A stretch of DNA of 64,000 nt from Candidatus Poribacteria bacterium (GTDB taxonomy: Bacteria > Poribacteria > WGA-4E > WGA-3G): positions 62,001 to 126,000 of the forward strand of contig JAPOZO010000089.1 in assembly GCA_026706025.1 (NCBI GenBank), read 5' to 3'. Positions 1-64,000 of this stretch are shown one piece after another (the stretch's first letter is position 1; each line of letters starts with the position of its first letter). Both the position numbers and the translations under genes were made by a program. A model generated the notes under the pieces. The model was not told the origin of the DNA. It saw nothing but the letters and a program-made list of their open reading frames with translations, and did no database searches.

Positions 1-1
1 T

Positions 2-85
2 AGAATTGAGCATCAAGACCTTTTCGACATTGCGCGACACGATCCTAACCCCGTCGTTAAACGGCTTGCTAAAAAGCGGCATTAA
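2..85 (+). CDS. C-terminal end of a HEAT-repeat-like protein (partial)
   Basis: The window opens inside a reading frame that ends at TAA (83-85). The visible 27 residues end in a stretch reading DPNPVVKRLAKKRH, which resembles the second helix of a HEAT-type repeat: an Asp-Pro turn followed by an amphipathic basic helix. The same style of ending (DPDEMVKELAKKAHKR) occurs in the unknown protein at 20392-22170. Most of the gene lies outside the window, so the family cannot be settled. Confidence 0.4.
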   Translation, partial: RIEHQDLFDIARHDPNPVVKRLAKKRH

Positions 86-161
86 ACTGGAAAAATCATA
101 GTACTTCCCTTGTAAACGCGCTGTGTTAATTGTAAGCGCACCTCATGCATGAAAGAGGAGA

Positions 162-1172
162 ATGAATTATCAACGCCAGATTATAATCGCCCTTGCAATG
201 CTCATGGGCTTGCTCGTGACAGGAACCACCGGTTACTTGATGCTCGAAAGGGATAGCGGATGGGATCCCCTTGACGCAGTCTATATGACGGTCATTACCT
301 TGACAACCGCTGGGCATGACGATCTGGAAATGAGCGACAACGGACGTATCTTTACGATACTACTTCTCATTGGTGGCATCGGGGTATTCACCTATAGTGT
401 CACTGTCGCCACCAGATTTCTGATCGAAGGACAACTCCAAAATTTTTTCCGACAACAAAAAATGGTACGAACTGTCGATAAATTATTAAACCACTATATC
501 ATTTGCGGGCTCGGCGATACCGGTGTCCATGTCCTCGACGAGATGCTGAAGGCAGATGTTGATTTTGTCGGCATTGAACTCGAGGAAGAACGCTTAATCC
601 ACCTCGCTGATACACGAAATTTTCCATACCTCCACGGCGATGCAACCGATGATGAAATACTCACGCGCGCCGGTATCACGCGCGCACGAGGGCTCGTCAC
701 TTGCCTCAGCCGCGACCAAGATAACCTGTTTGTTGTAATCTCCGCGAGAAAATTAAATCCGCACTTACAAATAGCCTCCAAAGCGGTTGAAGATAATTCG
801 CCCGGGAAACTGGTTACTGCCGGAGCAGATGAAGTCGTACTCCCAGATCACATTGGTGGTATTCGTCTGGCATCGAGTATACTCTACCCACACCTCGTAG
901 AGTTTCTGGAAAATATCACGCAAAATCAGCAGGAAACCCATTTTGCCGAATCCATTATCCAGCAAAATGCCACATTAGACGGGATCTCTCTCAAAACCGC
1001 CAATATCCAAGAACATACCGGATTGGTCATCGTCGCCATTCGTGATAATGACGGGACATTCCTCTATAATCCGCCAGGAGATAAGAGAATCCAAGCCGGT
1101 GATGCCCTATTAGTCATATCGAATCAGAGACAGTTACAAATATTACACAAACTCACAGGAGATTCCAGTTAG
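162..1172 (+). CDS. Two-TM potassium-channel-like protein with RCK/TrkA domains
   Basis: This 336-aa protein has the layout of MthK/Kch-type channels. A first membrane helix (about 7-27) is followed by a pore loop (about 38-58) and a second helix (about 63-86). A Rossmann RCK/TrkA-N domain starts near 111 with the nucleotide-binding motif CGLGDTG, and a TrkA-C domain occupies about 250-336. The family gates potassium flux in response to ligands bound by the RCK domain. The usual selectivity filter TVGYGD is replaced here by TTAGHDDL (residues 48-55), so potassium selectivity is doubtful. The start is supported by a GAGGAG ribosome site that sits unusually close to the ATG. The gene stands alone, with an unrelated ComM gene 130 bases downstream. 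Confidence 0.82.
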   Translation: MNYQRQIIIALAMLMGLLVTGTTGYLMLERDSGWDPLDAVYMTVITLTTAGHDDLEMSDNGRIFTILLLIGGIGVFTYSVTVATRFLIEGQLQNFFRQQKMVRTVDKLLNHYIICGLGDTGVHVLDEMLKADVDFVGIELEEERLIHLADTRNFPYLHGDATDDEILTRAGITRARGLVTCLSRDQDNLFVVISARKLNPHLQIASKAVEDNSPGKLVTAGADEVVLPDHIGGIRLASSILYPHLVEFLENITQNQQETHFAESIIQQNATLDGISLKTANIQEHTGLVIVAIRDNDGTFLYNPPGDKRIQAGDALLVISNQRQLQILHKLTGDSS

Positions 1173-1230
1173 GTGAGGCTGCCAGTTGTGAGTCTTCAGC
1201 CATCAGGAAAGAAGAAGCCGCAGTTCGCTG

Positions 1231-1249
1231 GTGTAGACGGCACGCCTAC
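1231..1249. repeat. GTAGG-type short palindrome
   Basis: Read on the minus strand, this is GTAGGCGTGCCGTCTACAC, a short imperfect hairpin between the channel gene and comM. It shares the GTAGG start and the G/C-rich stem of the palindromes at 15312, 25978, 41823 and 47435, so it is grouped with them as a dispersed extragenic palindrome. Confidence 0.4.
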
Positions 1250-1303
1250 AATACGAACCAGTGGAACTGTTCAAATTAACGCAAATCGGAAGGAAACATC
1301 TGT

Positions 1304-2842
1304 ATGCTCGCAACAGTCCTAAGCAGTGCCTTGCTGGGAATTGATGCCTATATCGTAAAAGTTGAAGTAGATGTCGCTGGCGGTCTGCCATCCTTCAGTA
1401 CCGTCGGTCTACCGGACAGTGCCATCAAGGAGAGTCGGGACCGGGTTACTGCAGCGATTAAGAACTCGGGTTTCTACTTCCCACAAACCCGAATCACGGC
1501 GAACTTAGCACCGGCGGACATCCGAAAAGCAGGCTCGGCGTTTGACCTTCCAATCGCAATCGGCGTTATGGCGGCTACCAATCAGGTAAACCCCGCAAGA
1601 CTCGAAAATGCCATGATTTTGGGTGAACTCGCACTTGATGGAAACATCCGAGGCATACAAGGTGGACTCCCAATAGCCATCGCCGCAAAAGAGAACGGCA
1701 TAGAAAATCTTATTTTACCCTCCGAAAACGCTAAGGAAGCGGCAATCGTGGACGGTGTGAACGTCTATCCGATCGCGAGTCTATCAGAGGCTGCCGCATT
1801 CCTCAATTCGGAGAAAGAGATAGCACCAGAGCCGCACACGCTCGACACTGACACACAGACTGCAGATCCAGAAATGCACATCGACCTACTCGATGTGAAA
1901 GGGCAAGAACACGTTAAGCGCGCCATTGAGGTCGCTGCCGCGGGCGGACATAACCTTATTATGATCGGACCGCCCGGATCAGGAAAGACGATGATCGCGA
2001 AGCGAATTCCGTCAATCCTGCCGAGACTCTCAATAGATGAATCCTTAGAGACGACGAAGATCCAAAGTATCATCGGTATCTTACCCAGCGATACACCTCT
2101 CGTTGTAACACGACCCTATCGCTCACCCCATCATACCATTTCAGATGCGGGCTTAATCGGCGGTGGAAATGTGCCACGTCCCGGAGAGGTGAGCCTCGCG
2201 CATAACGGTGTGCTCTTTTTAGACGAACTCCCTGAATTTCGGCGGAACGTCCTTGAAGTCATGCGTCAACCGCTTGAGGACCGGCAGGTGACCATCTCCC
2301 GTGCAGCGGCATCCCTCACGTATCCCGCAAATTTCATGCTCGTCGCAGCGATGAACCCTTGTCCCTGTGGGTTTTTCAGCGATCCAAGCCGAGATTGTAA
2401 ATGCACGCCGAACCAGATTCAGAACTATGTCTCTCGGATCTCCGGCCCGTTATTAGATAGAATCGACATCCAAGTTGAAGTGCCAGCGGTGAAGTACGCC
2501 GAACTCTCCGCTGAAACAACCGGTGAACCGTCGGCACGCGTCCAAGAACGGGTCGAGGAAGCACGCCAAATCCAACACGGACGTTTTGCAGGCACAACGA
2601 TACACGCCAACGCAGGTATGCAATCAAAGCAGATACGGGAATACTGTAAAGTCGACGATCAAGCACAAGATTTACTCCGAGTTGCGATTAACCAATTAGG
2701 ATTAAGTGCGCGCGCCTATGACCGGATTCTGAAGGTAGCACGTACCATCGCAGACCTCGATCAAAACCCGAATATAGAGGCAGTTCATGTCTCCGAAGCC
2801 ATACAATACCGGAGCTTAGACCGGAGTTTCTGGAAAGAATAG
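1304..2842 (+). CDS. comM: ComM/YifB-family Mg-chelatase-like AAA+ ATPase
   Basis: The 512-aa product matches the full length of the YifB/ComM family, whose characterised members are hexameric helicases that promote branch migration during natural transformation. The N-terminal fold (1-170) contains the family sequence [15 protein letters not shown]. The AAA+ domain has Walker A GPPGSGKT near residue 222 and a Walker B-like LFLDELPEF segment. A cysteine-rich NPCPCGFF loop near 350 and the C-terminal Mg_chelatase_C region (about 400-505) complete the architecture. ATG 1304 lies behind a weak GGAAG site. No other competence genes are in view, so a role in transformation is inferred from the family alone. 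Confidence 0.93.
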
Positions 2843-2864
2843 GTTTTATAAATAAAGAGGACAA

Positions 2865-4217
2865 ATGCAACCTAATTTTATTATATTTCTAACGGATGAC
2901 CAAGGGTACGGCGACTTATCCTGTATGGGCGCGACCGATTTCAAAACGCCACATCTCGATAGGATGGCAGCTGAGGGTGCCCGCTTCACAGATTGGTACT
3001 CAAATTCCCCGGTCTGCTCGCCTTCACGCGCAGCACTACTGACAGGACGATACCCCTGCCACGCAGGGGTCCGCTCCATTTTAGCAGGACACCGCACCGC
3101 TACAGGACTACCCCCTTCTGTTCCCACACTTGCAACCGCACTGAAGGAACACGGCTACTACACCGCAATGTCCGGAAAATGGCATCTCGGGCTCGCGGAA
3201 GGCTCACGTCCTGAACACCACGGGTTTGACGATTGGTTCGGATTCATGGCGGGCTGTATCGACTTCTTTTCGCACATCTTCTACTGGGGTCTGGGACAGC
3301 GCGGCATCGATCAGACACACGATCTCTGGGAAAACGGTGAGGAAATTTACCGAAACGGCGAATACTTCACCGAACTCATCACCGAATATACCATCAGATA
3401 TATCCGTAAATCCGTTGAACTCGGCAAACCCTTTTTCCTTTATGTGCCTTATAACGCGCCACATTACCCGATGCATGCACCGCAAAAATACGTCGATCGA
3501 TTCCCAAATCTACCGTGGGACAGACAGATCATGGCGGCGATGCTCAGTGCAGTCGACGACAGCGTCGGCGAAATTCTCGCTGAATTGGAGAGGCTTGGAC
3601 TCGCAGAAAACACCTTCTCCTATTTCCAGAGCGACAACGGTCCCTCACGTGAAACGCGGAACTGGTTAGACGGCACGCAAGATCCGTATTACGGCGGTAC
3701 TGCTGGAAAACTGAAAGGACATAAATTCAGTCTCTACGAAGGCGGCATCCGTTCACCCGGAATCATGCACTGGCCCCAGCAAATCCCCGCCGGACAGGTC
3801 ATCAGTGAAGTCGGCGCGGCGATGGATGTGTTTCCAACGTTCCTCGCGGCAGCAGGTGGCAACCCTTCCGAACATGAACTTGACGGATTGGATGTTCTAC
3901 CCATGGTGGCAAAAGGTGAACCGACACCCCATAACGAAATCTATTGGGAAATGGGCAAACAGACTGCCGTGCGGCGCGACAGTTGGAAACTCGTACTCAA
4001 CGGTCAATTAGTAGAAGGTGCACCCCCAGAGGACGATGTACATCTCGCGAACCTTGAAACAGATATGGGTGAAACGAAAAACCTGAAAGATGCGCATCCA
4101 GAACTCACCGCTGAATTGACAGAAGCCGCACAAACATGGCGCGAAGGTATTGAAACACATTGGGAGACAGAATGGGTCAATCCAAACGGTACAACCGGCT
4201 ATGTCAAGGAATCATAA
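2865..4217 (+). CDS. Type I arylsulfatase-family sulfatase (Cys-type)
   Basis: The 450-aa protein is an alkaline-phosphatase-superfamily sulfatase that hydrolyses sulfate esters. The N-terminal metal-binding Asp pair is at residues 11-12 (LTDDQGYG). The formylglycine precursor motif CSPSR begins at Cys51 and is followed by the typical ALLTGRYP. Further family motifs are GKWHLG near 105 and SDNGPS near 255. Cys51 must be oxidised to formylglycine by FGE, and the SUMF1-like protein at 23873 lacks the FGE cysteines, so the real maturase is probably elsewhere. No signal peptide is visible, so a cytoplasmic location or an unusual export route is possible. The gene starts behind AAAGAGGA, 22 bases after comM, and the next gene begins one base after its stop. 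Sulfated glycans are a likely but unproven substrate. Confidence 0.93.
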   Translation: MQPNFIIFLTDDQGYGDLSCMGATDFKTPHLDRMAAEGARFTDWYSNSPVCSPSRAALLTGRYPCHAGVRSILAGHRTATGLPPSVPTLATALKEHGYYTAMSGKWHLGLAEGSRPEHHGFDDWFGFMAGCIDFFSHIFYWGLGQRGIDQTHDLWENGEEIYRNGEYFTELITEYTIRYIRKSVELGKPFFLYVPYNAPHYPMHAPQKYVDRFPNLPWDRQIMAAMLSAVDDSVGEILAELERLGLAENTFSYFQSDNGPSRETRNWLDGTQDPYYGGTAGKLKGHKFSLYEGGIRSPGIMHWPQQIPAGQVISEVGAAMDVFPTFLAAAGGNPSEHELDGLDVLPMVAKGEPTPHNEIYWEMGKQTAVRRDSWKLVLNGQLVEGAPPEDDVHLANLETDMGETKNLKDAHPELTAELTEAAQTWREGIETHWETEWVNPNGTTGYVKES

Positions 4218-4218
4218 A

Positions 4219-4962
4219 ATGTTAACTGACAACCAAGATGCCTATGGACATCTGCTCTCAGATTATCATAACGGTCGAGAAAACATTGAAATTGTAGAGA
4301 GAGAAGACGGGCTTATTAATACAAATCGCGAGGGACTTCGCAACTATTTCGCTGAATATGAGGACTGGGCTGAACACCAAAAACACGCAATAGGATATGC
4401 TACAGGGCACGTCTTAGATATCGGTTGCGGTGCAGGACGGCACTGTCTTTATCTGCAGAAACAAGGATACCATGTCTTAGGCACTGATAACTCGCCACTG
4501 GCAATCGACACCTGCCAACGCCGTGGGCTTAAAAATGGTGTTGTTACGTCCATCACGCAACTCAATTCCAAAATCGGGACGTTTGACACCATTCTCATGA
4601 TGGGACACAACTTTGGACTCGTCGGCAACTATAAGAGAGCAAAGTGGCTATTGAGACGCTTCGCTGCTATGACAAGCGAAACCGCAAAGATTATCGCTGA
4701 AACAATGGATCCCTATCAAACAACGGAACCTGGGCATCTCTCCTACCATCAATTTAACCGAGATAGAGGGAGGATGAGTGGACAGTTGAGATTACGGATT
4801 CGATACAAACAATTCGCCACGCCGTGGTTTGACTACCTGTTTGTTTCAAAGCCGGAAATGGAAGACATCCTTGATGGAACACCGTGGCAAGTTGAATGCT
4901 ACATTGACGCAGCCAACACACCGACTTACGTTGCAATTCTAACCAAACATGCGCGTCCCTGA
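4219..4962 (+). CDS. Class I SAM-dependent methyltransferase
   Basis: The 247-aa protein has the Rossmann methyltransferase motif I VLDIGCGAGRH near residue 70. An acidic motif II, GTDNSP, follows about 20 residues later, and ILMMGHNFG lies in the motif IV position. The reading frame is open further upstream to 4150, but that part overlaps the sulfatase. ATG 4219 is one base past the sulfatase stop, so translational coupling is likely. Pairing with a sulfatase suggests a small-molecule or sugar substrate, but the target cannot be read from the sequence. Confidence 0.85.
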   Translation: MLTDNQDAYGHLLSDYHNGRENIEIVEREDGLINTNREGLRNYFAEYEDWAEHQKHAIGYATGHVLDIGCGAGRHCLYLQKQGYHVLGTDNSPLAIDTCQRRGLKNGVVTSITQLNSKIGTFDTILMMGHNFGLVGNYKRAKWLLRRFAAMTSETAKIIAETMDPYQTTEPGHLSYHQFNRDRGRMSGQLRLRIRYKQFATPWFDYLFVSKPEMEDILDGTPWQVECYIDAANTPTYVAILTKHARP

Positions 4963-5428
4963 AATCGCGGATATACTTCTATTGGCGAGACAGATTCTAC
5001 TCCTTACTCGGAAGGGGTTAGCAACTACAAGAAGCTTTCTATGCTAATCCATTCTAACGCAAGTTGTCACCTATTTATTCTCACTGCGAAGCAATAGCAC
5101 TCCTCCGGGATGGCGGAAGCATCCAAAAATCGTGTCGAAACGCCTAAAATCCATTAGTAGCAACCTGGGTTAGTCTAATCCGCTCTAATGTCTATCTACT
5201 GATACTTTAATTGGACGTTCCTATGAAAATGCGGTATCATTATAATATTAGTTATGACAGGCGCGTTATCATGTGTGACCCAACACGTGTCCTGCCATCC
5301 AAATAACACTGGATACTGACGCTGACAATTTAGCATGTACTGTTGTTATTATACTTATCATACGCATGCAGAAGATTGCACCTAAAGGATTCGGTTTTGA
5401 CATCGAAATCAGATAAACGAGATGTTTT
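4963..5428. other. Intergenic region without a recognisable gene
   Basis: This 466-base gap separates the methyltransferase from the metallophosphoesterase. No coding-like frame, RNA gene or strong hairpin terminator was seen on either strand. An AT-rich TATAAT at about 5239 and a CTGACA near 5323 lack partners at good spacing. The gap probably holds the promoter of the downstream gene, but it cannot be placed. Confidence 0.5.
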
Positions 5429-6307
5429 ATGATTCTTTTTAAATTTGCCTTTATTACGGATACACATCTTTATTTAAACGCCCCGAGGAACTTCGCGGGC
5501 GGACTACAACAGCAAAAAAACAGTCTCGCGCTCTATGAAAAATTGGTTGAACAACTGAACGCTTTCGATCCAGCATTTGTGATTCACGGTGGAGATCTCG
5601 TATGTGGTGGCAACAGCTTTGAGATGTCCGCGGCGGATTACGAAGCTGCGCTTGATAGTGCACAAGAACTCGGTCAGCGCATAAATGCGCCTTGCTATTA
5701 CATCCCGGGCAACCATGATCTGCATCCGGAGACCGGCTCTAAAGATGCTTACTTGGCACGCTTTGGTATCAACGGCATGGGTTCCGTCAGCTTTGTGCAC
5801 GAAAATATTCGGTTTATTCTCCTCGATTCACAGGAAGTACCGGAAGATATGACACACGGGTATATCAGCACCAATCAATTGGCATGGGCAGAACGTGAAT
5901 TGAAGCGGGCACGAGATTACGAGGAAGAGGTTTTCATATTCTCGCACCAACTCCCTTTTCCAAGCGTCGAATTTCAAGGTATTGGTTCAAGAGTTGCTAA
6001 CTCTGCAGAAGTCCTTGAAATCATTTCACCTTTTGACAAACAGATTCTGGCATTCTTTTGTGGACACTTGCATCTCAATCGCGTTTTCAGAGAACAAGGT
6101 ATGTTGTGTATCGTCTCCGCCGGTATTATCTGTTATCCGATGATGTGGAAGCAAGTCATAGTCTACCCGGATAGAGTTGAGGTGAATTCCGTGACAGTTG
6201 ATCTGCCGGAAGCCCTTGCCGAATCGGAAGCGGTTCAACCGGATAACAATCCGTATCTATTGGGCAGAGATCGGGACCTAAATTTCAGCATCCCGCGGAA
6301 CCTCTAA
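5429..6307 (+). CDS. Calcineurin-like metallophosphoesterase
   Basis: The 292-aa protein carries the calcineurin phosphoesterase metal ligands in order: D-x-H (ITDTHL, residues 10-12), GD (HGGDLVCGG near 55), GNHD (PGNHDLHP near 95), a later H (FSHQLPFP near 172) and GHLH (CGHLHLNR near 211). The spacing fits cyclic-nucleotide phosphodiesterase-like (CpdA/Icc) or 3',5'-type exporters. No signal peptide is present, so it should be cytoplasmic. It stands alone, with a repeat element between it and the next gene. The exact phosphoester substrate is unknown. Confidence 0.88.
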   Translation: MILFKFAFITDTHLYLNAPRNFAGGLQQQKNSLALYEKLVEQLNAFDPAFVIHGGDLVCGGNSFEMSAADYEAALDSAQELGQRINAPCYYIPGNHDLHPETGSKDAYLARFGINGMGSVSFVHENIRFILLDSQEVPEDMTHGYISTNQLAWAERELKRARDYEEEVFIFSHQLPFPSVEFQGIGSRVANSAEVLEIISPFDKQILAFFCGHLHLNRVFREQGMLCIVSAGIICYPMMWKQVIVYPDRVEVNSVTVDLPEALAESEAVQPDNNPYLLGRDRDLNFSIPRNL

Positions 6308-6317
6308 CCTTGTTAAT

Positions 6318-6374
6318 AATTATCAGATATCTCTTTAACTGATAACTGATAACCGAAAACTGACAACTATTAAA
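6318..6374. repeat. Dispersed AACTGATAACTGA repeat, copy 1 (partial)
   Basis: The sequence carries iterated units AACTGATAACTGATAACC and ACTGACAACTATTAAA directly before the ABC gene start. The same units recur at 45180, 52744, 54091, 60942 and 62678, several times with a conserved CATGCCTCGCAGTGAGA core that this copy lacks. It is a truncated member of that extragenic family. Confidence 0.6.
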
Positions 6375-7334
6375 ATGATTGAAGTCCAAAATATCAGAAA
6401 AAATTACGGTCCCTTCCAAGCCCTCAAAGACATCTCCTTTCAAGTAGATAAGGGACAAATCGTTGGATTTCTCGGTCCCAACGGTGCTGGGAAAACCACA
6501 ACAATGCGAATCCTTACCTGCTTCATGCCAGCGAGTAGCGGACGCGTTACCATCGCTGGGTATGACGTTTTCAAAGAATCGAGAGAGGTTCGCAAACGCA
6601 TCGGCTATCTCCCAGAAAACGTGCCGCTCTATCCAGAAATGACGGTGACGAAATATCTGAAGTACATGGCAAAAATCCGAAGCGTCCCTCGAAGCAATAT
6701 CAAAGCACGGTTGGATAACGCAATTGAGGCGTGTGGACTCACCGAGCGTAGGCATCAGATTATAGGGCAATTGTCTCGCGGTTTCCGGCAACGTGTAGGT
6801 TTGGCACAAGCACTTATCCATGAGCCAGATGTTTTAATCCTCGATGAACCCACCTCTGGGTTGGATCCACGGCAAATCGTCGAAATCCGAGAATTAATCA
6901 AGGCACTCGGTAAAGAGCGAACAATCCTGTTCAGCACCCACATCTTACCTGAAGCAAGTATGACATGTGAACGGTTAATTATCATCAGTAGGGGCGAAAT
7001 TACGGGCGATGTTCAGTTAGACGGCGGGCGCGCCGTATCTAAACAGAACAATACGGAAAGCGTACCGGTAACAACTTTAACGTTATCGCTTCAGATCGCA
7101 GGCGCGCCGGCTGACGAGATACTCGCTATACTCACGGATATCCCCGACGTAATTCGGGTTGAACAAACCGGTGCCAATACAGCGGACACAGCGGCGTTCC
7201 ACCTTCATTACACACCCACAACTGATATTCGGGCAGAAGTAGCAGAAACCATCGTCGGACGTGGATGGCGATTGCTTGAAATGCACACGACTGAAGTGTC
7301 TTTGGAGGAACTGTTCTTGTCTTTAACGGCATAG
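6375..7334 (+). CDS. ABC-2-type transporter ATP-binding protein
   Basis: The 319-aa ATPase energises an ABC-2-type exporter, resembling GldA/CcmA-like subunits. It shows Walker A GPNGAGKTTT near residue 36, a Q/P-loop containing YLPENVPLYPEM, a signature LSRGFRQRVGLAQ near 136, Walker B VLILDEPTSGLDP near 156 and the switch His in FSTHILPE. A C-terminal extension of about 80 residues resembles the DUF4162-type tail of this class. ATG 6375 is preceded by an A-rich leader without a clear ribosome site. The permease partner expected downstream is missing; the next gene lies on the other strand and is unrelated, so the transporter is either split or degraded. Confidence 0.9.
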   Translation: MIEVQNIRKNYGPFQALKDISFQVDKGQIVGFLGPNGAGKTTTMRILTCFMPASSGRVTIAGYDVFKESREVRKRIGYLPENVPLYPEMTVTKYLKYMAKIRSVPRSNIKARLDNAIEACGLTERRHQIIGQLSRGFRQRVGLAQALIHEPDVLILDEPTSGLDPRQIVEIRELIKALGKERTILFSTHILPEASMTCERLIIISRGEITGDVQLDGGRAVSKQNNTESVPVTTLTLSLQIAGAPADEILAILTDIPDVIRVEQTGANTADTAAFHLHYTPTTDIRAEVAETIVGRGWRLLEMHTTEVSLEELFLSLTA

Positions 7335-7374
7335 CCCCCTTTGCGCTACAACTACGAACAAAGCCGAAACTTCC

Positions 7375-8127
7375 TTAACTATCCCGTACGTCAAGCGGTA
7401 GTTTCAACTGTTCGCGAACCGATCGCCGCACCTCATCGCAGATCCGCATCGCATGTGCTGTTTCGTCGGCAGTCGCGAATTTTCCAGGATAGCGCGGATC
7501 AACGGCGTGTTCCGACAACTTTGAAAAATCTTCCCGCCACGCATCCCAAGCAGGTAGCGTCCGGACTATCAGGTTCAATAACTCTTGTAAATCGTGGGTC
7601 CTCGGAAACGGGATATTCGCCTCTTGAAGCCACGCCTTTAGATACTTTTCAACACACTGCTGAGTCAGGAAGCAGATAACATCATTTACTGGATTCTGTC
7701 CCTGCGCGGATTGCTGTGCGACAGTATAATCGCCTTCAGCTTTCTGCACCCATTCCTCTGTCAATGGATTCATCGCGTCTTCTTCCTTCTTTACCGGTCT
7801 CAAGAAAAAATTAGGAGTTTCATAAAGCACCTCGCCCTTTTCAGTAATCTCTCGGAGAAACCAATCGTTATACACGAGACGATATGCCAGGTCTTCAGGC
7901 GAATGCACAAGCACATGCAGGCGGAAAGGACGCGCGAGACGCTGCCGAATCTCTATCTCTTGCCGGCGGGCTTCGGATTTCAGCACCGGCATGACGACCA
8001 ACAAATCAACATCAGAAGACTCTGTAGGCGTGCCATACGCATAAGAGCCAAAGAGAACAACCTGTAGCGGCGAGAACTCGCGCACGATGTCATCACATGT
8101 CGCTTGAATCTCTTGACGGGTAACCAT
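7375..8127 (-). CDS. Fused MNT nucleotidyltransferase-HEPN protein
   Basis: The 250-aa protein joins two domains usually encoded by separate, adjacent toxin-antitoxin genes. Residues 1-115 form a minimal nucleotidyltransferase with GSYAYGTPTESSDVD near residue 27, the G-S-x10-D-x-D motif. Residues 118-245 form a HEPN domain with TQQCVEKYLKAWL and RTHDLQELL. In characterised MntA-HepT pairs, MNT adenylylates and silences the HEPN ribonuclease. An internal Met at the domain join (AMNPLTEEW) sits where the second gene would normally start, so the fusion may come from loss of a stop codon or a frameshift. ATG 8127 has a good AGGGA site. Function as a silenced RNase module is inferred. Confidence 0.85.
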   Translation of the reverse strand: MVTRQEIQATCDDIVREFSPLQVVLFGSYAYGTPTESSDVDLLVVMPVLKSEARRQEIEIRQRLARPFRLHVLVHSPEDLAYRLVYNDWFLREITEKGEVLYETPNFFLRPVKKEEDAMNPLTEEWVQKAEGDYTVAQQSAQGQNPVNDVICFLTQQCVEKYLKAWLQEANIPFPRTHDLQELLNLIVRTLPAWDAWREDFSKLSEHAVDPRYPGKFATADETAHAMRICDEVRRSVREQLKLPLDVRDS

Positions 8128-8244
8128 GATCGTCCCTTTTCTGTTTGGATATGTTCATAACAGGAACACACAGTGATACAGGTAAATATATAGCGTTAAT
8201 TATGCCATACCTGCATCGCACACGCAAGAAAATTTAAAAAAGAA

Positions 8245-8273
8245 TTGATTTCTAAACGCATCTATCGTATAAT
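8245..8273 (+). promoter_or_regulatory. Sigma-70-like promoter for the FAH-family gene
   Basis: TTGATT (8245-8250), a 17-base spacer and TATAAT (8268-8273) form a near-consensus promoter. It points at the FAH-family gene starting at 8329 and predicts a leader of about 50 bases. No experimental start site is known. Confidence 0.6.
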
Positions 8274-8328
8274 CAACACCACGAAATCACTTTAATAAGG
8301 AGCCGCGATCGTCTGAAAAATAAGACCT

Positions 8329-9252
8329 ATGAAACTCGTTACCTTTCAAACCAAATCGACAGACTCGACACCAAGACTCGGGGCATGGATTACTGGCGAC
8401 CAAATTGTTGACCTCACGGCAGTTGCCTCAGACATGTACGAATTCTTTGAACAGAATCGCATCGCTGACGCGCAAAAACATATCGACCAGACAGCTGACA
8501 GCAGCTTCCCTGTTGCCGACGTGCAACTGCTCGCACCATTTCCACGCCCAGCAAGCCTGCGGGATTTCGGCGTATTTAAGACCCACATGGATGCTGCCTC
8601 ACGTATCACAGGTAAAGAGATCTCCCCGGAGTGGTTCAAACTACCCAACTATTACCGCGGCAGTACCAGTCCATCCTCTATTGCCGGGCACGAAGCCGTT
8701 GTTACGTGGCCCAACTACACAGAAAAACTCGACTTTGAACTGGAATGGGGGGTCTACATCGGCAAAACCGGCAAAAATATCTCCATAGAGGAAGCACCCG
8801 AGTACATCGCCGGTTATACCATTTACAACGACATCAGCGCACGCGACATCCAGTTCCGGCACATGACGCTGGCACTCGGTCCCGCCAAAGGGAAGGACTT
8901 TGACAACAGCAACATCATGGGACCCTGTCTCGCCACGCCTGATGAAATCCGTGATCCCTACAACCTCCGAATGATTGCCAGAATCAACGGCGAGGTCTGG
9001 GCAGACGGCAATACATCGGATATGTATTACTCCTTCGCTGAAATGATTTCGTTTGTCTCACAATCAGAGACGCTGCATCCGGGTGAATTTTTAGGGTCCG
9101 GCACCGTTGGAAATGGGTGCGGATGGGAACTCGACCGCTGGATTCAACCGGGTGACATTGTTGAACTTGAAATCGAGAATATCGGTGTGCTCAGAAACCA
9201 AATCGGTGAACCAGAAGTGAACCCGGCAGAATGGACAGAAAAGGGACTTTAA
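8329..9252 (+). CDS. Fumarylacetoacetate hydrolase-family protein
   Basis: The 307-aa protein has the FAH catalytic domain across residues 70-300. Metal-binding acidic residues appear in LDFELEWGVYIGK (near 130) and YNDISARDIQFR (near 165). A Gly-rich GSGTVGNGCGWELDR segment lies near 255, where related proteins read GTPxGVG. The family cleaves or hydrates carbon-carbon bonds in oxo-acids, including 2-keto-3-deoxy sugar acids and aromatic ring-cleavage products. The next gene is an SDR dehydrogenase on the same strand, a pairing often seen in sugar-acid or L-fuconate-type pathways. The two may therefore act together, although 209 bases and a possible terminator separate them. Confidence 0.88.
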   Translation: MKLVTFQTKSTDSTPRLGAWITGDQIVDLTAVASDMYEFFEQNRIADAQKHIDQTADSSFPVADVQLLAPFPRPASLRDFGVFKTHMDAASRITGKEISPEWFKLPNYYRGSTSPSSIAGHEAVVTWPNYTEKLDFELEWGVYIGKTGKNISIEEAPEYIAGYTIYNDISARDIQFRHMTLALGPAKGKDFDNSNIMGPCLATPDEIRDPYNLRMIARINGEVWADGNTSDMYYSFAEMISFVSQSETLHPGEFLGSGTVGNGCGWELDRWIQPGDIVELEIENIGVLRNQIGEPEVNPAEWTEKGL

Positions 9253-9269
9253 ACTATGGGGTTTCTGCT

Positions 9270-9304
9270 CGGTTTTCTCCGTTGTCGAAAACCGGTTTTC
9301 GTTT
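9270..9304 (+). terminator. Probable rho-independent terminator
   Basis: The inverted pair CGGTTTTC (9270-9277) and GAAAACCG (9287-9294) encloses a 9-base loop and is followed by GTTTTCGTTT. It starts 18 bases after the FAH-family stop codon. The T tract is interrupted, so strength is uncertain. Confidence 0.4.
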
Positions 9305-9461
9305 AGACTGTGGTTATCAAGGACAGATGGCGTTTCCCAACGAATGATCTGGCTGGACAATGTCCTACCCTAATCCTCTGAACCAAGTTTTCAGGATTAC
9401 AGACGCTTCTTGATGGACAACTGTCATTTACGGAATTGATGAAAACCTTACTATTAAACTT

Positions 9462-10211
9462 ATGCGACTTAAAAACAAAGTAGCCATTACAACAGGTGCC
9501 GCATCCGGCATCGGAAAAGCCACAGCAATCCTGTTCGCTGAACACGGGGCAAAGGTGGTCGTGGCGGACATCGATGAAAAGGGCGCGAACCAAACTGTCG
9601 CTGACATCCGAGACGCAGGCAACGAAGCAACCTACGTCCAAACCGACGTGACAATTTCAGACAACACAGAAGGGATGGTACAGGAAACCGTCAGCAGATA
9701 CGGAAAACTGGATATTCTCTTGAGCAGTGCCGGCATCGCAATGCGCCTTTCTGTCGGTGACTTACCAGAAGCAGACTGGCATCGTTGTTTAGATGTCAAC
9801 CTCACCGGTGTTTACCTCGCTGCCAAAGCAGCGATCCCCGCCATGCAGGAAAACGGCGGCGGCTCTATCATCAACCTGTCCTCTATCTACGGGATCGTGG
9901 GTGCGGACGTGCGGGCAGCGTATGTCGCCTCCAAAGGCGGTGTGACGAATCTCACCCGCGGGATGGCACTCGATTATGCCGAAGATAACATCCGAGTCAA
10001 CTGCATCTGTCCAGGTTTCGTTGAGACACCGTTAGTCGCCGGGGTCATCCAGACACCAGCGGAATATCAGGTGCTTGCCGATAAACACCCGATGCGCCGA
10101 CTCGCGCAGCCCGAAGAAATCGCCTATGGTGCCTTATACCTTGCCTCCGATGAATCCGCATTCGTCACAGGCATCGCCCTACCGATCGATGGCGGCTACA
10201 CCGCTGGATAA
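9462..10211 (+). CDS. SDR-family NAD(P)-dependent oxidoreductase
   Basis: The 249-aa classical short-chain dehydrogenase has the cofactor motif TGAASGIG (residues 11-18), an acidic VVADID that favours NAD over NADP, the SSAGIA motif near 89, catalytic Ser in INLSSIYG and YVASK near 152. The C-terminal PIDGGYTAG is typical of the family. Its reaction is oxidation or reduction of an alcohol or ketone on an unidentified small molecule. ATG 9462 follows TTAAACTT without a clear ribosome site. It lies downstream of the FAH-family gene. Confidence 0.92.
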   Translation: MRLKNKVAITTGAASGIGKATAILFAEHGAKVVVADIDEKGANQTVADIRDAGNEATYVQTDVTISDNTEGMVQETVSRYGKLDILLSSAGIAMRLSVGDLPEADWHRCLDVNLTGVYLAAKAAIPAMQENGGGSIINLSSIYGIVGADVRAAYVASKGGVTNLTRGMALDYAEDNIRVNCICPGFVETPLVAGVIQTPAEYQVLADKHPMRRLAQPEEIAYGALYLASDESAFVTGIALPIDGGYTAG

Positions 10212-10212
10212 T

Positions 10213-10476
10213 TCACAAGTAGGTTTCAGCAATCTGTTACACACGGCCATCGTCCAACAAACTGTTATTATCCTTGGTGAAGGAAAGGTTCAAAATATAG
10301 ATATTTACGCGCGGGATGGTGAATTCAATTGGAAGGAGATTAAAAAGATTAAAGACACTGTTACCTTCCCGCTTGAAATTACGATGGTTGCAAATACAGA
10401 TGCCATTCGGATCATACAAAAATCCATGACAGGCAAAGGACAGATACACACCGTTGAATTCTACACACTTCAGTAA
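10213..10476 (+). pseudogene. C-terminal remnant of an unidentified protein
   Basis: Directly after the SDR stop, one frame reads as convincing protein (QTVIILGEGKVQNIDIYA then TFPLEITMVANTDAIRII) and ends at TAA 10474-10476. No ribosome site or start codon fits the beginning, and further upstream the frame is only the SDR gene read out of phase. The segment, about 87 residues of beta-sandwich-like sequence, therefore looks like the tail of a larger gene cut off when the SDR gene arrived or when the region rearranged. The family was not recognised. Confidence 0.45.
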
Positions 10477-10517
10477 GAAAACTCGCAATTTTCCTCACAT
10501 TACAATCTTGAAGAGTA

Positions 10518-10664
10518 ATGGATGCAGATGGTCGTAACTCGGAGTTTATCGCTGTAGGACATTCTCCATCGTGGCAATCTACATTTCAGGGCTTGGCGGT
10601 TCATCCAAATAAGAAGTTAACTTCAATATGGGGACACATTAAATCTGATAGAGGTTTGAGATGA
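10518..10664 (+). pseudogene. Fragment carrying the C-terminal WG tail
   Basis: A 48-residue frame from ATG 10518 ends HPNKKLTSIWGHIKSDRGLR before TGA. The ending matches the KLxTxWGxIK signature that closes nine intact exported proteins elsewhere in the window. There is no signal peptide and no ribosome site, and the upstream part is too short to be a domain, so this is most simply the surviving 3' end of a lost LamG-like gene. It may belong to the same ancestral locus as the remnant at 10213, although the frames differ. Confidence 0.55.
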
Positions 10665-10872
10665 AACTCCGCTATTTCCTATGCCATATCCACGTCCACT
10701 TTTCAAATTTCCCACCTTTATCAATAATTGCAAATAGTTTTTAGACAAAAATTCAGATTTTTTCGTTTTTTCTAAAAATTATGCACAATTTCTGCCCCAA
10801 AATTGTATCTTTAATAATTAACCATAGCGCGGCGCGACACGGAAAAAGAAAATGTAATGATGGAGAACCCTG

Positions 10873-12195
10873 ATGGAAAAGGACGATGTGCAACTGATTC
10901 ATAGTATCTTGTTAGGCGACGACGAAGCATTCACGACCTTAGTCGGGAAGTATCAAAAGAGCGTTCACGCGCTTGCGTGGCGCAAGATTGGTGACTTTCA
11001 CTTCGCCGAAGAAATTACCCAAGATACTTTTCTTCAGGCATATAAGAAACTCGCGACCTTGAGAAATCCCAATCAGTTTGCAGGGTGGCTTTATGTCATT
11101 GCGACTAACCTCTGCAACAGGTGGCTCCAAAAGAAGAAACTTCCGACGCAATCACTGGAGGGGACATCTATGGCAGAGATAGAGAACGCTTCTTACAAAC
11201 GTTATGTATCCGAGCGACGGGAAATAGAAACTACCGAGCATCACCACGAAATCGTCAAAAAACTTCTGCAGAAACTACCAGAAAGTGAACGCACAGTAGT
11301 AACTCTCCATTATCTCGGTGAAATGACCATAAAGGAAATTAGCAAATTTTTAGGTGTCTCAGCGAATACGATTAATAGTCGGCTGCGCCGCGCGCGAGCG
11401 CGTCTACAGGAGAGAGAAGAACTCTTGATTCAGGAGATGCTCGGTAGCGTCCAACTACCTGTTAACCTTATGGAGAACATCGCCCAACAAGTTGCCAACA
11501 TAAAACCGACACCCCCAACACCCGTTGGGAAACCTTTGGTGCCATGGGCGGCTCTCGGCACAGCCGCTGTTCTAATTATATTGGGACTCGGCGTGGGGAA
11601 TCAATACCTCGCTCACTATCAGAAACCGTACAGTTTCGAGGCAGAATTTGAACCAACGATTGAAATCGTCGATGCACCTATTGTCCTTGATATTGATGCG
11701 AAATTGGCACTGCGAAACCAGTTTGGAAAGACCATTGTCCCTAATAAGAACAACCGGACAAGCACGTCTGTTGATGCTGAAACCCCAAGCATTCCACAAT
11801 CCGAAAAACGGTTCTTTGGGTTAACGCTCGCTGAAATTGAAGCGGAAATCCCCGATCTTGAGAAAGAAATCCGGACGAATCTCATCAAAGCCTCGGCACT
11901 CTACACCCAACTACGAAACACAGATGGAACAGCAGGTATGTCCTCCCGAATTGCCACATGGCGCGACGAAACTTGGAAAGAGGTGCAACGACTGTTCCAC
12001 GATGTCGCTAACACCGGAAAAATTCTGAGATATAGGTCTTATTTAAGAGTGACAGGTGTGGAGAAAGATCCGGTACTCCCCGGCGGATGGATCTATGCAC
12101 TGATGGAACCCCTCCCGATGCGGGTCACCCCCGATGTAACATTCAATGAATCTGATCAGGAAGACAGGACTAAGAGCACCGAAAATGAAAACTGA
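10873..12195 (+). CDS. Membrane-tethered ECF sigma factor with extracytoplasmic domain
   Basis: The 440-aa protein fuses three parts. Residues 1-200 are an ECF sigma factor, with region 2 containing EEITQDTFLQAYKKL and AGWLYVIATNLC, and region 4 containing LPESERTVVTLHYLGEM and the helix-turn-helix VSANTINSRLRRARARL. A membrane helix follows near 217-238 (PWAALGTAAVLIILGLGVGN). The remainder should face the periplasm, ending in a domain (about 315-430) with RFFGLTLAEIEAEIPDLEKEI and LPGGWIYALMEPLPM. The same domain without sigma is encoded at 13418, and the linker after the helix is nearly shared with the second tethered sigma factor at 38755. ATG 10873 has GGAGAA eight bases upstream. Release by proteolysis or conformational signalling is inferred; no separate anti-sigma gene is present. 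Confidence 0.88.
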   Translation: MEKDDVQLIHSILLGDDEAFTTLVGKYQKSVHALAWRKIGDFHFAEEITQDTFLQAYKKLATLRNPNQFAGWLYVIATNLCNRWLQKKKLPTQSLEGTSMAEIENASYKRYVSERREIETTEHHHEIVKKLLQKLPESERTVVTLHYLGEMTIKEISKFLGVSANTINSRLRRARARLQEREELLIQEMLGSVQLPVNLMENIAQQVANIKPTPPTPVGKPLVPWAALGTAAVLIILGLGVGNQYLAHYQKPYSFEAEFEPTIEIVDAPIVLDIDAKLALRNQFGKTIVPNKNNRTSTSVDAETPSIPQSEKRFFGLTLAEIEAEIPDLEKEIRTNLIKASALYTQLRNTDGTAGMSSRIATWRDETWKEVQRLFHDVANTGKILRYRSYLRVTGVEKDPVLPGGWIYALMEPLPMRVTPDVTFNESDQEDRTKSTENEN

Positions 12196-12211
12196 ACCAA
12201 GGAGAAAAACA

Positions 12212-13159
12212 GTGTCGTTTTTAAATCTGAAATCATATCGTTTCCCAATTCTCTGCATTGTGTTTTTCGTAGGTCTCACAACAGCACTTGCACAGGAAAC
12301 ACGGCAGCAAAATATAGCAGAAGATGAACTTGACCTCAAAGCACTTTTAGCAGCTATCAAACATCATGACGCCTTGCTCAAATCCGGTGAAGGGGAAGTC
12401 GTTTATACACTTGGCGTACCTCCGTTCGTCGATTCTGACACCGCTATTATTACCGGTACCATTGCCTTCAATACGGAAAAGACACGTTTCGATTCGGAAG
12501 AAACACCTTTCCATTCACACGGAAAAACGACTATTCTTACGCCGAATGGAAGATGGGAGATAGTTCCTCACAAAAACAGAAAACCCGACTACTCCTTTAA
12601 CACAGAAGAATCTCCACGACTCATCAATCCTTGGCATGATGTGGATCCGAGACGGTGGCTCACCTTGAGAAGCAAAAATTTAGCAACCCACCTTGAAAGT
12701 AAAAACTTCCAGATCATAGGCCGCGAGGTTTTCAACGATAGTCTCTGTTATGTTTTGGAGGCAAAAGATGGAGATAGCACCGAAAAGATTTGGATCGCAC
12801 CCGATCAAGGATTCCGATACCTAAAACACGAAAGTCAATTCCCTCGCCCAGTAGATGCACTTGACAGCGAGGTGCCGATGGAGGCACTCACCGTCTTTCA
12901 AACAACAATCTCTTATCAGCAATACGGAGAGATATGGTTCCCTAAAGTAGTTTTTGATGAATACGCTTGGGTCGACTTTAAGCCACAGGATCCTATAATT
13001 TCCGGACAGAAACTGGATATAAAGAATTTCAAAATCAATCACGACATATCACCGGAAACGTTTACCGTTGATATTCCTGACGATGCAATGATTAAAGTGA
13101 ATCGTGAAAAACAGAAATTGTCAAAGGCAGAATTCTTCAAGCGGTACGGGAAACAGTAG
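12212..13159 (+). CDS. Exported LolA/RseB-like protein, copy 1
   Basis: A GTG start at 12212 is preferred because AAGGAG (12199-12204) lies seven bases upstream and it gives a clean signal peptide ending ALAQ near residue 28. The ATG at 12185 overlaps the sigma gene and has no ribosome site. The mature part of this 315-aa protein is beta-rich and has CYVLEAKDG and KIWIAPDQGFRYLKHES, a pattern like the LolA/LolB/RseB fold. RseB is a periplasmic regulator of an ECF sigma pathway in proteobacteria, so its position directly downstream of a tethered ECF sigma factor makes a ligand-sensing partner role plausible. This is inference from fold and context. The paralogue at 14134 has the same length and the same ending style (KLS-EF). 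Confidence 0.7.
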   Translation: MSFLNLKSYRFPILCIVFFVGLTTALAQETRQQNIAEDELDLKALLAAIKHHDALLKSGEGEVVYTLGVPPFVDSDTAIITGTIAFNTEKTRFDSEETPFHSHGKTTILTPNGRWEIVPHKNRKPDYSFNTEESPRLINPWHDVDPRRWLTLRSKNLATHLESKNFQIIGREVFNDSLCYVLEAKDGDSTEKIWIAPDQGFRYLKHESQFPRPVDALDSEVPMEALTVFQTTISYQQYGEIWFPKVVFDEYAWVDFKPQDPIISGQKLDIKNFKINHDISPETFTVDIPDDAMIKVNREKQKLSKAEFFKRYGKQ

Positions 13160-13303
13160 GAAATCTGATTGTTTCAGCAACGCTATAACAGATAACTATC
13201 AATCAAGCAATGCCTATAACTCTCTAACCCCGTGAACCCTGATTCTACTAACCAAATGCCAAAACTGATAGCCGACTGCTGACGACTGATAGCCAAATAC
13301 TTC

Positions 13304-13332
13304 TTGACTTTGCCGGAGTTGTTGAATAAAAT
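13304..13332 (+). promoter_or_regulatory. Sigma-70-like promoter
   Basis: TTGACT (13304-13309), a 17-base spacer and TAAAAT (13327-13332) lie 86 bases before the gene at 13418. This suggests that the second cassette has its own housekeeping promoter. Weak AACTGATAGCC repeat units lie just upstream (13262-13294). Confidence 0.5.
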
Positions 13333-13417
13333 AACCGCAGCTCCCATCCAGACATAAATCCTACGACCAACACAGAATTTATTTATGTCATCTGTCCAAC
13401 ACTAAGGCGCGTTTATC

Positions 13418-14104
13418 ATGTTTAAATCGAAACTATTTTGGGGTGGTGTTTTACTCTGCGGTGTGGCGATACTCCTCGGTATTCTAATCCACAAGGCAAA
13501 TCAGCCGCAAGAAACAATAAAGATATACAAAACTGTTACACCAGAACGGAGCGTTAAGTCTCAACCTTCAGCAAAACTGAAAGTTCAAGCAGCCGAGGAT
13601 GCAAATGAACCAGAGATTGTTTCTGACTCCGCGGATTCCGATACCCCGACAGACTTTGGAAACTTTACCCCAGTAGATACACAATTTTCCGAGGTGGAAG
13701 TACAGACCGAAGAAAGCACTCTATCCGCTGATGTAGAAACTGAAACTGGTGCTGTGTCCGAAGAGGAACGTTTCTTCGGGTTAACGCTCGCTGAAATCAA
13801 AGAGAAAATCCCTGTGCTTGAGGAAGCAATCCACACGAACCTAACCAAAGCTGTGGAACTCTACACCGATTTGACAAGTACGGATGGAATAGAAAAAAAA
13901 TCACCCGAACTCGCCGCTTGGCGCGACGAGACATGGGCAGAGATAAAGCGGCTTTTCCACGAAGCGTCCCGTCAGAAAATTCCACGCTATGTCTCATATT
14001 TGAAGGTAACAGGCGGAGATAATCCGCTACTCCCCGGGGGATGGATCTCCGAACTAACAGAACCGCTACCGATGCAGGTTACTTATAACGGAACATTTCA
14101 ATAA
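13418..14104 (+). CDS. Single-pass membrane protein with the sigma-associated extracytoplasmic domain
   Basis: The 228-aa protein has an N-terminal membrane helix (residues 4-25, LFWGGVLLCGVAILLGILIH), an acidic low-complexity linker and a C-terminal domain (about 120-225). That domain contains ERFFGLTLAEIKEKIPVLEE and LLPGGWISELTEPLPM. It is clearly homologous to the end of the tethered sigma factor at 10873, but no sigma domain is present. It looks like a partial duplicate of that cassette in which only anchor and sensor remain, possibly acting as a decoy or co-receptor. A strong promoter lies upstream and a second LolA-like gene follows 29 bases downstream. The domain itself is not one I recognise. 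Confidence 0.75.
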   Translation: MFKSKLFWGGVLLCGVAILLGILIHKANQPQETIKIYKTVTPERSVKSQPSAKLKVQAAEDANEPEIVSDSADSDTPTDFGNFTPVDTQFSEVEVQTEESTLSADVETETGAVSEEERFFGLTLAEIKEKIPVLEEAIHTNLTKAVELYTDLTSTDGIEKKSPELAAWRDETWAEIKRLFHEASRQKIPRYVSYLKVTGGDNPLLPGGWISELTEPLPMQVTYNGTFQ

Positions 14105-14133
14105 ACGTCCTTAAGAGAGATTAGGAGAAAACA

Positions 14134-15189
14134 ATGTTTCTTTTATTGAACTCCAAGACGATGCATTACGTAATTTTCGGTCTTGTTTCCTTCGTGTGTT
14201 TCACGACCGCATTCGCACAACAAAAAGATTCACTGCCTGTCTTACCACAGAACGCCATAGATGCTGAAAACGATTTTAATATGATTCTACTCGGCATGCG
14301 GAATTATGACGGAGCCGCGCTATCCGGCGAGGGTGAATGTCTATATGTCTTTAGACAACCCGGAACGCCTGATGCCTATCGCACTTGGAAGGCACGTCTC
14401 ACGTTCGATCCATGGCATACACGCATGGACTTTAAAGAAGGCTTCTCCAATAATACGCAAACGCCGAGAGTAACGCTTATTTCATCGCCAAGCGGCACTT
14501 TAGAGATAACATACACTAAAACAGAGGAACCGAACTATTTTTTTCGGCGTAGTTTGCAAGCCGAAAATTTGCCATTAAAAAGCCAAACAGAGATCAAATT
14601 AGATGCCTCAAGAGACTGGGTGGATCCAAGGCGATGGCTCCACAGCATTGATGGACGGGCCTTACCGACCTATCTGAAAGAACAAAACTTCCGTATCCTA
14701 AAATCCGAGTTTTTCAACGGTTTCCCGTGTTATGTCCTCGAAGCAAAACAGCCAGACCAACAAGGCGGTAGTTTTGAAAGAATTTGGGTTTCGCCTGAGT
14801 TGGGTCTGCGCTATTTGCAATATGAAAACCGCTTTCTAAGTGCGGCAGACTCCGCAGATGGGCAGATCAAGAAAGGCACACCCGCTGTCAGACGCATTAG
14901 ACTCTCCTATGGACTATACGGTGAAGACGCATGGTTTGTCACAAATGGAATTGCAGAAACATTCTGGATCGATGCCGATGGCGAGGAACACCTCATCAAC
15001 CGGGCTATCATAGAGACACAGAACTTCATAGTGAATCACGAGATACCACTTGAAGTATTCACCGTTGACCTCCCCGACAACGCCACGATTCAGGTAGGTA
15101 CGGAAGACAAGAAATTGTCCCCAGAAGAATTTCGCCAATGGTACGATGAAATACACTTCAAAGGTATAAGACTCATCAAAGACCGATAA
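14134..15189 (+). CDS. Exported LolA/RseB-like protein, copy 2
   Basis: The 351-aa protein has a signal peptide ending TAFAQ near residue 29 and a beta-rich body with CYVLEAKQP and RIWVSPELGLRYLQYENRF. It parallels the protein at 12212 motif by motif, including WVDPRRWL, FTVDLPDNATIQV and the terminal KLSPEEF. The gene follows the sensor-only membrane protein by 29 bases with TAGGAGA as ribosome site, repeating the gene order of the first cassette. A good terminator (15224) ends the unit. Role in sensing envelope or lipid state is inferred from its fold-like pattern and position. Confidence 0.7.
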   Translation: MFLLLNSKTMHYVIFGLVSFVCFTTAFAQQKDSLPVLPQNAIDAENDFNMILLGMRNYDGAALSGEGECLYVFRQPGTPDAYRTWKARLTFDPWHTRMDFKEGFSNNTQTPRVTLISSPSGTLEITYTKTEEPNYFFRRSLQAENLPLKSQTEIKLDASRDWVDPRRWLHSIDGRALPTYLKEQNFRILKSEFFNGFPCYVLEAKQPDQQGGSFERIWVSPELGLRYLQYENRFLSAADSADGQIKKGTPAVRRIRLSYGLYGEDAWFVTNGIAETFWIDADGEEHLINRAIIETQNFIVNHEIPLEVFTVDLPDNATIQVGTEDKKLSPEEFRQWYDEIHFKGIRLIKDR

Positions 15190-15223
15190 TTGATCCAACA
15201 AGATTGACCTAAACTCTCTCACT

Positions 15224-15255
15224 GGCGAGGTTACCCAACCTCGCCATTTATATTT
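15224..15255 (+). terminator. Rho-independent terminator
   Basis: GGCGAGGTT (15224-15232) and AACCTCGCC (15237-15245) form a perfect 9-bp stem with an ACCC loop, followed by ATTTATATTT. It lies 35 bases after the LolA-like stop codon and closes the sensor cassette. Confidence 0.75.
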
Positions 15256-15311
15256 GCATAGCAGTTCATAGAAAAATGTGATACAATATAGAAAGGTGTA
15301 GATCTCCCCTG

Positions 15312-15336
15312 GTAGGCGCGCTTTGCGAGCACGCCG
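15312..15336. repeat. GTAGG-type short palindrome
   Basis: GTAGGCGCGC, a short loop and GAGCACGCCG form a hairpin with one mismatch. It shares the GTAGG start with the copies at 1231, 41823 and 47435 but has a different stem, as expected for a dispersed palindromic element. Confidence 0.45.
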
Positions 15337-15381
15337 ATCAAATATGTATTATTAATCGTTCAATTCACTAACAGTTTAAAA

Positions 15382-18078
15382 ATGCGGAAACTCTCTTTAG
15401 CTACCTTTCTTATTCTACTACTCAACAGCGCGTACCTGTTCAGCTTCGGCGAACCGACGCTCTTTTATATCTTCAACGTCCTACTCCACATTGGACTCGG
15501 TATCGTCCTGATACTCCCGTTCTGCATCTATGTCTATAAGCATTTAGGACACCGCTCGCAAGCCCATATTCAGAAGCAAAGCACCGCAACACTCGGACAA
15601 TTGGGGGGTATCGGGATAACCGTTGGTATCATCACTGGTGTCTATCTGATGATCGTCGGTGCGACAACCCCCTACCGGTGGCTTCTCATCACACACATTG
15701 TCAGTGTAAGCGCGGGGTGCCTCCTTTTCTGCATTTACCTACTAAGAAGTACCGAACTTCTCACGCCACTGTTGCGAAAAATAACAGTAGGCGTACTGGC
15801 TATTGTCGTTATTTTCCCTATTGGCGCGAAACTCGCGCAACACTACCTCCCGAATGAAAGGTATCTCGTCGAAAACCCTGCGCTCCCACCTACGAGCATG
15901 TACGAAGAAGGCGGTGGCACAACCGGTCATTTTTTCCCCGCATCCGTCGAAACAGAAACAGGTGCCTTAATCCCGACCGATTTCTTTCTCACATCAGAAA
16001 CCTGTGCCGCAAAAGGGTGCCACCCAGACATCTATCAGCAGTGGAACGAATCCGCCCATCACTTCTCCTCTTTCAACAACCAATGGTATCGTAAGTCGAT
16101 TATCTATATGCAGGAGGTCAACGGCATCCAGCCGTCTAAGTGGTGTGGCGGCTGCCACGACCCAGCGATTCTACTCAACGGTGTAATGGACAAACCTATC
16201 CGCGAGAATCTTCATACACCTGCCGCACAAGCCGGACTCGCTTGCACAGCGTGCCACTCCATCGAACGCGTCAAAGATACGATGGGTAACAGTGGATATG
16301 TGATTAAATATCCACCACTCCACGACATCGCTGCCAGTGATAACCCGATCATTCGGAATCTGCACAACTACCTCATCCGACTCGACCCAGAACCGCACAA
16401 AAAAAGTTTCCTGAAACCGTTCCATCGTCAAAACACCGCCGAATTCTGTTCAACGTGTCATAAAGTGCACCTCGATGAACCGGTCAACAATTTCCGATGG
16501 GTGCGCGGTTTCAACGACTACGATCAGTGGCAGAAAAGTGGTGTCTCCCACCAAGGCGCGTTGTCTTTTTACTATCCTGAAACGGCGAAAAAGTGTGTCG
16601 ATTGTCACATGCCGCTTGTCGATTCCACAGATGCCGCAAATATCAACGGCAAGGTTCACAACCACCGTTTCCCCGCAGCGAACACGGCACTTCCATTCGT
16701 CAACCAACATCCAGACCAACTCAAAGCCGTGACAGATTTCTTGCAGGATGAAGTGATAACGTTAGACCTATTCGCAGATGGTGCCCCGATCCCCAGCAAT
16801 GGCGTTGAAGTTGCACGAAATGAAAACACGCGGGTCGATGTTGTGGTGCGTACACGCGGCGTCGGACACCGTTTCCCCACTGGCACGATTGACGCGTTCG
16901 ACATCTGGTTGGAAGTGAAAGCCACTGATGAAAACGGAAAGATCGTCTTCTGGAACGGCAGGATTGCTGCACCTGATGGAAACGGTCCCGTTGATCCGAG
17001 CGCGCATTTTTACCGCGGCTATATGCTTGATGCACACGGTAACCTGATTAATAAACGGAACGCTTGGGCACTGCGAACAGTCCTCTATTCAAACACAATC
17101 CCACCCGGTGCTGCTGATACCGTCCGCTACAGACTCGAAATCCCGTCCGATTGCGGAGATATTCTCACCATCAAAGCGAAACTCAATTACCGCAAATTCA
17201 ACTGGTGGCATACACAATGGGCTTATGCAGGCGTACGCGACCCAGAAGATACCGACTTCCAAGTAGATAAAGGCTACGATGATGGCAAATGGGTCTGGAC
17301 AGGTGATACTTCAGATGTCGCCGGAAAGATTAAGGCGATCCCAAATCTACCGATTACAGAGATGGCATCTGCTACAGCAACCCTAAAAGTAGTAGGCACA
17401 GTCCCTGGGTTCCCGTCCACTGAAGTAGCAGAAAACACACGTGAACGCTGGAACGACTACGGCATCGGACTCCTCCTACAAGGCGATCTGAAAGCCGCCG
17501 AAACCGCATTCCTGAAGGTAACGGAGATCGAACCGGGATACCTCGACGGGTGGGTCAATGTGGCAAGAGTCAGAATTGAAGAAGGTGATATGCAGGGTGC
17601 CGAAGCGATGCTTGAGAAAGCGTTTGAAATTCAGAAGACCTTGTCAGCTGAAAGCCCCCATCGAGCGAAGGTTCACTACTTTTACGCGCTCGTTCAGGAG
17701 ACACACGGCAACTATGACACAGCGATTGAGCATCTCCAACACGCCGCCGCGCAATTTCCGCGCGACACCCGTGTCCGAAACCAACTCGGACGTATGCACT
17801 TCCTAAAACGCGAATACGAAACAGCGTTAACCGAATTCCAGAAAACGCTCACCGTTGACCCAGAAGATTTGGACGCACACTACAACATGATGCGTTGTTA
17901 CCGCGCCCTCAAGAACCCATCGCTCGCCGCGAAATCACAGAAACTCTACTTACGTTTTAAAGCAGACGAATCCGTCGATGCAATCACCGGCATCCCCCGC
18001 CGCGCCGATCCGAATGTCAACCGCGAACGCCAACGGATTCACGAACACACCAATAGTTACACCAAATCTGAAAAATAA
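15382..18078 (+). CDS. Membrane-anchored multihaem c-type cytochrome with TPR domain
   Basis: The 898-aa protein begins with four or five membrane helices (1-155). An extracytoplasmic cytochrome region follows with five haem c motifs: an unusual CX4CH at Cys208-His214, then CxxCH at 255, 288, 356 and 405. The layout resembles cytochrome c554-type or nitrite-reductase-like multihaem proteins, which pass electrons in respiratory chains. Residues about 410-680 form a beta-rich domain, and TPR repeats occupy about 690-870 (DYGIGLLLQGDLKAAETAFL, LDGWVNVARVRIEEGDMQGA). TPRs imply a protein partner or scaffold role. The start has an A-rich TTTAAAA leader. No maturation or quinol-oxidase genes are adjacent, so the electron partner is unknown. 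Confidence 0.85.
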   Translation: MRKLSLATFLILLLNSAYLFSFGEPTLFYIFNVLLHIGLGIVLILPFCIYVYKHLGHRSQAHIQKQSTATLGQLGGIGITVGIITGVYLMIVGATTPYRWLLITHIVSVSAGCLLFCIYLLRSTELLTPLLRKITVGVLAIVVIFPIGAKLAQHYLPNERYLVENPALPPTSMYEEGGGTTGHFFPASVETETGALIPTDFFLTSETCAAKGCHPDIYQQWNESAHHFSSFNNQWYRKSIIYMQEVNGIQPSKWCGGCHDPAILLNGVMDKPIRENLHTPAAQAGLACTACHSIERVKDTMGNSGYVIKYPPLHDIAASDNPIIRNLHNYLIRLDPEPHKKSFLKPFHRQNTAEFCSTCHKVHLDEPVNNFRWVRGFNDYDQWQKSGVSHQGALSFYYPETAKKCVDCHMPLVDSTDAANINGKVHNHRFPAANTALPFVNQHPDQLKAVTDFLQDEVITLDLFADGAPIPSNGVEVARNENTRVDVVVRTRGVGHRFPTGTIDAFDIWLEVKATDENGKIVFWNGRIAAPDGNGPVDPSAHFYRGYMLDAHGNLINKRNAWALRTVLYSNTIPPGAADTVRYRLEIPSDCGDILTIKAKLNYRKFNWWHTQWAYAGVRDPEDTDFQVDKGYDDGKWVWTGDTSDVAGKIKAIPNLPITEMASATATLKVVGTVPGFPSTEVAENTRERWNDYGIGLLLQGDLKAAETAFLKVTEIEPGYLDGWVNVARVRIEEGDMQGAEAMLEKAFEIQKTLSAESPHRAKVHYFYALVQETHGNYDTAIEHLQHAAAQFPRDTRVRNQLGRMHFLKREYETALTEFQKTLTVDPEDLDAHYNMMRCYRALKNPSLAAKSQKLYLRFKADESVDAITGIPRRADPNVNRERQRIHEHTNSYTKSEK

Positions 18079-18108
18079 ATTTGCACTTCAATAATTTTGA
18101 AACTCATA

Positions 18109-19728
18109 TTAACGTAGGTAAAACAAATCGTCAGAGCCACGCCTGAAAAACTCCCGATCCAAAGACAAACACCATTCAACGAACTTGACCACTACTGCCG
18201 TGATTGCTTCACTGCCGAACCAGAACGCGGCTAATTCCCGGACGTGGAATGGGCCTTTGTTTCGCATCTTTAGGAGGTGCGCGTGGACTTCAGAGAGGAT
18301 TCTCTCCATAGTGTGTCTCCTACCGCTGGCAATACCGAGCCGCTTTTTTATTAAATAGGTCCCGCCGTTTTCAGGAAGTTTCACACTTACTTCCAACTGT
18401 TTGCGGGCAGATCCAAATAACGCTCTGCGTGCTTCTGTAACACCGTGCACAAGAAACAGTTTTTCACGCGGTCTTACTTTGCGAACCAAATCAATCAATT
18501 CATTTTTGTCCGCATGTGCTGAAAGCGAATAACGTTCCACTCGGCATTTGACATCAAAGCGTTCACCGTCTAAAAACCACACTCGGTCTTCTGAGTTTTT
18601 TCGCTCTCTTAAATCCTCTAACGCGCGTCCCGGAGTGCCTTCAGCTTGATACCCGGTAATTGCAATCAGGTTTCTTGGATTTGCGACTAATTGTTTCGCA
18701 TAGACGATTGACTTACCACCGTTCAACATACCTGAAGATGCCACAATGCAACAAGGTCCCCCTGCTAAAACATCTTCGGGTTTATAATTGCGTGGCACCT
18801 CTTCTATCACATCGGAATAAAAAAGAGACTCACCTTGTTCCGCTTTACGCCTCAAGGGACGTTGAAGCTCATCGGCAAATCCAGAGTATATTGCATTAAC
18901 ATCTCGGACCATCCCATCAACGTAAACAGGAAACTTAGGGATTTGTTCGCTTTCCATTGCCTGCTTCAGAATCAAGATGACTTCCTGAGATCGTCCGATA
19001 GCAAAGACGGGGATTAACACTATAGCTTCTTCTTTAATAACCGTGTTGGCTACAGCCGCAGCGAGTCTTTTCTCTTCTTCGCGGCGGTTAAATTTGTGCG
19101 GACGATTACCATAAGTTGACTCTATCACCATCACGTCAGGTTTACAACACCACGCAGGCACATCTACACTCGGAATAGTCAACTGTTTGGTAACAGACAC
19201 ATCACCTGTCATCAAGAGAGTTTCAGACTTTCCCTCAATGTAAATCATCGCTGCACCTAAGATGTGCCCCGCGCGAGTCCACCGGGCTATCACACTTGGA
19301 CAGATCTCTACGGGGTCTGACCATGGCACAGTTTCTATACGTTTCAATACTGCAGCGACATCGCCAGGCGTATACCGCGGGGCCTCACCCGTCTGTTCTT
19401 CCTTTTGATGCATTATCTTTATACTGTCTTTTAATAAGACTTCTATAATCGCCTTCGTTGCTTCCGTGCAATATATTTTCACATCTGCCGGTAGCCACTT
19501 GTGCAAGTCAGGCAATGCACCCGTATGATCGGTATGCGCGTGTGTCAGGAGGACTGCATCAGGCATGCCTACCTTATCAAACACCGAAAAATCAGGCAAC
19601 GGTGATCCGTTCGTATGCTCATGATTCATTCGGATACCCGCATCTACAAGAATTGGATATCCATCAATGTTACTTAACGCGGAGGAAGCACCAACTTCAC
19701 TGGCACCTCCGAGAGGTTGGAAGATCAT
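18109..19728 (-). CDS. Metallo-beta-lactamase/beta-CASP family RNA-processing nuclease
   Basis: The 539-aa protein has the zinc motif HAHTDH (near residues 63-68), further ligands in AGHILGAAMI and TGDVSV, a beta-CASP domain with ESTYGNR and SSGMLNGGKS, and the C-terminal SLSAHADKNEL motif. These are typical of the RNA-specific YSH1/CPSF-73-like branch, which cuts or trims RNA. Its C-terminal 80 residues (about 460-539) contain an additional helical segment rather than a KH domain. ATG 19728 is favoured by AGGAG five bases upstream; a GTG six bases earlier overlaps that site. Convergent with the cytochrome gene, with a 30-base gap. Confidence 0.9.
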   Translation of the reverse strand: MIFQPLGGASEVGASSALSNIDGYPILVDAGIRMNHEHTNGSPLPDFSVFDKVGMPDAVLLTHAHTDHTGALPDLHKWLPADVKIYCTEATKAIIEVLLKDSIKIMHQKEEQTGEAPRYTPGDVAAVLKRIETVPWSDPVEICPSVIARWTRAGHILGAAMIYIEGKSETLLMTGDVSVTKQLTIPSVDVPAWCCKPDVMVIESTYGNRPHKFNRREEEKRLAAAVANTVIKEEAIVLIPVFAIGRSQEVILILKQAMESEQIPKFPVYVDGMVRDVNAIYSGFADELQRPLRRKAEQGESLFYSDVIEEVPRNYKPEDVLAGGPCCIVASSGMLNGGKSIVYAKQLVANPRNLIAITGYQAEGTPGRALEDLRERKNSEDRVWFLDGERFDVKCRVERYSLSAHADKNELIDLVRKVRPREKLFLVHGVTEARRALFGSARKQLEVSVKLPENGGTYLIKKRLGIASGRRHTMERILSEVHAHLLKMRNKGPFHVRELAAFWFGSEAITAVVVKFVEWCLSLDREFFRRGSDDLFYLR

Positions 19729-19734
19729 ATTCAC

Positions 19735-20252
19735 TCCTATCGCATAATGACCTTACAAAGGATATTGGTATCCATCTGCAAAGTCCTGAAGAAGCTGCCA
19801 TAGTACACTTAAGAGTGAGGCACTTAAGTCCTTCATAGTGTGTACATAGCATCAAAATTTATTATAGTAGGTTTTGAAATTAATTATACACTTATTCCTT
19901 ACCAGATCAGTGTTTGTAGTAGGGCAATTCTGCGGCGTACTTGAAGAAACACTTTCTTCGCATTGGATTTCAGCGTTTGCAAAAACCCCAAATGCGACCT
20001 GCATTATTGCCCGTCTCTTCAAAAGGTGGGCAAATAATTACGGGCTCTACTATAAACATTAAACACAGAAACGAATTAAAAATGTGAATATTGATTCACA
20101 AAATTTGATGTCTTAATTCATTAAACGAAATGATTGACAAAAAGGTTTGCCTCATAAACAAATATTATGGATTTTCCTTTATCAACCCTATCTTTCCCTT
20201 GTGGAGGGTGCATTATTTTCTCGATAGGTTTGTTATCATGCCCTCTTGATTT
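19735..20252. other. Intergenic region with a palindromic repeat element
   Basis: This 518-base stretch contains no convincing gene. Its main content is the repeat element described at 19913-20055. The rest is AT-rich sequence, including an isolated TTGACA at 20134 without a well-spaced partner. Confidence 0.5.
19913..20055. repeat. TCTGCGGCGTAC-type inverted-repeat element, copy 1
   Basis: The inner element (19922-20012) starts GGGCAAT-TCTGCGGCGTAC and ends CTGCATT-ATTGCCC, so its ends pair as a 7-bp stem. An outer inverted pair, TTTGTAGTAGGGC and GGGCTCTACTATAAA, extends the structure to about 143 bases. Copies at 42902 and 56367 keep the inner blocks but carry different, still complementary, end stems. 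Confidence 0.65.
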
Positions 20253-20348
20253 CTAATAGGTATCGTTGTTAGGATTCAGCTGATTAGCATGATTGTCGCG
20301 ATTGCCTTGAGTGTTCCGTCCGCGATTATTAACACGCTTTTTTCCCAT
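20253..20348 (-). CDS. Small Asn/Arg-rich protein (31 aa)
   Basis: A 31-codon frame reads MGKKRVNNRGRNTQGNRDNH then ANQLNPNNDTY. It has a strong ribosome site (AAGGAAG, six bases before ATG) and starts 43 bases after the stop of the 592-aa gene on the same strand, so the two are probably co-transcribed. The peptide is basic, highly polar and likely disordered, as in small nucleic-acid-binding proteins. I did not recognise a named family. Confidence 0.55.
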   Translation of the reverse strand: MGKKRVNNRGRNTQGNRDNHANQLNPNNDTY

Positions 20349-20391
20349 TTTTTACTTCCTTTTTCGATGAAGGCATCGCTTTAGGATAACG

Positions 20392-22170
20392 CTATCTTTT
20401 CCACTCGTAACGATCATCTTTTTCCCGTGTCCGGTGCAATTCTTTTCGGCGGGTACGCATTGCACCTGCCTGATCAATTTCTACGCCAAGCGTTATGAGA
20501 TGCGCCTGTCGAAGCCACCAAAACGCCTCGAACAGCGGTCTACGCGGCGATGCACCTTCGTCTAAATTGGGTTTATCTCGATCCAGATGTCGAACCCGTT
20601 TATGTGCCTTCTTAGCAAGTTCTTTAACCATTTCATCAGGATCGTTGTTCAATAGCCAGAAAAGTGTCCGGTGTCCTCGTCCACCCGGATTAACACGCAA
20701 TGCAGCCAGTGCTTGTACATAACACCGCCGCCACACTGGACGTGGTTCCATAAAATCCTCATTGTCGAAACCAGATTTTTTATTCCTTTCCTTTTTTGTT
20801 TTCAGTCGTTCGAGACAAAACTTGGCAAACTCCTCACGTAATTTTTGGAGGGGCATGTCTCGCTTCAGTTCATCCTTAAGGTTCTGCGGGTACATTGACG
20901 TACCAATCCATAAAGGGATTTGACTATACGGTTGAGGGGGTTTTTCTTGGTCAGGCTCGTTCCAAAATCCAAGATCGGACGCAACGGCTTGCGACTTCAT
21001 TCCTGTGAAAGCTAATAATAAAGGTTTCAAGCGTTTCCACGGTGCGGCGAAAACCAGCAGTACATAGAAAGCCTTTTGATAAAAATCGCGAACATCTTTA
21101 TCTTCAAAGACTTCAGGTGTATCTCTAAGCACAGGTCGCAAGCGGCCGATATGCTCCGATGCACTCTCAACGAGCCTATTTTTCAAGTCGTCTGATAGTC
21201 TTCCTTTTGGTTCCAGCCCTCCCATACCCCAACTGAAAATATGTGTGGCTAAATGCCACCACGCTTTGAGCAAAGTTGAGCGTTCCTGATTTGACTCAGG
21301 CTTCTTTGCATCCAGCAACTTAAAAAATGGGAGCAACTCATCTGCTACATGCTGCCATCCTTCATTCAAAGAAGCCCCAGGGCCAAGTGCCACGCCCAAT
21401 GCATAACCAATATCGTTTAGGAGTCCAAAAATCCTATCGCCTAAAAGAGCATCTGCTAATTCAGAAAAGTCTTGCTGTAACGTGTCTAACCTGACTATCT
21501 GGCGACGTTCTTCATTTGCCCGAAATCGCCAGATTAACCAAGGATAAAACCGTTCAAGTTGTTCAAATTGTGTTGGAGCATTAAAATCACTGTTAGACCA
21601 GCCGCCTGGTCGAATCGTGCTTAATAAATTTATATCGACTACCTTGTCTAAAGGTACCCCTTCTGGAAAGAGAAATGGCAGCAGCTTATTAATATCTAAA
21701 GAAGTGCTATGTGGATACCTAATTTTACTCAGTTTTTTCAAACTCTCTGGGCTGAATTTTGCATGTTTCTGGAACGCGCTAATCCATTCAGGGATATCCC
21801 CCGATCCATCTTTTGACTTCTTGAGTTCAATATTGGGGGACAGACTTCCGATGCCTCCGGGTCCAAACTCAAGCATCGAACTAAAAAGAAGCATCAGGCG
21901 GGTTTGGCCGTCCTTTTCGCCTTGAGTCCATTCTTCTAACAGAGTCTTTAAACCGGATTTTAACTCGGCATCAAACGGAGCAGATTCATTTCTGAATACA
22001 GATTCACGGCTCGGATCGCCAAAGCAGTCGCGGTGTTTAAAAACGCGAACAAGCCACTCTTGATCCGCAGTGGAAAAACCGGCAGATTCAAGACACTGCT
22101 TAACACGTTGTATTTCTTCAAGAGGCGTATCATCTAACGGAAAAACAAGTTCATTTTCAGTTTTGCGCAT
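20392..22170 (-). CDS. Uncharacterised 592-aa alpha-helical protein
   Basis: No known family was recognised. The protein is predicted to be soluble and mostly helical, rich in Trp, Leu and charged residues, with no signal peptide, membrane helix, Walker motif or nuclease motif that I can see. A HEAT-like segment (TLFWLLNNDPDEMVKELAKK) lies near 520 and resembles the fragment at 2-85. A glycine-rich VALGPGASLNEGWQ lies near 265. ATG 22170 is chosen because AAAGGAG sits seven bases upstream; a longer frame to 22200 lacks a ribosome site. It is followed by the small basic gene at 20253. A scaffold or large helical-solenoid role is possible but speculative. Confidence 0.75.
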   Translation of the reverse strand: MRKTENELVFPLDDTPLEEIQRVKQCLESAGFSTADQEWLVRVFKHRDCFGDPSRESVFRNESAPFDAELKSGLKTLLEEWTQGEKDGQTRLMLLFSSMLEFGPGGIGSLSPNIELKKSKDGSGDIPEWISAFQKHAKFSPESLKKLSKIRYPHSTSLDINKLLPFLFPEGVPLDKVVDINLLSTIRPGGWSNSDFNAPTQFEQLERFYPWLIWRFRANEERRQIVRLDTLQQDFSELADALLGDRIFGLLNDIGYALGVALGPGASLNEGWQHVADELLPFFKLLDAKKPESNQERSTLLKAWWHLATHIFSWGMGGLEPKGRLSDDLKNRLVESASEHIGRLRPVLRDTPEVFEDKDVRDFYQKAFYVLLVFAAPWKRLKPLLLAFTGMKSQAVASDLGFWNEPDQEKPPQPYSQIPLWIGTSMYPQNLKDELKRDMPLQKLREEFAKFCLERLKTKKERNKKSGFDNEDFMEPRPVWRRCYVQALAALRVNPGGRGHRTLFWLLNNDPDEMVKELAKKAHKRVRHLDRDKPNLDEGASPRRPLFEAFWWLRQAHLITLGVEIDQAGAMRTRRKELHRTREKDDRYEWKR

Positions 22171-22378
22171 GAAATGCTCCTTTTCCATGAAGGAGAACAA
22201 AACTATATCCTATGAAAAATCCGATAAACTCAGATTACTAACCCTTAGGATTCCCGATGAAAGTGTATCAGGACCGGAGGAGATGCATAAGACATCTAAG
22301 CGACGAGGTTAGATTTCACTTCACTAATTTTAAAATAACACAAAAAACGGTAAATGTCAAATTTATTTTAACATTATT

Positions 22379-22407
22379 TTGATAGTATTTGACAATCCAC
22401 CTATAAT
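22379..22407 (+). promoter_or_regulatory. Sigma-70-like promoter for selA
   Basis: TTGATA (22379-22384), 17 bases and TATAAT (22402-22407) lie 57 bases before the selA start codon. The AT-rich stretch upstream is also divergent toward the gene at 22170. The segment CAATCCACCTATAAT is nearly repeated at the proposed promoter before 46297. Confidence 0.6.
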
Positions 22408-22463
22408 ATGCTATCGTATTAAAAGCACTATGCTCCTAAAAACCCTATACCTCGGAAACCATT

Positions 22464-23876
22464 TTGACCAACGATCACGCAAAAGACCTCTTACGGCAAT
22501 TACCCGCCATCGAAAAACTCCTGAACACACAGGAGATGCTCGACTTGCAAACCACCTACACGCGCCCGCTCGTCACAGAAGCACTGCGCGATGCTGTTGC
22601 TGACATCCGAAACGAAATCCTCAGCGGAAATCAGACACAACTCCCAGAACACACGGAATACGCCGAACGGACACTCCAGAAAATTGCGGCGAAAACAGTA
22701 CCCCGCATGCGTCCCGTCGTTAATGCAACAGGCACGGTTACACATACCAACTTAGGCAGGTCTTTGCTAAGCGACGATGCCTGCGAAGCCATCCAGCAAG
22801 CCGCACAAAACTACGTTAACCTTGAATACGACATCGAAACAGGCAGCCGAGGACATCGGGACAGGATCACCGAACCGCTCCTACAGCAATTGACAGGCTG
22901 TGAGGCTTCCACGATCGTCAATAACAACGCTGCTGCTGTGCTACTCGCACTTCAGACCGTGGCACGCGGTAAAGAGGTCATCGTCTCACGTGGAGAACTG
23001 ATCGAAATCGGTGGCGCATTTCGTATCCCAGATGTTATGGCGGCAAGTGGTGCGATACTCCGAGAAGTCGGCACCACAAACCGAACCCATCTCCGAGATT
23101 ACGCCGAGGCTATCAATGAGAACACAGGACTATTGCTCAAAGTACATCCGAGCAACTACAAAATCCTCGGTTTCACATCAACCCCGACAATGGAAGAAAT
23201 AACGGAACTCGGTACACAGCAAGGCATCCCCACAATGGAAGACCTCGGCAGCGGCGCACTTATTGATATGACAGCCTATGGACTTCCCCATGAACCCCTT
23301 GTCGGCGAACGCATCGAAAGTGGTGTCGATATTGTTACCTTCAGCGGCGACAAGCTGCTCGGTGGACCACAAGCAGGCATTATCGTCGGTAAAGCAGAAT
23401 GGATCGAAAAGATGCGTAAAAACCCGATGATGCGGGCACTTCGGGTCGATAAACTCATCATTGCCGGTCTATCTGCAACATTGCAACGCTATCTCATTGA
23501 CAGCACCACCGCCGCCGAACAATTTCCGATGCTCAACCGCTACACCCGCCCTATAGAGACACTCCACGCTGTCGCAGAAAAACTTAAAGCGCAACTCCGA
23601 GACATCTTGGTGGAGACAGTCAACATTCAGATCTCGGAAACCTACGGTCAGATCGGGAGTGGTGCGCTTCCAGTTGAAACACTACCGAGTGTCGCGCTTG
23701 TTCTTGAACCTTCAGAGACATCCGCTGAAACACTCGCTGCACAGTTCAGAAACGCCACAATCCCTATCATCGGTAGAATCAAAGACGGCCTTTTTTGGCT
23801 GGATCTCCGTACAGTTTATGAAAGAGAACAGGCGTGGATCGTTGAAGCCGCGACACAAATAGCCAAAATGCCATGA
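22464..23876 (+). CDS. selA: L-seryl-tRNA(Sec) selenium transferase
   Basis: The 470-aa PLP enzyme converts seryl-tRNA(Sec) to selenocysteinyl-tRNA(Sec). Family landmarks include an N-terminal LLRQLPAIEKLL, NATGTVTHTNLGRSLLS near 90, NLEYDIETGSRGHRD near 120, NNNAAAVLLAL near 152 and the PLP-lysine context TFSGDKLLGGPQAGIIVG near 290. The start is TTG at 22464; the usual N-terminus begins right there and no ATG fits. It overlaps the next gene by four bases (ATGA). No selB, selD or tRNA-Sec is in view, but the intact gene predicts UGA recoding in this genome. No in-frame TGA selenoprotein was identified here. Confidence 0.95.
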   Translation: MTNDHAKDLLRQLPAIEKLLNTQEMLDLQTTYTRPLVTEALRDAVADIRNEILSGNQTQLPEHTEYAERTLQKIAAKTVPRMRPVVNATGTVTHTNLGRSLLSDDACEAIQQAAQNYVNLEYDIETGSRGHRDRITEPLLQQLTGCEASTIVNNNAAAVLLALQTVARGKEVIVSRGELIEIGGAFRIPDVMAASGAILREVGTTNRTHLRDYAEAINENTGLLLKVHPSNYKILGFTSTPTMEEITELGTQQGIPTMEDLGSGALIDMTAYGLPHEPLVGERIESGVDIVTFSGDKLLGGPQAGIIVGKAEWIEKMRKNPMMRALRVDKLIIAGLSATLQRYLIDSTTAAEQFPMLNRYTRPIETLHAVAEKLKAQLRDILVETVNIQISETYGQIGSGALPVETLPSVALVLEPSETSAETLAAQFRNATIPIIGRIKDGLFWLDLRTVYEREQAWIVEAATQIAKMP

Positions 23877-24682
23877 AGATTGCCGACATCCTTCTCATCT
23901 GCATCGTCTGTGTGAGTATATCCGCCTGCGCGCAGCGCGATGAAGGTTCACCCACCACCGAACACGCAACTGAAATCGTTTCTGAGATCGACGGTGCCAC
24001 AATGGTCTTGATTCCGGCAGGTACGTTTCAGATGGGATCCACGATCGGGGATAGTGACGAACAACCGGTGCATACTGTTACCCTCAACGCATTTTACATG
24101 GACCAGTATGAAGTAACGAACGCACGTTACCAAAAATTTGTCGAAAGTACAGGCTACCCTCAACCACCACTGTCGCATAACCCGCGGTTCAATGCCCCGG
24201 ACACACCTGTCGTCCATGTAAAATGGCGTGATGTTGCCGCCTATGCTGCATGGGCAAATAAACGGTTACCCACTGAAGCAGAATGGGAATACGCCGCACG
24301 CGGAAATCTGACTGGAAAATTATACCCGAATGGTGATATAATTACACATACAGACGCGAATTTCGGCGGCACAGGTGGAACAGATAGATGGAAGTGGGCG
24401 GCACCCGTCGGCAGTTTCCCGCCAAACGGCTATAACTTATACGACATGGTAGGGAATGCCTGGGAATGGTGTTTCGACGAATACAACGGCGAATTCTACA
24501 GTCAGAGTCCAGAAAATAATCCGCGTTTCGGCAGAGAAATCGCACCAGATAACGAAAATTTCCGGATCCTACGCGGTGGCGGCTGGGGCGGGAGTCCTGA
24601 GGACCTTCGTGTCGCAGATCGGTGGTACCATCTCTCATCTGGCAGTACCATCGGCTTTCGTTGTGTAAAGGACATACCGTAG
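23873..24682 (+). CDS. SUMF1/FGE-like lipoprotein lacking the FGE cysteine pair
   Basis: The 269-aa protein starts with a lipoprotein signal peptide with lipobox SISAC near residue 19, so it is probably anchored in the cell envelope. The SUMF1/FGE-sulfatase fold follows, with MVLIPAGTFQMGS near 44, MDQYEVTNARYQKFV near 77, RLPTEAEWEYAARG near 135, NAWEWCFDEY near 196 and LRGGGWGGS near 228. In true FGE two C-terminal cysteines bind copper and activate oxygen. Here only GFRC near the end remains and the upstream cysteine position reads RVADRWYH. Enzymatic sulfatase maturation is therefore unlikely, and a structural or ligand-binding role is favoured. It overlaps selA by four bases and is probably coupled to it. 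Confidence 0.85.
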   Translation: MKIADILLICIVCVSISACAQRDEGSPTTEHATEIVSEIDGATMVLIPAGTFQMGSTIGDSDEQPVHTVTLNAFYMDQYEVTNARYQKFVESTGYPQPPLSHNPRFNAPDTPVVHVKWRDVAAYAAWANKRLPTEAEWEYAARGNLTGKLYPNGDIITHTDANFGGTGGTDRWKWAAPVGSFPPNGYNLYDMVGNAWEWCFDEYNGEFYSQSPENNPRFGREIAPDNENFRILRGGGWGGSPEDLRVADRWYHLSSGSTIGFRCVKDIP

Positions 24683-24895
24683 AAGAAAAAGGAAAAATAA
24701 TACCATCTCTGGTTATATATTTCCCACTTGTAGCACAAACTTTTAGTTGGTGTCGGGCGGCACCACAATCCATAACAAACTTGTAACGAGACATCAATGT
24801 TTAGAATAGCATAAGAAAACATGCAATTAACCCAATTTTGTTGAAGCACATCAGAAACCCTGAAGAATCGGAGCGAAAACCCAATCGCTAAAAAT

Positions 24896-25969
24896 ATGGC
24901 AGTTTCAGTTCAATTAACGCATGTCACAAAAGCATTTGACACAACGATCGCAGTCAATGACGTGAGCCTGAATATTGAGAAGGGCGAATTCTTCTTCCTT
25001 CTCGGCCCGTCCGGATGCGGTAAATCAACCTTTCTGCGTATCGTCGCTGGGTTCTACAAACCCGACACCGGCGAATTACGGTTTGACGACACTGTTGTGA
25101 ACAACGTACCGCCGCATCAACGTAATACAGGGATGGTATTCCAAAACTATGCCCTCTGGCCCCACATGTCCGTCGCCGAAAATATCGAATACGGACTCAC
25201 ACTCCGCAAACTCGGCAAATCGGAACGGGACGAAAAGATTACGCGCGCCTTAGAAATGGTGCAGATGGTAGACTATCACGACCGCGCAGTCAACACACTT
25301 TCAGGCGGACAACAGCAGCGCATTGCACTCGCCCGCGCCCTTGTCATTGAACCGAGCGTTCTCCTTCTTGATGAACCGATTAGCAACCTTGATGCCGCAC
25401 TCCGACAACAGATGCGCGACGAAATCAAACAGATCCACGATCGAACGAACATCACAATGTTCTATGTTACACACGACCAAGTCGATGCGCTCTCTATGGC
25501 GGACCGGATGGCAATCATGCAGGACGGCGTTGTCATTCAGGTCGGTACACCGCGCGAGGTGTATCAGTTCCCAAAGAACGCTTTTGTGGCAAGTTTCGTC
25601 GGGGAAACCAACTTTATCTCTGGTAAAGTCCAGCAGACATCGAACGGGAGTGCAACAATCGAAACACCTGTCGGAACACTTCACTCCAAAACTGTTTATC
25701 ACGACTTAAGCGAGGGAACACCGGTGCAGTGCTCAATTCGTCCGGAAGCACTCATCGTTGGCAACAACGAGAATAACCACACCGAAAACACGATAACAGC
25801 GAAGATTACCGCAGTCAACTACTTAGGCAGGATAGAAGAATACCAACTGGTAGCCGCAGATGTCCCGCTCAAAGCCGTGCATTATAACCCCGGTATCGAG
25901 ACAAAAAAACCCGGAGACACTGTGCAAATCAAAATATCCGCAGAAACAATTATCCCACTACCCAATTAA
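24896..25969 (+). CDS. ABC importer ATP-binding protein (MalK/PotA type)
   Basis: The 357-aa ATPase has Walker A GPSGCGKST near residue 38, a Q-loop in MVFQNYALWPHMSV, signature LSGGQQQRIALARAL near 137, Walker B VLLLDEPISNLDA near 159 and the switch His in VTHDQVDALS. A TOBE-type regulatory domain fills about 240-357. The class drives uptake of sugars, polyamines, iron or similar solutes. No permease or binding-protein gene is adjacent; the next gene is a helicase. It begins after a leader of the type GGAGCGAAAACCC then TAAAAATATG, shared with genes at 44022 and 46297. Substrate cannot be assigned. Confidence 0.92.
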   Translation: MAVSVQLTHVTKAFDTTIAVNDVSLNIEKGEFFFLLGPSGCGKSTFLRIVAGFYKPDTGELRFDDTVVNNVPPHQRNTGMVFQNYALWPHMSVAENIEYGLTLRKLGKSERDEKITRALEMVQMVDYHDRAVNTLSGGQQQRIALARALVIEPSVLLLDEPISNLDAALRQQMRDEIKQIHDRTNITMFYVTHDQVDALSMADRMAIMQDGVVIQVGTPREVYQFPKNAFVASFVGETNFISGKVQQTSNGSATIETPVGTLHSKTVYHDLSEGTPVQCSIRPEALIVGNNENNHTENTITAKITAVNYLGRIEEYQLVAADVPLKAVHYNPGIETKKPGDTVQIKISAETIIPLPN

Positions 25970-25977
25970 AAGTAATA

Positions 25978-25995
25978 GGCACGCGCCGACGTGCC
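25978..25995. repeat. GTAGG-family-like short palindrome
   Basis: GGCACG and CGTGCC form a 6-bp stem in the 58-base gap before the helicase. The flanking sequence ATAGGCACGCGCCGACGTGCCG resembles the units at 47435, so it may be a family member or simply a local terminator. Confidence 0.35.
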
Positions 25996-26027
25996 GTAAA
26001 CAAAATCACTGCAAGAGATGAAAGAAA

Positions 26028-29000
26028 ATGAGATTAACACCAAGTCAACAAGAGGCCCTCAACATAAATAAACACGTCTGCGTAACCGCGGGTGCTGGAT
26101 CTGGAAAAACTACCGTGTTGGTTGAACGTTACCTCAAAATTCTACGAGAGGGTAACGCCACGCCGCGGGAAATTGTTGCTATCACTTTCACAGATAAAGC
26201 CGCAGCGGAGATGAAGGATCGCGTCATCAAACGCTTGTCCGCTCAACAAGGAAATGAAGACTCAGAAGAGAGCAATTCCCTTCAACATTTTCGTGACGAG
26301 ATGAACTCGGCACATATCTCAACTATCCACGCCTTCTGCTCAAGCATCCTAAAAGAATTTCCTTTCCAAGCCGACGTACCGGCTAACTTCAGTATTACAT
26401 CCGGTATTGATCAGAAACTCTTACTGCAGAGAACTCTGAAGAAAACGCTCAAAGACATTGCTACAAATCTTGGTGATCCACATCGCGAAGAACTCACTCG
26501 TCTCCTACAACGCTACGGAGGACAGCAAAAACTGGTGGATTTCTTTTCCACGATGATAAATCAACGTGATGTAGTAGCACAACTCATGCGGGAAATCTAT
26601 GATAACCGAAGCGAGACAGAAATACGCGAAAACTTACAACAGCAGATTCTCGAACAATTGATGCCATCAATTGACGTTCCCGAATTCGTCCGATGCTTAA
26701 ATGTTGTTCTACAGGTAGCGACAGGCAAACGTAAAAAGATAGTTAGTAGTTTGACCCAGCAATTAGAACCACTATCTGCGCAAAGCCCAAACTCGCTTGA
26801 AGTGCTGAATTTGCTTAAGGAAATTGCGTATTTGATTGTCACCGAAAAAAATAGCATTGCGAAAAGAGATTTTATAGGACTCAAGGTTGAGATAATAAGT
26901 ATTGAGACCGAGATCAATTTTTTGGTATCGGCTGCGAAGAAGATTAAAGATACGCCTTCTCTCGGAACGGACGATAATTTTCTGCTTAGTACAACTCGCG
27001 ACCTACTTACACTATACACCCGAATCCTCAATGACTACGAAACAGCAAAGCTCTCCCAAGGTGCGCTTGATTTTAACGACCTGCAGCTAAAAACCCGTGA
27101 CTTGCTCTGCAACAACAAAGATATCCAGAAGGCATTGATCAAACGACACAAATACTATATGGTAGACGAATACCAAGATACAAATGAATTGCAGCACGAA
27201 TTGGTAATGCTCCTGACAAACCAACTCAAAGACGCGAACCTCTTTATCGTGGGGGACCCGAAACAGAGTATCTATGGGTTCCGCGGTGCTGATGTCCGTG
27301 TCTTTGAGAAAATAAAGCAAAAAATCATTGACATAGGTGGCGAGGATATCTCCCTCACAGAGAATTTTCGTTCCCTGCGTGATGCCGTCGGATTCGTCAA
27401 TTATTTTTTCTATACCTTGATGAAAGACGGGACTCAAACTGAATTTGAGGTGGCGTATGAAGCCCTTACCCAAGCCCGACCTGTCCCCTCAAACGGCGGC
27501 ATTGAAATCCTCCTTGGAAAACAGGGTGAGAAAGCAGTAAACGAATATGCCCTCATCGCACAGCACATCCAAAATATGAAAACAAACAGAAAAATCGTGT
27601 GGGTGCGCGGCGATAATGGAGAGGAATTGGAACGTCCAATTGCGCATGGCGATATTGCAATTCTCATTCGTAGCAGAACACATCTTCCTGACCTCGAGCA
27701 CGCCCTACTTGAAGCAGACATCCCTTATCTCACCACAGGTGGTGTCGGTTTCTATCAACGTCAGGAAATCTATGATATCTGGAACTATCTCAATTTCCTT
27801 AACGAACCGGTAAAAAATCAGGTTTCTCTCGCCGCCGTACTTCGCGGTCCCGCTTTCGGTATCTCTGACACCGAACTCTACGAAATTTCATTACAAGTCG
27901 AAGAAAGTCTCTGGAACAAAGCACAGCAGTACCAAAGACCTACCAACCACCTCAGCACGGCAATAGATATTTTAAGAAAGCATTGTGAGTTTGCACATCG
28001 CATGCCTGTAAACCGACTCATCGGAACAATCGTTAATGAAACAGGATTGATCGGAACATTGAAAATTGGGCGACAAGCGGAACAACGTTGGGCGAACTAT
28101 CAAAAACTCTTAGAACTTGCCAGAAACTTTGACGGAGATGAGAACAAACAAGCTCTTCCAGACTTCATCGAATTTCTGAATATCTTAATTACAGAGGAAC
28201 CCCTGGAGGGGCAGGCACCTATCGAGGCAAGTACCGGCGCAGTCCGAATTATGACGATCCACGCCGCCAAGGGGCTTCAATTCCCGATCGTTATAATACC
28301 AGGGCTCGACCGAGGTGGACAAACAGACAGAGAACCTTTTATTGATGAGGTATTCGGTATCGGCTTTAGTCCGCTTAATCCAGATGAAGGGTACAAGAAA
28401 ACCGGACCGGAAATCATTACCCACATGAAAAATCGGTCAAGTGAGAAAGATACCGCTGAAAAGAAACGATTGTTTTATGTCGCTGCAACACGCGCTCAGG
28501 ATAGGCTTATTTTGTCGGGGACCCTCTCAGACAAAGACCAACCGCAGCAAATGCTCGAATGGCTCCACACATACCTCGAAATCAATAAAGAAAACGACTT
28601 ATTGAATCTGGATATTGAACAGGATGTATTCGTAGATGACCGTACAAGTCGTCAACGCTTTCAACTTCAAATTCCAATTTCCCGGGTACCTGCAGACATT
28701 GCTCCGGCGGCTGAGGTTACCGATGAAATAGCCCCCGTCGAATTCCCAGAGGATCTGCCATCAATGCCAGAACCAAACGGGACTTTTTCGTCTTTCACTG
28801 TCGCTGAACTTGCTAACTACGCCCGTTGTCCACTGCGGTATCAGTTGGAAAATGTATTACAAATCCCGACAGATGCGCAAGACGTAGCAGGTTTGGATAA
28901 AACCGAGTTTACCGATGCGATACACCGCACCCTCGCGCGAATAAGACGACCATCAGATGTGCCAAATCTCGACACGATTATTAACCAAGTCGCTGAGAAT

Positions 29001-29516
29001 TATCTTCAAGAAACGAGCAAATTAACAACGGCACTTCACACATCTGCTAATAATTTCATTAACTCGCAACTTGGAGAAACCGCGCTCTCGGCATCCAAAA
29101 ACCATACCAATCAGCAGGTCCACGCGGATATTGAAGGACATATTATTAGTGGCAGGTTTGATAGACTCTTTAAAGATGAAACTGGGTGCTGGCAGGTAAT
29201 CAATTATGAAACCGGTAATGGTCAGGCATCAGACGCAGATCATCCAGAAATGGAACTTTATAGCCTACTTCTGCATCGACGTTACCCAGAACAACCGACA
29301 CTAACGATAAATATCTTCTTTTCTGAACAGGACCAATGTATACAGAGGCATTTCAACGTATCAGAATTGCAGGAAACTACCGAAGAGTGGCAGAAAAAAA
29401 TTTCGGCACTGCAGCGGGGCATTTATAATAAAAATACAGATCATTGCTGTTCTTGCCCCTACGCAGATCCGAACGGACAATGTATAATTACTGAATCACA
29501 AGGAGAAAAGCAATGA
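26028..29516 (+). CDS. AddA-like UvrD/Rep-type helicase with degenerate PD-(D/E)XK nuclease domain
   Basis: The 1162-aa protein is a superfamily 1A helicase fused to a RecB-type nuclease domain. Motif I AGAGSGKTTV (about 21-30), Ia ITFTDKAAAEMKDR, motif II VDEYQDTNELQ near 380, motif III GDPKQSIYGFRGAD near 408 and motif VI VAATRAQDR near 820 are all present, so the helicase should be active. The C-terminal region has the iron-sulfur pattern of AddB/RecB-like nucleases, with RCPLRY near 932 and CCSCPYADPNGQC near 1140. The catalytic motif that normally reads VDYKTG is WQVINYETG here, replacing the key Asp and Lys. Nuclease activity is therefore doubtful. No addB partner is nearby. It overlaps the next gene by four bases. 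Confidence 0.88.
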   Translation: MRLTPSQQEALNINKHVCVTAGAGSGKTTVLVERYLKILREGNATPREIVAITFTDKAAAEMKDRVIKRLSAQQGNEDSEESNSLQHFRDEMNSAHISTIHAFCSSILKEFPFQADVPANFSITSGIDQKLLLQRTLKKTLKDIATNLGDPHREELTRLLQRYGGQQKLVDFFSTMINQRDVVAQLMREIYDNRSETEIRENLQQQILEQLMPSIDVPEFVRCLNVVLQVATGKRKKIVSSLTQQLEPLSAQSPNSLEVLNLLKEIAYLIVTEKNSIAKRDFIGLKVEIISIETEINFLVSAAKKIKDTPSLGTDDNFLLSTTRDLLTLYTRILNDYETAKLSQGALDFNDLQLKTRDLLCNNKDIQKALIKRHKYYMVDEYQDTNELQHELVMLLTNQLKDANLFIVGDPKQSIYGFRGADVRVFEKIKQKIIDIGGEDISLTENFRSLRDAVGFVNYFFYTLMKDGTQTEFEVAYEALTQARPVPSNGGIEILLGKQGEKAVNEYALIAQHIQNMKTNRKIVWVRGDNGEELERPIAHGDIAILIRSRTHLPDLEHALLEADIPYLTTGGVGFYQRQEIYDIWNYLNFLNEPVKNQVSLAAVLRGPAFGISDTELYEISLQVEESLWNKAQQYQRPTNHLSTAIDILRKHCEFAHRMPVNRLIGTIVNETGLIGTLKIGRQAEQRWANYQKLLELARNFDGDENKQALPDFIEFLNILITEEPLEGQAPIEASTGAVRIMTIHAAKGLQFPIVIIPGLDRGGQTDREPFIDEVFGIGFSPLNPDEGYKKTGPEIITHMKNRSSEKDTAEKKRLFYVAATRAQDRLILSGTLSDKDQPQQMLEWLHTYLEINKENDLLNLDIEQDVFVDDRTSRQRFQLQIPISRVPADIAPAAEVTDEIAPVEFPEDLPSMPEPNGTFSSFTVAELANYARCPLRYQLENVLQIPTDAQDVAGLDKTEFTDAIHRTLARIRRPSDVPNLDTIINQVAENYLQETSKLTTALHTSANNFINSQLGETALSASKNHTNQQVHADIEGHIISGRFDRLFKDETGCWQVINYETGNGQASDADHPEMELYSLLLHRRYPEQPTLTINIFFSEQDQCIQRHFNVSELQETTEEWQKKISALQRGIYNKNTDHCCSCPYADPNGQCIITESQGEKQ

Positions 29517-30223
29517 AAAAATTAACACCAATCATCGCAATTATTACGTTTGCCTGCTTTTCAATAGGGATATGGCAACCCAGCTTTGCAGGCACATGGC
29601 GCGACGATTTTGAAGATAAAGACACCCGCGAATGGGAAATCTTTAATATCGACCGAAAGGTTGAAAAGTGGTGGGTCAGTGAAGGTGAAGCCGTCGGCGA
29701 AATCTTCTTACCCGGCTTCATGAGCCTCTGGATAACAGGCGAACTCTCATGGAAACACTACTCCGTCTCCTGTCGCGCAAAGCTCGTGGAAGACAAAGAT
29801 GAACCCCCAACCATCGGACTGACACTCCACGATAGAGGCGAAGAGGATAGCCGCTACCTCTTTTTTATCGATTATATTTTTGGCACCGTCCGAATTGTAA
29901 AGGCAGTTCAAGACGATTGGAACATCATTACCTACCAATTTGAAGCAGAAATCGATACGTGGTACGATCTGACCGCCACTATCTATGAAGATGGCACACT
30001 CGAATTTAAAATTGGCGATGAGGTATTTACCGCCCTTGACGAAGACCTCTTAAAAGGTGGACAAGCCGGTCTTGTTGTCGCAGATGGACGCGCACACTTT
30101 GATGATGTCGAAATCACAGGTGCAAATATCCCCAATGGGGGTCCCGGAAAACCACGTCCCGTGGAACCGCGAACCAAACTCGCTACCACATGGGGAAAAA
30201 TTAAGAAAATGGAACGACAATGA
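29513..30223 (+). CDS. Secreted LamG/DUF1080-like protein with C-terminal WG tail, A
   Basis: The 236-aa protein has a signal peptide cleaved near PSFAG (residue 25). The mature part is one concanavalin-like sandwich: GTWRDDFEDKD, WWVSEGEAVGE, YSVSCRAKLVED and AHFDDVEITG are the expected strands of the 3-keto-disaccharide-hydrolase/LamG-like fold. A Pro/Gly linker leads to the terminal RTKLATTWGKIKKMERQ, the shared WG tail. It is translationally coupled to the helicase (ATGA overlap) and followed 81 bases later by a clear paralogue. Carbohydrate binding or cleavage is a family-level expectation; no catalytic residues can be pointed out. The tail suggests a common export or anchoring fate. Confidence 0.85.
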   Translation: MKKLTPIIAIITFACFSIGIWQPSFAGTWRDDFEDKDTREWEIFNIDRKVEKWWVSEGEAVGEIFLPGFMSLWITGELSWKHYSVSCRAKLVEDKDEPPTIGLTLHDRGEEDSRYLFFIDYIFGTVRIVKAVQDDWNIITYQFEAEIDTWYDLTATIYEDGTLEFKIGDEVFTALDEDLLKGGQAGLVVADGRAHFDDVEITGANIPNGGPGKPRPVEPRTKLATTWGKIKKMERQ

Positions 30224-30304
30224 CGCTTTATCCACTTTGAAATTAAGCGTAAACTCAGTCCAACCTTCAAAGTCAAACTTGATGAAACAATAAAGGAAAA
30301 CACC

Positions 30305-31030
30305 ATGATTAAAAAATGTCTCATTGCCGGACTTGTCGTTTGTAGTATCGCTTTGAACCAATTCGCACTTGCAGGCACTTGGAAAGATAGTTTTGAGGAC
30401 AACGACATGTCCGAATGGAAAATCGTTGATGATTGGGAAAATGCAGCAGGAAAGTGGTGGGTTGATAAAGGTGAAGCTGTCGCGGAATCATTGGGCGAAT
30501 CAAGTTTTGCTATGTGGCTGACGGGTGAATCTACATGGGAATACTACACTGTGTCCTGTCGAGCGAAATTAGTGAAAAGTAAAAAGGAACCTGCGACTTT
30601 CGGGATCGTGATGCATGCTAACAATAATGAGTTACTTGATGGACTACTTGATGAGCATTATTATTTTCGTGTCATTGGGGACTTTAACTTTATTAGTATC
30701 AGGAAATTCCGTCCATTTCCAGCCGGACCGGTCACACTCGGAGAATTTGATTTTGAAGTAAAAACAGATAGATGGTACCAACTCACTGCCATCACTCGTA
30801 GAAACGGTAAAATTGAATTCTATATCGATAAAAAATTGTTCACCGTATTCGATGCCAACCCCCTGGAAGCAGGGCAAACTGGGGTGGGCGTTTCAAATGC
30901 AGAAGTCCGCTTCGATGACGTTGAAATCACAGGTCAGAACATTGATGATGGGGGTCCGGGAAACACCACACTCTCCGTCAAACCGCAAGCTAAACTCACA
31001 ACTACGTGGGGACATCTGAAAAATAATTGA
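30305..31030 (+). CDS. Secreted LamG/DUF1080-like protein with C-terminal WG tail, B
   Basis: The 241-aa paralogue of the preceding gene has a signal peptide ending FALAG near residue 23 and the same strand pattern: GTWKDSFEDNDMSEW, WWVDKGEAVAE, YTVSCRAKLVKSK and VRFDDVEITGQN. It ends in AKLTTTWGHLKNN. The two mature domains have diverged strongly in the middle while signal, last strand and tail are kept. AAAGGAAA before ATG 30305 serves as ribosome site. Tandem duplication is the simplest origin. Ligand unknown. Confidence 0.85.
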   Translation: MIKKCLIAGLVVCSIALNQFALAGTWKDSFEDNDMSEWKIVDDWENAAGKWWVDKGEAVAESLGESSFAMWLTGESTWEYYTVSCRAKLVKSKKEPATFGIVMHANNNELLDGLLDEHYYFRVIGDFNFISIRKFRPFPAGPVTLGEFDFEVKTDRWYQLTAITRRNGKIEFYIDKKLFTVFDANPLEAGQTGVGVSNAEVRFDDVEITGQNIDDGGPGNTTLSVKPQAKLTTTWGHLKNN

Positions 31031-31051
31031 CGAAGGGTACACATACGAAAA

Positions 31052-32215
31052 ATGGAGACCAAACACACAATAGGCATCGGCATTATCGGCATGGGATGGA
31101 TGGGGATGACCCACGCCCGCGCATATCGCCAGATTGCTGACCGGTTCCACGACGCTCCGCTCCATCCGAAACTCATTATCTGTGCAGATGACGTTGTTGA
31201 GCGCACAACCGAGGCAAAATCACGTTTCGGATTTGAACGCACAACTACCGATTTCCGAGATGTCATTGCAGACAAAGACGTACAGCTCGTCAACATCGCC
31301 GCGCCAAACAACATGCATCTTGAGATAGGTGAGGCAGCCACCGCAGCCGGAAAACACATTTTCTGTGAGAAACCAGTTGGACGGAATCCATCCGAAACGA
31401 AGGCGATCTATGCCGCCGCGCGTCGCGCAGGTGTCCTGACGTGTGTCGGTTATAACTACAGATGGGCACCCGTCGTCCAATACGCACAACAACTGATTTC
31501 AGACGGCAAACTCGGCAAACTCACCCATTATCGTGGCAGATTTTTCGCTGGCTACGCAAGCCATCCGCAAGCCGTGCTTTCGTGGCGGTTTCAGAAAGAG
31601 ATAGCCGGATTGGGAACACTGGGGGACCTGCTTTCTCACGTTATTGACATGGCACATTTTATCGTCGGCGGTATTGATAGCGTCATCGCACAACAAGAGA
31701 CATTTATCCCAGAACGTCCCGTAGTAACAGCAGGCACCGGTACCCACTTCACGCTCGGTGGAGATGGCGAAACGGAAGCCGTTACGAACGAAGACTATGT
31801 CGGTGCACTCGTCCGGTTTGAAAATGGTGTCAGAGGCACACTGGAAGCATGTCGGATTATTAACGGTCCCAAATGCGAGATGGCGTTTGAGGTAAACGGC
31901 ACAGCCGGAGCCTTGCGTTGGAACTTCGAGCAGATGAATGAACTTGAGGTGTCCCTACCTGCTGAAGACGGTTTCCCAGACGGATATACGCGCATATTGA
32001 GCGGTCCGAGCCATCCGTTCCATAGCGATTTCAACCCCGGTCCCGGTGTCGGATTAGGCTACGACGACTTGAAAACAATCGAGGCTCATCAGTTCCTACA
32101 AGCTATTCACGCAGGACAACAAGGCAACCCAAGTTTCCGAGAAGCCGCTGCTGTCGCCGATGTGCAAACTGCTATTCAAACCTCATGGGAGGAAGATCGT
32201 TGGATCTCCGTGTAA
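31052..32215 (+). CDS. Gfo/Idh/MocA-family oxidoreductase
   Basis: The 387-aa dehydrogenase has the N-terminal dinucleotide motif [16 protein letters not shown] (about 9-24) and the family [10 protein letters not shown] segment near 108, whose Lys is catalytic in relatives. The C-terminal substrate domain has [12 protein letters not shown] and the metal or substrate-site stretch [17 protein letters not shown] near 200. The family oxidises or isomerises sugars and inositols with NAD(P). It lies 21 bases after the secreted LamG-like gene and overlaps the following FG-GAP gene by 16 bases. It may thus handle sugars released by secreted proteins, an inference from context. Confidence 0.92.
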
Positions 32216-33861
32216 AAATCAAACAAACGCTCCTTCTCTGCTACTGCTGCCTGCTCTTTTCCTTTAACGCTGGCGCACAAAACCTACCCCAATTCACCGA
32301 CATCACAGAGGCAGCAGGCATCAATTTCGTCCACAATACCGGTGCTTTCGGTAAGAAATACCTCCCCGAAACAATGGGTTCAGGTTGCGCCTTTATCGAC
32401 TACGACACCGACGGATGGCAGGATATCCTCCTCGTCAATGGAAAAGATTGGGAAGGCAATCCAACTGGAAAGCAGCAGACGATGGCACTCTACCGAAATA
32501 ACCGTGATGGCACCTTCACCGATGTCACTAAGACCGCAGGGCTCGCTATACCGCTTTACGGCATGGGTGCTGCCGTCGCCGATTATGACAACGATGGCGA
32601 CTCAGACATCTATATCAGCTGCCTTGAAACCGATCGGCTCTTTCAAAATCGTGGTGATGGCACTTTCATTGACACCACAAAGGCAGCTGGCATCCATAAC
32701 CCCGGCTTCGGTACGAGTTGCGCATGGTTCGATTACAACAATGACGGACACCTCGATCTCTACGTCGCAAACTACGTCGAATGGAGCAGAGAGACCGATC
32801 TGTTCTGTACGCTCGATGGCATCAATAAATCCTATTGCACCCCTGAATCCTACCAAGGACAGGCAAGCAAACTCTTCAGGAATCGAGGGGACGGGACATT
32901 CGCTGATGTCTCGCGCATCGCACGGATTGAGGACAACAACAGTAAATCACTCGGCGTTTGTATCTTCGATTACAATGCCGACGGACTGCCCGACATCTTC
33001 GAGGCGAACGACACACAACCGAACAAACTCTACCAAAACAACGGTGACGGTACCTTCATCGAAAGCGGGATGCTCACTGGGATTGCCTATAACGAAAGTG
33101 GTGTCGCGACCGGCGCAATGGGCGTTGATGCCGCCGATTATGATCGTATCGGCAGGGAAAGCCTCGTCATCGGTAACTTCTCTAACGAGATGCTCAATCT
33201 TTATCACAATGATGGCGACTTTTTCATCGACGAGGCACCTGCCGCACATATTGGAAACACAACGCTATTGACACTCACCTTTGCATGCTTCTTCTTCGAC
33301 TTCGATCTCGACGGCAACCTCGACATCTTCACCGCTAACGGACATGTCGAAAACGACATCAACACCATCCAGAATCAGGTCACCTACGCACAACCCCCCC
33401 ACCTGTTTCATAACAACTCGCAAGGCAAATTCACTGACGTACGCAACAAAGTCGGCACCGACTTGGCAAAACCGATGGTCGGGCGAGGCGCAGCCTACGG
33501 CGACATCGACAACGACGGCGATTGGGATTTACTCGTTACCACCTCCAACGGACCGGTGCATCTCTTCCGAAACGACGGCGGCAACCGCAAGGCGTGGATT
33601 AAGATACAACTTGTCGGCAAAACGAGCAACCGAGACGGCATCGGCGCACAGATTCGTATTACCTCGGCGTTAGGAACACAGACGCGAACCGTCAAAAGCG
33701 GCTCCAGCTACTGCTCACAGAGCGAACTCGCTGCCATCTTCGGCATAAACGGGGACCCCATTATCGAGACAATTGAAGTCCTATGGCCCAGCGGTACCAT
33801 CAGCACACGCAAGAATATCAAACCGAACCAACAGATTCGCATTGAGGAAGTTTCACCGTAA
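32200..33861 (+). CDS. Exported FG-GAP/VCBS repeat protein with ASPIC/UnbV domain
   Basis: A TTG start at 32200 is preferred because GGGAGG lies seven bases upstream; an in-frame ATG at 32185 has no ribosome site. The 553-aa product has a signal peptide ending NAGAQ near residue 26 and an integrin-like beta-propeller. Calcium-binding repeats are seen as [73 protein letters not shown] and [17 protein letters not shown]-terminal ASPIC/UnbV segment holds [16 protein letters not shown] and VLWPSGTIS. Proteins of this kind are extracellular adhesion or carbohydrate-associated. It has no WG tail. Its start overlaps the oxidoreductase, so translation is probably coupled. Confidence 0.92.
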
Positions 33862-33918
33862 GCATTTTTCTAATCCACTTTCCACAGAAAACACTATAGA
33901 AGAAGCACCATGAAACTC

Positions 33919-34770
33919 TTATTTTTTAAGTCGTCCCCATAGCGTCGCAAGTTTTCCTTCTGCTTCAACTGCAAATGTGCCATCGGTCCGCGCACCATTT
34001 TTACCCATTAAATGGTAGGCATTGCCCGATGTATCTGAGAACGCCCGTGTTCCGCTCGCTTCATCAAAATGCCACAACGCAATCGTCTTTGCGTCATCCT
34101 TGAACTTTGTACGCGGCGTGAAATCGCGTTTGGCGGTATTGTAACGCGCAACCGTTGAGATGCGGACTTCATCAATATAGCCCGAAAAATGACCCCAAAA
34201 ATGACCGCCGTGCCAATCAGACGCAATTTTCTCTCCAAATCCACCGATTGTAAAATCCCGTGGATGTTTGGCGTGTGAGAGGTCGGCTGCGAGAATTGTT
34301 CTTCCCTGTGAGATGCGCACGACATCGTTAATGATGAGCACCCTCTGTACCCCTTCCGCCTGAAAGACGACGTGATGCCATTGATTCAGGAATAAAGAAA
34401 AAGGCGGTACCATGCCAAACGCCACTCCACGCAAAGGATGAAGGTGCGTTGCACTCATGAGTCTTAAACCTAAGTTGGGCCCATGGTTCCAGACATACAT
34501 CCGCACCTGTTGGCTGAGAATCAGGGGATGTGTATCTCGGTTAGGCTGCGTAGTTAGATATATCCACGCTTCAAAGGTGAATTCATCTGTGCCTTCCGGC
34601 AAGAGGATACCGAAGGTCTCAAAGTCCAAAATGGCGTGGTCGTCCACCCCATCAAGAACTAAATAGTTCCCACCCGCAGGTGAAGGCGGTGGAATCGCTT
34701 CAGTACGTATCGGAATTAAAACAAGCAGAAAAAGGTAAGCAAAAATTGACAGATTTCGTAGATTTTTCAT
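33919..34770 (-). CDS. Secreted LamG-domain protein with WG tail, C
   Basis: This 283-aa product starts at ATG 34770 (AAGGA 11 bases before). A TTG seven codons earlier is possible but lacks a ribosome site. The signal peptide ends near RTEA. The LamG-like fold shows YLVLDGVDDHAIL, FTFEAWIYLTTQP, QWHHVVFQAEG, GYIDEVRISTVARY and IALWHFDEASG, then GKLATLWGRLKK as the last residues. It is the most diverged member of the minus-strand LamG block and the last gene of that block. LamG domains bind glycans or proteins; no enzyme motif is visible. Confidence 0.85.
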   Translation of the reverse strand: MKNLRNLSIFAYLFLLVLIPIRTEAIPPPSPAGGNYLVLDGVDDHAILDFETFGILLPEGTDEFTFEAWIYLTTQPNRDTHPLILSQQVRMYVWNHGPNLGLRLMSATHLHPLRGVAFGMVPPFSLFLNQWHHVVFQAEGVQRVLIINDVVRISQGRTILAADLSHAKHPRDFTIGGFGEKIASDWHGGHFWGHFSGYIDEVRISTVARYNTAKRDFTPRTKFKDDAKTIALWHFDEASGTRAFSDTSGNAYHLMGKNGARTDGTFAVEAEGKLATLWGRLKK

Positions 34771-34806
34771 CTTTGTAGGTTTCCTTCTCAAATCTTTCTA
34801 TGAATC

Positions 34807-35709
34807 TCAAAACGATTCTGACTTGACTTGACCCCATGTCGTTGTTAAAGAAGTGTCGGGACGAATCTCAAGATTACCAATACCTCTACTATCAACCACA
34901 GTAGCACCATTCATACCGATGAGCGTCTTCCCATTCCCAGACGTATCTTCAAACCGATCTGCACCCTCCTTATCATTAAAATTCCAGAGTGCTAACGTGT
35001 GTTCGTCATTCAAAAAACGAGGTGGTGGATCAAACGGATTGTGGCCCTGCGCGGCGCAATCATACCGAGCGATATTTGAAAACCTGATCGCATCAATTTC
35101 GCCTTGAAAACTACTCACTTGGTATAACAACCCACCGTTAGGACCCACAAACTTATCCTCACCATATCCGCCTACGACGAAATCTTGAACTCTTTCAGGT
35201 CTACGGATATGCAATCTCACCCTGTCCACACGAGGAAGTCTCCAGCCTTGACTAATTCGGTTGTTGGTCGCATGACAAAGCGTGCCGTTCTTGAAAATGA
35301 TTGCTATATAGTTCCATTGATCCTTCTGGAGTGGACTATCAGTTCCGGCAAGTCCGTGAGCTGTGTCTCCTGCAAGATATGCATGCCGATAACTGCAAAG
35401 TTGATTCTGTCCGAGTATACACTTCTCTCTTGCCTGCAACCCGATGGAAACTTGCTGATTCAGAATAAGGTCTCTATCTTTTTCCTTGGGTTCAGCTTTC
35501 GGATAGAACCATATTTCAACAGTAAATGCATGGGTGCCTTCAGGGAAAATATGTCCATGTTCCGCAAAAGGGAGTATTGCATAGTCATCCTCACCATCCA
35601 ACATCAAAACACCCCCGGAAGGCTCAAAAGAAAATACAGGCATAACTAATAAACTCAACAACAATACCGCACTGAGTACACTTAGTAGGAACTTAAAGTT
35701 AATATACAT
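34807..35709 (-). CDS. Secreted LamG-domain protein with WG tail, D
   Basis: The 300-aa protein has a signal peptide ending PVFSF near residue 28 and opens its mature domain with EPSGGVLMLDGEDDYAILPF. Other LamG strands are FTVEIWFYPKAEP, QWNYIAIIFKNGTLC, GEIDAIRFSNIARYD and LALWNFNDKEGADRFED. It ends DTSLTTTWGQVKSESF. It is one of four close paralogues (with 36750, 37790, 41947) that share the opening and ending segments but vary in the middle loops, where Cys residues suggest disulfides. Located 36 bases upstream of gene C on the same strand, it probably shares its transcript. Confidence 0.88.
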   Translation of the reverse strand: MYINFKFLLSVLSAVLLLSLLVMPVFSFEPSGGVLMLDGEDDYAILPFAEHGHIFPEGTHAFTVEIWFYPKAEPKEKDRDLILNQQVSIGLQAREKCILGQNQLCSYRHAYLAGDTAHGLAGTDSPLQKDQWNYIAIIFKNGTLCHATNNRISQGWRLPRVDRVRLHIRRPERVQDFVVGGYGEDKFVGPNGGLLYQVSSFQGEIDAIRFSNIARYDCAAQGHNPFDPPPRFLNDEHTLALWNFNDKEGADRFEDTSGNGKTLIGMNGATVVDSRGIGNLEIRPDTSLTTTWGQVKSESF

Positions 35710-35777
35710 CAGAAACCCTCCTTCTTAGGTTAAACATTAAAGTCCCTACCGCAAATGTATACAGCAGGGTTCTTTGT

Positions 35778-36611
35778 TTAGCGATCCCGCTTAATATCTG
35801 CCCAAGTTGTTGTCGCCTTTCCTGTAGGATCAACTGGAAGGCCACCAGCAATCTCCCTAAAGAAACCTTTCTGGTCCTTCGATTTATCAGGATAGATTTT
35901 GCAGACATTGTGCGTGTTATCGTCAAAATGTAAATTGAGATAGGCAGCTCCGCCAGTTTCGCCACACCGGTAAAGAACGACATTAGCACCTTTTTCCAGT
36001 TTGACTTCAATGTTATAATTAACGACCTGCGCGCCGCCTGTCCAAGTTGGATTGTTATACCACTTATTCCCATTAATCCAGATTTGGGCATGGTCATCGT
36101 GTGCTGGCGACATCACCGCCTTTATATCTTTCGGCGCAGCAACGACACATATAGCGTAGGTATCAATATTATCAGTGGGTCCCTCTCGGTTCATATTGTT
36201 TTGGCTCGCGGGATCCAGTTCAAAAACTGTCCAATCTCGAGTACCACCGTGGTCACGGTCCCATGCCATCTTAAGAGTCTGGGTCTTCTTTAAGCCTTTA
36301 AGGGTTGAGAGTGACTGCTGTGTGAGTTTACCTTTGGTGCCTTCCTCAATAAGGTCTATTCTACTTGAATTTTGGAAACCTTCATTGTTTTCATAATTTC
36401 CGTCGGGGCCGTACCACTTGGTAATCCAGTTTTTGTTATCAGCGTGGGATTCGCTCAACGCGCCTGCGTCGAGATCTTTGAACCAATCTGCTTCTTTTAA
36501 AGGCCCGTCGTCAATATTAACTTTTCCCTGCGCAAATGCCAAGTGTGAAGTTCCAACAACCAACGTAAAAACAACGACTATCGTAAGTATCAGTGGGTAA
36601 AACCTTTTCAT
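35778..36611 (-). CDS. Secreted beta-sandwich protein with WG tail, E (non-LamG)
   Basis: The 277-aa product starts at ATG 36611 behind GGAGG; a longer frame to 36635 has no ribosome site. The signal peptide ends LAFAQ near residue 28. The body does not follow the LamG pattern. WTVFELDPASQN, DDHAQIWINGNKWYN, VNYNIEVKLEKGANVVLYR and AAYLNLHFDDN look like a PA14/NPCBM-type carbohydrate-binding sandwich, but I cannot name the family firmly. It nevertheless ends TGKATTTWADIKRDR, a variant of the WG tail with Ala for Gly. The shared tail on a different fold is strong evidence that it is a separable module. Confidence 0.75.
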   Translation of the reverse strand: MKRFYPLILTIVVVFTLVVGTSHLAFAQGKVNIDDGPLKEADWFKDLDAGALSESHADNKNWITKWYGPDGNYENNEGFQNSSRIDLIEEGTKGKLTQQSLSTLKGLKKTQTLKMAWDRDHGGTRDWTVFELDPASQNNMNREGPTDNIDTYAICVVAAPKDIKAVMSPAHDDHAQIWINGNKWYNNPTWTGGAQVVNYNIEVKLEKGANVVLYRCGETGGAAYLNLHFDDNTHNVCKIYPDKSKDQKGFFREIAGGLPVDPTGKATTTWADIKRDR

Positions 36612-36749
36612 TAAAATTTGCCTCCTTATAGACAATGAAAAACGCGAAAGCAGATTTTGGAAATCCGCGTGTTACATCAGAAAGTCAAGTAGGGGTGTTT
36701 TGCTTGGGTGTTTCTTATAGGTTACCCAACCCTTACAATCTAATTTCAG

Positions 36750-37643
36750 TTAATCCGAAAACGGAATGTCTCTGGATTCCAACTTGATTTGCCCCCATGT
36801 CGTGGTTATAGAAGTGTTCGCAGGATTGACAGCAAGCACCCGACTGGTAGCAGCACCGTTCATGCCGATTAAGGTATACCCATTCCCTGATTCATCTTCA
36901 AACCGATCTGCACCCTCCTCCTCATTGAAATCCCAGAATGCCAACGTGTGCGCATCACTCTCGAAACGGTGCGGCGGATCAAACGGCGAGGTCCCCACCT
37001 CGACGGGTAAATCATACCGGGCGATGTTTGAAAACCTTATCGCATCAATTTCGCCATGAAAGTAAGGTATATGTTGGACTAATTCTTTTTTAGCAAAACC
37101 GCCCACACAGAAATGTTTAAACCATTCAGGGAAACCCAGATCCTCAACTATGACGTTCAGACGGTCATCTTTCTGTGTTTGAAAGATTTGATCGTTGTAT
37201 GCCACATACAACGTGCTGTCCTTGAAAATGACTGCCAGATAGTTCCATTGATCCTTTTTGATGGGAACACTCATGTGGCTGGGACCGTGCGCTCCTCCGC
37301 CTTCAAGATATGCTGTACCATAGGCACACACTTCACCCTTCTCACTGACCGGAAGTCTCCTACACTTATTATCTCTCTGCAATCCGAAGCGAACTTGCTG
37401 ACTTAGAATAATATTTGACTTTCCTAACTCTGGTTCAGATTTCGGATAGAACCATACCTCAACAGTAAATTCATCGGTCCCTCTTGGAAAAATATAACCG
37501 TGTTCAGCAAATGGTAGTATCGCATAGTCATCCTCGCCATCAAGCATCAAAACACCACCTGAAGGCTGAAAAGAAAATACAGGTATAACTAATAAACCGA
37601 GCAATAATACCACACTGGATAGCAATTTAAAGTTAATAAACAT
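36750..37643 (-). CDS. Secreted LamG-domain protein with WG tail, F
   Basis: The 297-aa protein starts at ATG 37643 with AAGGAAG upstream, aligned with the starts of its paralogues. The signal peptide ends near PVFSF. LamG strands FTVEVWFYPKSEPE, QWNYLAVIFKDSTLYVAYND, GEIDAIRFSNIARYD and LAFWDFNEEEGADRFED are clear. The tail is NTSITTTWGQIKLESRDIPFSD; here the signature is followed by ten extra residues, so the exact C-terminus is not critical. It is a close paralogue of D, G and H. A short segment at 36690-36715 nearby resembles part of the repeat at 56367. Confidence 0.87.
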   Translation of the reverse strand: MFINFKLLSSVVLLLGLLVIPVFSFQPSGGVLMLDGEDDYAILPFAEHGYIFPRGTDEFTVEVWFYPKSEPELGKSNIILSQQVRFGLQRDNKCRRLPVSEKGEVCAYGTAYLEGGGAHGPSHMSVPIKKDQWNYLAVIFKDSTLYVAYNDQIFQTQKDDRLNVIVEDLGFPEWFKHFCVGGFAKKELVQHIPYFHGEIDAIRFSNIARYDLPVEVGTSPFDPPHRFESDAHTLAFWDFNEEEGADRFEDESGNGYTLIGMNGAATSRVLAVNPANTSITTTWGQIKLESRDIPFSD

Positions 37644-37663
37644 CAAAAATCTTCCTTCCACGG

Positions 37664-37765
37664 TTACGTGTTTTTCGCACGTTCACAATCACGCTCACTA
37701 ATTGCTGCCAAAGTTTGTTTGACACGCTCTGAGTCTCGGCGGAAATACAGGAGTAATGTTGCCAT
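37664..37765 (-). CDS. Possible 33-aa peptide between LamG genes
   Basis: A small frame, MATLLLYFRRDSERVKQTLA then AISERDCERAKNT, starts at ATG 37765 with GAGG five bases upstream and fills the gap between two LamG genes on the same strand. Composition is protein-like and amphipathic, but the length makes chance likely. No family recognised. Confidence 0.22.
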   Translation of the reverse strand: MATLLLYFRRDSERVKQTLAAISERDCERAKNT

Positions 37766-37789
37766 AAGACCTCAAGTCCAAACTTAAAA

Positions 37790-38707
37790 CTATTTCGATT
37801 TGATTTGACCCCATATTGTTGTTAAAGAAGTGTCGGGACGAATTTCAAGTCCACCTTCAGGATCACGATCGAGATTGACACCCGTCCCGCCAATCGTAGT
37901 AGCACCATTCATACCGATTAGCGTTTTCCCATTCCCAGATGTATCCTCGAAGCGATCTGCCCCTTCCTTCTCATTAAAATCCCAGAGTGCCAACGTGTGT
38001 ACATCCGTGAAGAAACGATGCGGCGGATCAAACGGCGAGACCCCCTCCTCGCCGGGCAAATCATACCGGGCAATATTTGAAAACCTTATCGCATCAATCG
38101 CACCATGAAAGTAAGTCTTTCGCGATAACACTTGTTCATCTTTCGTTATCAACCAGTCTTCAATATATCCGCCTACAAAGAAATCTCTAACCGCTTCAGG
38201 GAGACGCAGCTCCGCAGCCACGACGTTCATAATGTCAAATTTTCCGCCGTTAATAATCTGATCGTTGTACGCCAAATAAAACGTGCTGTCCGTGAAAATG
38301 ACTGCCATGTAGTTCCATTGATCTCTTTTGATGACAGCATCAATGCCTGTAACACCTCTCGCTACACCTTCAAGATATGCTAAACCATAAGAACAAACTT
38401 GATCCTTCTTACCGAGCCTACCCCGACACCTATCCTCATTTCCGGTCAATCCGAAGACAATTTGCTGACTTAGAATGATATTTGACTCTAATGGCTTCGG
38501 TTCAGCTTTCGGATAGAACCACACCTCAGCCGTAAACGTATCGGTACTTTTTGGGAAAATATAGCCGTATTCTGCAAGGGGGAGGATCGCATAGTCATCC
38601 TCACCGTCAAGCACCAAAACACCACCCGAAGGCTCGAAAGAAAATACAGGCAGAACTAAACTAAACACTAACACCGCACTGAGTAGAAACTTACAACTAA
38701 TAAACAT
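37790..38707 (-). CDS. Secreted LamG-domain protein with WG tail, G
   Basis: The 305-aa product starts at ATG 38707, equivalent to its paralogues' starts; the open frame continues 33 bases further without a better site. The signal peptide ends near PVFSF. Strands FTAEVWFYPKAEPK, QWNYMAVIFTDSTFYLAYND, GAIDAIRFSNIARYD and LALWDFNEKEGADRFED mark the LamG fold. The protein ends DTSLTTIWGQIKSK. It begins 47 bases after the stop of the tethered ECF sigma gene, so the two are probably co-transcribed. Confidence 0.88.
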   Translation of the reverse strand: MFISCKFLLSAVLVFSLVLPVFSFEPSGGVLVLDGEDDYAILPLAEYGYIFPKSTDTFTAEVWFYPKAEPKPLESNIILSQQIVFGLTGNEDRCRGRLGKKDQVCSYGLAYLEGVARGVTGIDAVIKRDQWNYMAVIFTDSTFYLAYNDQIINGGKFDIMNVVAAELRLPEAVRDFFVGGYIEDWLITKDEQVLSRKTYFHGAIDAIRFSNIARYDLPGEEGVSPFDPPHRFFTDVHTLALWDFNEKEGADRFEDTSGNGKTLIGMNGATTIGGTGVNLDRDPEGGLEIRPDTSLTTIWGQIKSK

Positions 38708-38754
38708 CAAAAACCCCTTTTTTCCAAAAATTATTATCAAGAAGATGTCTGCAG

Positions 38755-41673
38755 CTATTTCTTTTTATTCTCTTCAAGCGAGATGTAAAACAGTCCCATC
38801 TTTTTAGCACTACTGATCAGAGCAGTAGCACTATAGAGTTTATCGTTAGCGATGACGAGCTCACTGATTGTATTTGGCACTTCCGAAGAAATCTGTTCCC
38901 ACTGTGCCCGCGTATTCAAACGATAACTGCCAGCATTGCCTGCACCATAAACTGTTGTGCCATCCACGGCAAATTTGTCTATGACGACGCGTGTACCCAT
39001 TCCATCAGTAAGCACGCGCCAGTTTTCCCCAGTTCGCGAAGTCACGACACCATTATCTGTTGCGACATAAACCGATGATCCTGCAAAGATTACATCTTCA
39101 AAGTGAGTGAAACGGAGCGGCAAGGTTGGTGTGACATCTCTCCAACTCTCCCCTTCATCAAGCGATTGAAATAGCTGACCATCCCATTTGCCAGCGTAGA
39201 CGGTCTCTCCTGAAACCGCTAATTTGAATACCTGGATGGATGTCTCAGAATGATTATCCTCTATTAATCCAGTGCTTGTCCACTCTGGATCACCGAGTTT
39301 CCATTTGAAAAGTTCTCCTATGTATTCTATATAAAACACATTACGACTCGCCGCAGCAGTCTCAGTTCTCAGACGAGATACGTGACGATAGTCTCGCTCT
39401 TTTGACTCATATTTTTCATCAGCAAGTTTATAACGATCGAAAATGGGGACACCTTGAACGGAAATGAAACTATCGCCATCGGTAGATAAACGGAAAATTC
39501 CGACATTGGCTCCTGTAGGGCCTCCAGTTAAAAGAGAATAAAGAATGTTGCCAACAACTATCAGTTTTAAATCAACGGTCACACTGGTAGTGAAGGGACT
39601 GAATCCAGCTTTTTGTCTATCAGTCGGAACTATTTTCCAGGACACGCCCGCATCCGTTGATTGATAAACTTCATAGCCATTATGGGCGTATAATCTATTG
39701 TTAAAGGCGACGATATCAACTATAACAGTTCCCATCATCCCGTTCATAAATAGATGCCATGACGCACCACCGTCAGTCGTGCGATGAATGCCGAACATGT
39801 TGGCTTTGTAACACGTTTTCTCGTTTACTATCACAGCTGGAAGGCGGCTTCTCCGCCGAAAATTTAGGTCGCTTCCAAGTTCGGTCCAAGTTTGTCCACC
39901 ATCTATTGAACGAGATTGCACGAGACCCAATGCCAAGAGTGTCTTACCAGTCGCTAAAACCGTTATACCCGCCGGTGGACCTGTAGGAAGATATTGATTT
40001 TCATGCCATATTTCAGTCCACGACGCGCCCAAGTCAGTTGAATGGAAAATTTTGGCAAAATGCCACCTATTATCCCGCATGACTTCGTCCATTTCACTTG
40101 GCGTTAATCTCACCAAAAACTCGTGCCCTACTCCAGCATAAACATTATTCCCTGAGACTGCCAAGGAACAGATGGCTCCGGATGTATCCAACGGCAGTTT
40201 TTTCCAGATGTCTGAATCGAGACGGTAGAGACCGTTCTCTGTAGCAGCAAACACTGTTTTTCCAACAGCAGCCACTGCGGAAATTTTTTCGCCTGTCAAC
40301 CCGTCGTTAAGAGAGGTCCATTGCGCACCACCATCTGTGGATCGGAAAATCCCACTATCTCTAAGGGCGAGATACATCGCAATAGACACCTGTGAACTGG
40401 ACGCTTCTTCAGCACCTGTAATGACAAGTTCAACAGCATCTCCCTTGGGTCGGGGCCCCAGTGTTATCCACGTCTCTCCCCTGTTGTCCGAAGTAAATAT
40501 CTCGTCAGTAGCAACAATATAAAGCCCACCACTATGCGCTGCCATCGGCATCAAAGATTCGCCAATCGGGAGACTCGCGTCAACGCGTGTCCATGCAGTC
40601 GCATCTGCCGTTAATCTGTATATCCCTGTTTGTAGAATAGCATAGACGGTCCCATCAGACGCAGCGAAGATATTGCGGACAGGTCCCGCTGGTGGTCCGT
40701 TTCCCTGCATCCACTGTGCTGTAGAAAACTGGGTGGCATTCTCCGATGGAACAGATGCTGAAGTTACATTAGAAACTTGGGTGCCAGCACGGCTGGTTTC
40801 ATTCGGACCCGTATCCCGTCCAACCTGATTTCGCACAGCGGGTTTCGTTGCTATATCAAGAATGATAGGGACATCAACGATTTCAATCGTCGGTTCAGAT
40901 TGTGCTTCAAAACTGTACGGCTTCTGGAAACGGGTAAGGTACCGGTTGCTCGCACCGAGGAGTAAGACAACCAAAACCGCAGCCGCTCCTAAAGCCATCC
41001 ATGGAAGGAACGGTTTAGCAGCCGGAGGCGGAGTAGGTTTCATGTCAGCGACCTGTCGCATAACGTTCTCGCCCAAACTTGTCGGTATTCGCACGCCACC
41101 GAAAACTTCTTGGATCATCAGTTCCTCGTCCTCTTGCAAACGCTTTCGACCCCGACGAAGCCTACTTTTAATTGTGCCCACGGACACCCCTAAAAATTTA
41201 CCAATCTCTTTAGCAGTCATCTCCCCGAGATAATAGAGTGTCACCACTGTGCGTTCGCTCTCTGGAAGCTTTGCGAGCAGCTGTTTGACGAGTTCACGGC
41301 GACGCTCGGCGCGTTCCGTCTCTCGCGCTTCTGATACGTGATGTATATAAGAGGATCTTTCAACTTCTTCCACAGGTGTGCCCTCCAGCGATTCCGTTAT
41401 GAGCCTTCTCTTCCGACTCCAATCAATACAAAGTCGATCCGCGATGACATACAGCCATCCAGCAAACTGATTATGATTCTTGAGTGTTGAGAGTTTTTTA
41501 TATGCTTGAAGGAAGGTGTCTTGCGTAATATCTTCAGCAATGTGAAAATCCCCGAGCTTCCGCCATACGAGCGCGTGCACGCTTTTCTGGTATCTTTGGA
41601 GCAAGATACCAAATGCTGCATCGTCTCCCGATAAGGTTCTCTGAATCAGTTGAACATCGTCTTCTCTTTCCAC
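38755..41673 (-). CDS. Membrane-tethered ECF sigma factor with BNR-type beta-propeller
   Basis: A GTG start at 41673 is chosen because it aligns with the start of the 10873 paralogue (EREDDVQLI against EKDDVQLI) and has GGGGGGA just upstream; a longer frame to 41715 exists. The 972-aa protein has ECF region 2 (EDITQDTFLQAYKKL, AGWLYVIADRLC), region 4 (LPESERTVVTLYYLGEM, VSVGTIKSRLRRGRKRL), a membrane helix near 220-245 and a linker with PTIEIVDVPIILDI almost identical to the paralogue. The extracytoplasmic 650 residues form a propeller with at least seven Asp boxes such as STDGGAQW, STDLGASW, SIDGGQTW, TTDGGASW and SLDEGESW. Such propellers bind glycans or proteins, so it may sense an external ligand. 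It sits inside the LamG/WG-tail block. Confidence 0.9.
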   Translation of the reverse strand: MEREDDVQLIQRTLSGDDAAFGILLQRYQKSVHALVWRKLGDFHIAEDITQDTFLQAYKKLSTLKNHNQFAGWLYVIADRLCIDWSRKRRLITESLEGTPVEEVERSSYIHHVSEARETERAERRRELVKQLLAKLPESERTVVTLYYLGEMTAKEIGKFLGVSVGTIKSRLRRGRKRLQEDEELMIQEVFGGVRIPTSLGENVMRQVADMKPTPPPAAKPFLPWMALGAAAVLVVLLLGASNRYLTRFQKPYSFEAQSEPTIEIVDVPIILDIATKPAVRNQVGRDTGPNETSRAGTQVSNVTSASVPSENATQFSTAQWMQGNGPPAGPVRNIFAASDGTVYAILQTGIYRLTADATAWTRVDASLPIGESLMPMAAHSGGLYIVATDEIFTSDNRGETWITLGPRPKGDAVELVITGAEEASSSQVSIAMYLALRDSGIFRSTDGGAQWTSLNDGLTGEKISAVAAVGKTVFAATENGLYRLDSDIWKKLPLDTSGAICSLAVSGNNVYAGVGHEFLVRLTPSEMDEVMRDNRWHFAKIFHSTDLGASWTEIWHENQYLPTGPPAGITVLATGKTLLALGLVQSRSIDGGQTWTELGSDLNFRRRSRLPAVIVNEKTCYKANMFGIHRTTDGGASWHLFMNGMMGTVIVDIVAFNNRLYAHNGYEVYQSTDAGVSWKIVPTDRQKAGFSPFTTSVTVDLKLIVVGNILYSLLTGGPTGANVGIFRLSTDGDSFISVQGVPIFDRYKLADEKYESKERDYRHVSRLRTETAAASRNVFYIEYIGELFKWKLGDPEWTSTGLIEDNHSETSIQVFKLAVSGETVYAGKWDGQLFQSLDEGESWRDVTPTLPLRFTHFEDVIFAGSSVYVATDNGVVTSRTGENWRVLTDGMGTRVVIDKFAVDGTTVYGAGNAGSYRLNTRAQWEQISSEVPNTISELVIANDKLYSATALISSAKKMGLFYISLEENKKK

Positions 41674-41822
41674 GAGATCCCCCCTGATGAAAGGATGGCA
41701 TCGCGTCCTATGCACTCAAAGACTGAACCTGATGTAGAGTCTTGTAATACCATCTCTAAAATTTTATATTCCATCAGCACCGTTTATGAAGTATGAAAAT
41801 CCAGTTCGCCCCAGGCCCGGTA

Positions 41823-41844
41823 GGTGCGGTTTCCTAACCGCACC
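41823..41844. repeat. GTAGG-type palindrome with perfect 9-bp stem
   Basis: GGTGCGGTT (41823-41831), loop TCCT and AACCGCACC (41836-41844), preceded by CGGTA, form a perfect hairpin between the tethered sigma gene and the LamG gene upstream. It belongs to the dispersed GTAGG palindrome family; without a T tract on either side it is not an obvious terminator. Confidence 0.55.
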
Positions 41845-41946
41845 GGACTTTCACAAAAAATTACCGAATTAATCCTTTTTTAATTCTCCATCTAACCACA
41901 CCGAGCCTGTTATGTCAAGTGTTTGCAGCCCATGAGAGTTTCAAGT

Positions 41947-42870
41947 TCAAAACGATTCTGACTTGACTTGGCCCCAGGTCGTCGCTAAAGAGGTGTCTGG
42001 TCGAATCTCAAGCCCATCTTCAGGAGCACGCTCAAGATTAACACCCGTTCCACCAAGCGTAATGGCACCATTCATACCGATTAACGTTTTTCCATTCCCC
42101 GATTCATCTTGAAAGTGATCTGCCCCTTCCTCGTCATTAAAATCCCAGAATGCCAACGTGTGCGCATCAATAAAAAAATGAGGCGGCGGTTCAAATGGCG
42201 AGGGACCCCGCTCGGCAGGTAAATCATATCGAGCGATATTTGAAAACCTTATCGCATCAATCGCACCATGAAAGTACGTCTCTCGGGCTAACACTCGCCC
42301 ATCCCTATTGACTATTAACTTATCTTCAGCATAGCCACCGATAAAGAAATCTTTAAACCCCTCAAGGAAAAATATCTCCGCAGCCACGACGTTCATAAAG
42401 TCACGTTTCGCACCCCGAAGAATTTGATTGTTGTACGCCAAATAAATCGTGCTGTCCTTGAAAATGACTGCCAGATAGTTCCATTGATCCGTCTTGATGA
42501 CAGCATCAATACCTCTGACACCGTTCGCCGCTGCGCCTTCAAGGTATGCTAAACCGTAAGAACAGACTTGATCCTTCTTACCGACCCTACCTCTACAATC
42601 ATCTGCCGTCAATCCGAAAGCAACTTGCTGACTCAGAATGACACCTTTCTCTCCTTGCTCGGGTCGAGATTTCGGATAGAACCACACCTCAGCCGTAAAC
42701 GCATCGGTATCTCTCGGAAAAATATAGCCATGTTCGGCAAGTGGAAGGATCGCATAATCATCTTCACCATCCAGCATCAAAACACCACCCGAAGGTTCAA
42801 AAGAAAATACAGGAAAAACTAAACTCAGCAAGAACACCACACTGAGTAGCAATTTACAGCTCATATACAT
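41947..42870 (-). CDS. Secreted LamG-domain protein with WG tail, H
   Basis: The 307-aa protein has a signal peptide ending PVFSF near residue 25, LamG strands FTAEVWFYPKSRPE, QWNYLAVIFKDSTIYLAYN, GAIDAIRFSNIARYD and LAFWDFNDEEGADHFQD, and the tail DTSLATTWGQVKSESF. It is the most upstream gene of the minus-strand block and is closest in sequence to G. The last nine residues are identical to those of D, pointing to recent duplication or gene conversion. A repeat element starts 31 bases upstream of its start codon. Confidence 0.88.
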   Translation of the reverse strand: MYMSCKLLLSVVFLLSLVFPVFSFEPSGGVLMLDGEDDYAILPLAEHGYIFPRDTDAFTAEVWFYPKSRPEQGEKGVILSQQVAFGLTADDCRGRVGKKDQVCSYGLAYLEGAAANGVRGIDAVIKTDQWNYLAVIFKDSTIYLAYNNQILRGAKRDFMNVVAAEIFFLEGFKDFFIGGYAEDKLIVNRDGRVLARETYFHGAIDAIRFSNIARYDLPAERGPSPFEPPPHFFIDAHTLAFWDFNDEEGADHFQDESGNGKTLIGMNGAITLGGTGVNLERAPEDGLEIRPDTSLATTWGQVKSESF

Positions 42871-42901
42871 CAGAAATCCTCAAAGTACATTGGTTCATCG
42901 T

Positions 42902-42968
42902 TGCGCAATTCTGCGGCGTACCCGCCTACCTCCTTGATAAGGGGGGTTGCAACGTGCATTATTGCGCA
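42902..42968. repeat. TCTGCGGCGTAC-type inverted-repeat element, copy 2
   Basis: The ends TGCGCAAT and ATTGCGCA are complementary, and the inner blocks TCTGCGGCGTAC and GTGCATT match the copies at 19922 and 56367. Its outer bases differ from both but still pair, which is the covariation discussed in the findings. Confidence 0.65.
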
Positions 42969-43154
42969 TTACGTAAGTTCCAATAAAGTAACGCGATACG
43001 CTTTACACCCTCTATTATTAAAGACGAATTTTGAGTCAGAAAAGATGCATTATACAAAAAAATCGAATGCCAACGCCACAAACCCATATAATCAATAGAG
43101 TAGGAGCCTCTCAAACTCGTAAAAAAAATCGCCCTGCCTGCATTTCAAATCCGC

Positions 43155-43184
43155 TCGACATTTTCCACCGCTTTACGATATAAT
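43155..43184 (+). promoter_or_regulatory. Sigma-70-like promoter
   Basis: TCGACA (43155-43160), an 18-base spacer and TATAAT (43179-43184) lie 32 bases before the GTG of the small gene at 43217, giving a short leader. Confidence 0.5.
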
Positions 43185-43216
43185 ATAAATCTTGGCACAA
43201 GACTACGACAATAGAA

Positions 43217-43390
43217 GTGACTATCGAACACATCTCGGTGGTTCTTAAAACGAAGTTCTCAACAGAACTTGTCAATGCCTTAAAACCTGCACTTCAAGAT
43301 ATAGACGATTTGGAACGACTCGAGGATCTTTACCTCCAAGCAATTCACGCGCGCAGCATCCAAGCCTTCGCACAAAAACTGATTCAATAG
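43217..43390 (+). CDS. Small uncharacterised protein (57 aa)
   Basis: A GTG-started frame encodes a 57-residue, acidic, helical peptide containing STELVNALKPALQDIDDLER then LEDLYLQAIHARSIQAF. The pattern of a helical hairpin with a final AxSxxxF is reminiscent of the C-terminal piece found on Rpn/DUF4351-type proteins, but that likeness is loose. A reasonable promoter lies just upstream, while a clear ribosome site is missing. It could be a genuine small gene or the surviving end of a larger one. Confidence 0.45.
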   Translation: MTIEHISVVLKTKFSTELVNALKPALQDIDDLERLEDLYLQAIHARSIQAFAQKLIQ

Positions 43391-43563
43391 ACGTATGCCA
43401 CTTACCGCAAAAAACGCATTGAGGTAAATATACCGCTCCCAACCATTAATGCTTGCCAATCACACACTTCATCAATTACACTTGGGACAAAACCCTGAAA
43501 AAATCCTTTAATCCTGTGAATCCTGAACCTGACAATAACATTCTTCACCCTTTATTTTTTTAC

Positions 43564-43592
43564 TTGACATTTGTTAATAAAAATAATATAAT
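43564..43592 (+). promoter_or_regulatory. Full-consensus sigma-70 promoter
   Basis: TTGACA (43564-43569), exactly 17 bases, and TATAAT (43587-43592) match the housekeeping consensus perfectly. It drives rightward transcription into the operator-like region ahead of the dehydrogenase at 44022. Confidence 0.7.
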
Positions 43593-43620
43593 ATCTTATC
43601 ACATCTTTGAAAAAAGGAGA

Positions 43621-43749
43621 ATGCCACGCCAATCTACGAAAAACGCAATACGCCATCAAAATAATTTGTTGCCCATCCGCAGAATGTTACACTTTTCATC
43701 AAATTATTTTTTTTATCGCGGAAAACCAGATGCAAAAATACACCCCTAA
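43621..43749 (+). CDS. Possible 42-aa leader peptide
   Basis: ATG 43621 follows AAAAAGGAGA and a full-consensus promoter, and opens a 42-codon frame starting MPRQSTKNAIRHQNN and ending at TAA. The peptide is basic and not protein-family-like. Its placement between a strong promoter and an operator-like palindrome would suit a leader peptide, but it may be a chance frame. Confidence 0.25.
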   Translation: MPRQSTKNAIRHQNNLLPIRRMLHFSSNYFFYRGKPDAKIHP

Positions 43750-43792
43750 ACCCTTACAACCATTGAGTTCCTTTCCAATAACCTCTATGCCG

Positions 43793-43816
43793 AAATGTTA
43801 CACTGGTGTAACATTT
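43793..43816. promoter_or_regulatory. Operator-like perfect palindrome AAATGTTACAC
   Basis: AAATGTTACAC (43793-43803), a two-base TG spacer and GTGTAACATTT (43806-43816) form a perfect 11-bp inverted repeat. A further AATGTTACAC half-site lies at 43683-43692. The palindrome ends 24 bases before the -35 box of the promoter at 43841, a position suited to a dimeric regulator. The regulator is unknown. Confidence 0.6.
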
Positions 43817-43840
43817 TAAAGGGGTAAACCGACAAAAAAC

Positions 43841-43869
43841 TTGACAGCAAAACCCAAACAAGTTAATAT
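43841..43869 (+). promoter_or_regulatory. Sigma-70-like promoter for the 44022 operon
   Basis: TTGACA (43841-43846), 17 bases and TAATAT (43864-43869) lie about 150 bases before the Gfo/Idh/MocA gene at 44022. This makes it the nearest good promoter, and it lies just downstream of the AAATGTTACAC palindrome. Confidence 0.6.
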
Positions 43870-44021
43870 TGTCACATCATCAGAACCAGTCCGAGATTTT
43901 AAACAAACTTAATCGTTACAAGGACGGTTGAGGCGCATCGCAAACCGGCTTTTGACAGGGACCCCACCTGTTACTAAGAAGGGGCGGAAAAAGCCGAGCG
44001 GGAATCCAATCGTTAAAAATT

Positions 44022-45179
44022 ATGAAAACTTATCGCGTTGCCATACTGGGGTGTCGGAGCCGCGGCACCTCCGCAGCAAAGGCATACCACGCACATCCGC
44101 GCACCGAAATCGTGGCACTCTGTGACCTCGTCGAAGAACGGTTAGAGGCACTCGGTAACATCGTGAACGTCTCAGCACACTTCACCGATTTAGACGAGAT
44201 GATCCAACAGACAGCACCCGACATTGTCGCTATCCCGACAGCAACAGAGGCCCACTATCCGCTCTGTATGCGTGTCCTTGAACACGGCGTGAATATTGAG
44301 GTAGAGAAACCCCTCTGCATTGACCTCGTTCAAGCCGATGAAGTGCTGGCGAAGGCGAAAGCGAAAAACGCTCGCGTCGCCGTGCATCATCAACGCCGCA
44401 CGAGTCCATCAATGCATGCGGTCGCGAAAGCCTTAGACGAAGGAAAAATTGGCGACCTCCGCTACATCTACGCCAGCGGGAAAGGCTACTACGCCGGTTA
44501 CGGGTTAATGAACATCGGAACGCACGTCGTCAACAACATGCTCCGTTTCGGTGGACACTGCCGAAGCGTCGTAGCACAGGCGACAACGGGTGGTCGCGCC
44601 ATCGTCCATGATGATGTCCTACCCTCACCGGCTGGCATGGGCACAGTCACAGGCGAATATGTTACCGCAACGTTCCAATTCGACGGAAATGTCACCGGCA
44701 CGCTCATTCAGCACCGATTTCCAAAGGTTGATACCGATGCCTACGTCATGGAACTCTACGGCACTGAAGGCAGACTCTTCTGGTCGGAATTGAAAGGCTC
44801 GTGGTGGCTACCCACACCGCATTTCGTCCCCGATGGCACACACGACCAGTGGGAAGCACTCCCTTCTATCTATCCAGAGCATTTTGATCCAAATAAAGGG
44901 GCAGATGCCGACGATTACTGCTTCGTTGAAGAGTATGTAAACGCATTAGACGAGGACCGAGAACACGAGTCTAACGGCGAAGAGGGTCGCCACGTCATTG
45001 AGATTTTGATGGCGATTTTTGAATCTGCTGTTTACGGCACACGTGTTGAATTACCCCAGAAAAACCGCGAGCATCCGCTATTACAGTGGCGTACCGAAGC
45101 CGGTTTAGGCGACATAAAAGAGATGCCGCGCGACTACGGTACCTGGCTATCACTGGAAGACGAACGTTTGTATCAATAG
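44022..45179 (+). CDS. Gfo/Idh/MocA-family oxidoreductase
   Basis: The 385-aa dehydrogenase opens with YRVAILGCRSRGTSAAKAY, where the usual GxGxxG cofactor loop reads GCRSRG. The EKPLCIDLVQADEVL segment near 105 carries the conserved Glu-Lys-Pro, and GTHVVNNMLRFGG near 167 lies in the substrate region. Such enzymes oxidise sugars or related cyclic compounds. It is preceded by a promoter, a palindromic operator and a TTAAAAATTATG leader. Downstream follow a PhyH-type oxygenase and an enolase-superfamily dehydratase, suggesting a sugar-acid or compatible-solute catabolic group. Confidence 0.9.
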   Translation: MKTYRVAILGCRSRGTSAAKAYHAHPRTEIVALCDLVEERLEALGNIVNVSAHFTDLDEMIQQTAPDIVAIPTATEAHYPLCMRVLEHGVNIEVEKPLCIDLVQADEVLAKAKAKNARVAVHHQRRTSPSMHAVAKALDEGKIGDLRYIYASGKGYYAGYGLMNIGTHVVNNMLRFGGHCRSVVAQATTGGRAIVHDDVLPSPAGMGTVTGEYVTATFQFDGNVTGTLIQHRFPKVDTDAYVMELYGTEGRLFWSELKGSWWLPTPHFVPDGTHDQWEALPSIYPEHFDPNKGADADDYCFVEEYVNALDEDREHESNGEEGRHVIEILMAIFESAVYGTRVELPQKNREHPLLQWRTEAGLGDIKEMPRDYGTWLSLEDERLYQ

Positions 45180-45324
45180 TTATCAGTTATCGGTTATCAG
45201 TTATCAGTTAAAAGAGATAGCTGATAATCCCAAAGTCTCTTTCTGAAAACTGAAAGGTTTTTCATGCCTCGCAGTGAGAGAAAACCGTACTGACAACTGA
45301 CAACTACTAAAAACTGACAACTAT
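45180..45324. repeat. Dispersed AACTGATAACTGA repeat, copy 2 (full)
   Basis: The element begins with iterated AGTTATCAGTTATCGG units right after the stop codon of the dehydrogenase. It contains GAGATAGCTGATAATCC and the conserved core TTTTTCATGCCTCGCAGTGA, and ends in ACTGACAACTGACAACTACT units that are inverse relatives of the beginning. It fills nearly the whole intergenic space. Confidence 0.7.
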
Positions 45325-45343
45325 TCCTCTAAGGAAGAAACCC

Positions 45344-46150
45344 ATGCCGAACCCTACAACGAATGCTGACAATCTACCACCGATCCCACTTACCGAAGAA
45401 CAACGGTTTCTCTTTGATACCCGTGGATGGCTCCTGTTCCCAGGGGTGCTCAGTGAAACCGAGGTTAAAGAGATGCGTGAGTTCTGTTACCAACTCAAAC
45501 AGGATCCCGAGTCAATCCCTGAACACCATCGTTCTTCTATTGGCGGTCCCCTTGAATCGCTCACAGATCATCCCATTGTGCTCGGATTCATGAACGAATT
45601 CCTGACCTCCGGTTATGCGAATGAAAACTGCTACGGATTCCGGCTGGAAAGCACATTCCTAACTATCCGAGCAAACGGACACGATAACTTCCAACCGCAC
45701 GGCGGACGCGGGATGCTCAACTTCCCCGGCAACTCGCATACGTATCATCTGCACCACGACAAGGCACACAGCGGATTGACGCGTGTCGTCTGGGAACTCA
45801 ACCCGGTCCAGGAAGGCGGCGGTGGAACGATGTTTCTTACTGGCAGTCATAAAGGCGCATTTCCGGCTCCAAAGTCAACGGCGGATCGCAATTCACCGCT
45901 GTGGGAGGACTACACCTGCCCCGCTGGTTCCATGCTGGTTTTTACAGAGGCAATCACACACACAGGGGCGAAATGGACAGACGAAGAAGCCGATCGAGTC
46001 GCACTTTTCCAATGCTACAATACTGTTGGAAACAAGTGGCATAAGTGGGACCCCCATCCAAAGCACCTCGAAAAGATGCCGTTCAAACGTCAAACGCTCT
46101 TCCGTCCCGTCCACTGTCAGGACAACACACCAACGTTAGATGCCGTGTAG
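45344..46150 (+). CDS. Phytanoyl-CoA dioxygenase-family protein
   Basis: The 268-aa protein belongs to the PhyH group of non-haem Fe(II)/2-oxoglutarate oxygenases that hydroxylate small molecules. The N-terminal helix FDTRGWLLFPGVLSETEVKEM is typical. An iron-binding HxD is visible in YHLHHDKAHSG near 125, and a distal His lies in FTEAITHTGAKW near 205. AAGGAAG precedes ATG 45344. Gene order with a dehydrogenase before and a dehydratase after suggests use of the oxygenase in the same pathway. The substrate is unknown. Confidence 0.88.
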   Translation: MPNPTTNADNLPPIPLTEEQRFLFDTRGWLLFPGVLSETEVKEMREFCYQLKQDPESIPEHHRSSIGGPLESLTDHPIVLGFMNEFLTSGYANENCYGFRLESTFLTIRANGHDNFQPHGGRGMLNFPGNSHTYHLHHDKAHSGLTRVVWELNPVQEGGGGTMFLTGSHKGAFPAPKSTADRNSPLWEDYTCPAGSMLVFTEAITHTGAKWTDEEADRVALFQCYNTVGNKWHKWDPHPKHLEKMPFKRQTLFRPVHCQDNTPTLDAV

Positions 46151-46193
46151 AGATCCGTTGAATTTCACCTTGTTCAACCCAACTACGATTTCT

Positions 46194-46220
46194 TTGACTT
46201 TGAAACAATCCACTTATAAT
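46194..46220 (+). promoter_or_regulatory. Possible promoter before the enolase-superfamily gene
   Basis: TTTGAC (46193-46198) and TATAAT (46215-46220) are separated by 16 bases, or TTGACT by 15. The -10 context CAATCCACTTATAAT closely matches that of the selA promoter at 22379. It lies about 75 bases before ATG 46297. Confidence 0.45.
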
Positions 46221-46296
46221 CTACGTTGTTGAAAATTGACAAAAAACCCGTTTTTAACAACGGAAAAAACGGAGCAGAACCCAAATATTTAAAAAC

Positions 46297-47433
46297 ATGA
46301 AGATTACGAATGTCAAATCCTTTGTATCAGAAAGCGGTCATTTCTTCGTGAAAGTCGAAACCGATGCCGGTATCTACGGTGTCGGAGAGGGCGGATTACG
46401 CCGCCGCGCGCTCGCCTTAGCCGAAGTCATCCGCTCATTTGAGCCGTTTCTTATCGGCGCAGACCCGTTTCGCATTGAGCACCTGTGGCAAGTGATGTTT
46501 CGTGGCGGCTTCTTCCCCGGCGGCGTCGTCCAATCCGCCGCAGTGAGTGCCGTAGATATTGCACTCTGGGACATCAAAGGAAAAGCACTGAACGTCCCCG
46601 TCTACGAACTCTTGGGCGGACGCACGCGAGACAAAGTCGTCTGCTACCCACACAACGGTGGTGGATCAATTGAGGCACTCATCGAGAGCTGTCGGCAAAC
46701 CTACGAAGCCGGTTGGAAATTCGTCCGATGGAGCGTGGTTGATCATTCTGACAGTGGCGGGACGTTTGAACCCAGACGCGCGGTCCGAAACTGTGTTAAG
46801 CAGGTAGAAGCCGTCCGCCACGCATTCGGCGACGATCTTGAAATACTGATTGACGTGCATACCCGCCTCGATCCAGCAGACAGCCTTGATTTCTGTAACA
46901 AGGTCGCACAATACGATCCATTTTTCATTGAGGACCCCCTTCGAGCAGAAAACCCCGCCAGTCTCAGACGGCTTAGACAGCAGACCTCGGTGCCAATTGC
47001 AGTTGGTGAGCAATTTGATAGCAAGTGGACATTCCGAGAAGTCATTGAAGAAGATCTCATGGATTACTGCCGCGTCGATCTCTGCATCGCCGGTGGGTTA
47101 ACGGAGGCACGCAAAATCGCAGGATGGTGTGAAACGCATTATATCTACATAGCACCGCATAATCCATTAGGACCTGTATCCGCTGCGGCGTGTCTGCATC
47201 TCTCTTTGTCATCAGCACTCCTCGGTGTACAGGAACAGCCACGCGCCCCAATGTCCTCAATGACCGACGTTTTTCCCGTGCAGGTGCCTTGGGAAGCAGG
47301 CTACCTCTTACCGCCTGAACGTCCAGGACTCGGTATCGAATTCAATGAAGACGCGCTTACCAACGTCACAACGCAAGAATATGGACCACCCCACGGCTAT
47401 CAACGCGACGACGGTGCCTATACGAATTGGTAA
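46297..47433 (+). CDS. Mandelate racemase/muconate lactonizing-type enolase-superfamily dehydratase
   Basis: The 378-aa protein has the N-terminal capping domain (VKVETDAGIYGVGEGGL) and the barrel domain with metal ligands in IDVHTRLDP near 187, FIEDPLR near 211 and AVGEQFDS near 237. The general-base region reads IAPHNPLGPVS near 288. This last motif resembles D-galactonate, mannonate or gluconate dehydratases, which remove water from sugar acids. It follows a Gfo/Idh/MocA and a PhyH gene and starts from the A-rich leader ACCCAAATATTTAAAAACATG. A role in hexonate breakdown is likely, but the exact sugar is unresolved. Confidence 0.9.
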   Translation: MKITNVKSFVSESGHFFVKVETDAGIYGVGEGGLRRRALALAEVIRSFEPFLIGADPFRIEHLWQVMFRGGFFPGGVVQSAAVSAVDIALWDIKGKALNVPVYELLGGRTRDKVVCYPHNGGGSIEALIESCRQTYEAGWKFVRWSVVDHSDSGGTFEPRRAVRNCVKQVEAVRHAFGDDLEILIDVHTRLDPADSLDFCNKVAQYDPFFIEDPLRAENPASLRRLRQQTSVPIAVGEQFDSKWTFREVIEEDLMDYCRVDLCIAGGLTEARKIAGWCETHYIYIAPHNPLGPVSAAACLHLSLSSALLGVQEQPRAPMSSMTDVFPVQVPWEAGYLLPPERPGLGIEFNEDALTNVTTQEYGPPHGYQRDDGAYTNW

Positions 47434-47434
47434 T

Positions 47435-47508
47435 CTTAAAGGTAGCAGGCACGCTCCGTGTGCCGTTGCCACTTAAAGGTAGTAGGCACGCTCCGTGTGC
47501 CGTTGCCA
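47435..47508. repeat. Tandem 37-bp palindromic repeat (two units)
   Basis: Two 37-base units (47435-47471 and 47472-47508) differ at a single base (GTAGC against GTAGT). Each contains GGCAC-GCTCC-GTGTGCC, a short hairpin of the GTAGG type. They lie immediately after the dehydratase stop codon and end close to the ribosome site of the next gene. Confidence 0.7.
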
Positions 47509-47527
47509 CAAAGGAGAAAATTGAAGA

Positions 47528-48718
47528 ATGACAACCGCTGAAATTAAAGCGATGGCGACAGAATATATTATTAATACTTACGGCGACAGAAGCCTGGCAT
47601 TCGTTAAAGGCGAAGGACCTTACCTCTGGGATGCCGACGGTAAAAAATACCTCGACTTCCTTGGTGGACTCGCCGTTAACGGCTTAGGACATTGCCACCC
47701 GAAAGTCGTCGAAGCCATCCGTGAGCAGGCTGGCAACCTGCTGCACACGTCCAATCTCTATTATATTCAACCGCAGGCAGAACTCGCGAAACTCCTCATC
47801 GACAACTCCGATATGGATCAGTGCTTCTTCTGTAATAGCGGTGCCGAAGCGAACGAAGCAGCAATTAAACTGGCGCGGAAATACACCAAAGACAGCGGCA
47901 GAACGGATGCCTACGAAATCATCACAATGGATAACTCGTTCCATGGACGCACAATGGCAACCATCACTGCCACTGCGCAGACGAAATACCATGTCGGGTT
48001 TGAACCGATGCTTGAAGGTTTCAAATACGTGCCGTTCGACGACCTCGAAGCAACAGAAGCCGCCATCAGCGAAAAAACCTGCGCCATCTTAGTTGAACCG
48101 ATTCAGTCCGAGGGCGGCGTTAATATGCCAAGCGATGGCTACCTCCAGGGATTACGAGAACTCTGTGATAAACATAATCTGCTACTAATCTTTGACGAAG
48201 TACAGACAGCAATGGGGAGATTAGGGACCTTCTTCGGATATCAGAGTTATGGTGTCGTGCCAGATGTAATTACCATGGCAAAAGCACTCGGTAGCGGTGT
48301 ACCTATTGGTGCGATGTTAGCGAAACGGCATATAGCGGAGAGCTTTGTTCCCGGGACCCACGCAGCGACATTCGGCGGTAATCCGTTAGTCACTGCAGCG
48401 GCAGCCGCAACCGTCAGAACGATTCTCGAAGAGAACCTCGCCGTGAACGCCGTTAAAATGGGGAATTACCTTGCAGGCGGACTCATGGAACTCAAGAGCA
48501 AGTATCCGATTAAAGAGATCCGTGGAAAAGGCTTACTCCGCGGTTTAGTCATGGAAGTCGATGCCAAACCACTCGCAGCGCAATGTATTGAGAACGGGCT
48601 TGTCACGATATGCACCAACGATTATGTCCTCCGGTTCTTACCACCGCTGAATATCAACGCAGGTCACGTCGAAGAAGCCGTTAATATCGTCGAAAAATCG
48701 ATGTCGGAAACTCTTTAA
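47528..48718 (+). CDS. argD: Acetylornithine/succinylornithine-type aminotransferase
   Basis: The 396-aa class III PLP aminotransferase shows FLGGLAVNGLGHCHPKVVEAI near 40, the cofactor loop NSGAEANEAAIKLARK near 100, DNSFHGRTMATITATAQ near 137, FDEVQTAMGRLG near 222 with the PLP-contacting Asp, and MAKALGSGVPIGAML near 250 with the Schiff-base Lys. Length and the start MTTAEIKAMATEYIINTYGD fit ArgD, which makes N-acetylornithine in arginine synthesis. No other arg gene is adjacent, so a related omega-aminotransferase role is possible. AAAGGAG upstream of ATG 47528 is a strong ribosome site. Confidence 0.88.
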   Translation: MTTAEIKAMATEYIINTYGDRSLAFVKGEGPYLWDADGKKYLDFLGGLAVNGLGHCHPKVVEAIREQAGNLLHTSNLYYIQPQAELAKLLIDNSDMDQCFFCNSGAEANEAAIKLARKYTKDSGRTDAYEIITMDNSFHGRTMATITATAQTKYHVGFEPMLEGFKYVPFDDLEATEAAISEKTCAILVEPIQSEGGVNMPSDGYLQGLRELCDKHNLLLIFDEVQTAMGRLGTFFGYQSYGVVPDVITMAKALGSGVPIGAMLAKRHIAESFVPGTHAATFGGNPLVTAAAAATVRTILEENLAVNAVKMGNYLAGGLMELKSKYPIKEIRGKGLLRGLVMEVDAKPLAAQCIENGLVTICTNDYVLRFLPPLNINAGHVEEAVNIVEKSMSETL

Positions 48719-48719
48719 G

Positions 48720-49610
48720 ATGTCATATCCGATACACCGAATCCCCAGTAGGAACGATTGCCAGACCGCGATTTTTTTCACAGTGCACGCTGTGTGCTTT
48801 CTACTGTTCGTAGTCATCGCTGGATGTATTCCCAGTACTTCCGCGGATCGATTGTCACCCGCCACCCGTGCGGAAGTAGAGGGTATCCTCAATACACTGC
48901 AAGCGAGATACGATCTCACCGGCTCTTTAAAGATAATCCAGATGGCAGTAACCATTGAGGAAGGCGATCAGCGCGAAGAAGTCCGAGAATCGCTGTGGTA
49001 TAAAAAATCAGAAAGCGGTGGGGAGCTGCTCCTGATCCAAGCATTAGGCCCCATCAACGAACCACGTGCAGTCGTAATCGCTAATCGAGACGAGAATCAA
49101 TTCGTACTCGCGCTTCTGAACGAAGAAAGAACCTACCACGGGCCACTATCCGACGGGGCTTTAAAAGAGATTTTTGGTGTAGACCTGCGCGTCTCAGATG
49201 TCTTGAGTGCCATCTTCGCCAATCCGTTTCTTGACAGACGCACGGATAATTTCACATCGGTTGAAAACTCCGGCGCAAAATTTACCATCACGCGCCCAGG
49301 GATCAAAGACGAACATGTAGAAACCGTTACCCTCTTTGTCCGTGAAGGTGAACCGCGAGTGACAGATTGGCATATCCACGATAAAAACGGAGTGCTTCAG
49401 CAACGCGCCACTTTTTCCGACTATCGAAAAGTAGGCGGTATCTTACGTCCACACAAGGTCGAAATCAAACGTCCGATCGAACAAACGCGGGTTGCTGTCA
49501 ATATTGCCAAAGTCGAACTGAATGTCGAGATTAAGGATAGTAAGTTTGACGCGGCACGGTTCCTATCAGAGGATTTTGAAATCATCCCGTTATCAGAATT
49601 AGCGGATTGA
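48720..49610 (+). CDS. LolB/DUF4292-like outer-membrane lipoprotein
   Basis: The 296-aa protein begins one base after argD's stop and has a lipoprotein signal with lipobox VVIAGC near residue 40. The mature domain is beta-rich, with RESLWYKKSESGGELLLIQA, IANRDENQFVLALLNEE, FGVDLRVSDVLSAIF and FSDYRKVGGILRPHKVEIKR, matching the LolA/LolB/DUF4292 half-barrel. LolB accepts lipoproteins at the outer membrane. Support also comes from gene order: lolB is followed by ispE in gammaproteobacteria, and ispE follows here. Function as LolB is plausible but unproven. Confidence 0.75.
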   Translation: MSYPIHRIPSRNDCQTAIFFTVHAVCFLLFVVIAGCIPSTSADRLSPATRAEVEGILNTLQARYDLTGSLKIIQMAVTIEEGDQREEVRESLWYKKSESGGELLLIQALGPINEPRAVVIANRDENQFVLALLNEERTYHGPLSDGALKEIFGVDLRVSDVLSAIFANPFLDRRTDNFTSVENSGAKFTITRPGIKDEHVETVTLFVREGEPRVTDWHIHDKNGVLQQRATFSDYRKVGGILRPHKVEIKRPIEQTRVAVNIAKVELNVEIKDSKFDAARFLSEDFEIIPLSELAD

Positions 49611-49622
49611 CAGACAAAAATC

Positions 49623-50510
49623 GTGCGAAATTTACGCGTTCGCGCCCATGCGAAAATCAACCTCTATCTAAATGTCGTCGGAAAACGCAAGGACGGCTAT
49701 CACAACCTCGAAACGATCTTTCATTCTATCGGTTTGCACGACGATGTTATCATCCGCAAGCAGAACACAAAGCATATAACCGTCCATTGCGAACATCCAG
49801 CGGTTCCGTCCGATGCTCGCAATCTGGCACACCGTGCGGCACAATGCCTCAGCGATGCCGTAGGTGGCATCGGCGGCATCGCAATTGAGATTTTCAAACG
49901 GATTCCGGTCGCCGCTGGACTTGCAGGCGGGAGTGCAAACGCTGCCGCCGTCCTTCACGGCGTGAACGAACTCTTTGGACTCGGTTTCACACAGGAACCC
50001 CTAATGCGCTTCGGGGCGCAGTTAGGCGCAGATGTCCCGTTCTGTCTGCACGGCGGTGCCGCATTAGGACTTGGTATCGGCGACCAGTTAACGCGTCTTC
50101 CCGTACTCTCTGACCTACCGCTCCTCCTTTTAAACCCAGGCGTTGAAATCTCGACAGCGGCTATTTTTAAAAAGTTAAACTTTCCCTTGACAAAGCCTGA
50201 AAAAGACGGTATAATTATAAGGACTTACATAGAGAAGGGTGACATCCTCAGCATCGGGAAAAACCTTTATAATCTTCTTGAAATACCCGTTTTTTCCGAA
50301 CATCCCGAAATCGCTGCGCTAAAAACCGCGCTATCTACGCAGCCCGGTTGTTGTGGCGCGCTGATGTCAGGGAGCGGTGCCACGCTGTTCGCTATAATGC
50401 ATGACAGTCAAGCCGCACGCCAGAGTGAATCACACTTCAGAAACAGAAACAAGGTTAACTTTTGCGAGACGACGGTAACCAGTCCTGTCGGTGTATACAT
50501 TGATGGTTAA
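49623..50510 (+). CDS. ispE: 4-diphosphocytidyl-2-C-methyl-D-erythritol kinase
   Basis: The 295-aa GHMP kinase phosphorylates CDP-methylerythritol in the non-mevalonate isoprenoid pathway. Typical features are AHAKINLYLNVVGKRKDGYH at the N-terminus (Lys-Asn substrate site), IPVAAGLAGGSANAAA near 97, the ATP loop, and GCCGALMSGSGATLFAIM near 240. The start is a GTG 12 bases after the LolB-like stop. A full-consensus promoter lies inside the gene at 50187. Confidence 0.95.
   Translation: MRNLRVRAHAKINLYLNVVGKRKDGYHNLETIFHSIGLHDDVIIRKQNTKHITVHCEHPAVPSDARNLAHRAAQCLSDAVGGIGGIAIEIFKRIPVAAGLAGGSANAAAVLHGVNELFGLGFTQEPLMRFGAQLGADVPFCLHGGAALGLGIGDQLTRLPVLSDLPLLLLNPGVEISTAAIFKKLNFPLTKPEKDGIIIRTYIEKGDILSIGKNLYNLLEIPVFSEHPEIAALKTALSTQPGCCGALMSGSGATLFAIMHDSQAARQSESHFRNRNKVNFCETTVTSPVGVYIDG
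50187..50215 (+). promoter_or_regulatory. Full-consensus promoter inside ispE
   Basis: TTGACA (50187-50192), 17 bases and TATAAT (50210-50215) match the sigma-70 consensus exactly, within the ispE coding sequence and in the same direction. It could feed tRNA-Gln and rplY with an approximately 290-base 5' extension, or be a chance match constrained by coding. Confidence 0.45.
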
Positions 50511-50514
50511 TTAA

Positions 50515-50586
50515 AGGGCGGTGGCCAAGCGGTAAGGCACAGGTCTTTGGCACCTGCATGCGTAGGTTCGAATCCTACCCGCCCTG
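50515..50586 (+). tRNA. tRNA-Gln (anticodon TTG)
   Basis: A complete cloverleaf can be drawn. The acceptor AGGGCGG (50515-50521) pairs with CCGCCCT (50579-50585) and a discriminator G follows. The D arm contains GCCAAGCGGTAAGGC. The anticodon stem CAGGT/ACCTG encloses CTTTGGC with anticodon TTG, and the T arm is GTAGG-TTCGAAT-CCTAC. The 3' CCA is not encoded. It reads CAA (and CAG by wobble). It sits between ispE and rplY. Confidence 0.95.
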
Positions 50587-50787
50587 TCTCCTTTTTGATA
50601 CGGTTCCTGAATCTATGAAAAAGTTTTTTTCACGAGCAGGTTTTCGCCCCGCGCGCCATTCCATTAAGCACAGGTTTCAATAACATCAGAAACTTTAGCA
50701 CGGAATGAAATGGAGTGCGGATTTAAGAAACGTACTCAGGAGTCTAAACGCACGAATTTTAACCGCAAGGAAAAGTAAAAAAACAAA

Positions 50788-51489
50788 ATGCTACAAGCAA
50801 AATTAGAGGTTCAACAACGCGATACTTTCGGGAAGCAGAGCGCACGCGACCTACGACGTAACGGTGGGCTCCCCGCTGTGTTGTATGGGCGCGCGCAAGA
50901 CACCTTGTCGATTCAACTTAACGCACGGACCTTCAACCAATTTCTACGAACGTACGGCGAAAACGTCATCATCAATATGGTAATCGGTGAAGCGGATAGT
51001 GAAACCGTTATCATCAAAGAAATTCAACGCCATCCGGTCGAAAAACATACGTTGGTCCATGCGGATTTCATCAGAATCTCGCTGGATGAACCTGTAACAT
51101 CAGCCGTCCCGGTGGTTTTGGAAGGTAATCCGCCTGGCGTGCAGGAGGGAGGCGTCCTCGAATTTCCGCTCCGCCATGTGTCACTTCACTGTCTGCCTAT
51201 GCGCACGCCGACCGATATTTCGGTTAACGTCGGTGAATTAGACATCGGTGACGCTATCCATGTGAGCGACTTAAGCCTCGATGAGGACATCGAAATCTTA
51301 GATGACCCGCAACGGATTATAGCGACGGTCAGCCAGCCGCGTGTCCAACTCGAAGACGAAACACCAGAGGCTGAAGAAGGTGAAGAAGGTGAAGTTGAAG
51401 GTGAAGAAGGTGAAGAAGCCGCTGCTGAACAGCCTTCGGAACCAGAAATTATCTCCCGTAGACGTAGGGACGACGACGAGGACGAATAA
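50788..51489 (+). CDS. rplY: Large-subunit ribosomal protein L25 (Ctc form)
   Basis: The 233-aa protein has the N-terminal 5S-rRNA-binding L25 domain (REQ-like QQRDTFGKQSARDLRRNGGLP and VLYGRAQD) and the C-terminal TL5/Ctc beta domain (AVPVVLEGNPPGVQEGGVLE). It ends in an acidic low-complexity tail of GEE/GEV units (about 192-212) encoded by repeated GGTGAAGAA. Such tails are common in the long Ctc form. The tail region is overlapped in another frame by the start of the next open frame. Confidence 0.93.
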   Translation: MLQAKLEVQQRDTFGKQSARDLRRNGGLPAVLYGRAQDTLSIQLNARTFNQFLRTYGENVIINMVIGEADSETVIIKEIQRHPVEKHTLVHADFIRISLDEPVTSAVPVVLEGNPPGVQEGGVLEFPLRHVSLHCLPMRTPTDISVNVGELDIGDAIHVSDLSLDEDIEILDDPQRIIATVSQPRVQLEDETPEAEEGEEGEVEGEEGEEAAAEQPSEPEIISRRRRDDDEDE

Positions 51490-52660
51490 CGCTGTTTGTA
51501 CCAAGAAAGCACAAGGAAAGTACGTCAATAGGTACGCTGCCCCTCTTAAAGCCGGCGTGCTTTTCTTAGGCATTCTTGTTTTTGCTGCCACGCTTAGTAG
51601 TATCGCCGAAGAACCTGCCGTCCGTTTCATTGACGCAGATGGGAAAACCATTGCGGAAGTGTCTGCGCAACACCGAGAAGAGCAGGTTTACCTTCCCGTT
51701 GACGCGGTGAAACAGGTCATCGATCCCGCGGCGACCCATCAATATAACCATCCCCAAAAACGACTCACCCTTGAAATCAAAGGTAGGCAAATTCGCCTGC
51801 AAATGGATAAACCAACAGTTAGTATTGATGGTGGACAGACACTCACACTCTCTACTCCGCCCATTATTATCGCTCAGCGCCCCATGCTGCCCATCGCCTT
51901 TTTTAAACAACTCCTGCCAATTTTCAATAATGTTGATGTCATCTACAACTCCAACTTGAATAGGTTACAGATAAGACCGAAAGGCACATGGACATCCGTA
52001 GAGACAGACAACATCCAAAATTGGAGCATTATTGTCGATCCAGGACACGGCGGAGACGACCAAGGCTGCGAAGGTAGCACCGGGATCCTTGAGAAAAACA
52101 TCGTCCTCGCACTCGCAAAACAACTTCAACGGATCAGTAAACAGCAGGGCGTACAGGTTTATCTCACTCGCGAAACAGACACCAAAAGAACACAGTTTGA
52201 GCGCATTCAGGTCGCTAAACAGAATCAAGGCCAACTCTTCCTCAGCTTACACTGTAACGCCTCTTTCTCACCTCATGAAAAAGGTATCAGGATCTACCTC
52301 AACAACCCCAAAGGACAAATCCGTTTCCCAAGTACCACCAAACCAACACTCACAGGACAACGGCTAAAAGTTCTTACCCAAGTCAATTTTTTAAAGCAGA
52401 GCCATGACTTCGCACGCGCACTACAAACGGAACTGAACTTTCTAACAGAAACGCCGATTCAGATTATCGACCTCCCACTCATTGCGTTATCTGAAGCCTA
52501 TATGCCCGCCGTTGTCTTAGAACTCGGCTACCTTTCCAACGTCGAGGACTTAGAAAAACTTTCTAATGCTGAGTACACCGAAAGCGTTTCACAAGCGATT
52601 ACCCGCGCACTCCAACGATACATATCTTCTGCCAACCAGCAGATCCCACAACAGCGATAA
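51341..52660 (+). CDS. N-acetylmuramoyl-L-alanine amidase (Amidase_3)
   Basis: The catalytic domain (about 225-430) has zinc ligands in IVDPGHGGDDQGCEG, GILEKNIVLALAKQL, FLSLHCNASFSPHEKG and VVLELGYLSN, as in AmiC/CwlD hydrolases that cleave the peptide stem from murein. An N-terminal signal or anchor helix (KAGVLFLGILVFAATLSSIA) and a copper-amine-oxidase-N-like domain (about 95-210) precede it. The true start is uncertain. The frame is open from GTG 51341 inside rplY, while the only later in-frame start before the hydrophobic segment is GTG 51557. If an upstream GTG is used, the basic N-terminus is encoded by the rplY repeat in another frame. Confidence 0.88.
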   Translation: MSNSKTKHQRLKKVKKVKLKVKKVKKPLLNSLRNQKLSPVDVGTTTRTNNAVCTKKAQGKYVNRYAAPLKAGVLFLGILVFAATLSSIAEEPAVRFIDADGKTIAEVSAQHREEQVYLPVDAVKQVIDPAATHQYNHPQKRLTLEIKGRQIRLQMDKPTVSIDGGQTLTLSTPPIIIAQRPMLPIAFFKQLLPIFNNVDVIYNSNLNRLQIRPKGTWTSVETDNIQNWSIIVDPGHGGDDQGCEGSTGILEKNIVLALAKQLQRISKQQGVQVYLTRETDTKRTQFERIQVAKQNQGQLFLSLHCNASFSPHEKGIRIYLNNPKGQIRFPSTTKPTLTGQRLKVLTQVNFLKQSHDFARALQTELNFLTETPIQIIDLPLIALSEAYMPAVVLELGYLSNVEDLEKLSNAEYTESVSQAITRALQRYISSANQQIPQQR

Positions 52661-52698
52661 AATAATAGGACATCAAGCGGCTTACGACAGGAAGAACT

Positions 52699-53460
52699 AT
52701 GATAGACGATCAGGCAGCAACGAATACGTCTCAAAGCACAAATGGTTATCGGTTTTCAGTTCGGTTTTTCTGCGAAAAACCTTTCGATTATCAGTTAAGA
52801 GAAAAACTTTATTATCAGCGTTTGCCTCTTAACCGAACAACTCTCACTGCGAGGCAAACCGACAACCGACAACTATTTAACAATGCCGGATTTTCGAGAC
52901 TCTTAGTCATCTGGGGAATAACCTTCATTGCGGTACTTATCTGTCTCGGTGTGACACTACTGCTCATTGAAAGATCGAAGCAAGTAATGCTGCCAATTGC
53001 ACCACCCGTGATACCGACTGCCGCTAACCCTTTAGATACGCCACCGGAACCCCAAGAGGTCAATCTATTTCTGCTTGATGCTACCACGCTTACACTCGTT
53101 CCCATTAAAACCGAACGGCGACTCCATAGAGAACTTACGCCACGTTTGAGTCAGGTGGTCAGAGCACTTATTCAGGAAACACCGCCGAACTTCAGAAACA
53201 CCATCCCCCGTGGAACAGAACTCAACGAAGTTTACATCGACAGCCAACAGACCGCGTACTTGGACTTCTCAAGTCATCTCACTGATGGACATATTGGCGG
53301 CACAACAGCAGAATTTCTGACGGTCACAGCAATTCTCAAAACCGTCTTTGACGCATTCCCTGATGACATTAAACAGGTTCAAATTTTAATTGATGGCGAG
53401 GAAGTGAAAACAATTGCAGGGCACCTCAACCTCTCGCAACCTTTACGCCTTCCCGAATAA
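52699..53460 (+). CDS. GerMN-domain membrane protein with a repeat-derived N-terminus
   Basis: ATG 52699 has a good AGGAAG site. Residues about 15-61 of the 253-aa product are encoded by a copy of the dispersed AACTGATAACTGA repeat, giving the segment from NGYRFSVRFFCEKPFDYQL to TARQTDNRQLF. A membrane helix (about 68-92, LLVIWGITFIAVLICLGVTL) and a GerMN domain (about 120-250, LSQVVRALIQETPPNFRNTIP and FLTVTAILKTVFDAFP) follow. GerMN domains occur in spore-germination and cell-wall-associated proteins. Here the gene follows a murein amidase, suggesting an envelope role rather than sporulation. Confidence 0.85.
   Translation: MIDDQAATNTSQSTNGYRFSVRFFCEKPFDYQLREKLYYQRLPLNRTTLTARQTDNRQLFNNAGFSRLLVIWGITFIAVLICLGVTLLLIERSKQVMLPIAPPVIPTAANPLDTPPEPQEVNLFLLDATTLTLVPIKTERRLHRELTPRLSQVVRALIQETPPNFRNTIPRGTELNEVYIDSQQTAYLDFSSHLTDGHIGGTTAEFLTVTAILKTVFDAFPDDIKQVQILIDGEEVKTIAGHLNLSQPLRLPE
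52744..52881. repeat. Dispersed AACTGATAACTGA repeat, copy 3 (inside a coding gene)
   Basis: The segment starts GGTTATCGGTTTTCAGTTCGG, contains CTCTCACTGCGAGGCA, the reverse complement of the core seen at 45260, 54116 and 62753, and ends ACCGACAACCGACAACTATT. It lies entirely inside the GerMN reading frame without creating a stop codon. Confidence 0.65.
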
Positions 53461-53489
53461 AACGATATAATGCCCGAACCGGACTAAGC

Positions 53490-54077
53490 ATGGACAAAAA
53501 CACAAAACTCATCGTTGGACTCGGCAATCCAGGGATACGCTATGAACAGACAAAACATAACGTCGGTTTTCGCGTGATCGACGCGCTCTATGAAGAATTC
53601 TGCCAACGAGATTCTGAGCAGCGACCGACACACGCATCAATTTGCAACTCGCTGGTTATACAGACGACATGGCACAACGCGTCTATCATCCTCGCCAAAC
53701 CGATGACCTATATGAACAACAGCGGTGCTGCTGTCGCGGCACTCGTTAGGCGGTTTGAGATTCCGCTGCCGGAACTCTGCATCGTTTATGACGATGTCCA
53801 CTTAGACATCGGTGCACTTCGGATGCGGCGGAAGGGCAGCGATGGCGGGCAAAAAGGAATGAAATCTATCATCCATCACTTAGGCACCACAGAATTCCCG
53901 CGCTTGCGCATCGGTATCGGTGAACCGATCGGGGCCTTAGTCGATTATGTCCTCACCGAATTTTCGGAAGATGAAGAAATTGAAATAGCACATACTGTTG
54001 ATCGTGCCGTCAATGCCCTTGAAACCCTCGTCAAAGACGACATTCTGACAGTAATGAATAAATTTAACAGTCGCTAA
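53490..54077 (+). CDS. pth: Peptidyl-tRNA hydrolase
   Basis: The 195-aa enzyme releases tRNA from peptidyl-tRNA. It shows the family opening LIVGLGNPGIRYEQTKHNVG with catalytic His23, KPMTYMNNSG near 71, YDDVHLDIGALRMRRKGSDGG near 97 and HLGTTEFPRLRIGIG near 125. The length is normal. It closes the ispE-to-pth housekeeping row. Confidence 0.95.
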   Translation: MDKNTKLIVGLGNPGIRYEQTKHNVGFRVIDALYEEFCQRDSEQRPTHASICNSLVIQTTWHNASIILAKPMTYMNNSGAAVAALVRRFEIPLPELCIVYDDVHLDIGALRMRRKGSDGGQKGMKSIIHHLGTTEFPRLRIGIGEPIGALVDYVLTEFSEDEEIEIAHTVDRAVNALETLVKDDILTVMNKFNSR

Positions 54078-54090
54078 AATAGCAGTCAGT

Positions 54091-54160
54091 CCAATAATTG
54101 ATAACCGAAAGATTTTTCATGCCTCGCAGTGAGAAAAAATCGTACTGACAACTATTAAAA
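54091..54160. repeat. Dispersed AACTGATAACTGA repeat, copy 4 (short)
   Basis: This short copy has ATTGATAACCGAAAG, the core TTTTTCATGCCTCGCAGTGA and the end GTACTGACAACTATTAAA, in the gap between pth and the phosphatase gene. It lacks the left half of the longer copies. Confidence 0.65.
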
Positions 54161-54175
54161 CCAAACAGGAAACTG

Positions 54176-55186
54176 ATGACAACCCAAAAACCCTCTTTGC
54201 TGACGGACGAAAGTCTCCGAAAGCCGAAAGCCAAAATACAAACAGCCATTGATGCTGTCCTAAAAGCAATACAACTCTGTGAACAAGTGCAAGCCGAGAT
54301 GGTGTCAACAGATGCGATTCAAAAGGCAGACCGAAGCCCTGTAACCGTCGCGGACTTCGGGTCGCAGGCACTGATATGTCAAGCGATTGGCGATGCTTTT
54401 CCCGATGCCACTATCGTCGCGGAGGAAAACGCAAAAGCACTCAAAGAGAACGCGTCGCTCTTGGAACGCGTCACTGACTACGTGAACCGTTTTTACAAAG
54501 ACACATCGCCTTCAGCAGAAACCATTTGCGAATGGATCAATAAGGGGAGCGGTGAAGTCGGACCAAGTTTCTGGACGCTTGATCCGATTGACGGCACGAA
54601 AGGTTTTCTGCGTCGCGACCAGTACGCGATTGCCTTGGCTTACATTGTTGACGGCGTTGTTCAACTCGGTGTTTTGGGGTGCCCGAATCTGCCCTACCGA
54701 CTGGACGCTGCAGAACCTGAGCGCGGATGCCTTTTTGTCGCAATTCGCGGCGAAGGCACACAACTCTACACCAAAACAGGTGAACCTTTAGAACCCGTAC
54801 ACGTATCAAAAGCAGTCCACCGATTCGCAGAGAGTTTCGAGTCCACACACGGTGACAGCGATGCACATGCCAAGATTGCGAACGCACTCGGGATTACAGA
54901 ATCGCCTGTCCAGATGGACAGCCAAGCCAAGTACGGCATCGTTTCGCGTGGCGAAGCGTCCCTTTATATCCGTCTCCCGAATCCGGCTTTTCCAGATTAC
55001 CGCGAGTGCATCTGGGACCACGCCGCGGGGATGATTGTAGTTGAGGAAGCAGGCGGTACGGTCACAGACGCGAATGGCGCACCCCTTAATTTTTTGACAG
55101 GAAAACGGATGCATGAAAATCGAGGCATTGTCGCAACCAACGGAAAACTCCATCAACACGTTTTGAAAGCACTAACTAAACTGTAA
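54176..55186 (+). CDS. 3'(2'),5'-bisphosphate nucleotidase/inositol-monophosphatase-family enzyme
   Basis: The 336-aa protein follows the HAL2/CysQ-type pattern of Li+-sensitive, Mg-dependent phosphatases. Metal ligands are seen in VAEEN near 80 and TLDPIDGTKGF near 137, and the second metal site in ECIWDHAAGMIVVEEAGG near 277. The length of about 335 residues fits eukaryote-like HAL2 better than short bacterial CysQ. The likely reaction is 3'-phosphoadenosine-5'-phosphate to AMP, which removes a by-product of sulfate activation. Other members act on inositol phosphates. Confidence 0.88.
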   Translation: MTTQKPSLLTDESLRKPKAKIQTAIDAVLKAIQLCEQVQAEMVSTDAIQKADRSPVTVADFGSQALICQAIGDAFPDATIVAEENAKALKENASLLERVTDYVNRFYKDTSPSAETICEWINKGSGEVGPSFWTLDPIDGTKGFLRRDQYAIALAYIVDGVVQLGVLGCPNLPYRLDAAEPERGCLFVAIRGEGTQLYTKTGEPLEPVHVSKAVHRFAESFESTHGDSDAHAKIANALGITESPVQMDSQAKYGIVSRGEASLYIRLPNPAFPDYRECIWDHAAGMIVVEEAGGTVTDANGAPLNFLTGKRMHENRGIVATNGKLHQHVLKALTKL

Positions 55187-55317
55187 TTCTGATACTCGAC
55201 GAAATAGCACGTAGGTGGGATTCCCGAATCTCAACCTTCTCATCTAAAACAATTAAGGAACCTGTACGCCGAAGCGATCAAGTACAGACCTCATCACAAG
55301 AGGCCATAGTTAAAAAC

Positions 55318-56283
55318 ATGAAAGTTGGGCAAATTGTTGCACCCCGTCAGATCGAAATTATTGACATAGAACAACCGAACCTCACCAACTATCCCGACGG
55401 CACAGTGATGATTAAAACCGTCCACAGTGCCATCTGCGGAACGGATATGCCATCGTTCGTCCTTGAACACCCAGCAGAAAGTTACCCACTTGGAGCGGGG
55501 CTTTCGATTCACGAGGCGATAGGCGTTGTCACAGACAGCAAATCAGATAGATTCAAGATAGGAGATGAGGTGCTCGCACTACCACGCCACGTCGGTGGAC
55601 TCTCAGAATACTTCCTCTCGGATGAAAGCGTCACGATGCCGTTGACGGACTTCCCACGAAAAGATTGCATCCTGATGTCCCAACCGCTCGGCACTGTGGT
55701 TTGGGCATGTCGGAAACTGCCGAACCTACTCAACCTTGATACAGTCGTTATCGGACAGGGACCGATGGGATTACTCTTTACACACATGCTGAGCAACCTC
55801 GGCGCGAAGACGGTAATTACGACCGATCTGGTCGATTTCCGACTCACAGTATCAAAGAAGATGTGTGCAACACATACGATTAACGCTGCCAAGGAAGACC
55901 CTGTCGCTGCCATTGAGGAAATTACGGAAGGTAGGATGGCGGATCTGGTTGTTGAGGTCGTCGGTCACCAAACAGAGACTATCAACCAGTGTCTTGAACT
56001 CTTAAAACGTGAAGGTACACTCCTCGCTTTCGGCGTACCGGATGACCATATCTACGACTTCCACTTCGCAGATTTTTTCCGTAAGAACCTCAAATTCATC
56101 GGTTCCGTTGGGCCGGATGCACAGAACGACTTCCCACTGGCGATGGATATGATTGCCCAAGGTCGCTTGGATGTGTCGCCGATTATTACACACCATCTAC
56201 CTTTCACAGAAGCACAACTCGGATTTGAAATGGCACTCAACAAGAAAGACGAGGCGATTAAGATAGTTTTTGATTACCAATAG
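55318..56283 (+). CDS. MDR-family (zinc-type) alcohol dehydrogenase
   Basis: The 321-aa protein has the GroES-like N-terminal domain (KTVHSAICGTDMPSF near 38, where a Cys coordinates the catalytic zinc in relatives) and the Rossmann domain (VVIGQGPMGLLFTHML near 143). The usual GHE motif after the first zinc ligand reads SIHEAIGVV. The four-cysteine structural zinc loop is absent. It probably oxidises a polyol or other alcohol with NAD. It starts after the A-rich leader CATAGTTAAAAACATG and converges on the Gfo/Idh/MocA gene at 56474. Confidence 0.87.
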   Translation: MKVGQIVAPRQIEIIDIEQPNLTNYPDGTVMIKTVHSAICGTDMPSFVLEHPAESYPLGAGLSIHEAIGVVTDSKSDRFKIGDEVLALPRHVGGLSEYFLSDESVTMPLTDFPRKDCILMSQPLGTVVWACRKLPNLLNLDTVVIGQGPMGLLFTHMLSNLGAKTVITTDLVDFRLTVSKKMCATHTINAAKEDPVAAIEEITEGRMADLVVEVVGHQTETINQCLELLKREGTLLAFGVPDDHIYDFHFADFFRKNLKFIGSVGPDAQNDFPLAMDMIAQGRLDVSPIITHHLPFTEAQLGFEMALNKKDEAIKIVFDYQ

Positions 56284-56285
56284 TA

Positions 56286-56477
56286 GTAGCTGATGAAGTT
56301 TAAGAAAATATTTCGGTAGACGGACAATAAATTGCTCTACTACAAACAGACGGGAAACCCGTAGTAGTGCGATTCTGCGGCGTACGCGAAGAAACACCCA
56401 AGCAAAACCCCAAATGCGACCTGCATTATCGCACGTTTCAACATTACCGAATTAATAAATTAATCTTCATCAGCTAC
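56286..56477. repeat. Convergent-gene spacer with nested inverted repeats
   Basis: An outer perfect pair GTAGCTGATGAAG (56286-56298) and CTTCATCAGCTAC (56465-56477) brackets this spacer. Inside lie an inverted pair CTACTAC/GTAGTAG and the third TCTGCGGCGTAC element (56367-56434). The right arm overlaps the stop codon of the minus-strand gene. A two-way terminator role is possible. Confidence 0.55.
56367..56434. repeat. TCTGCGGCGTAC-type inverted-repeat element, copy 3
   Basis: The ends GTGCGAT (56367-56373) and ATCGCAC (56428-56434) pair perfectly, with inner blocks TCTGCGGCGTAC and CTGCATT shared with copies at 19922 and 42902. The part GAAACACCCAAGCAAAACCCC also occurs, with a two-base difference and on the other strand, near 36692. 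Confidence 0.65.
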
Positions 56478-57523
56478 AACGGTAATTCAACAGGACGTCC
56501 CTCACGGCTGGATTGATAAATAGCAAGGATAATCTCAACGGCTTTGCGTCCCTCACGTCCATCAACGAGATGTGAGGCATCACTTTCAAGTCCATTAATC
56601 AGGTTTTCCATCTGTCGCCGATGATTCGCATGATTAATCGCACGCGGGTCAGACGCACCGCCGCCGGTATCTGTCTTTTGGGCGAATTTCTCTCGGATTT
56701 CCGCATCTTCAGGAAGCTCCGGGTCGAATTCCCATGTAACGATGTCCTCTTCGGCTAAAACGACGGTCCCGTGTGTACCAGAGATTTCAGTTTTCTTAAG
56801 CATGCCGGGGTAAGCAGCAGTCGTGCCTTCAATGACACCGAGTGCACCGTTTTCAAACCGGAGCGCGGCGACCGCGGCATCTTCAACCTCTATCCGTTCA
56901 TGCGCCAACGTATCGGTGAACGCTTGAACGGTTTTGACGGGACCCATAAAATACTGGAGTAGATCAATAGCGTGGATAGACTGGTTCATGAGCGCACCAC
57001 CGCCGTCAAGGTCCCACGTGCCGCGCCAGCCGCCACTGTCGTAATACTCTTGGGAGCGGTACCATTTGATGTAGGCATCGCCTAAGGTCAACTTGCCGAA
57101 CCGACCACTCTCAATTGTGGACTTAACGAGTTGCGTGCTTTCAGTGAAACGTGAATTGAAGATAGCACAGAGTCGAACATCTGCTGCATCGCACGCTTCA
57201 ATAATCTGATCGCATCGTTGTAAGGTGATTTCCAACGGTTTTTCGACGATGACATGTTTACCGGCTTCTGCGGCGGCAACAGCAGGTTCTAAATGCGCAC
57301 CGCTTGGCGTACAGACGCAGACGATATCTAAGTCGTCTCGTTTGAGCATCTCTGAATAATCGGTGTAGCTATCAACGTCGTATCGATCGGTAAGTCGTTT
57401 GGCGTTTTCAGCGTTCCGTGAACTGACTGCGACCAATTGCCCGTGTTCTAATTCAGAAATTGCGGCGGAGTGGAAATCGGAAATCATTCCGCACCCAATA
57501 ATACCAAATCCGTAAGTTTTCAT
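56474..57523 (-). CDS. Gfo/Idh/MocA-family oxidoreductase
   Basis: The 349-aa dehydrogenase has FGIIGCGMISDFHSAAI at the N-terminus, EKPLEITLQRCDQIIEA near 93 and the substrate-region MNQSIHAIDLLQYFMG near 178. It starts at ATG 57523 after CATAGTTAAAAATATG, almost the same leader as the MDR gene at 55318. The two converge, share leader style and could serve one pathway. A palindrome (57547) lies just upstream of its start, between it and a divergent TPR gene. Confidence 0.92.
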   Translation of the reverse strand: MKTYGFGIIGCGMISDFHSAAISELEHGQLVAVSSRNAENAKRLTDRYDVDSYTDYSEMLKRDDLDIVCVCTPSGAHLEPAVAAAEAGKHVIVEKPLEITLQRCDQIIEACDAADVRLCAIFNSRFTESTQLVKSTIESGRFGKLTLGDAYIKWYRSQEYYDSGGWRGTWDLDGGGALMNQSIHAIDLLQYFMGPVKTVQAFTDTLAHERIEVEDAAVAALRFENGALGVIEGTTAAYPGMLKKTEISGTHGTVVLAEEDIVTWEFDPELPEDAEIREKFAQKTDTGGGASDPRAINHANHRRQMENLINGLESDASHLVDGREGRKAVEIILAIYQSSREGRPVELPL

Positions 57524-57546
57524 ATTTTTAACTATGGTCCTTTGCT

Positions 57547-57571
57547 ATAATCTGACCTACGGTCAGATTAT
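57547..57571. promoter_or_regulatory. Perfect palindrome in a divergent promoter region
   Basis: ATAATCTGACC (57547-57557), loop TAC and GGTCAGATTAT (57561-57571) form a perfect 11-bp inverted repeat between two divergent genes (starts at 57523 and 57664). The placement suits an operator controlling one or both; no regulator gene is nearby. Confidence 0.5.
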
Positions 57572-57663
57572 CGGTTTCTGATGTATTCTGTATACTTTGG
57601 TAAACAAGCACAGATTTTATATCTATAGAATGAATCACACCTACGAAGCATGGAAAATAAATT

Positions 57664-58311
57664 ATGACTTCCAACGAAAATCAAGTTCCAGAGCAGGCAC
57701 CTACAGAGGAGCAAGACACTGAGCAGACACCTACCAATAAAGCCTTTAGAATCGTCTGCATGACGTTTTGCCTTGCAGTGACAGTGCTGTTTATCTGGGT
57801 CTGGCATCACCAAACCCAGTTCAATGACCACTATCGGAAGGCAACTTTCCTGATGCACAAAGGCGAAGCAAAACAAGCAATTGAAGCATATCAGAAGGCG
57901 ATTAAAAATAAGACGCGTACGCTTTTCTTCACGAAAGATTCATCGATTTCCTCGGCTTACAATAACCTTGGACATCTGTACGCCAGCATAAAGGAATACG
58001 CTTCTGCTGTTGAGAATTTTAAGAAAGCGATTGAGATAGTACCCAATAGCGCGAAAGGTTACATCAATCTGACAACTGCCTATCTCCGGCAGAACTTAGC
58101 GGCAGAAGCGCGCGAGGTGTGCCTACAAGCCCTCAAAACTTTTCCGAAAACTGCCTCACTCCATTATAACCTTGCCTGTGCTTACGCCTTAGAGGACAAA
58201 TCTCAAAAAGCGATAGACTCGCTCACTCAGGCGGTCCGTCTCAACCCAGAGCTTAAAACACTTGCGCAACAAGAGAATACCCTTAAGGGAATTGTGTCTG
58301 AACTTCCGTGA
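57664..58311 (+). CDS. Membrane-anchored TPR protein
   Basis: The 215-aa protein has an acidic, Glu/Gln-rich N-terminus, one membrane helix (about 29-47, RIVCMTFCLAVTVLFIWVW) and three to four TPR units: YRKATFLMHKGEAKQAIEAY, SAYNNLGHLYASIKEYASAV, AKGYINLTTAYLRQNLAAEA and SLHYNLACAYALEDKSQKAI. TPRs mediate protein contacts, so it is probably an assembly or scaffold factor facing one side of the membrane. It is transcribed away from the Gfo/Idh/MocA gene, across a palindromic site. Partner unknown. Confidence 0.85.
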   Translation: MTSNENQVPEQAPTEEQDTEQTPTNKAFRIVCMTFCLAVTVLFIWVWHHQTQFNDHYRKATFLMHKGEAKQAIEAYQKAIKNKTRTLFFTKDSSISSAYNNLGHLYASIKEYASAVENFKKAIEIVPNSAKGYINLTTAYLRQNLAAEAREVCLQALKTFPKTASLHYNLACAYALEDKSQKAIDSLTQAVRLNPELKTLAQQENTLKGIVSELP

Positions 58312-58369
58312 ATTCCAAGCACTTTACAATATATCTGCTAACTTTCTACCACAGCGCGTTGTCTTAATT

Positions 58370-58585
58370 TCACATGATTTCCCACCAAAAGGCACTTGTA
58401 ACTGGGGCCTTTTGAGTTGTTTCACTTCTAATGAGCGCGGAGAGATATGTTTTACCGGTGTTGCTCTCACCGACGAACACAGTCAGTGGACGGAGATCTA
58501 TTTCTGCCTTCTCTATAGGTCCAAAATTCTCCACTGCAATACGAATATCTGGTGATTGCTGTATCTCTTTGGTTCTCTGCATCAT
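58370..58585 (-). pseudogene. N-terminal fragment of an AAA-type ATPase
   Basis: The 71-residue frame has IRIAVENFGPIEKAEIDLRP followed by VFVGESNTGKTYLSALI, the first strand and Walker A of an OLD/RecF-like AAA ATPase. After about ten more residues the frame ends, so the rest of a protein normally hundreds of residues long is missing. It is therefore a truncated remnant, possibly of a defence-type ATPase. Confidence 0.6.
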
Positions 58586-58649
58586 CTTTACCTACCAGCA
58601 ACGATCTTAAACCTATTATACGCCTATTCCTACCTACTGGCAACGAAAA

Positions 58650-58680
58650 ATGGGCGAGATTGAAATCTCGCCCATCTCTA
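58650..58680. terminator. Bidirectional terminator
   Basis: ATGGGCGAGATT and AATCTCGCCCAT form an 11-12-bp stem with a very small loop, flanked by an A-rich run on the left and CTCTATTT on the right. It lies between the AAA fragment and the end of the LamG gene at 58715, and suits termination from both sides. Confidence 0.6.
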
Positions 58681-58714
58681 TTTACAATAGGAAGTAGACA
58701 GATACAATTTACTA

Positions 58715-59503
58715 CTATCTCTTCAAATTACCCCACATCGTCGCCAATTTACCACGCGCCGAAACATCAAGCGTATCGCTAACAATCTTCTGGAGTTCCG
58801 CTTCAGTCAGCGCATAGTTGGCTAACATTAATTCATCAATACGTCCCTGAAAGAAACGGGGACAACATCCGTTATTCTCACCGCCGAACCGTAAAGGCTT
58901 ATCCGCTCTGCTTAGACCGGGTCCCTTCTGCGCGATAGCAGTGCCATCAGATTCACCATTGATATAGAAACCGGCTTCCTTGCCATCCCACACAACAGCA
59001 ACATGGCTCCACTCTTTCGCTTTGATCTTGCCGTCAGAAATATGGTAACCAGGGACACTGGTCTCGTAGAAGTAGTAAGCGAGCTTCCCTTCTCCGGGTT
59101 CAATTTGCAGATAATAGGTGTTCTTGTAAAAGATAGTGAATTTATTTTCCTGACCACCCGCGGGGAGTTCGTCAGGATAAACCCACGCCATCATAGTAAT
59201 GGCTTCGTCTATATCAATCTCATCGGAGTGTGCAACCTCTATGAAATCAGCTTTGCCAGCTTCACCCGCCATCTGCACGGCTTCGCCGAGAATGCCTTCA
59301 GCCCACTTGATATTTCCCTCGAATTCACCGACCAAGCCAGCAGTCGCCTCCTCGCTCTGTTTCCCGTTACCTTCGTCGAAGTGCCAGACATAAAGCTGCT
59401 TACCGAGTTGTTTCACATTACCCTTCCCGCCCGCAGTGTACCCCGCGAAGCAGAGCGATAGACTTAGAAAAACGCATAGCATCATAAGCATCTGGGTTCT
59501 CAT
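58715..59503 (-). CDS. Secreted LamG-domain protein with WG tail, I
   Basis: The 262-aa protein has a signal peptide ending LCFAG near residue 20. A LamG-like (concanavalin) domain follows with YVWHFDEGNGKQ, ITMMAWVYPDELP, EWSHVAVVWDGKEAGFYING and GRIDELMLANYALTEAE, the last being a typical LamG ending. The final residues are RGKLATMWGNLKR. It is not close to the 34-42 kb paralogues, yet it carries the same tail. Glycan or protein binding at the cell surface is likely. Confidence 0.88.
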   Translation of the reverse strand: MRTQMLMMLCVFLSLSLCFAGYTAGGKGNVKQLGKQLYVWHFDEGNGKQSEEATAGLVGEFEGNIKWAEGILGEAVQMAGEAGKADFIEVAHSDEIDIDEAITMMAWVYPDELPAGGQENKFTIFYKNTYYLQIEPGEGKLAYYFYETSVPGYHISDGKIKAKEWSHVAVVWDGKEAGFYINGESDGTAIAQKGPGLSRADKPLRFGGENNGCCPRFFQGRIDELMLANYALTEAELQKIVSDTLDVSARGKLATMWGNLKR

Positions 59504-59623
59504 CAGTGGTTCCTCCTTTTAGAATGAACAAAAGGGCGGGTACAAGCACCCGCCCCTACGATAAAACTTGGCAACAGGCAGGCATTGTGGCACTGCTGCT
59601 ATGACAGAGAATATTTATCTACT

Positions 59624-60394
59624 TCACATTTTTAACTTGCCCCACGTCGTAGCAAGTTTATCCTTCGGAGACACAGCAAAGAAAACACCGTTTTCCATAT
59701 CTTGGTTAATCTCTTCAACAGTGAGGGCGCGGTTGTAGATCGCCACCTCATCGACCAAGCCGACCATCCCCTTTAGTCCCGTTTGCGCCTTACCGATACG
59801 GAAGACAACATCAATGCTGTTAATCTTACCAGCAGGCGGTTCAAATTCGACATCCAATTCACCATCAATGTATTGGCGAATCATATCGCCATCGTAGGTA
59901 GAAGAGACGTGATGCCACTCCTTCAACGCCGGTTTAATGGTCTGTTTATTCCGAGAACCTTGCCATCCACCGATGTTGATCCACGTCTCGATTTGTGGGG
60001 AACCGGTAAACTGTGCACTCCACTAGAGACAATAACCCCCGACGTTCGCCCCGCTCCTGCGTCCCATCAAGTTAGAGTCACCTTGGGACTCCTCTGGGAA
60101 AAACCACGCTTGGATCGTGAGTTCATCAGTGATGTCAAGTTCAGGGACCGCGTCAACCTCTACAAATTTCTCAGTGTCTTCAAGATGGACAGCACCACCG
60201 AATTTGCCATCTTTCGACCAGACTGCACCTTCAAAGGTGCCTTCAAGGTTATTTCCACTCACGTCTAAAACTTTGCCACCGTCGTCTTCGTCAAAAGTGA
60301 AGTACAACATGAGCGCGTCATCATCGTTTATTGCCCACACACTGACACTGAAACTCAGAGCGATGACGATGAAAACTGTGATAATCGGTCTCAT
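59624..60394 (-). pseudogene. LamG-domain gene with WG tail, interrupted by one TAG
   Basis: From ATG 60394 the frame encodes a signal peptide (SVSVWA near 20) and the first LamG half up to GANVGGYCL. It then meets TAG (60025-60023) and continues in the same frame as WSAQFTGSPQIETWINIGG, EWHHVSSTYDGDMIRQYIDG and VDEVAIYNRALTVEE to the tail KDKLATTWGKLKM. Both halves are intact and in register over 257 codons, so a single CAG-to-TAG change (expected YCLQW) best explains the break. Readthrough cannot be excluded. It lies 120 bases upstream of the paralogous gene at 58715. Confidence 0.8.
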
Positions 60395-60689
60395 TACAAT
60401 GGACTCCTTTTTTTATCAAATCTTCGGTGTCAAAACCCAACCCTCGTAGGTTTGGGATGTAGACACCGCCCATGTTTTTCGTTGTTTTTTTCTAATCCTT
60501 TTTCTCTCTAAATCGTCTAAATAAGTAGTGTTCGGCATAGGTTGTAGTTCATGTTGTGGTAGATACACTAAACAAGTGAGATAACTACGTAAAAGCCTCA
60601 CACGACTCTATACTTGTTGAAAATCTGCTCGTCAGTCGTTAGTAGGAAAAGATTGCTTAAAAAAGCACATTCCATTTGAAACAGGCGAC

Positions 60690-60850
60690 TCAAAACATTT
60701 CGTAAGGTGCTTTACGGCACGCAGTTAGGGCATTAGCTGTTGCAGGAGGCTTTGTAAGACTTGCTACGCAAGCCAAGGTCGTTGATCGCACGATCCGCCC
60801 CGCACAGGAGGTTTCTAAGAATCCCCCTGCTTTAGCGGGGGGAGTATGTC
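60690..60850 (+). mobile_element. Possible IS200/IS605-type right-end remnant
   Basis: The stretch ends in TCTAAGAATCCCCCTGCTTTA then GCGGGGGGAGTATGTCAAAG, with an 8-bp hairpin at 60823-60842. This pattern is typical of the right end and guide-RNA 3' region of IS605-type tnpB elements. No transposase or TnpB frame survives in the window. The surrounding 60395-60690 holds no recognisable gene. Confidence 0.4.
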
Positions 60851-60855
60851 AAAGT

Positions 60856-60911
60856 TTTAACCATCAACTCGTGCCTTAACAAAAGTATCTGTAGACGAGT
60901 TGATGGTTAAA
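60856..60911. repeat. 17-bp perfect inverted repeat
   Basis: TTTAACCATCAACTCGT (60856-60872) and ACGAGTTGATGGTTAAA (60895-60911) pair perfectly around a 22-base loop, right after the IS605-like hairpin. It may be a terminator-like or element-end structure. Confidence 0.55.
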
Positions 60912-60941
60912 GTTATCGGTACGATTTGCCACGCAAACCTT

Positions 60942-61020
60942 TCAGTGGTCAGTAACAAAAGGTATTTGAAGTTCCATAAACCCTCTTAACTGACGACTGA
61001 CGACTGATAACTGACAACTG
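60942..61020. repeat. Dispersed AACTGATAACTGA repeat, copy 5
   Basis: TTTCAGTGGTCAGTAAC at the left and ACTGACGACTGACGACTGAT then AACTGACAACTG at the right bracket this copy, which lacks the CATGCCTCGCAGTGAGA core. It ends next to the stop codon of the TPP enzyme gene. Confidence 0.6.
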
Positions 61021-61021
61021 C

Positions 61022-62656
61022 TTAGAAACTCGAAATCTGAATCTCCTTCGCGGTGATAAACTCAAGGAGGGCAGGCACGCCTTCCTGCGTTTTCTGAATG
61101 CCGCGCTGGATCGCTGGAATAATCTGGTCGGGTGTTTCGACGCGTTCGCCGTAACCACCGAATGCCTTTGCCATATCCGCGTAGTTGCCAGAAATGTCTG
61201 TAGATCTGAATTTTTCGGTGGAAACAGGCATAATCGGAATCTCAATCGCCATAGAGAAATTGTTGAAAAGAACGGAGAGGATCGGGATCCGTTCCCGTAC
61301 AGCGGTCTCAAAATCCATGCCAGTAAAGCCGATGGCGGCATCACCCCAAACGTTAACGCAAAGATGATCGGGTCTCGCGAGTTTCGCACCCATAGCGAGC
61401 CCAAGACCATAGCCGAGCTGCGTTGTTTTGCCCCAACCGATATAGGTCAGCGGTGCAACAGATTGCCAGAAGGGGGACATTTGGTCGCGTGGACTCCCGG
61501 CATCGTGCGTAATAATTGTATTTTCGACATCAACAGTCCGCAGCAGATCCCAGATGACGCGATAGGGTGTCATCGGCACCTCATCAGAAGTGAGTTTAGA
61601 ATTCCATTCTTCAAGCCACTCGGTTTTAACTGCACTAATTTCCCCAGTGACAGCTGCCGCGCGATCTTCGGACGCGCCGTTGGAACGGTCACGGACAGCT
61701 TCCACCAATCCATCTAAAATCAAACCCGCATCGCCGACAAGTGCCGTTTCTACGGGGACATCCTTGTTAATGTCTGCTGGGTCTAATGTCGCATGAATCA
61801 CCCGTTTTCCCTCTGGAATCCTGACACCGAAACCGGTTCGGGTAAAACTACATCCGATACCAAAAATTAAGTCGGTTTTTTGGAGATAGTGATGCACAGG
61901 CTTCGGAATGGCACGCCCACCAGAACCGAGTGCCAATGGATGATTTTCAGGAAATGCGCTTTTACCACCTAAACTCGTTGTTACAGGGGCAGCGAGCAGC
62001 TCCGCCAATTCCTTCAAAGAATCCCAAGCTTGTGCATAATGCACACCCTGCCCCGCGTAGATCACAGGACACTCGGCATCAAGCAGTGCCTCCGCAACGG
62101 CTTCAATTGACGCGCTGTCAGGTCCATAGCGCACTCTCGGAACAGGTGTCGGATCAAAGGAATCCGAAATTTCTTCATTAAACAGATCCGACGGGAATTC
62201 AACGAGCGCAGGACGCGGTCTACCATTCCGAACTTGCGTAAAGGCGCGCCGCATCGCCTCCGGGACGGCTTCAGGCAATGTGACCTGTTCACATGACTTT
62301 GTCACGTGTCGATAGTTCAGAGCAGAATTGAAGTTCGGTTGGATCTGTGTTAAACCTCGGGAATAGCCGCCCGGCAGAACCACAATCGGGGCGGAATCAC
62401 CGTACGCTTGTGCGACCCCTCCAAACGCGTTTTCGGAACCAGGTCCACTCTGCATACAGAAGACACCAATCTTCTTTCCAGAAGTCATTCGGCTCAGCGC
62501 ATCCGCCATGTGAAGCCCAATTCGTTCCTGTCTGACAATAATCGGACGGATGTCCAGTTTCGCCGCCGCCTCAATGATATGATTAACGGGATACGCAAAT
62601 AGGTATTCCACGCCTTCCGCTTTAAGGACTTTTGCAATTGCATCAACAACTTTCAT
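61022..62656 (-). CDS. Thiamine-pyrophosphate-dependent enzyme (acetolactate-synthase-like)
   Basis: The 544-aa protein has all three domains of the POX/ALS family. The N-terminal PYR domain has the catalytic Glu in IIVRQERIGLHMADAL near 43, the central domain has VIYAGQGVHYAQAW near 193, and the C-terminal PP domain has the cofactor motif WGDAAIGFTGMDFETAV ending about 30 residues later in FNN (near 450). It decarboxylates a 2-oxo acid; glyoxylate carboligase, benzoylformate-type or sulfopyruvate-type activities are all possible. It starts with the A-rich leader GTTAAAAATATG. PhyH-type oxygenase genes lie upstream on the same strand. Confidence 0.88.
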   Translation of the reverse strand: MKVVDAIAKVLKAEGVEYLFAYPVNHIIEAAAKLDIRPIIVRQERIGLHMADALSRMTSGKKIGVFCMQSGPGSENAFGGVAQAYGDSAPIVVLPGGYSRGLTQIQPNFNSALNYRHVTKSCEQVTLPEAVPEAMRRAFTQVRNGRPRPALVEFPSDLFNEEISDSFDPTPVPRVRYGPDSASIEAVAEALLDAECPVIYAGQGVHYAQAWDSLKELAELLAAPVTTSLGGKSAFPENHPLALGSGGRAIPKPVHHYLQKTDLIFGIGCSFTRTGFGVRIPEGKRVIHATLDPADINKDVPVETALVGDAGLILDGLVEAVRDRSNGASEDRAAAVTGEISAVKTEWLEEWNSKLTSDEVPMTPYRVIWDLLRTVDVENTIITHDAGSPRDQMSPFWQSVAPLTYIGWGKTTQLGYGLGLAMGAKLARPDHLCVNVWGDAAIGFTGMDFETAVRERIPILSVLFNNFSMAIEIPIMPVSTEKFRSTDISGNYADMAKAFGGYGERVETPDQIIPAIQRGIQKTQEGVPALLEFITAKEIQISSF

Positions 62657-62677
62657 ATTTTTAACTTTCCTTTTTAG

Positions 62678-62799
62678 AGTCGTCAGTTTTCAGTTACAAG
62701 AGATTTTGGATAGTTCCAAAGTCTCTTGTAACTGAAAACTGAAAGATTTTTTTCATGCCTCGCAGTGAGAGAAAAATCGTACTAACGACTGATAACTGG
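62678..62799. repeat. Dispersed AACTGATAACTGA repeat, copy 6 (full, with 20-bp stem)
   Basis: CAGTTTTCAGTTACAAGAGA (62684-62703) and its exact complement TCTCTTGTAACTGAAAACTG (62722-62741) form a 20-bp stem, followed by the core TTTTTTTCATGCCTCGCAGTG and a right end CTAACGACTGATAACTGG. It is the best-preserved copy structurally. Confidence 0.7.
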
Positions 62800-62812
62800 G
62801 AAAAAAAAAGAC

Positions 62813-63625
62813 TTATACACTGAGGTGCGTCGGTTTCCCAGCATCCATCACAAGCGGAAAACTATCGCCTTCCAACTTATCGCCATCATTAACGGTAACA
62901 AAAGGCTTCATGACGTGAGTGCCACTTTCATCGTAGAGCGTTTCACTGGTCATGTAATGCACTGCAATTGCGCGCCGTGGATTCTGACTCGTGTTGTCAT
63001 GTGATCCATGCCATGTCAAGGAATGATGATAATGGACATACCCTTTCGGCACGGGACAGAACTCTGTCTTTAATTCGTTATCTTCAAAGCGATCCGGCAT
63101 AGAATGGATGTCCTTGATGGAATGCAAGAATGGTATCTGGTTGCCCCAATGGTGAGAACCCGGGACCATACGCATACATCCGTTGCTCTCATCAACATCA
63201 TCCAACGCCACCCAAGCACTTACCTGACTCGTTTTTGGGGTAAGAATAGGCCAATAGGGTGAATCCTGATGCCACATGTTGACACCCCCGACTTGCGGTG
63301 GTTTGTATTGGATCTGGTCGTGCCATACACGTAACTCTGTCGCTGACATCAGCTGTCCAATCTCTTCCACAATAATCGGGTTGTAAACGAGTCGATGGTA
63401 GGCAGAACTCGCCTCCCAAATATTAACGACTTGCCAGACAGGATTCTCCTCTCTACCCCCGAGATTGGCAATGTGCACCGGCTGCGGAATATCGACTTTC
63501 TCGTAGTCATCAATCACACGTGCCAATTCTGAGCGCAATTCCTCAACCTGTTCATCACTTAAAACACGGTTTCCGAGGAGAAAACCTTTCTCACGAAATG
63601 TGTCAACTTGGGTTTGGTTGAGCAT
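62813..63625 (-). CDS. Phytanoyl-CoA dioxygenase-family protein
   Basis: The 270-aa Fe(II)/2-oxoglutarate oxygenase has the family N-terminus FREKGFLLGNRVLSDEQVEEL. The iron-binding HxD is in NMWHQDSPYWP near 119, the C-terminal iron His in YHHSLTWHGSHDNTSQNPRR near 200, and the 2-oxoglutarate-binding Arg follows. TAGGAGACAGAT before ATG 63625 is a strong ribosome site. A close paralogue lies directly upstream. Substrate unknown. Confidence 0.93.
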   Translation of the reverse strand: MLNQTQVDTFREKGFLLGNRVLSDEQVEELRSELARVIDDYEKVDIPQPVHIANLGGREENPVWQVVNIWEASSAYHRLVYNPIIVEEIGQLMSATELRVWHDQIQYKPPQVGGVNMWHQDSPYWPILTPKTSQVSAWVALDDVDESNGCMRMVPGSHHWGNQIPFLHSIKDIHSMPDRFEDNELKTEFCPVPKGYVHYHHSLTWHGSHDNTSQNPRRAIAVHYMTSETLYDESGTHVMKPFVTVNDGDKLEGDSFPLVMDAGKPTHLSV

Positions 63626-63651
63626 ATCTGTCTCCTATCGATTAAAAAGAT

Positions 63652-64000
63652 TTATATATTTGCTTTTGTCGGTTTTCCTTCGTCCATCACAAGCGGAAAA
63701 TGGTGACCTGCCAACTTATTACCACCATTGACGGTTACAAAACGTTTCATGATGTGATTGCCACTTTCATCATAAACAGTCTCACCCGTCATATAATGTA
63801 CCGCAATCGCACGCCGCGGCCCCTCACTGGTGTTGTCATGGGACCCGTGCCATGTCAAAGCGTGATGGTAATGGACATGTCCCTTCGGTACAGGGCAGAA
63901 CTCCACCGCTAACGCGTTATCTTCAAAACGATCCGGCATTGTATGGATGTCTGGGATTTCTCGTAGAAACGGCATTTGACTTCCCCAATGATAGGAACCG
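63652..64000 (-). CDS. Phytanoyl-CoA dioxygenase-family protein (partial, runs off the window)
   Basis: The C-terminal 116 residues are visible, from GSYHWGSQMPFLREI through YHHALTWHGSHDNTSEGPRR to the end DEGKPTKANI. The sequence parallels the neighbouring enzyme at 62813 at most positions, so the two arose by tandem duplication. The iron-binding His and the Arg are kept; the HxD motif lies beyond the edge. Confidence 0.9.
   Translation of the reverse strand, partial: GSYHWGSQMPFLREIPDIHTMPDRFEDNALAVEFCPVPKGHVHYHHALTWHGSHDNTSEGPRRAIAVHYMTGETVYDESGNHIMKRFVTVNGGNKLAGHHFPLVMDEGKPTKANI

Follow-up and report, generated by a model that had tools for sequence, protein, structure and literature searches.

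IutY of Pseudomonas putida, an ECF243 sigma/anti-sigma hybrid of an iron cell-surface signalling system, consists of an ECF sigma factor with an extracytoplasmic part attached through a membrane helix, and is activated by Prc and RseP proteolysis (PMC8999054). ECF52 sigma factors, e.g. SCO4117 of Streptomyces, combine a membrane region, a proline-rich stretch and an external carbohydrate-binding domain, and their gene is self-regulating (PMC5826349). The clostridial SigI/RsgI cellulosome regulators are present as many paralogues per genome, with differing external sensors and with secreted surface proteins as targets (PMC10575876). ECF57 proteins carry WD40-type C-terminal repeats, and a cysteine pair joining their sigma domains has been described (PMC8999054). 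For the Poribacteria, whose sponge habitat is taken here from the literature, we found no published description of the sigma factors or of the WG tail treated below, and neither sigma factors nor LamG are mentioned in the paper on Poribacteria single-cell genomes.

We analysed a 64,000-nucleotide stretch of a Candidatus Poribacteria genome (hereafter the window; all coordinates are window positions), whose near relatives are Candidatus Poribacteria, mostly metagenome-assembled genomes. Open reading frames and Pfam searches delimit at 33919-42870 a minus-strand cassette of seven genes, six for exported tail proteins and one for an ECF sigma factor, in the transcription order LamG, sigma, LamG, LamG, the gene at 35778, LamG, LamG, which agrees with the sequence-only reading of this DNA. 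The first gene (41947-42870) encodes a LamG-like exported protein ending in the WG tail ATTWGQVKSESF, and scores 27.8 bits with PF13385 against a cut-off of 27.6. It is followed by the gene of the membrane-tethered sigma factor (38755-41673) and then by LamG-like exported WG-tail proteins at 37790-38707, 36750-37643, 34807-35709 and 33919-34770. The last of these, with 37.2 bits for PF13385, is the most frequent partner in related cassettes. In total, four LamG genes exceed the Pfam cut-off for Laminin_G_3, and the fifth (open frame 37790-38740) has a sub-threshold match with an E-value of 2e-4. The AlphaFold model of the LamG protein encoded at 33919-34770 shows a beta-sandwich, then a low-confidence linker up to the tail. 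The exported product of 35778-36611 has no recognised fold and no match in Pfam or NCBIfam, and homologues 81-88% identical to it are encoded in five related cassettes (L092, L095-L098). As set out below, we consider, with a probability of roughly 70%, that these genes encode a one-protein transmembrane sensor-sigma system that would drive its own operon, including six exported lectin-like tail proteins.

The tail itself follows the consensus V-x-P-x-G-K-L-A/T-T-T-W-G-x-L-K, usually at most 10 residues from the C-terminus, and reads GKLATTWGxLK at the C-termini of the cassette proteins. The claim that all but the sigma factor carry it was confirmed for the six non-sigma genes (6/6), the 35778 product having the variant TWADIK (TTTWADIKRDR). 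The tail DNA pattern has 119 matches in the genome compared to 1 in the reversed control; the tail, which is thus far more frequent than chance would give, is found on about 3.5% of background genes (10/287), compared to 0.37% of internal 22-mers, and 97% of tail genes encode a hydrophobic N-terminus, compared to 40% of other genes. The pattern was present in each of the 60 related genomes that were searched, from 17 genera of one class, with an excess over the control that is small in some of them. No Pfam or NCBIfam model for the WG tail was matched by the proteins scanned. The T9SS C-terminal sorting domain TIGR04183 was considered as an identity for the tail and rejected, given zero NCBIfam matches to E 0.01 among the six cassette tail proteins. 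Further WG-tail genes lacking the sigma motif described below lie in the window at 29513-30223, 30305-31030 (with a weak 3-keto-disaccharide hydrolase match) and 58715-59503.

The sigma gene lies in a 986-aa open reading frame with matches to Sigma70_r2 (PF04542, residues 38-104, E 5e-14) and Sigma70_r4_2 (PF08281, residues 141-193, E 1e-16), corresponding to 41137-41604, and to BNR/sortilin-type repeats. The true start is the GTG at 41673, which has a conserved Shine-Dalgarno sequence, and not 41715, so that the product has 972 aa. The protein has regions 2 and 4 without region 3, with PF04542, PF08281 and TIGR02937 above cut-off, as expected for an ECF sigma factor, and the best PDB relatives of its sigma domains are ECF sigma factors, SigW among them. 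Downstream of these domains lies a single transmembrane segment, LPWMALGAAAVLVVLLLGASNRYLT (40933-41007), the core of which contains no charged residue in 40/40 relatives (alignment A1). It would be conceivable that this protein is a degenerate fusion in which the propeller does the work and the sigma part no longer functions, as a locus in the complete genome G021 might suggest (G021:C1:2647835-2650018), where an 844-aa open frame retains a BNR ectodomain 64% identical to that of the window without a sigma-domain match. This explanation seems hardly credible, since all members tested give good scores for sigma regions 2 and 4, many columns of the sigma domain do not vary among the 40 relatives, and the promoter motifs are maintained.

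The window system resembles IutY, ECF52 and SigI/RsgI, but differs from IutY and ECF52 in the defining features tested. As in IutY, a membrane helix connects an ECF sigma factor with a part outside the cytoplasm; the ectodomain is a beta-propeller here, and IutY has an anti-sigma portion; no zinc-finger or FecR anti-sigma part was found in the linker by Pfam or in the 40-member alignment, no FecR-type Pfam match in the sigma protein as a whole, and no receptor-type match among the seven genes. Likewise, the succession of ECF sigma domains, membrane region, proline-rich stretch and external domain recalls ECF52, a group with a zinc finger and exclusive to Actinobacteria, whereas in the window family the stretch from sigma region 4 to the helix is free of cysteine in all 40 members. 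With SigI/RsgI the family has in common multiple paralogous sigma systems, each with its own external sensor and with secreted surface proteins as targets (predicted ones here); however, those regulators are split between two polypeptides and SigI falls outside the standard ECF factors, whereas here sensor and sigma factor form one chain. Finally, ECF57 proteins too are ECF sigma factors with a large propeller-type extension at the C-terminus, but the window gene has BNR repeats and a GH74-like fold rather than WD40 repeats, though some other paralogues may differ in this respect.

The ectodomain (38779-40683) is predicted to form tandem beta-propellers. The AlphaFold model (mddbc32d43e5e) is good across the propellers, mostly above 80 pLDDT, and weak at residues 214-317, so that the membrane and stalk region has no usable model. 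The top Foldseek matches are the double 7-blade propellers of GH74 xyloglucanases (E 1e-20, 13-16% identity), a likeness limited to fold similarity and local profile matches. Lower matches are the tandem-propeller sensor domains of BT4663 and BT4673 (E 1e-14 to 1e-17, 10-11% identity), which in BT4663 belong to a hybrid two-component system and not to a sigma factor.

Because Lys and Arg flank the membrane helix on both sides, the positive-inside rule is indecisive for the topology. The orientation is indicated instead by seven loci of the same genus (L163-L165, L167-L169, L171) that have a type A sigma domain, helix and stalk and in which the BNR ectodomain is absent. In L163, the sigma/helix/stalk part is 82% identical to the window protein up to residue 360 of the window ORF, and the locus occupies the genomic site of the window cassette, flanked by ASPIC/FG-GAP and oxidoreductase/PhyH genes. 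Six of the seven loci encode a protein of 649-658 aa, and the open frame of L171 is shorter (379 aa). In the swap proteins checked (L163 and L164), the sigma part is fused to a Kelch propeller with a WG-like terminal tail. The Kelch part shares 73% identity across 341 residues with a free Kelch-tail protein, which bears a signal peptide and in L092 and L096 is encoded directly behind BNR-sigma genes. Sigma-Kelch-WG-tail fusions were also found in another family of the order (genome G049; L252:4211-6049 and L255:7232-8692). Since a homologue of the swapped domain is exported, a location of the propeller ectodomain outside the cell is very probable. The whole is probably a one-protein sensing system in which sensors can be exchanged. 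The proposal that the propeller senses an external or envelope ligand is thus upheld for the placement of the ectodomain; the ligand may be a glycan or an envelope component. An unlikely reading, though worth stating, is that the sensor surveys how the products of its operon are exported or assembled on the surface. Some sigma ectodomains consist of a Kelch propeller with a WG tail and can take the place of a secreted product of the operon, so that one shared machine for export or docking might recognise the tail, the tethered copy reporting the occupancy of the machine or of its surface sites.

In order to look for the shared non-sigma-70 promoter that the sequence-only reading had suggested, we derived a motif from the upstream regions of the sigma paralogues, and not from ortholog footprinting; the direct alignment of orthologous sigma upstreams aligned just the ribosome-binding region. 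The genome has 57 paralogous genes of this sigma-domain type, most with a membrane helix and 22 with a BNR propeller (figures for the whole genome rest on pattern and protein searches and on some 1.2 Mb of stretches, part of them overlapping). Their upstream regions have in common the motif TTATGCAACCTTT-N11/12-CGCGTCATTA, a bipartite, ECF-type promoter motif that is previously unseen. A matrix trained solely on sequences upstream of sigma genes, and then run elsewhere, placed the motif directly upstream of 43/57 sigma genes and at the head of the same-strand gene run (gaps of at most 400 bases) in 51/57 cases, as a putative recognition site of the sigma factor itself. A conserved -35 element, a CGTC-like -10 element and autoregulation are typical of ECF promoters. 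A score of at least 18 bits was reached at 75 sites in 820 kb of sigma loci (1-3 in Markov sequence) and at 7 sites in 400 kb of background (1 in Markov sequence); almost all motif sites are intergenic. The textbook ECF pattern GGAAC-N-GTC was tried as well, and was not enriched upstream of tail or sigma genes.

Within the window, two sites reach 18 bits, each heading a sigma unit. One of them heads the cassette on the minus strand at 43052-43019, 148 bases ahead of the first LamG ORF, with the sequence TAATGCATCTTTT-N11-TTCGTCTTTA and 27.6 bits; none of 3,000 simulated 300-base sequences scored 27 bits. The other (10779-10813) belongs to a second tethered-type ECF sigma gene at 10873-12195, for a protein of 440 aa without a recognised ectodomain. 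The orthologous cassettes with enough upstream sequence are motif-headed without exception (18/18), and in L090, too, the motif lies upstream of the LamG gene. A strict form of the pattern matched 38 times in this genome (1 in the reversed control) and 4-47 times in each of 35 other genomes of the genus (0-6 in the reversed control). It is genus-specific, with 4-47 matches per genome in the 36 same-genus genomes and 0-2 in 24 others.

The correspondence between promoter and sigma factor extends to subtypes. Two types of sigma domain, which share about 70% identity, occur with ectodomains that resemble each other, and the change-over lies approximately ahead of the membrane helix. Type A promoters have a spacing of 11 and TTCGTC or TCCGTC (in the window, -N11-TTCGTCTTTA, subtype A), and type B promoters a spacing of 12 and CGTATC, with the element CGTATCTTTA. 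An A sigma goes with an A promoter in 14/14 cases and a B sigma with a B promoter in 11/11, i.e. in 25/25 overall, also where one or two genes, including tail genes, separate promoter and sigma gene. For the second sigma gene of L096, the type B promoter was noted before its sigma domain was typed B. Orthologous loci are not independent and promoter and sigma subtype could co-vary through physical linkage and joint inheritance; because shared ancestry and linkage could yield part of the match, its Fisher value is descriptive. Taken together, the DNA evidence suggests a sigma factor that would recognise its matching promoter and activate the operon to which its gene belongs.

The tail genes as a whole were scanned with the same matrix. 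A sigma factor acting as general regulator of all tail-bearing exported proteins would be in line with the enrichment of tail genes beside BNR-sigma genes and with the 28/66 tail genes of sigma loci that lie in motif-headed runs. However, the motif is missing from the position directly upstream in 87/91 tail genes, and each of the other four is the first gene of a sigma cassette and precedes a BNR-sigma gene (a fifth motif-bearing tail gene, in L215, sits just after a BNR-sigma gene). Moreover, none of 10 background tail genes has the motif within 3 kb, monad and dyad enrichment in 65 tail-gene upstreams returned the Shine-Dalgarno sequence and no other common motif, and the tail occurs in 17/17 genera of the class tested, the motif in one genus. 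These upstream scans largely refute such a general role, which we consider very unlikely. Given the 87/91 tail genes without the motif, and the near-absence of linkage and motif outside the genus, the control would concern the sigma factor's own operon and not the whole secretome. Hence, the earlier claim that the sigma domain controls the exported tail proteins would apply to the motif-headed cassette operon and finds no support for tail proteins in general (4/91 with the motif).

Tail genes account for 19/63 neighbours of BNR-sigma genes, compared to 10/287 in the background (Fisher 3e-9) and to 10/104 for neighbours of other sigma paralogues, and for 12/22 BNR-sigma genes at least one of the two closest genes on either side is a tail gene of the same strand. 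In the complete genome G021 the trend is weaker (a same-strand tail gene no more than 3 kb away in 3/8, where 0.52 would be expected; P 0.0125). The promoter-sigma-tail cassette is repeated in about 19 genomes of the genus, and the closest relatives of the window protein (63-93% identical) adjoin tail genes in every cassette with flanking sequence, in several genomic contexts; L064 is a short contig with the sigma gene alone and hence has no flanks, and the partner gene in L106 has the variant tail TTWVQLK. In other families of the order, a tail gene is nearby in one of nine BNR-sigma loci and absent in eight. The predicted co-conservation of propeller-sigma and WG-tail genes is therefore observed within the genus and not beyond it, so that the refuting condition set in the sequence-only reading, homologues consistently away from tail genes, receives a divided answer.

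The same motif was also found ahead of genes for an ABC ATPase, a MoxR ATPase, TPR proteins and sigma-54 activators (L206, L219, L221, L230, L234, L188), so that the regulon of the sigma family is probably wider than its own operons. It could therefore be argued that the family serves mainly envelope or transport functions, the tail genes being passengers brought in by lineage-specific expansion in recombination hot spots, all the more as both families are large (57 sigma genes and, by extrapolation, roughly 160 tail genes) and sigma-tail linkage is rare beyond the genus. Nevertheless, this linkage is same-strand in 12/12 cases, is stronger at propeller-type sigma genes than at the others and is kept across several genomic contexts, and several cassettes have tail genes between promoter and sigma gene, which makes a passenger role rather improbable.

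We return to the sensor-sigma operon as the preferred reading. Because the motif at 43052-43019 precedes the first tail gene, the seven genes would be co-transcribed as one putative operon of the sensor and six tail proteins. The gap between the sigma gene and the next LamG gene is exactly the 47 bases first reported, provided that the latter starts at ATG 38707, and 14 bases with the longest ORF. Intergenic gaps of 138-146 bases within the cassette could harbour other promoters. Terminators inside the cassette show no excess (7, compared to 8.7 in shuffles). Sigma-70 promoter matches in the region number 27, compared to 16 in shuffles, and the two best, at 43155 and 43564, are on the plus strand outside the cassette. 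An inverted repeat, GGTGCGGTTTCCTAACCGCACC, lies at 41819-41846, in the interval that separates the first LamG gene from the sigma gene, and a hairpin resembling it is present upstream of a related sigma gene (L104).

In the proposed mechanism, the ECF sigma factor would be tethered to the cytoplasmic membrane through its own C-terminal membrane helix and would display the double beta-propeller sensor outside the cell. Upon meeting its cue, the propeller would cause the sigma segment to be freed or activated, and the active sigma factor would transcribe from the matching promoter at 43052-43019, which would read its own operon, so that the sensor and the six exported tail proteins would be made together. 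Since two full-length site-2 proteases are encoded in the genome, a proteolytic release of the IutY type, a model borrowed from that system, is possible, and the sigma factor may be released through site-2-protease-type proteolysis.

Few cases of sigma factors tethered by an external sensor have been characterised. In this case, the genomes of a single genus of uncultured sponge symbionts each carry dozens of them, with exchangeable sensors and sigma domains and with matching promoters that can be read from the sequence. Promoter specificity, sensor swapping and the meaning of the class-wide tail are thus testable with purified parts and without culture, and the system may show how a symbiont senses the surface polymers of sponges or of microbes.
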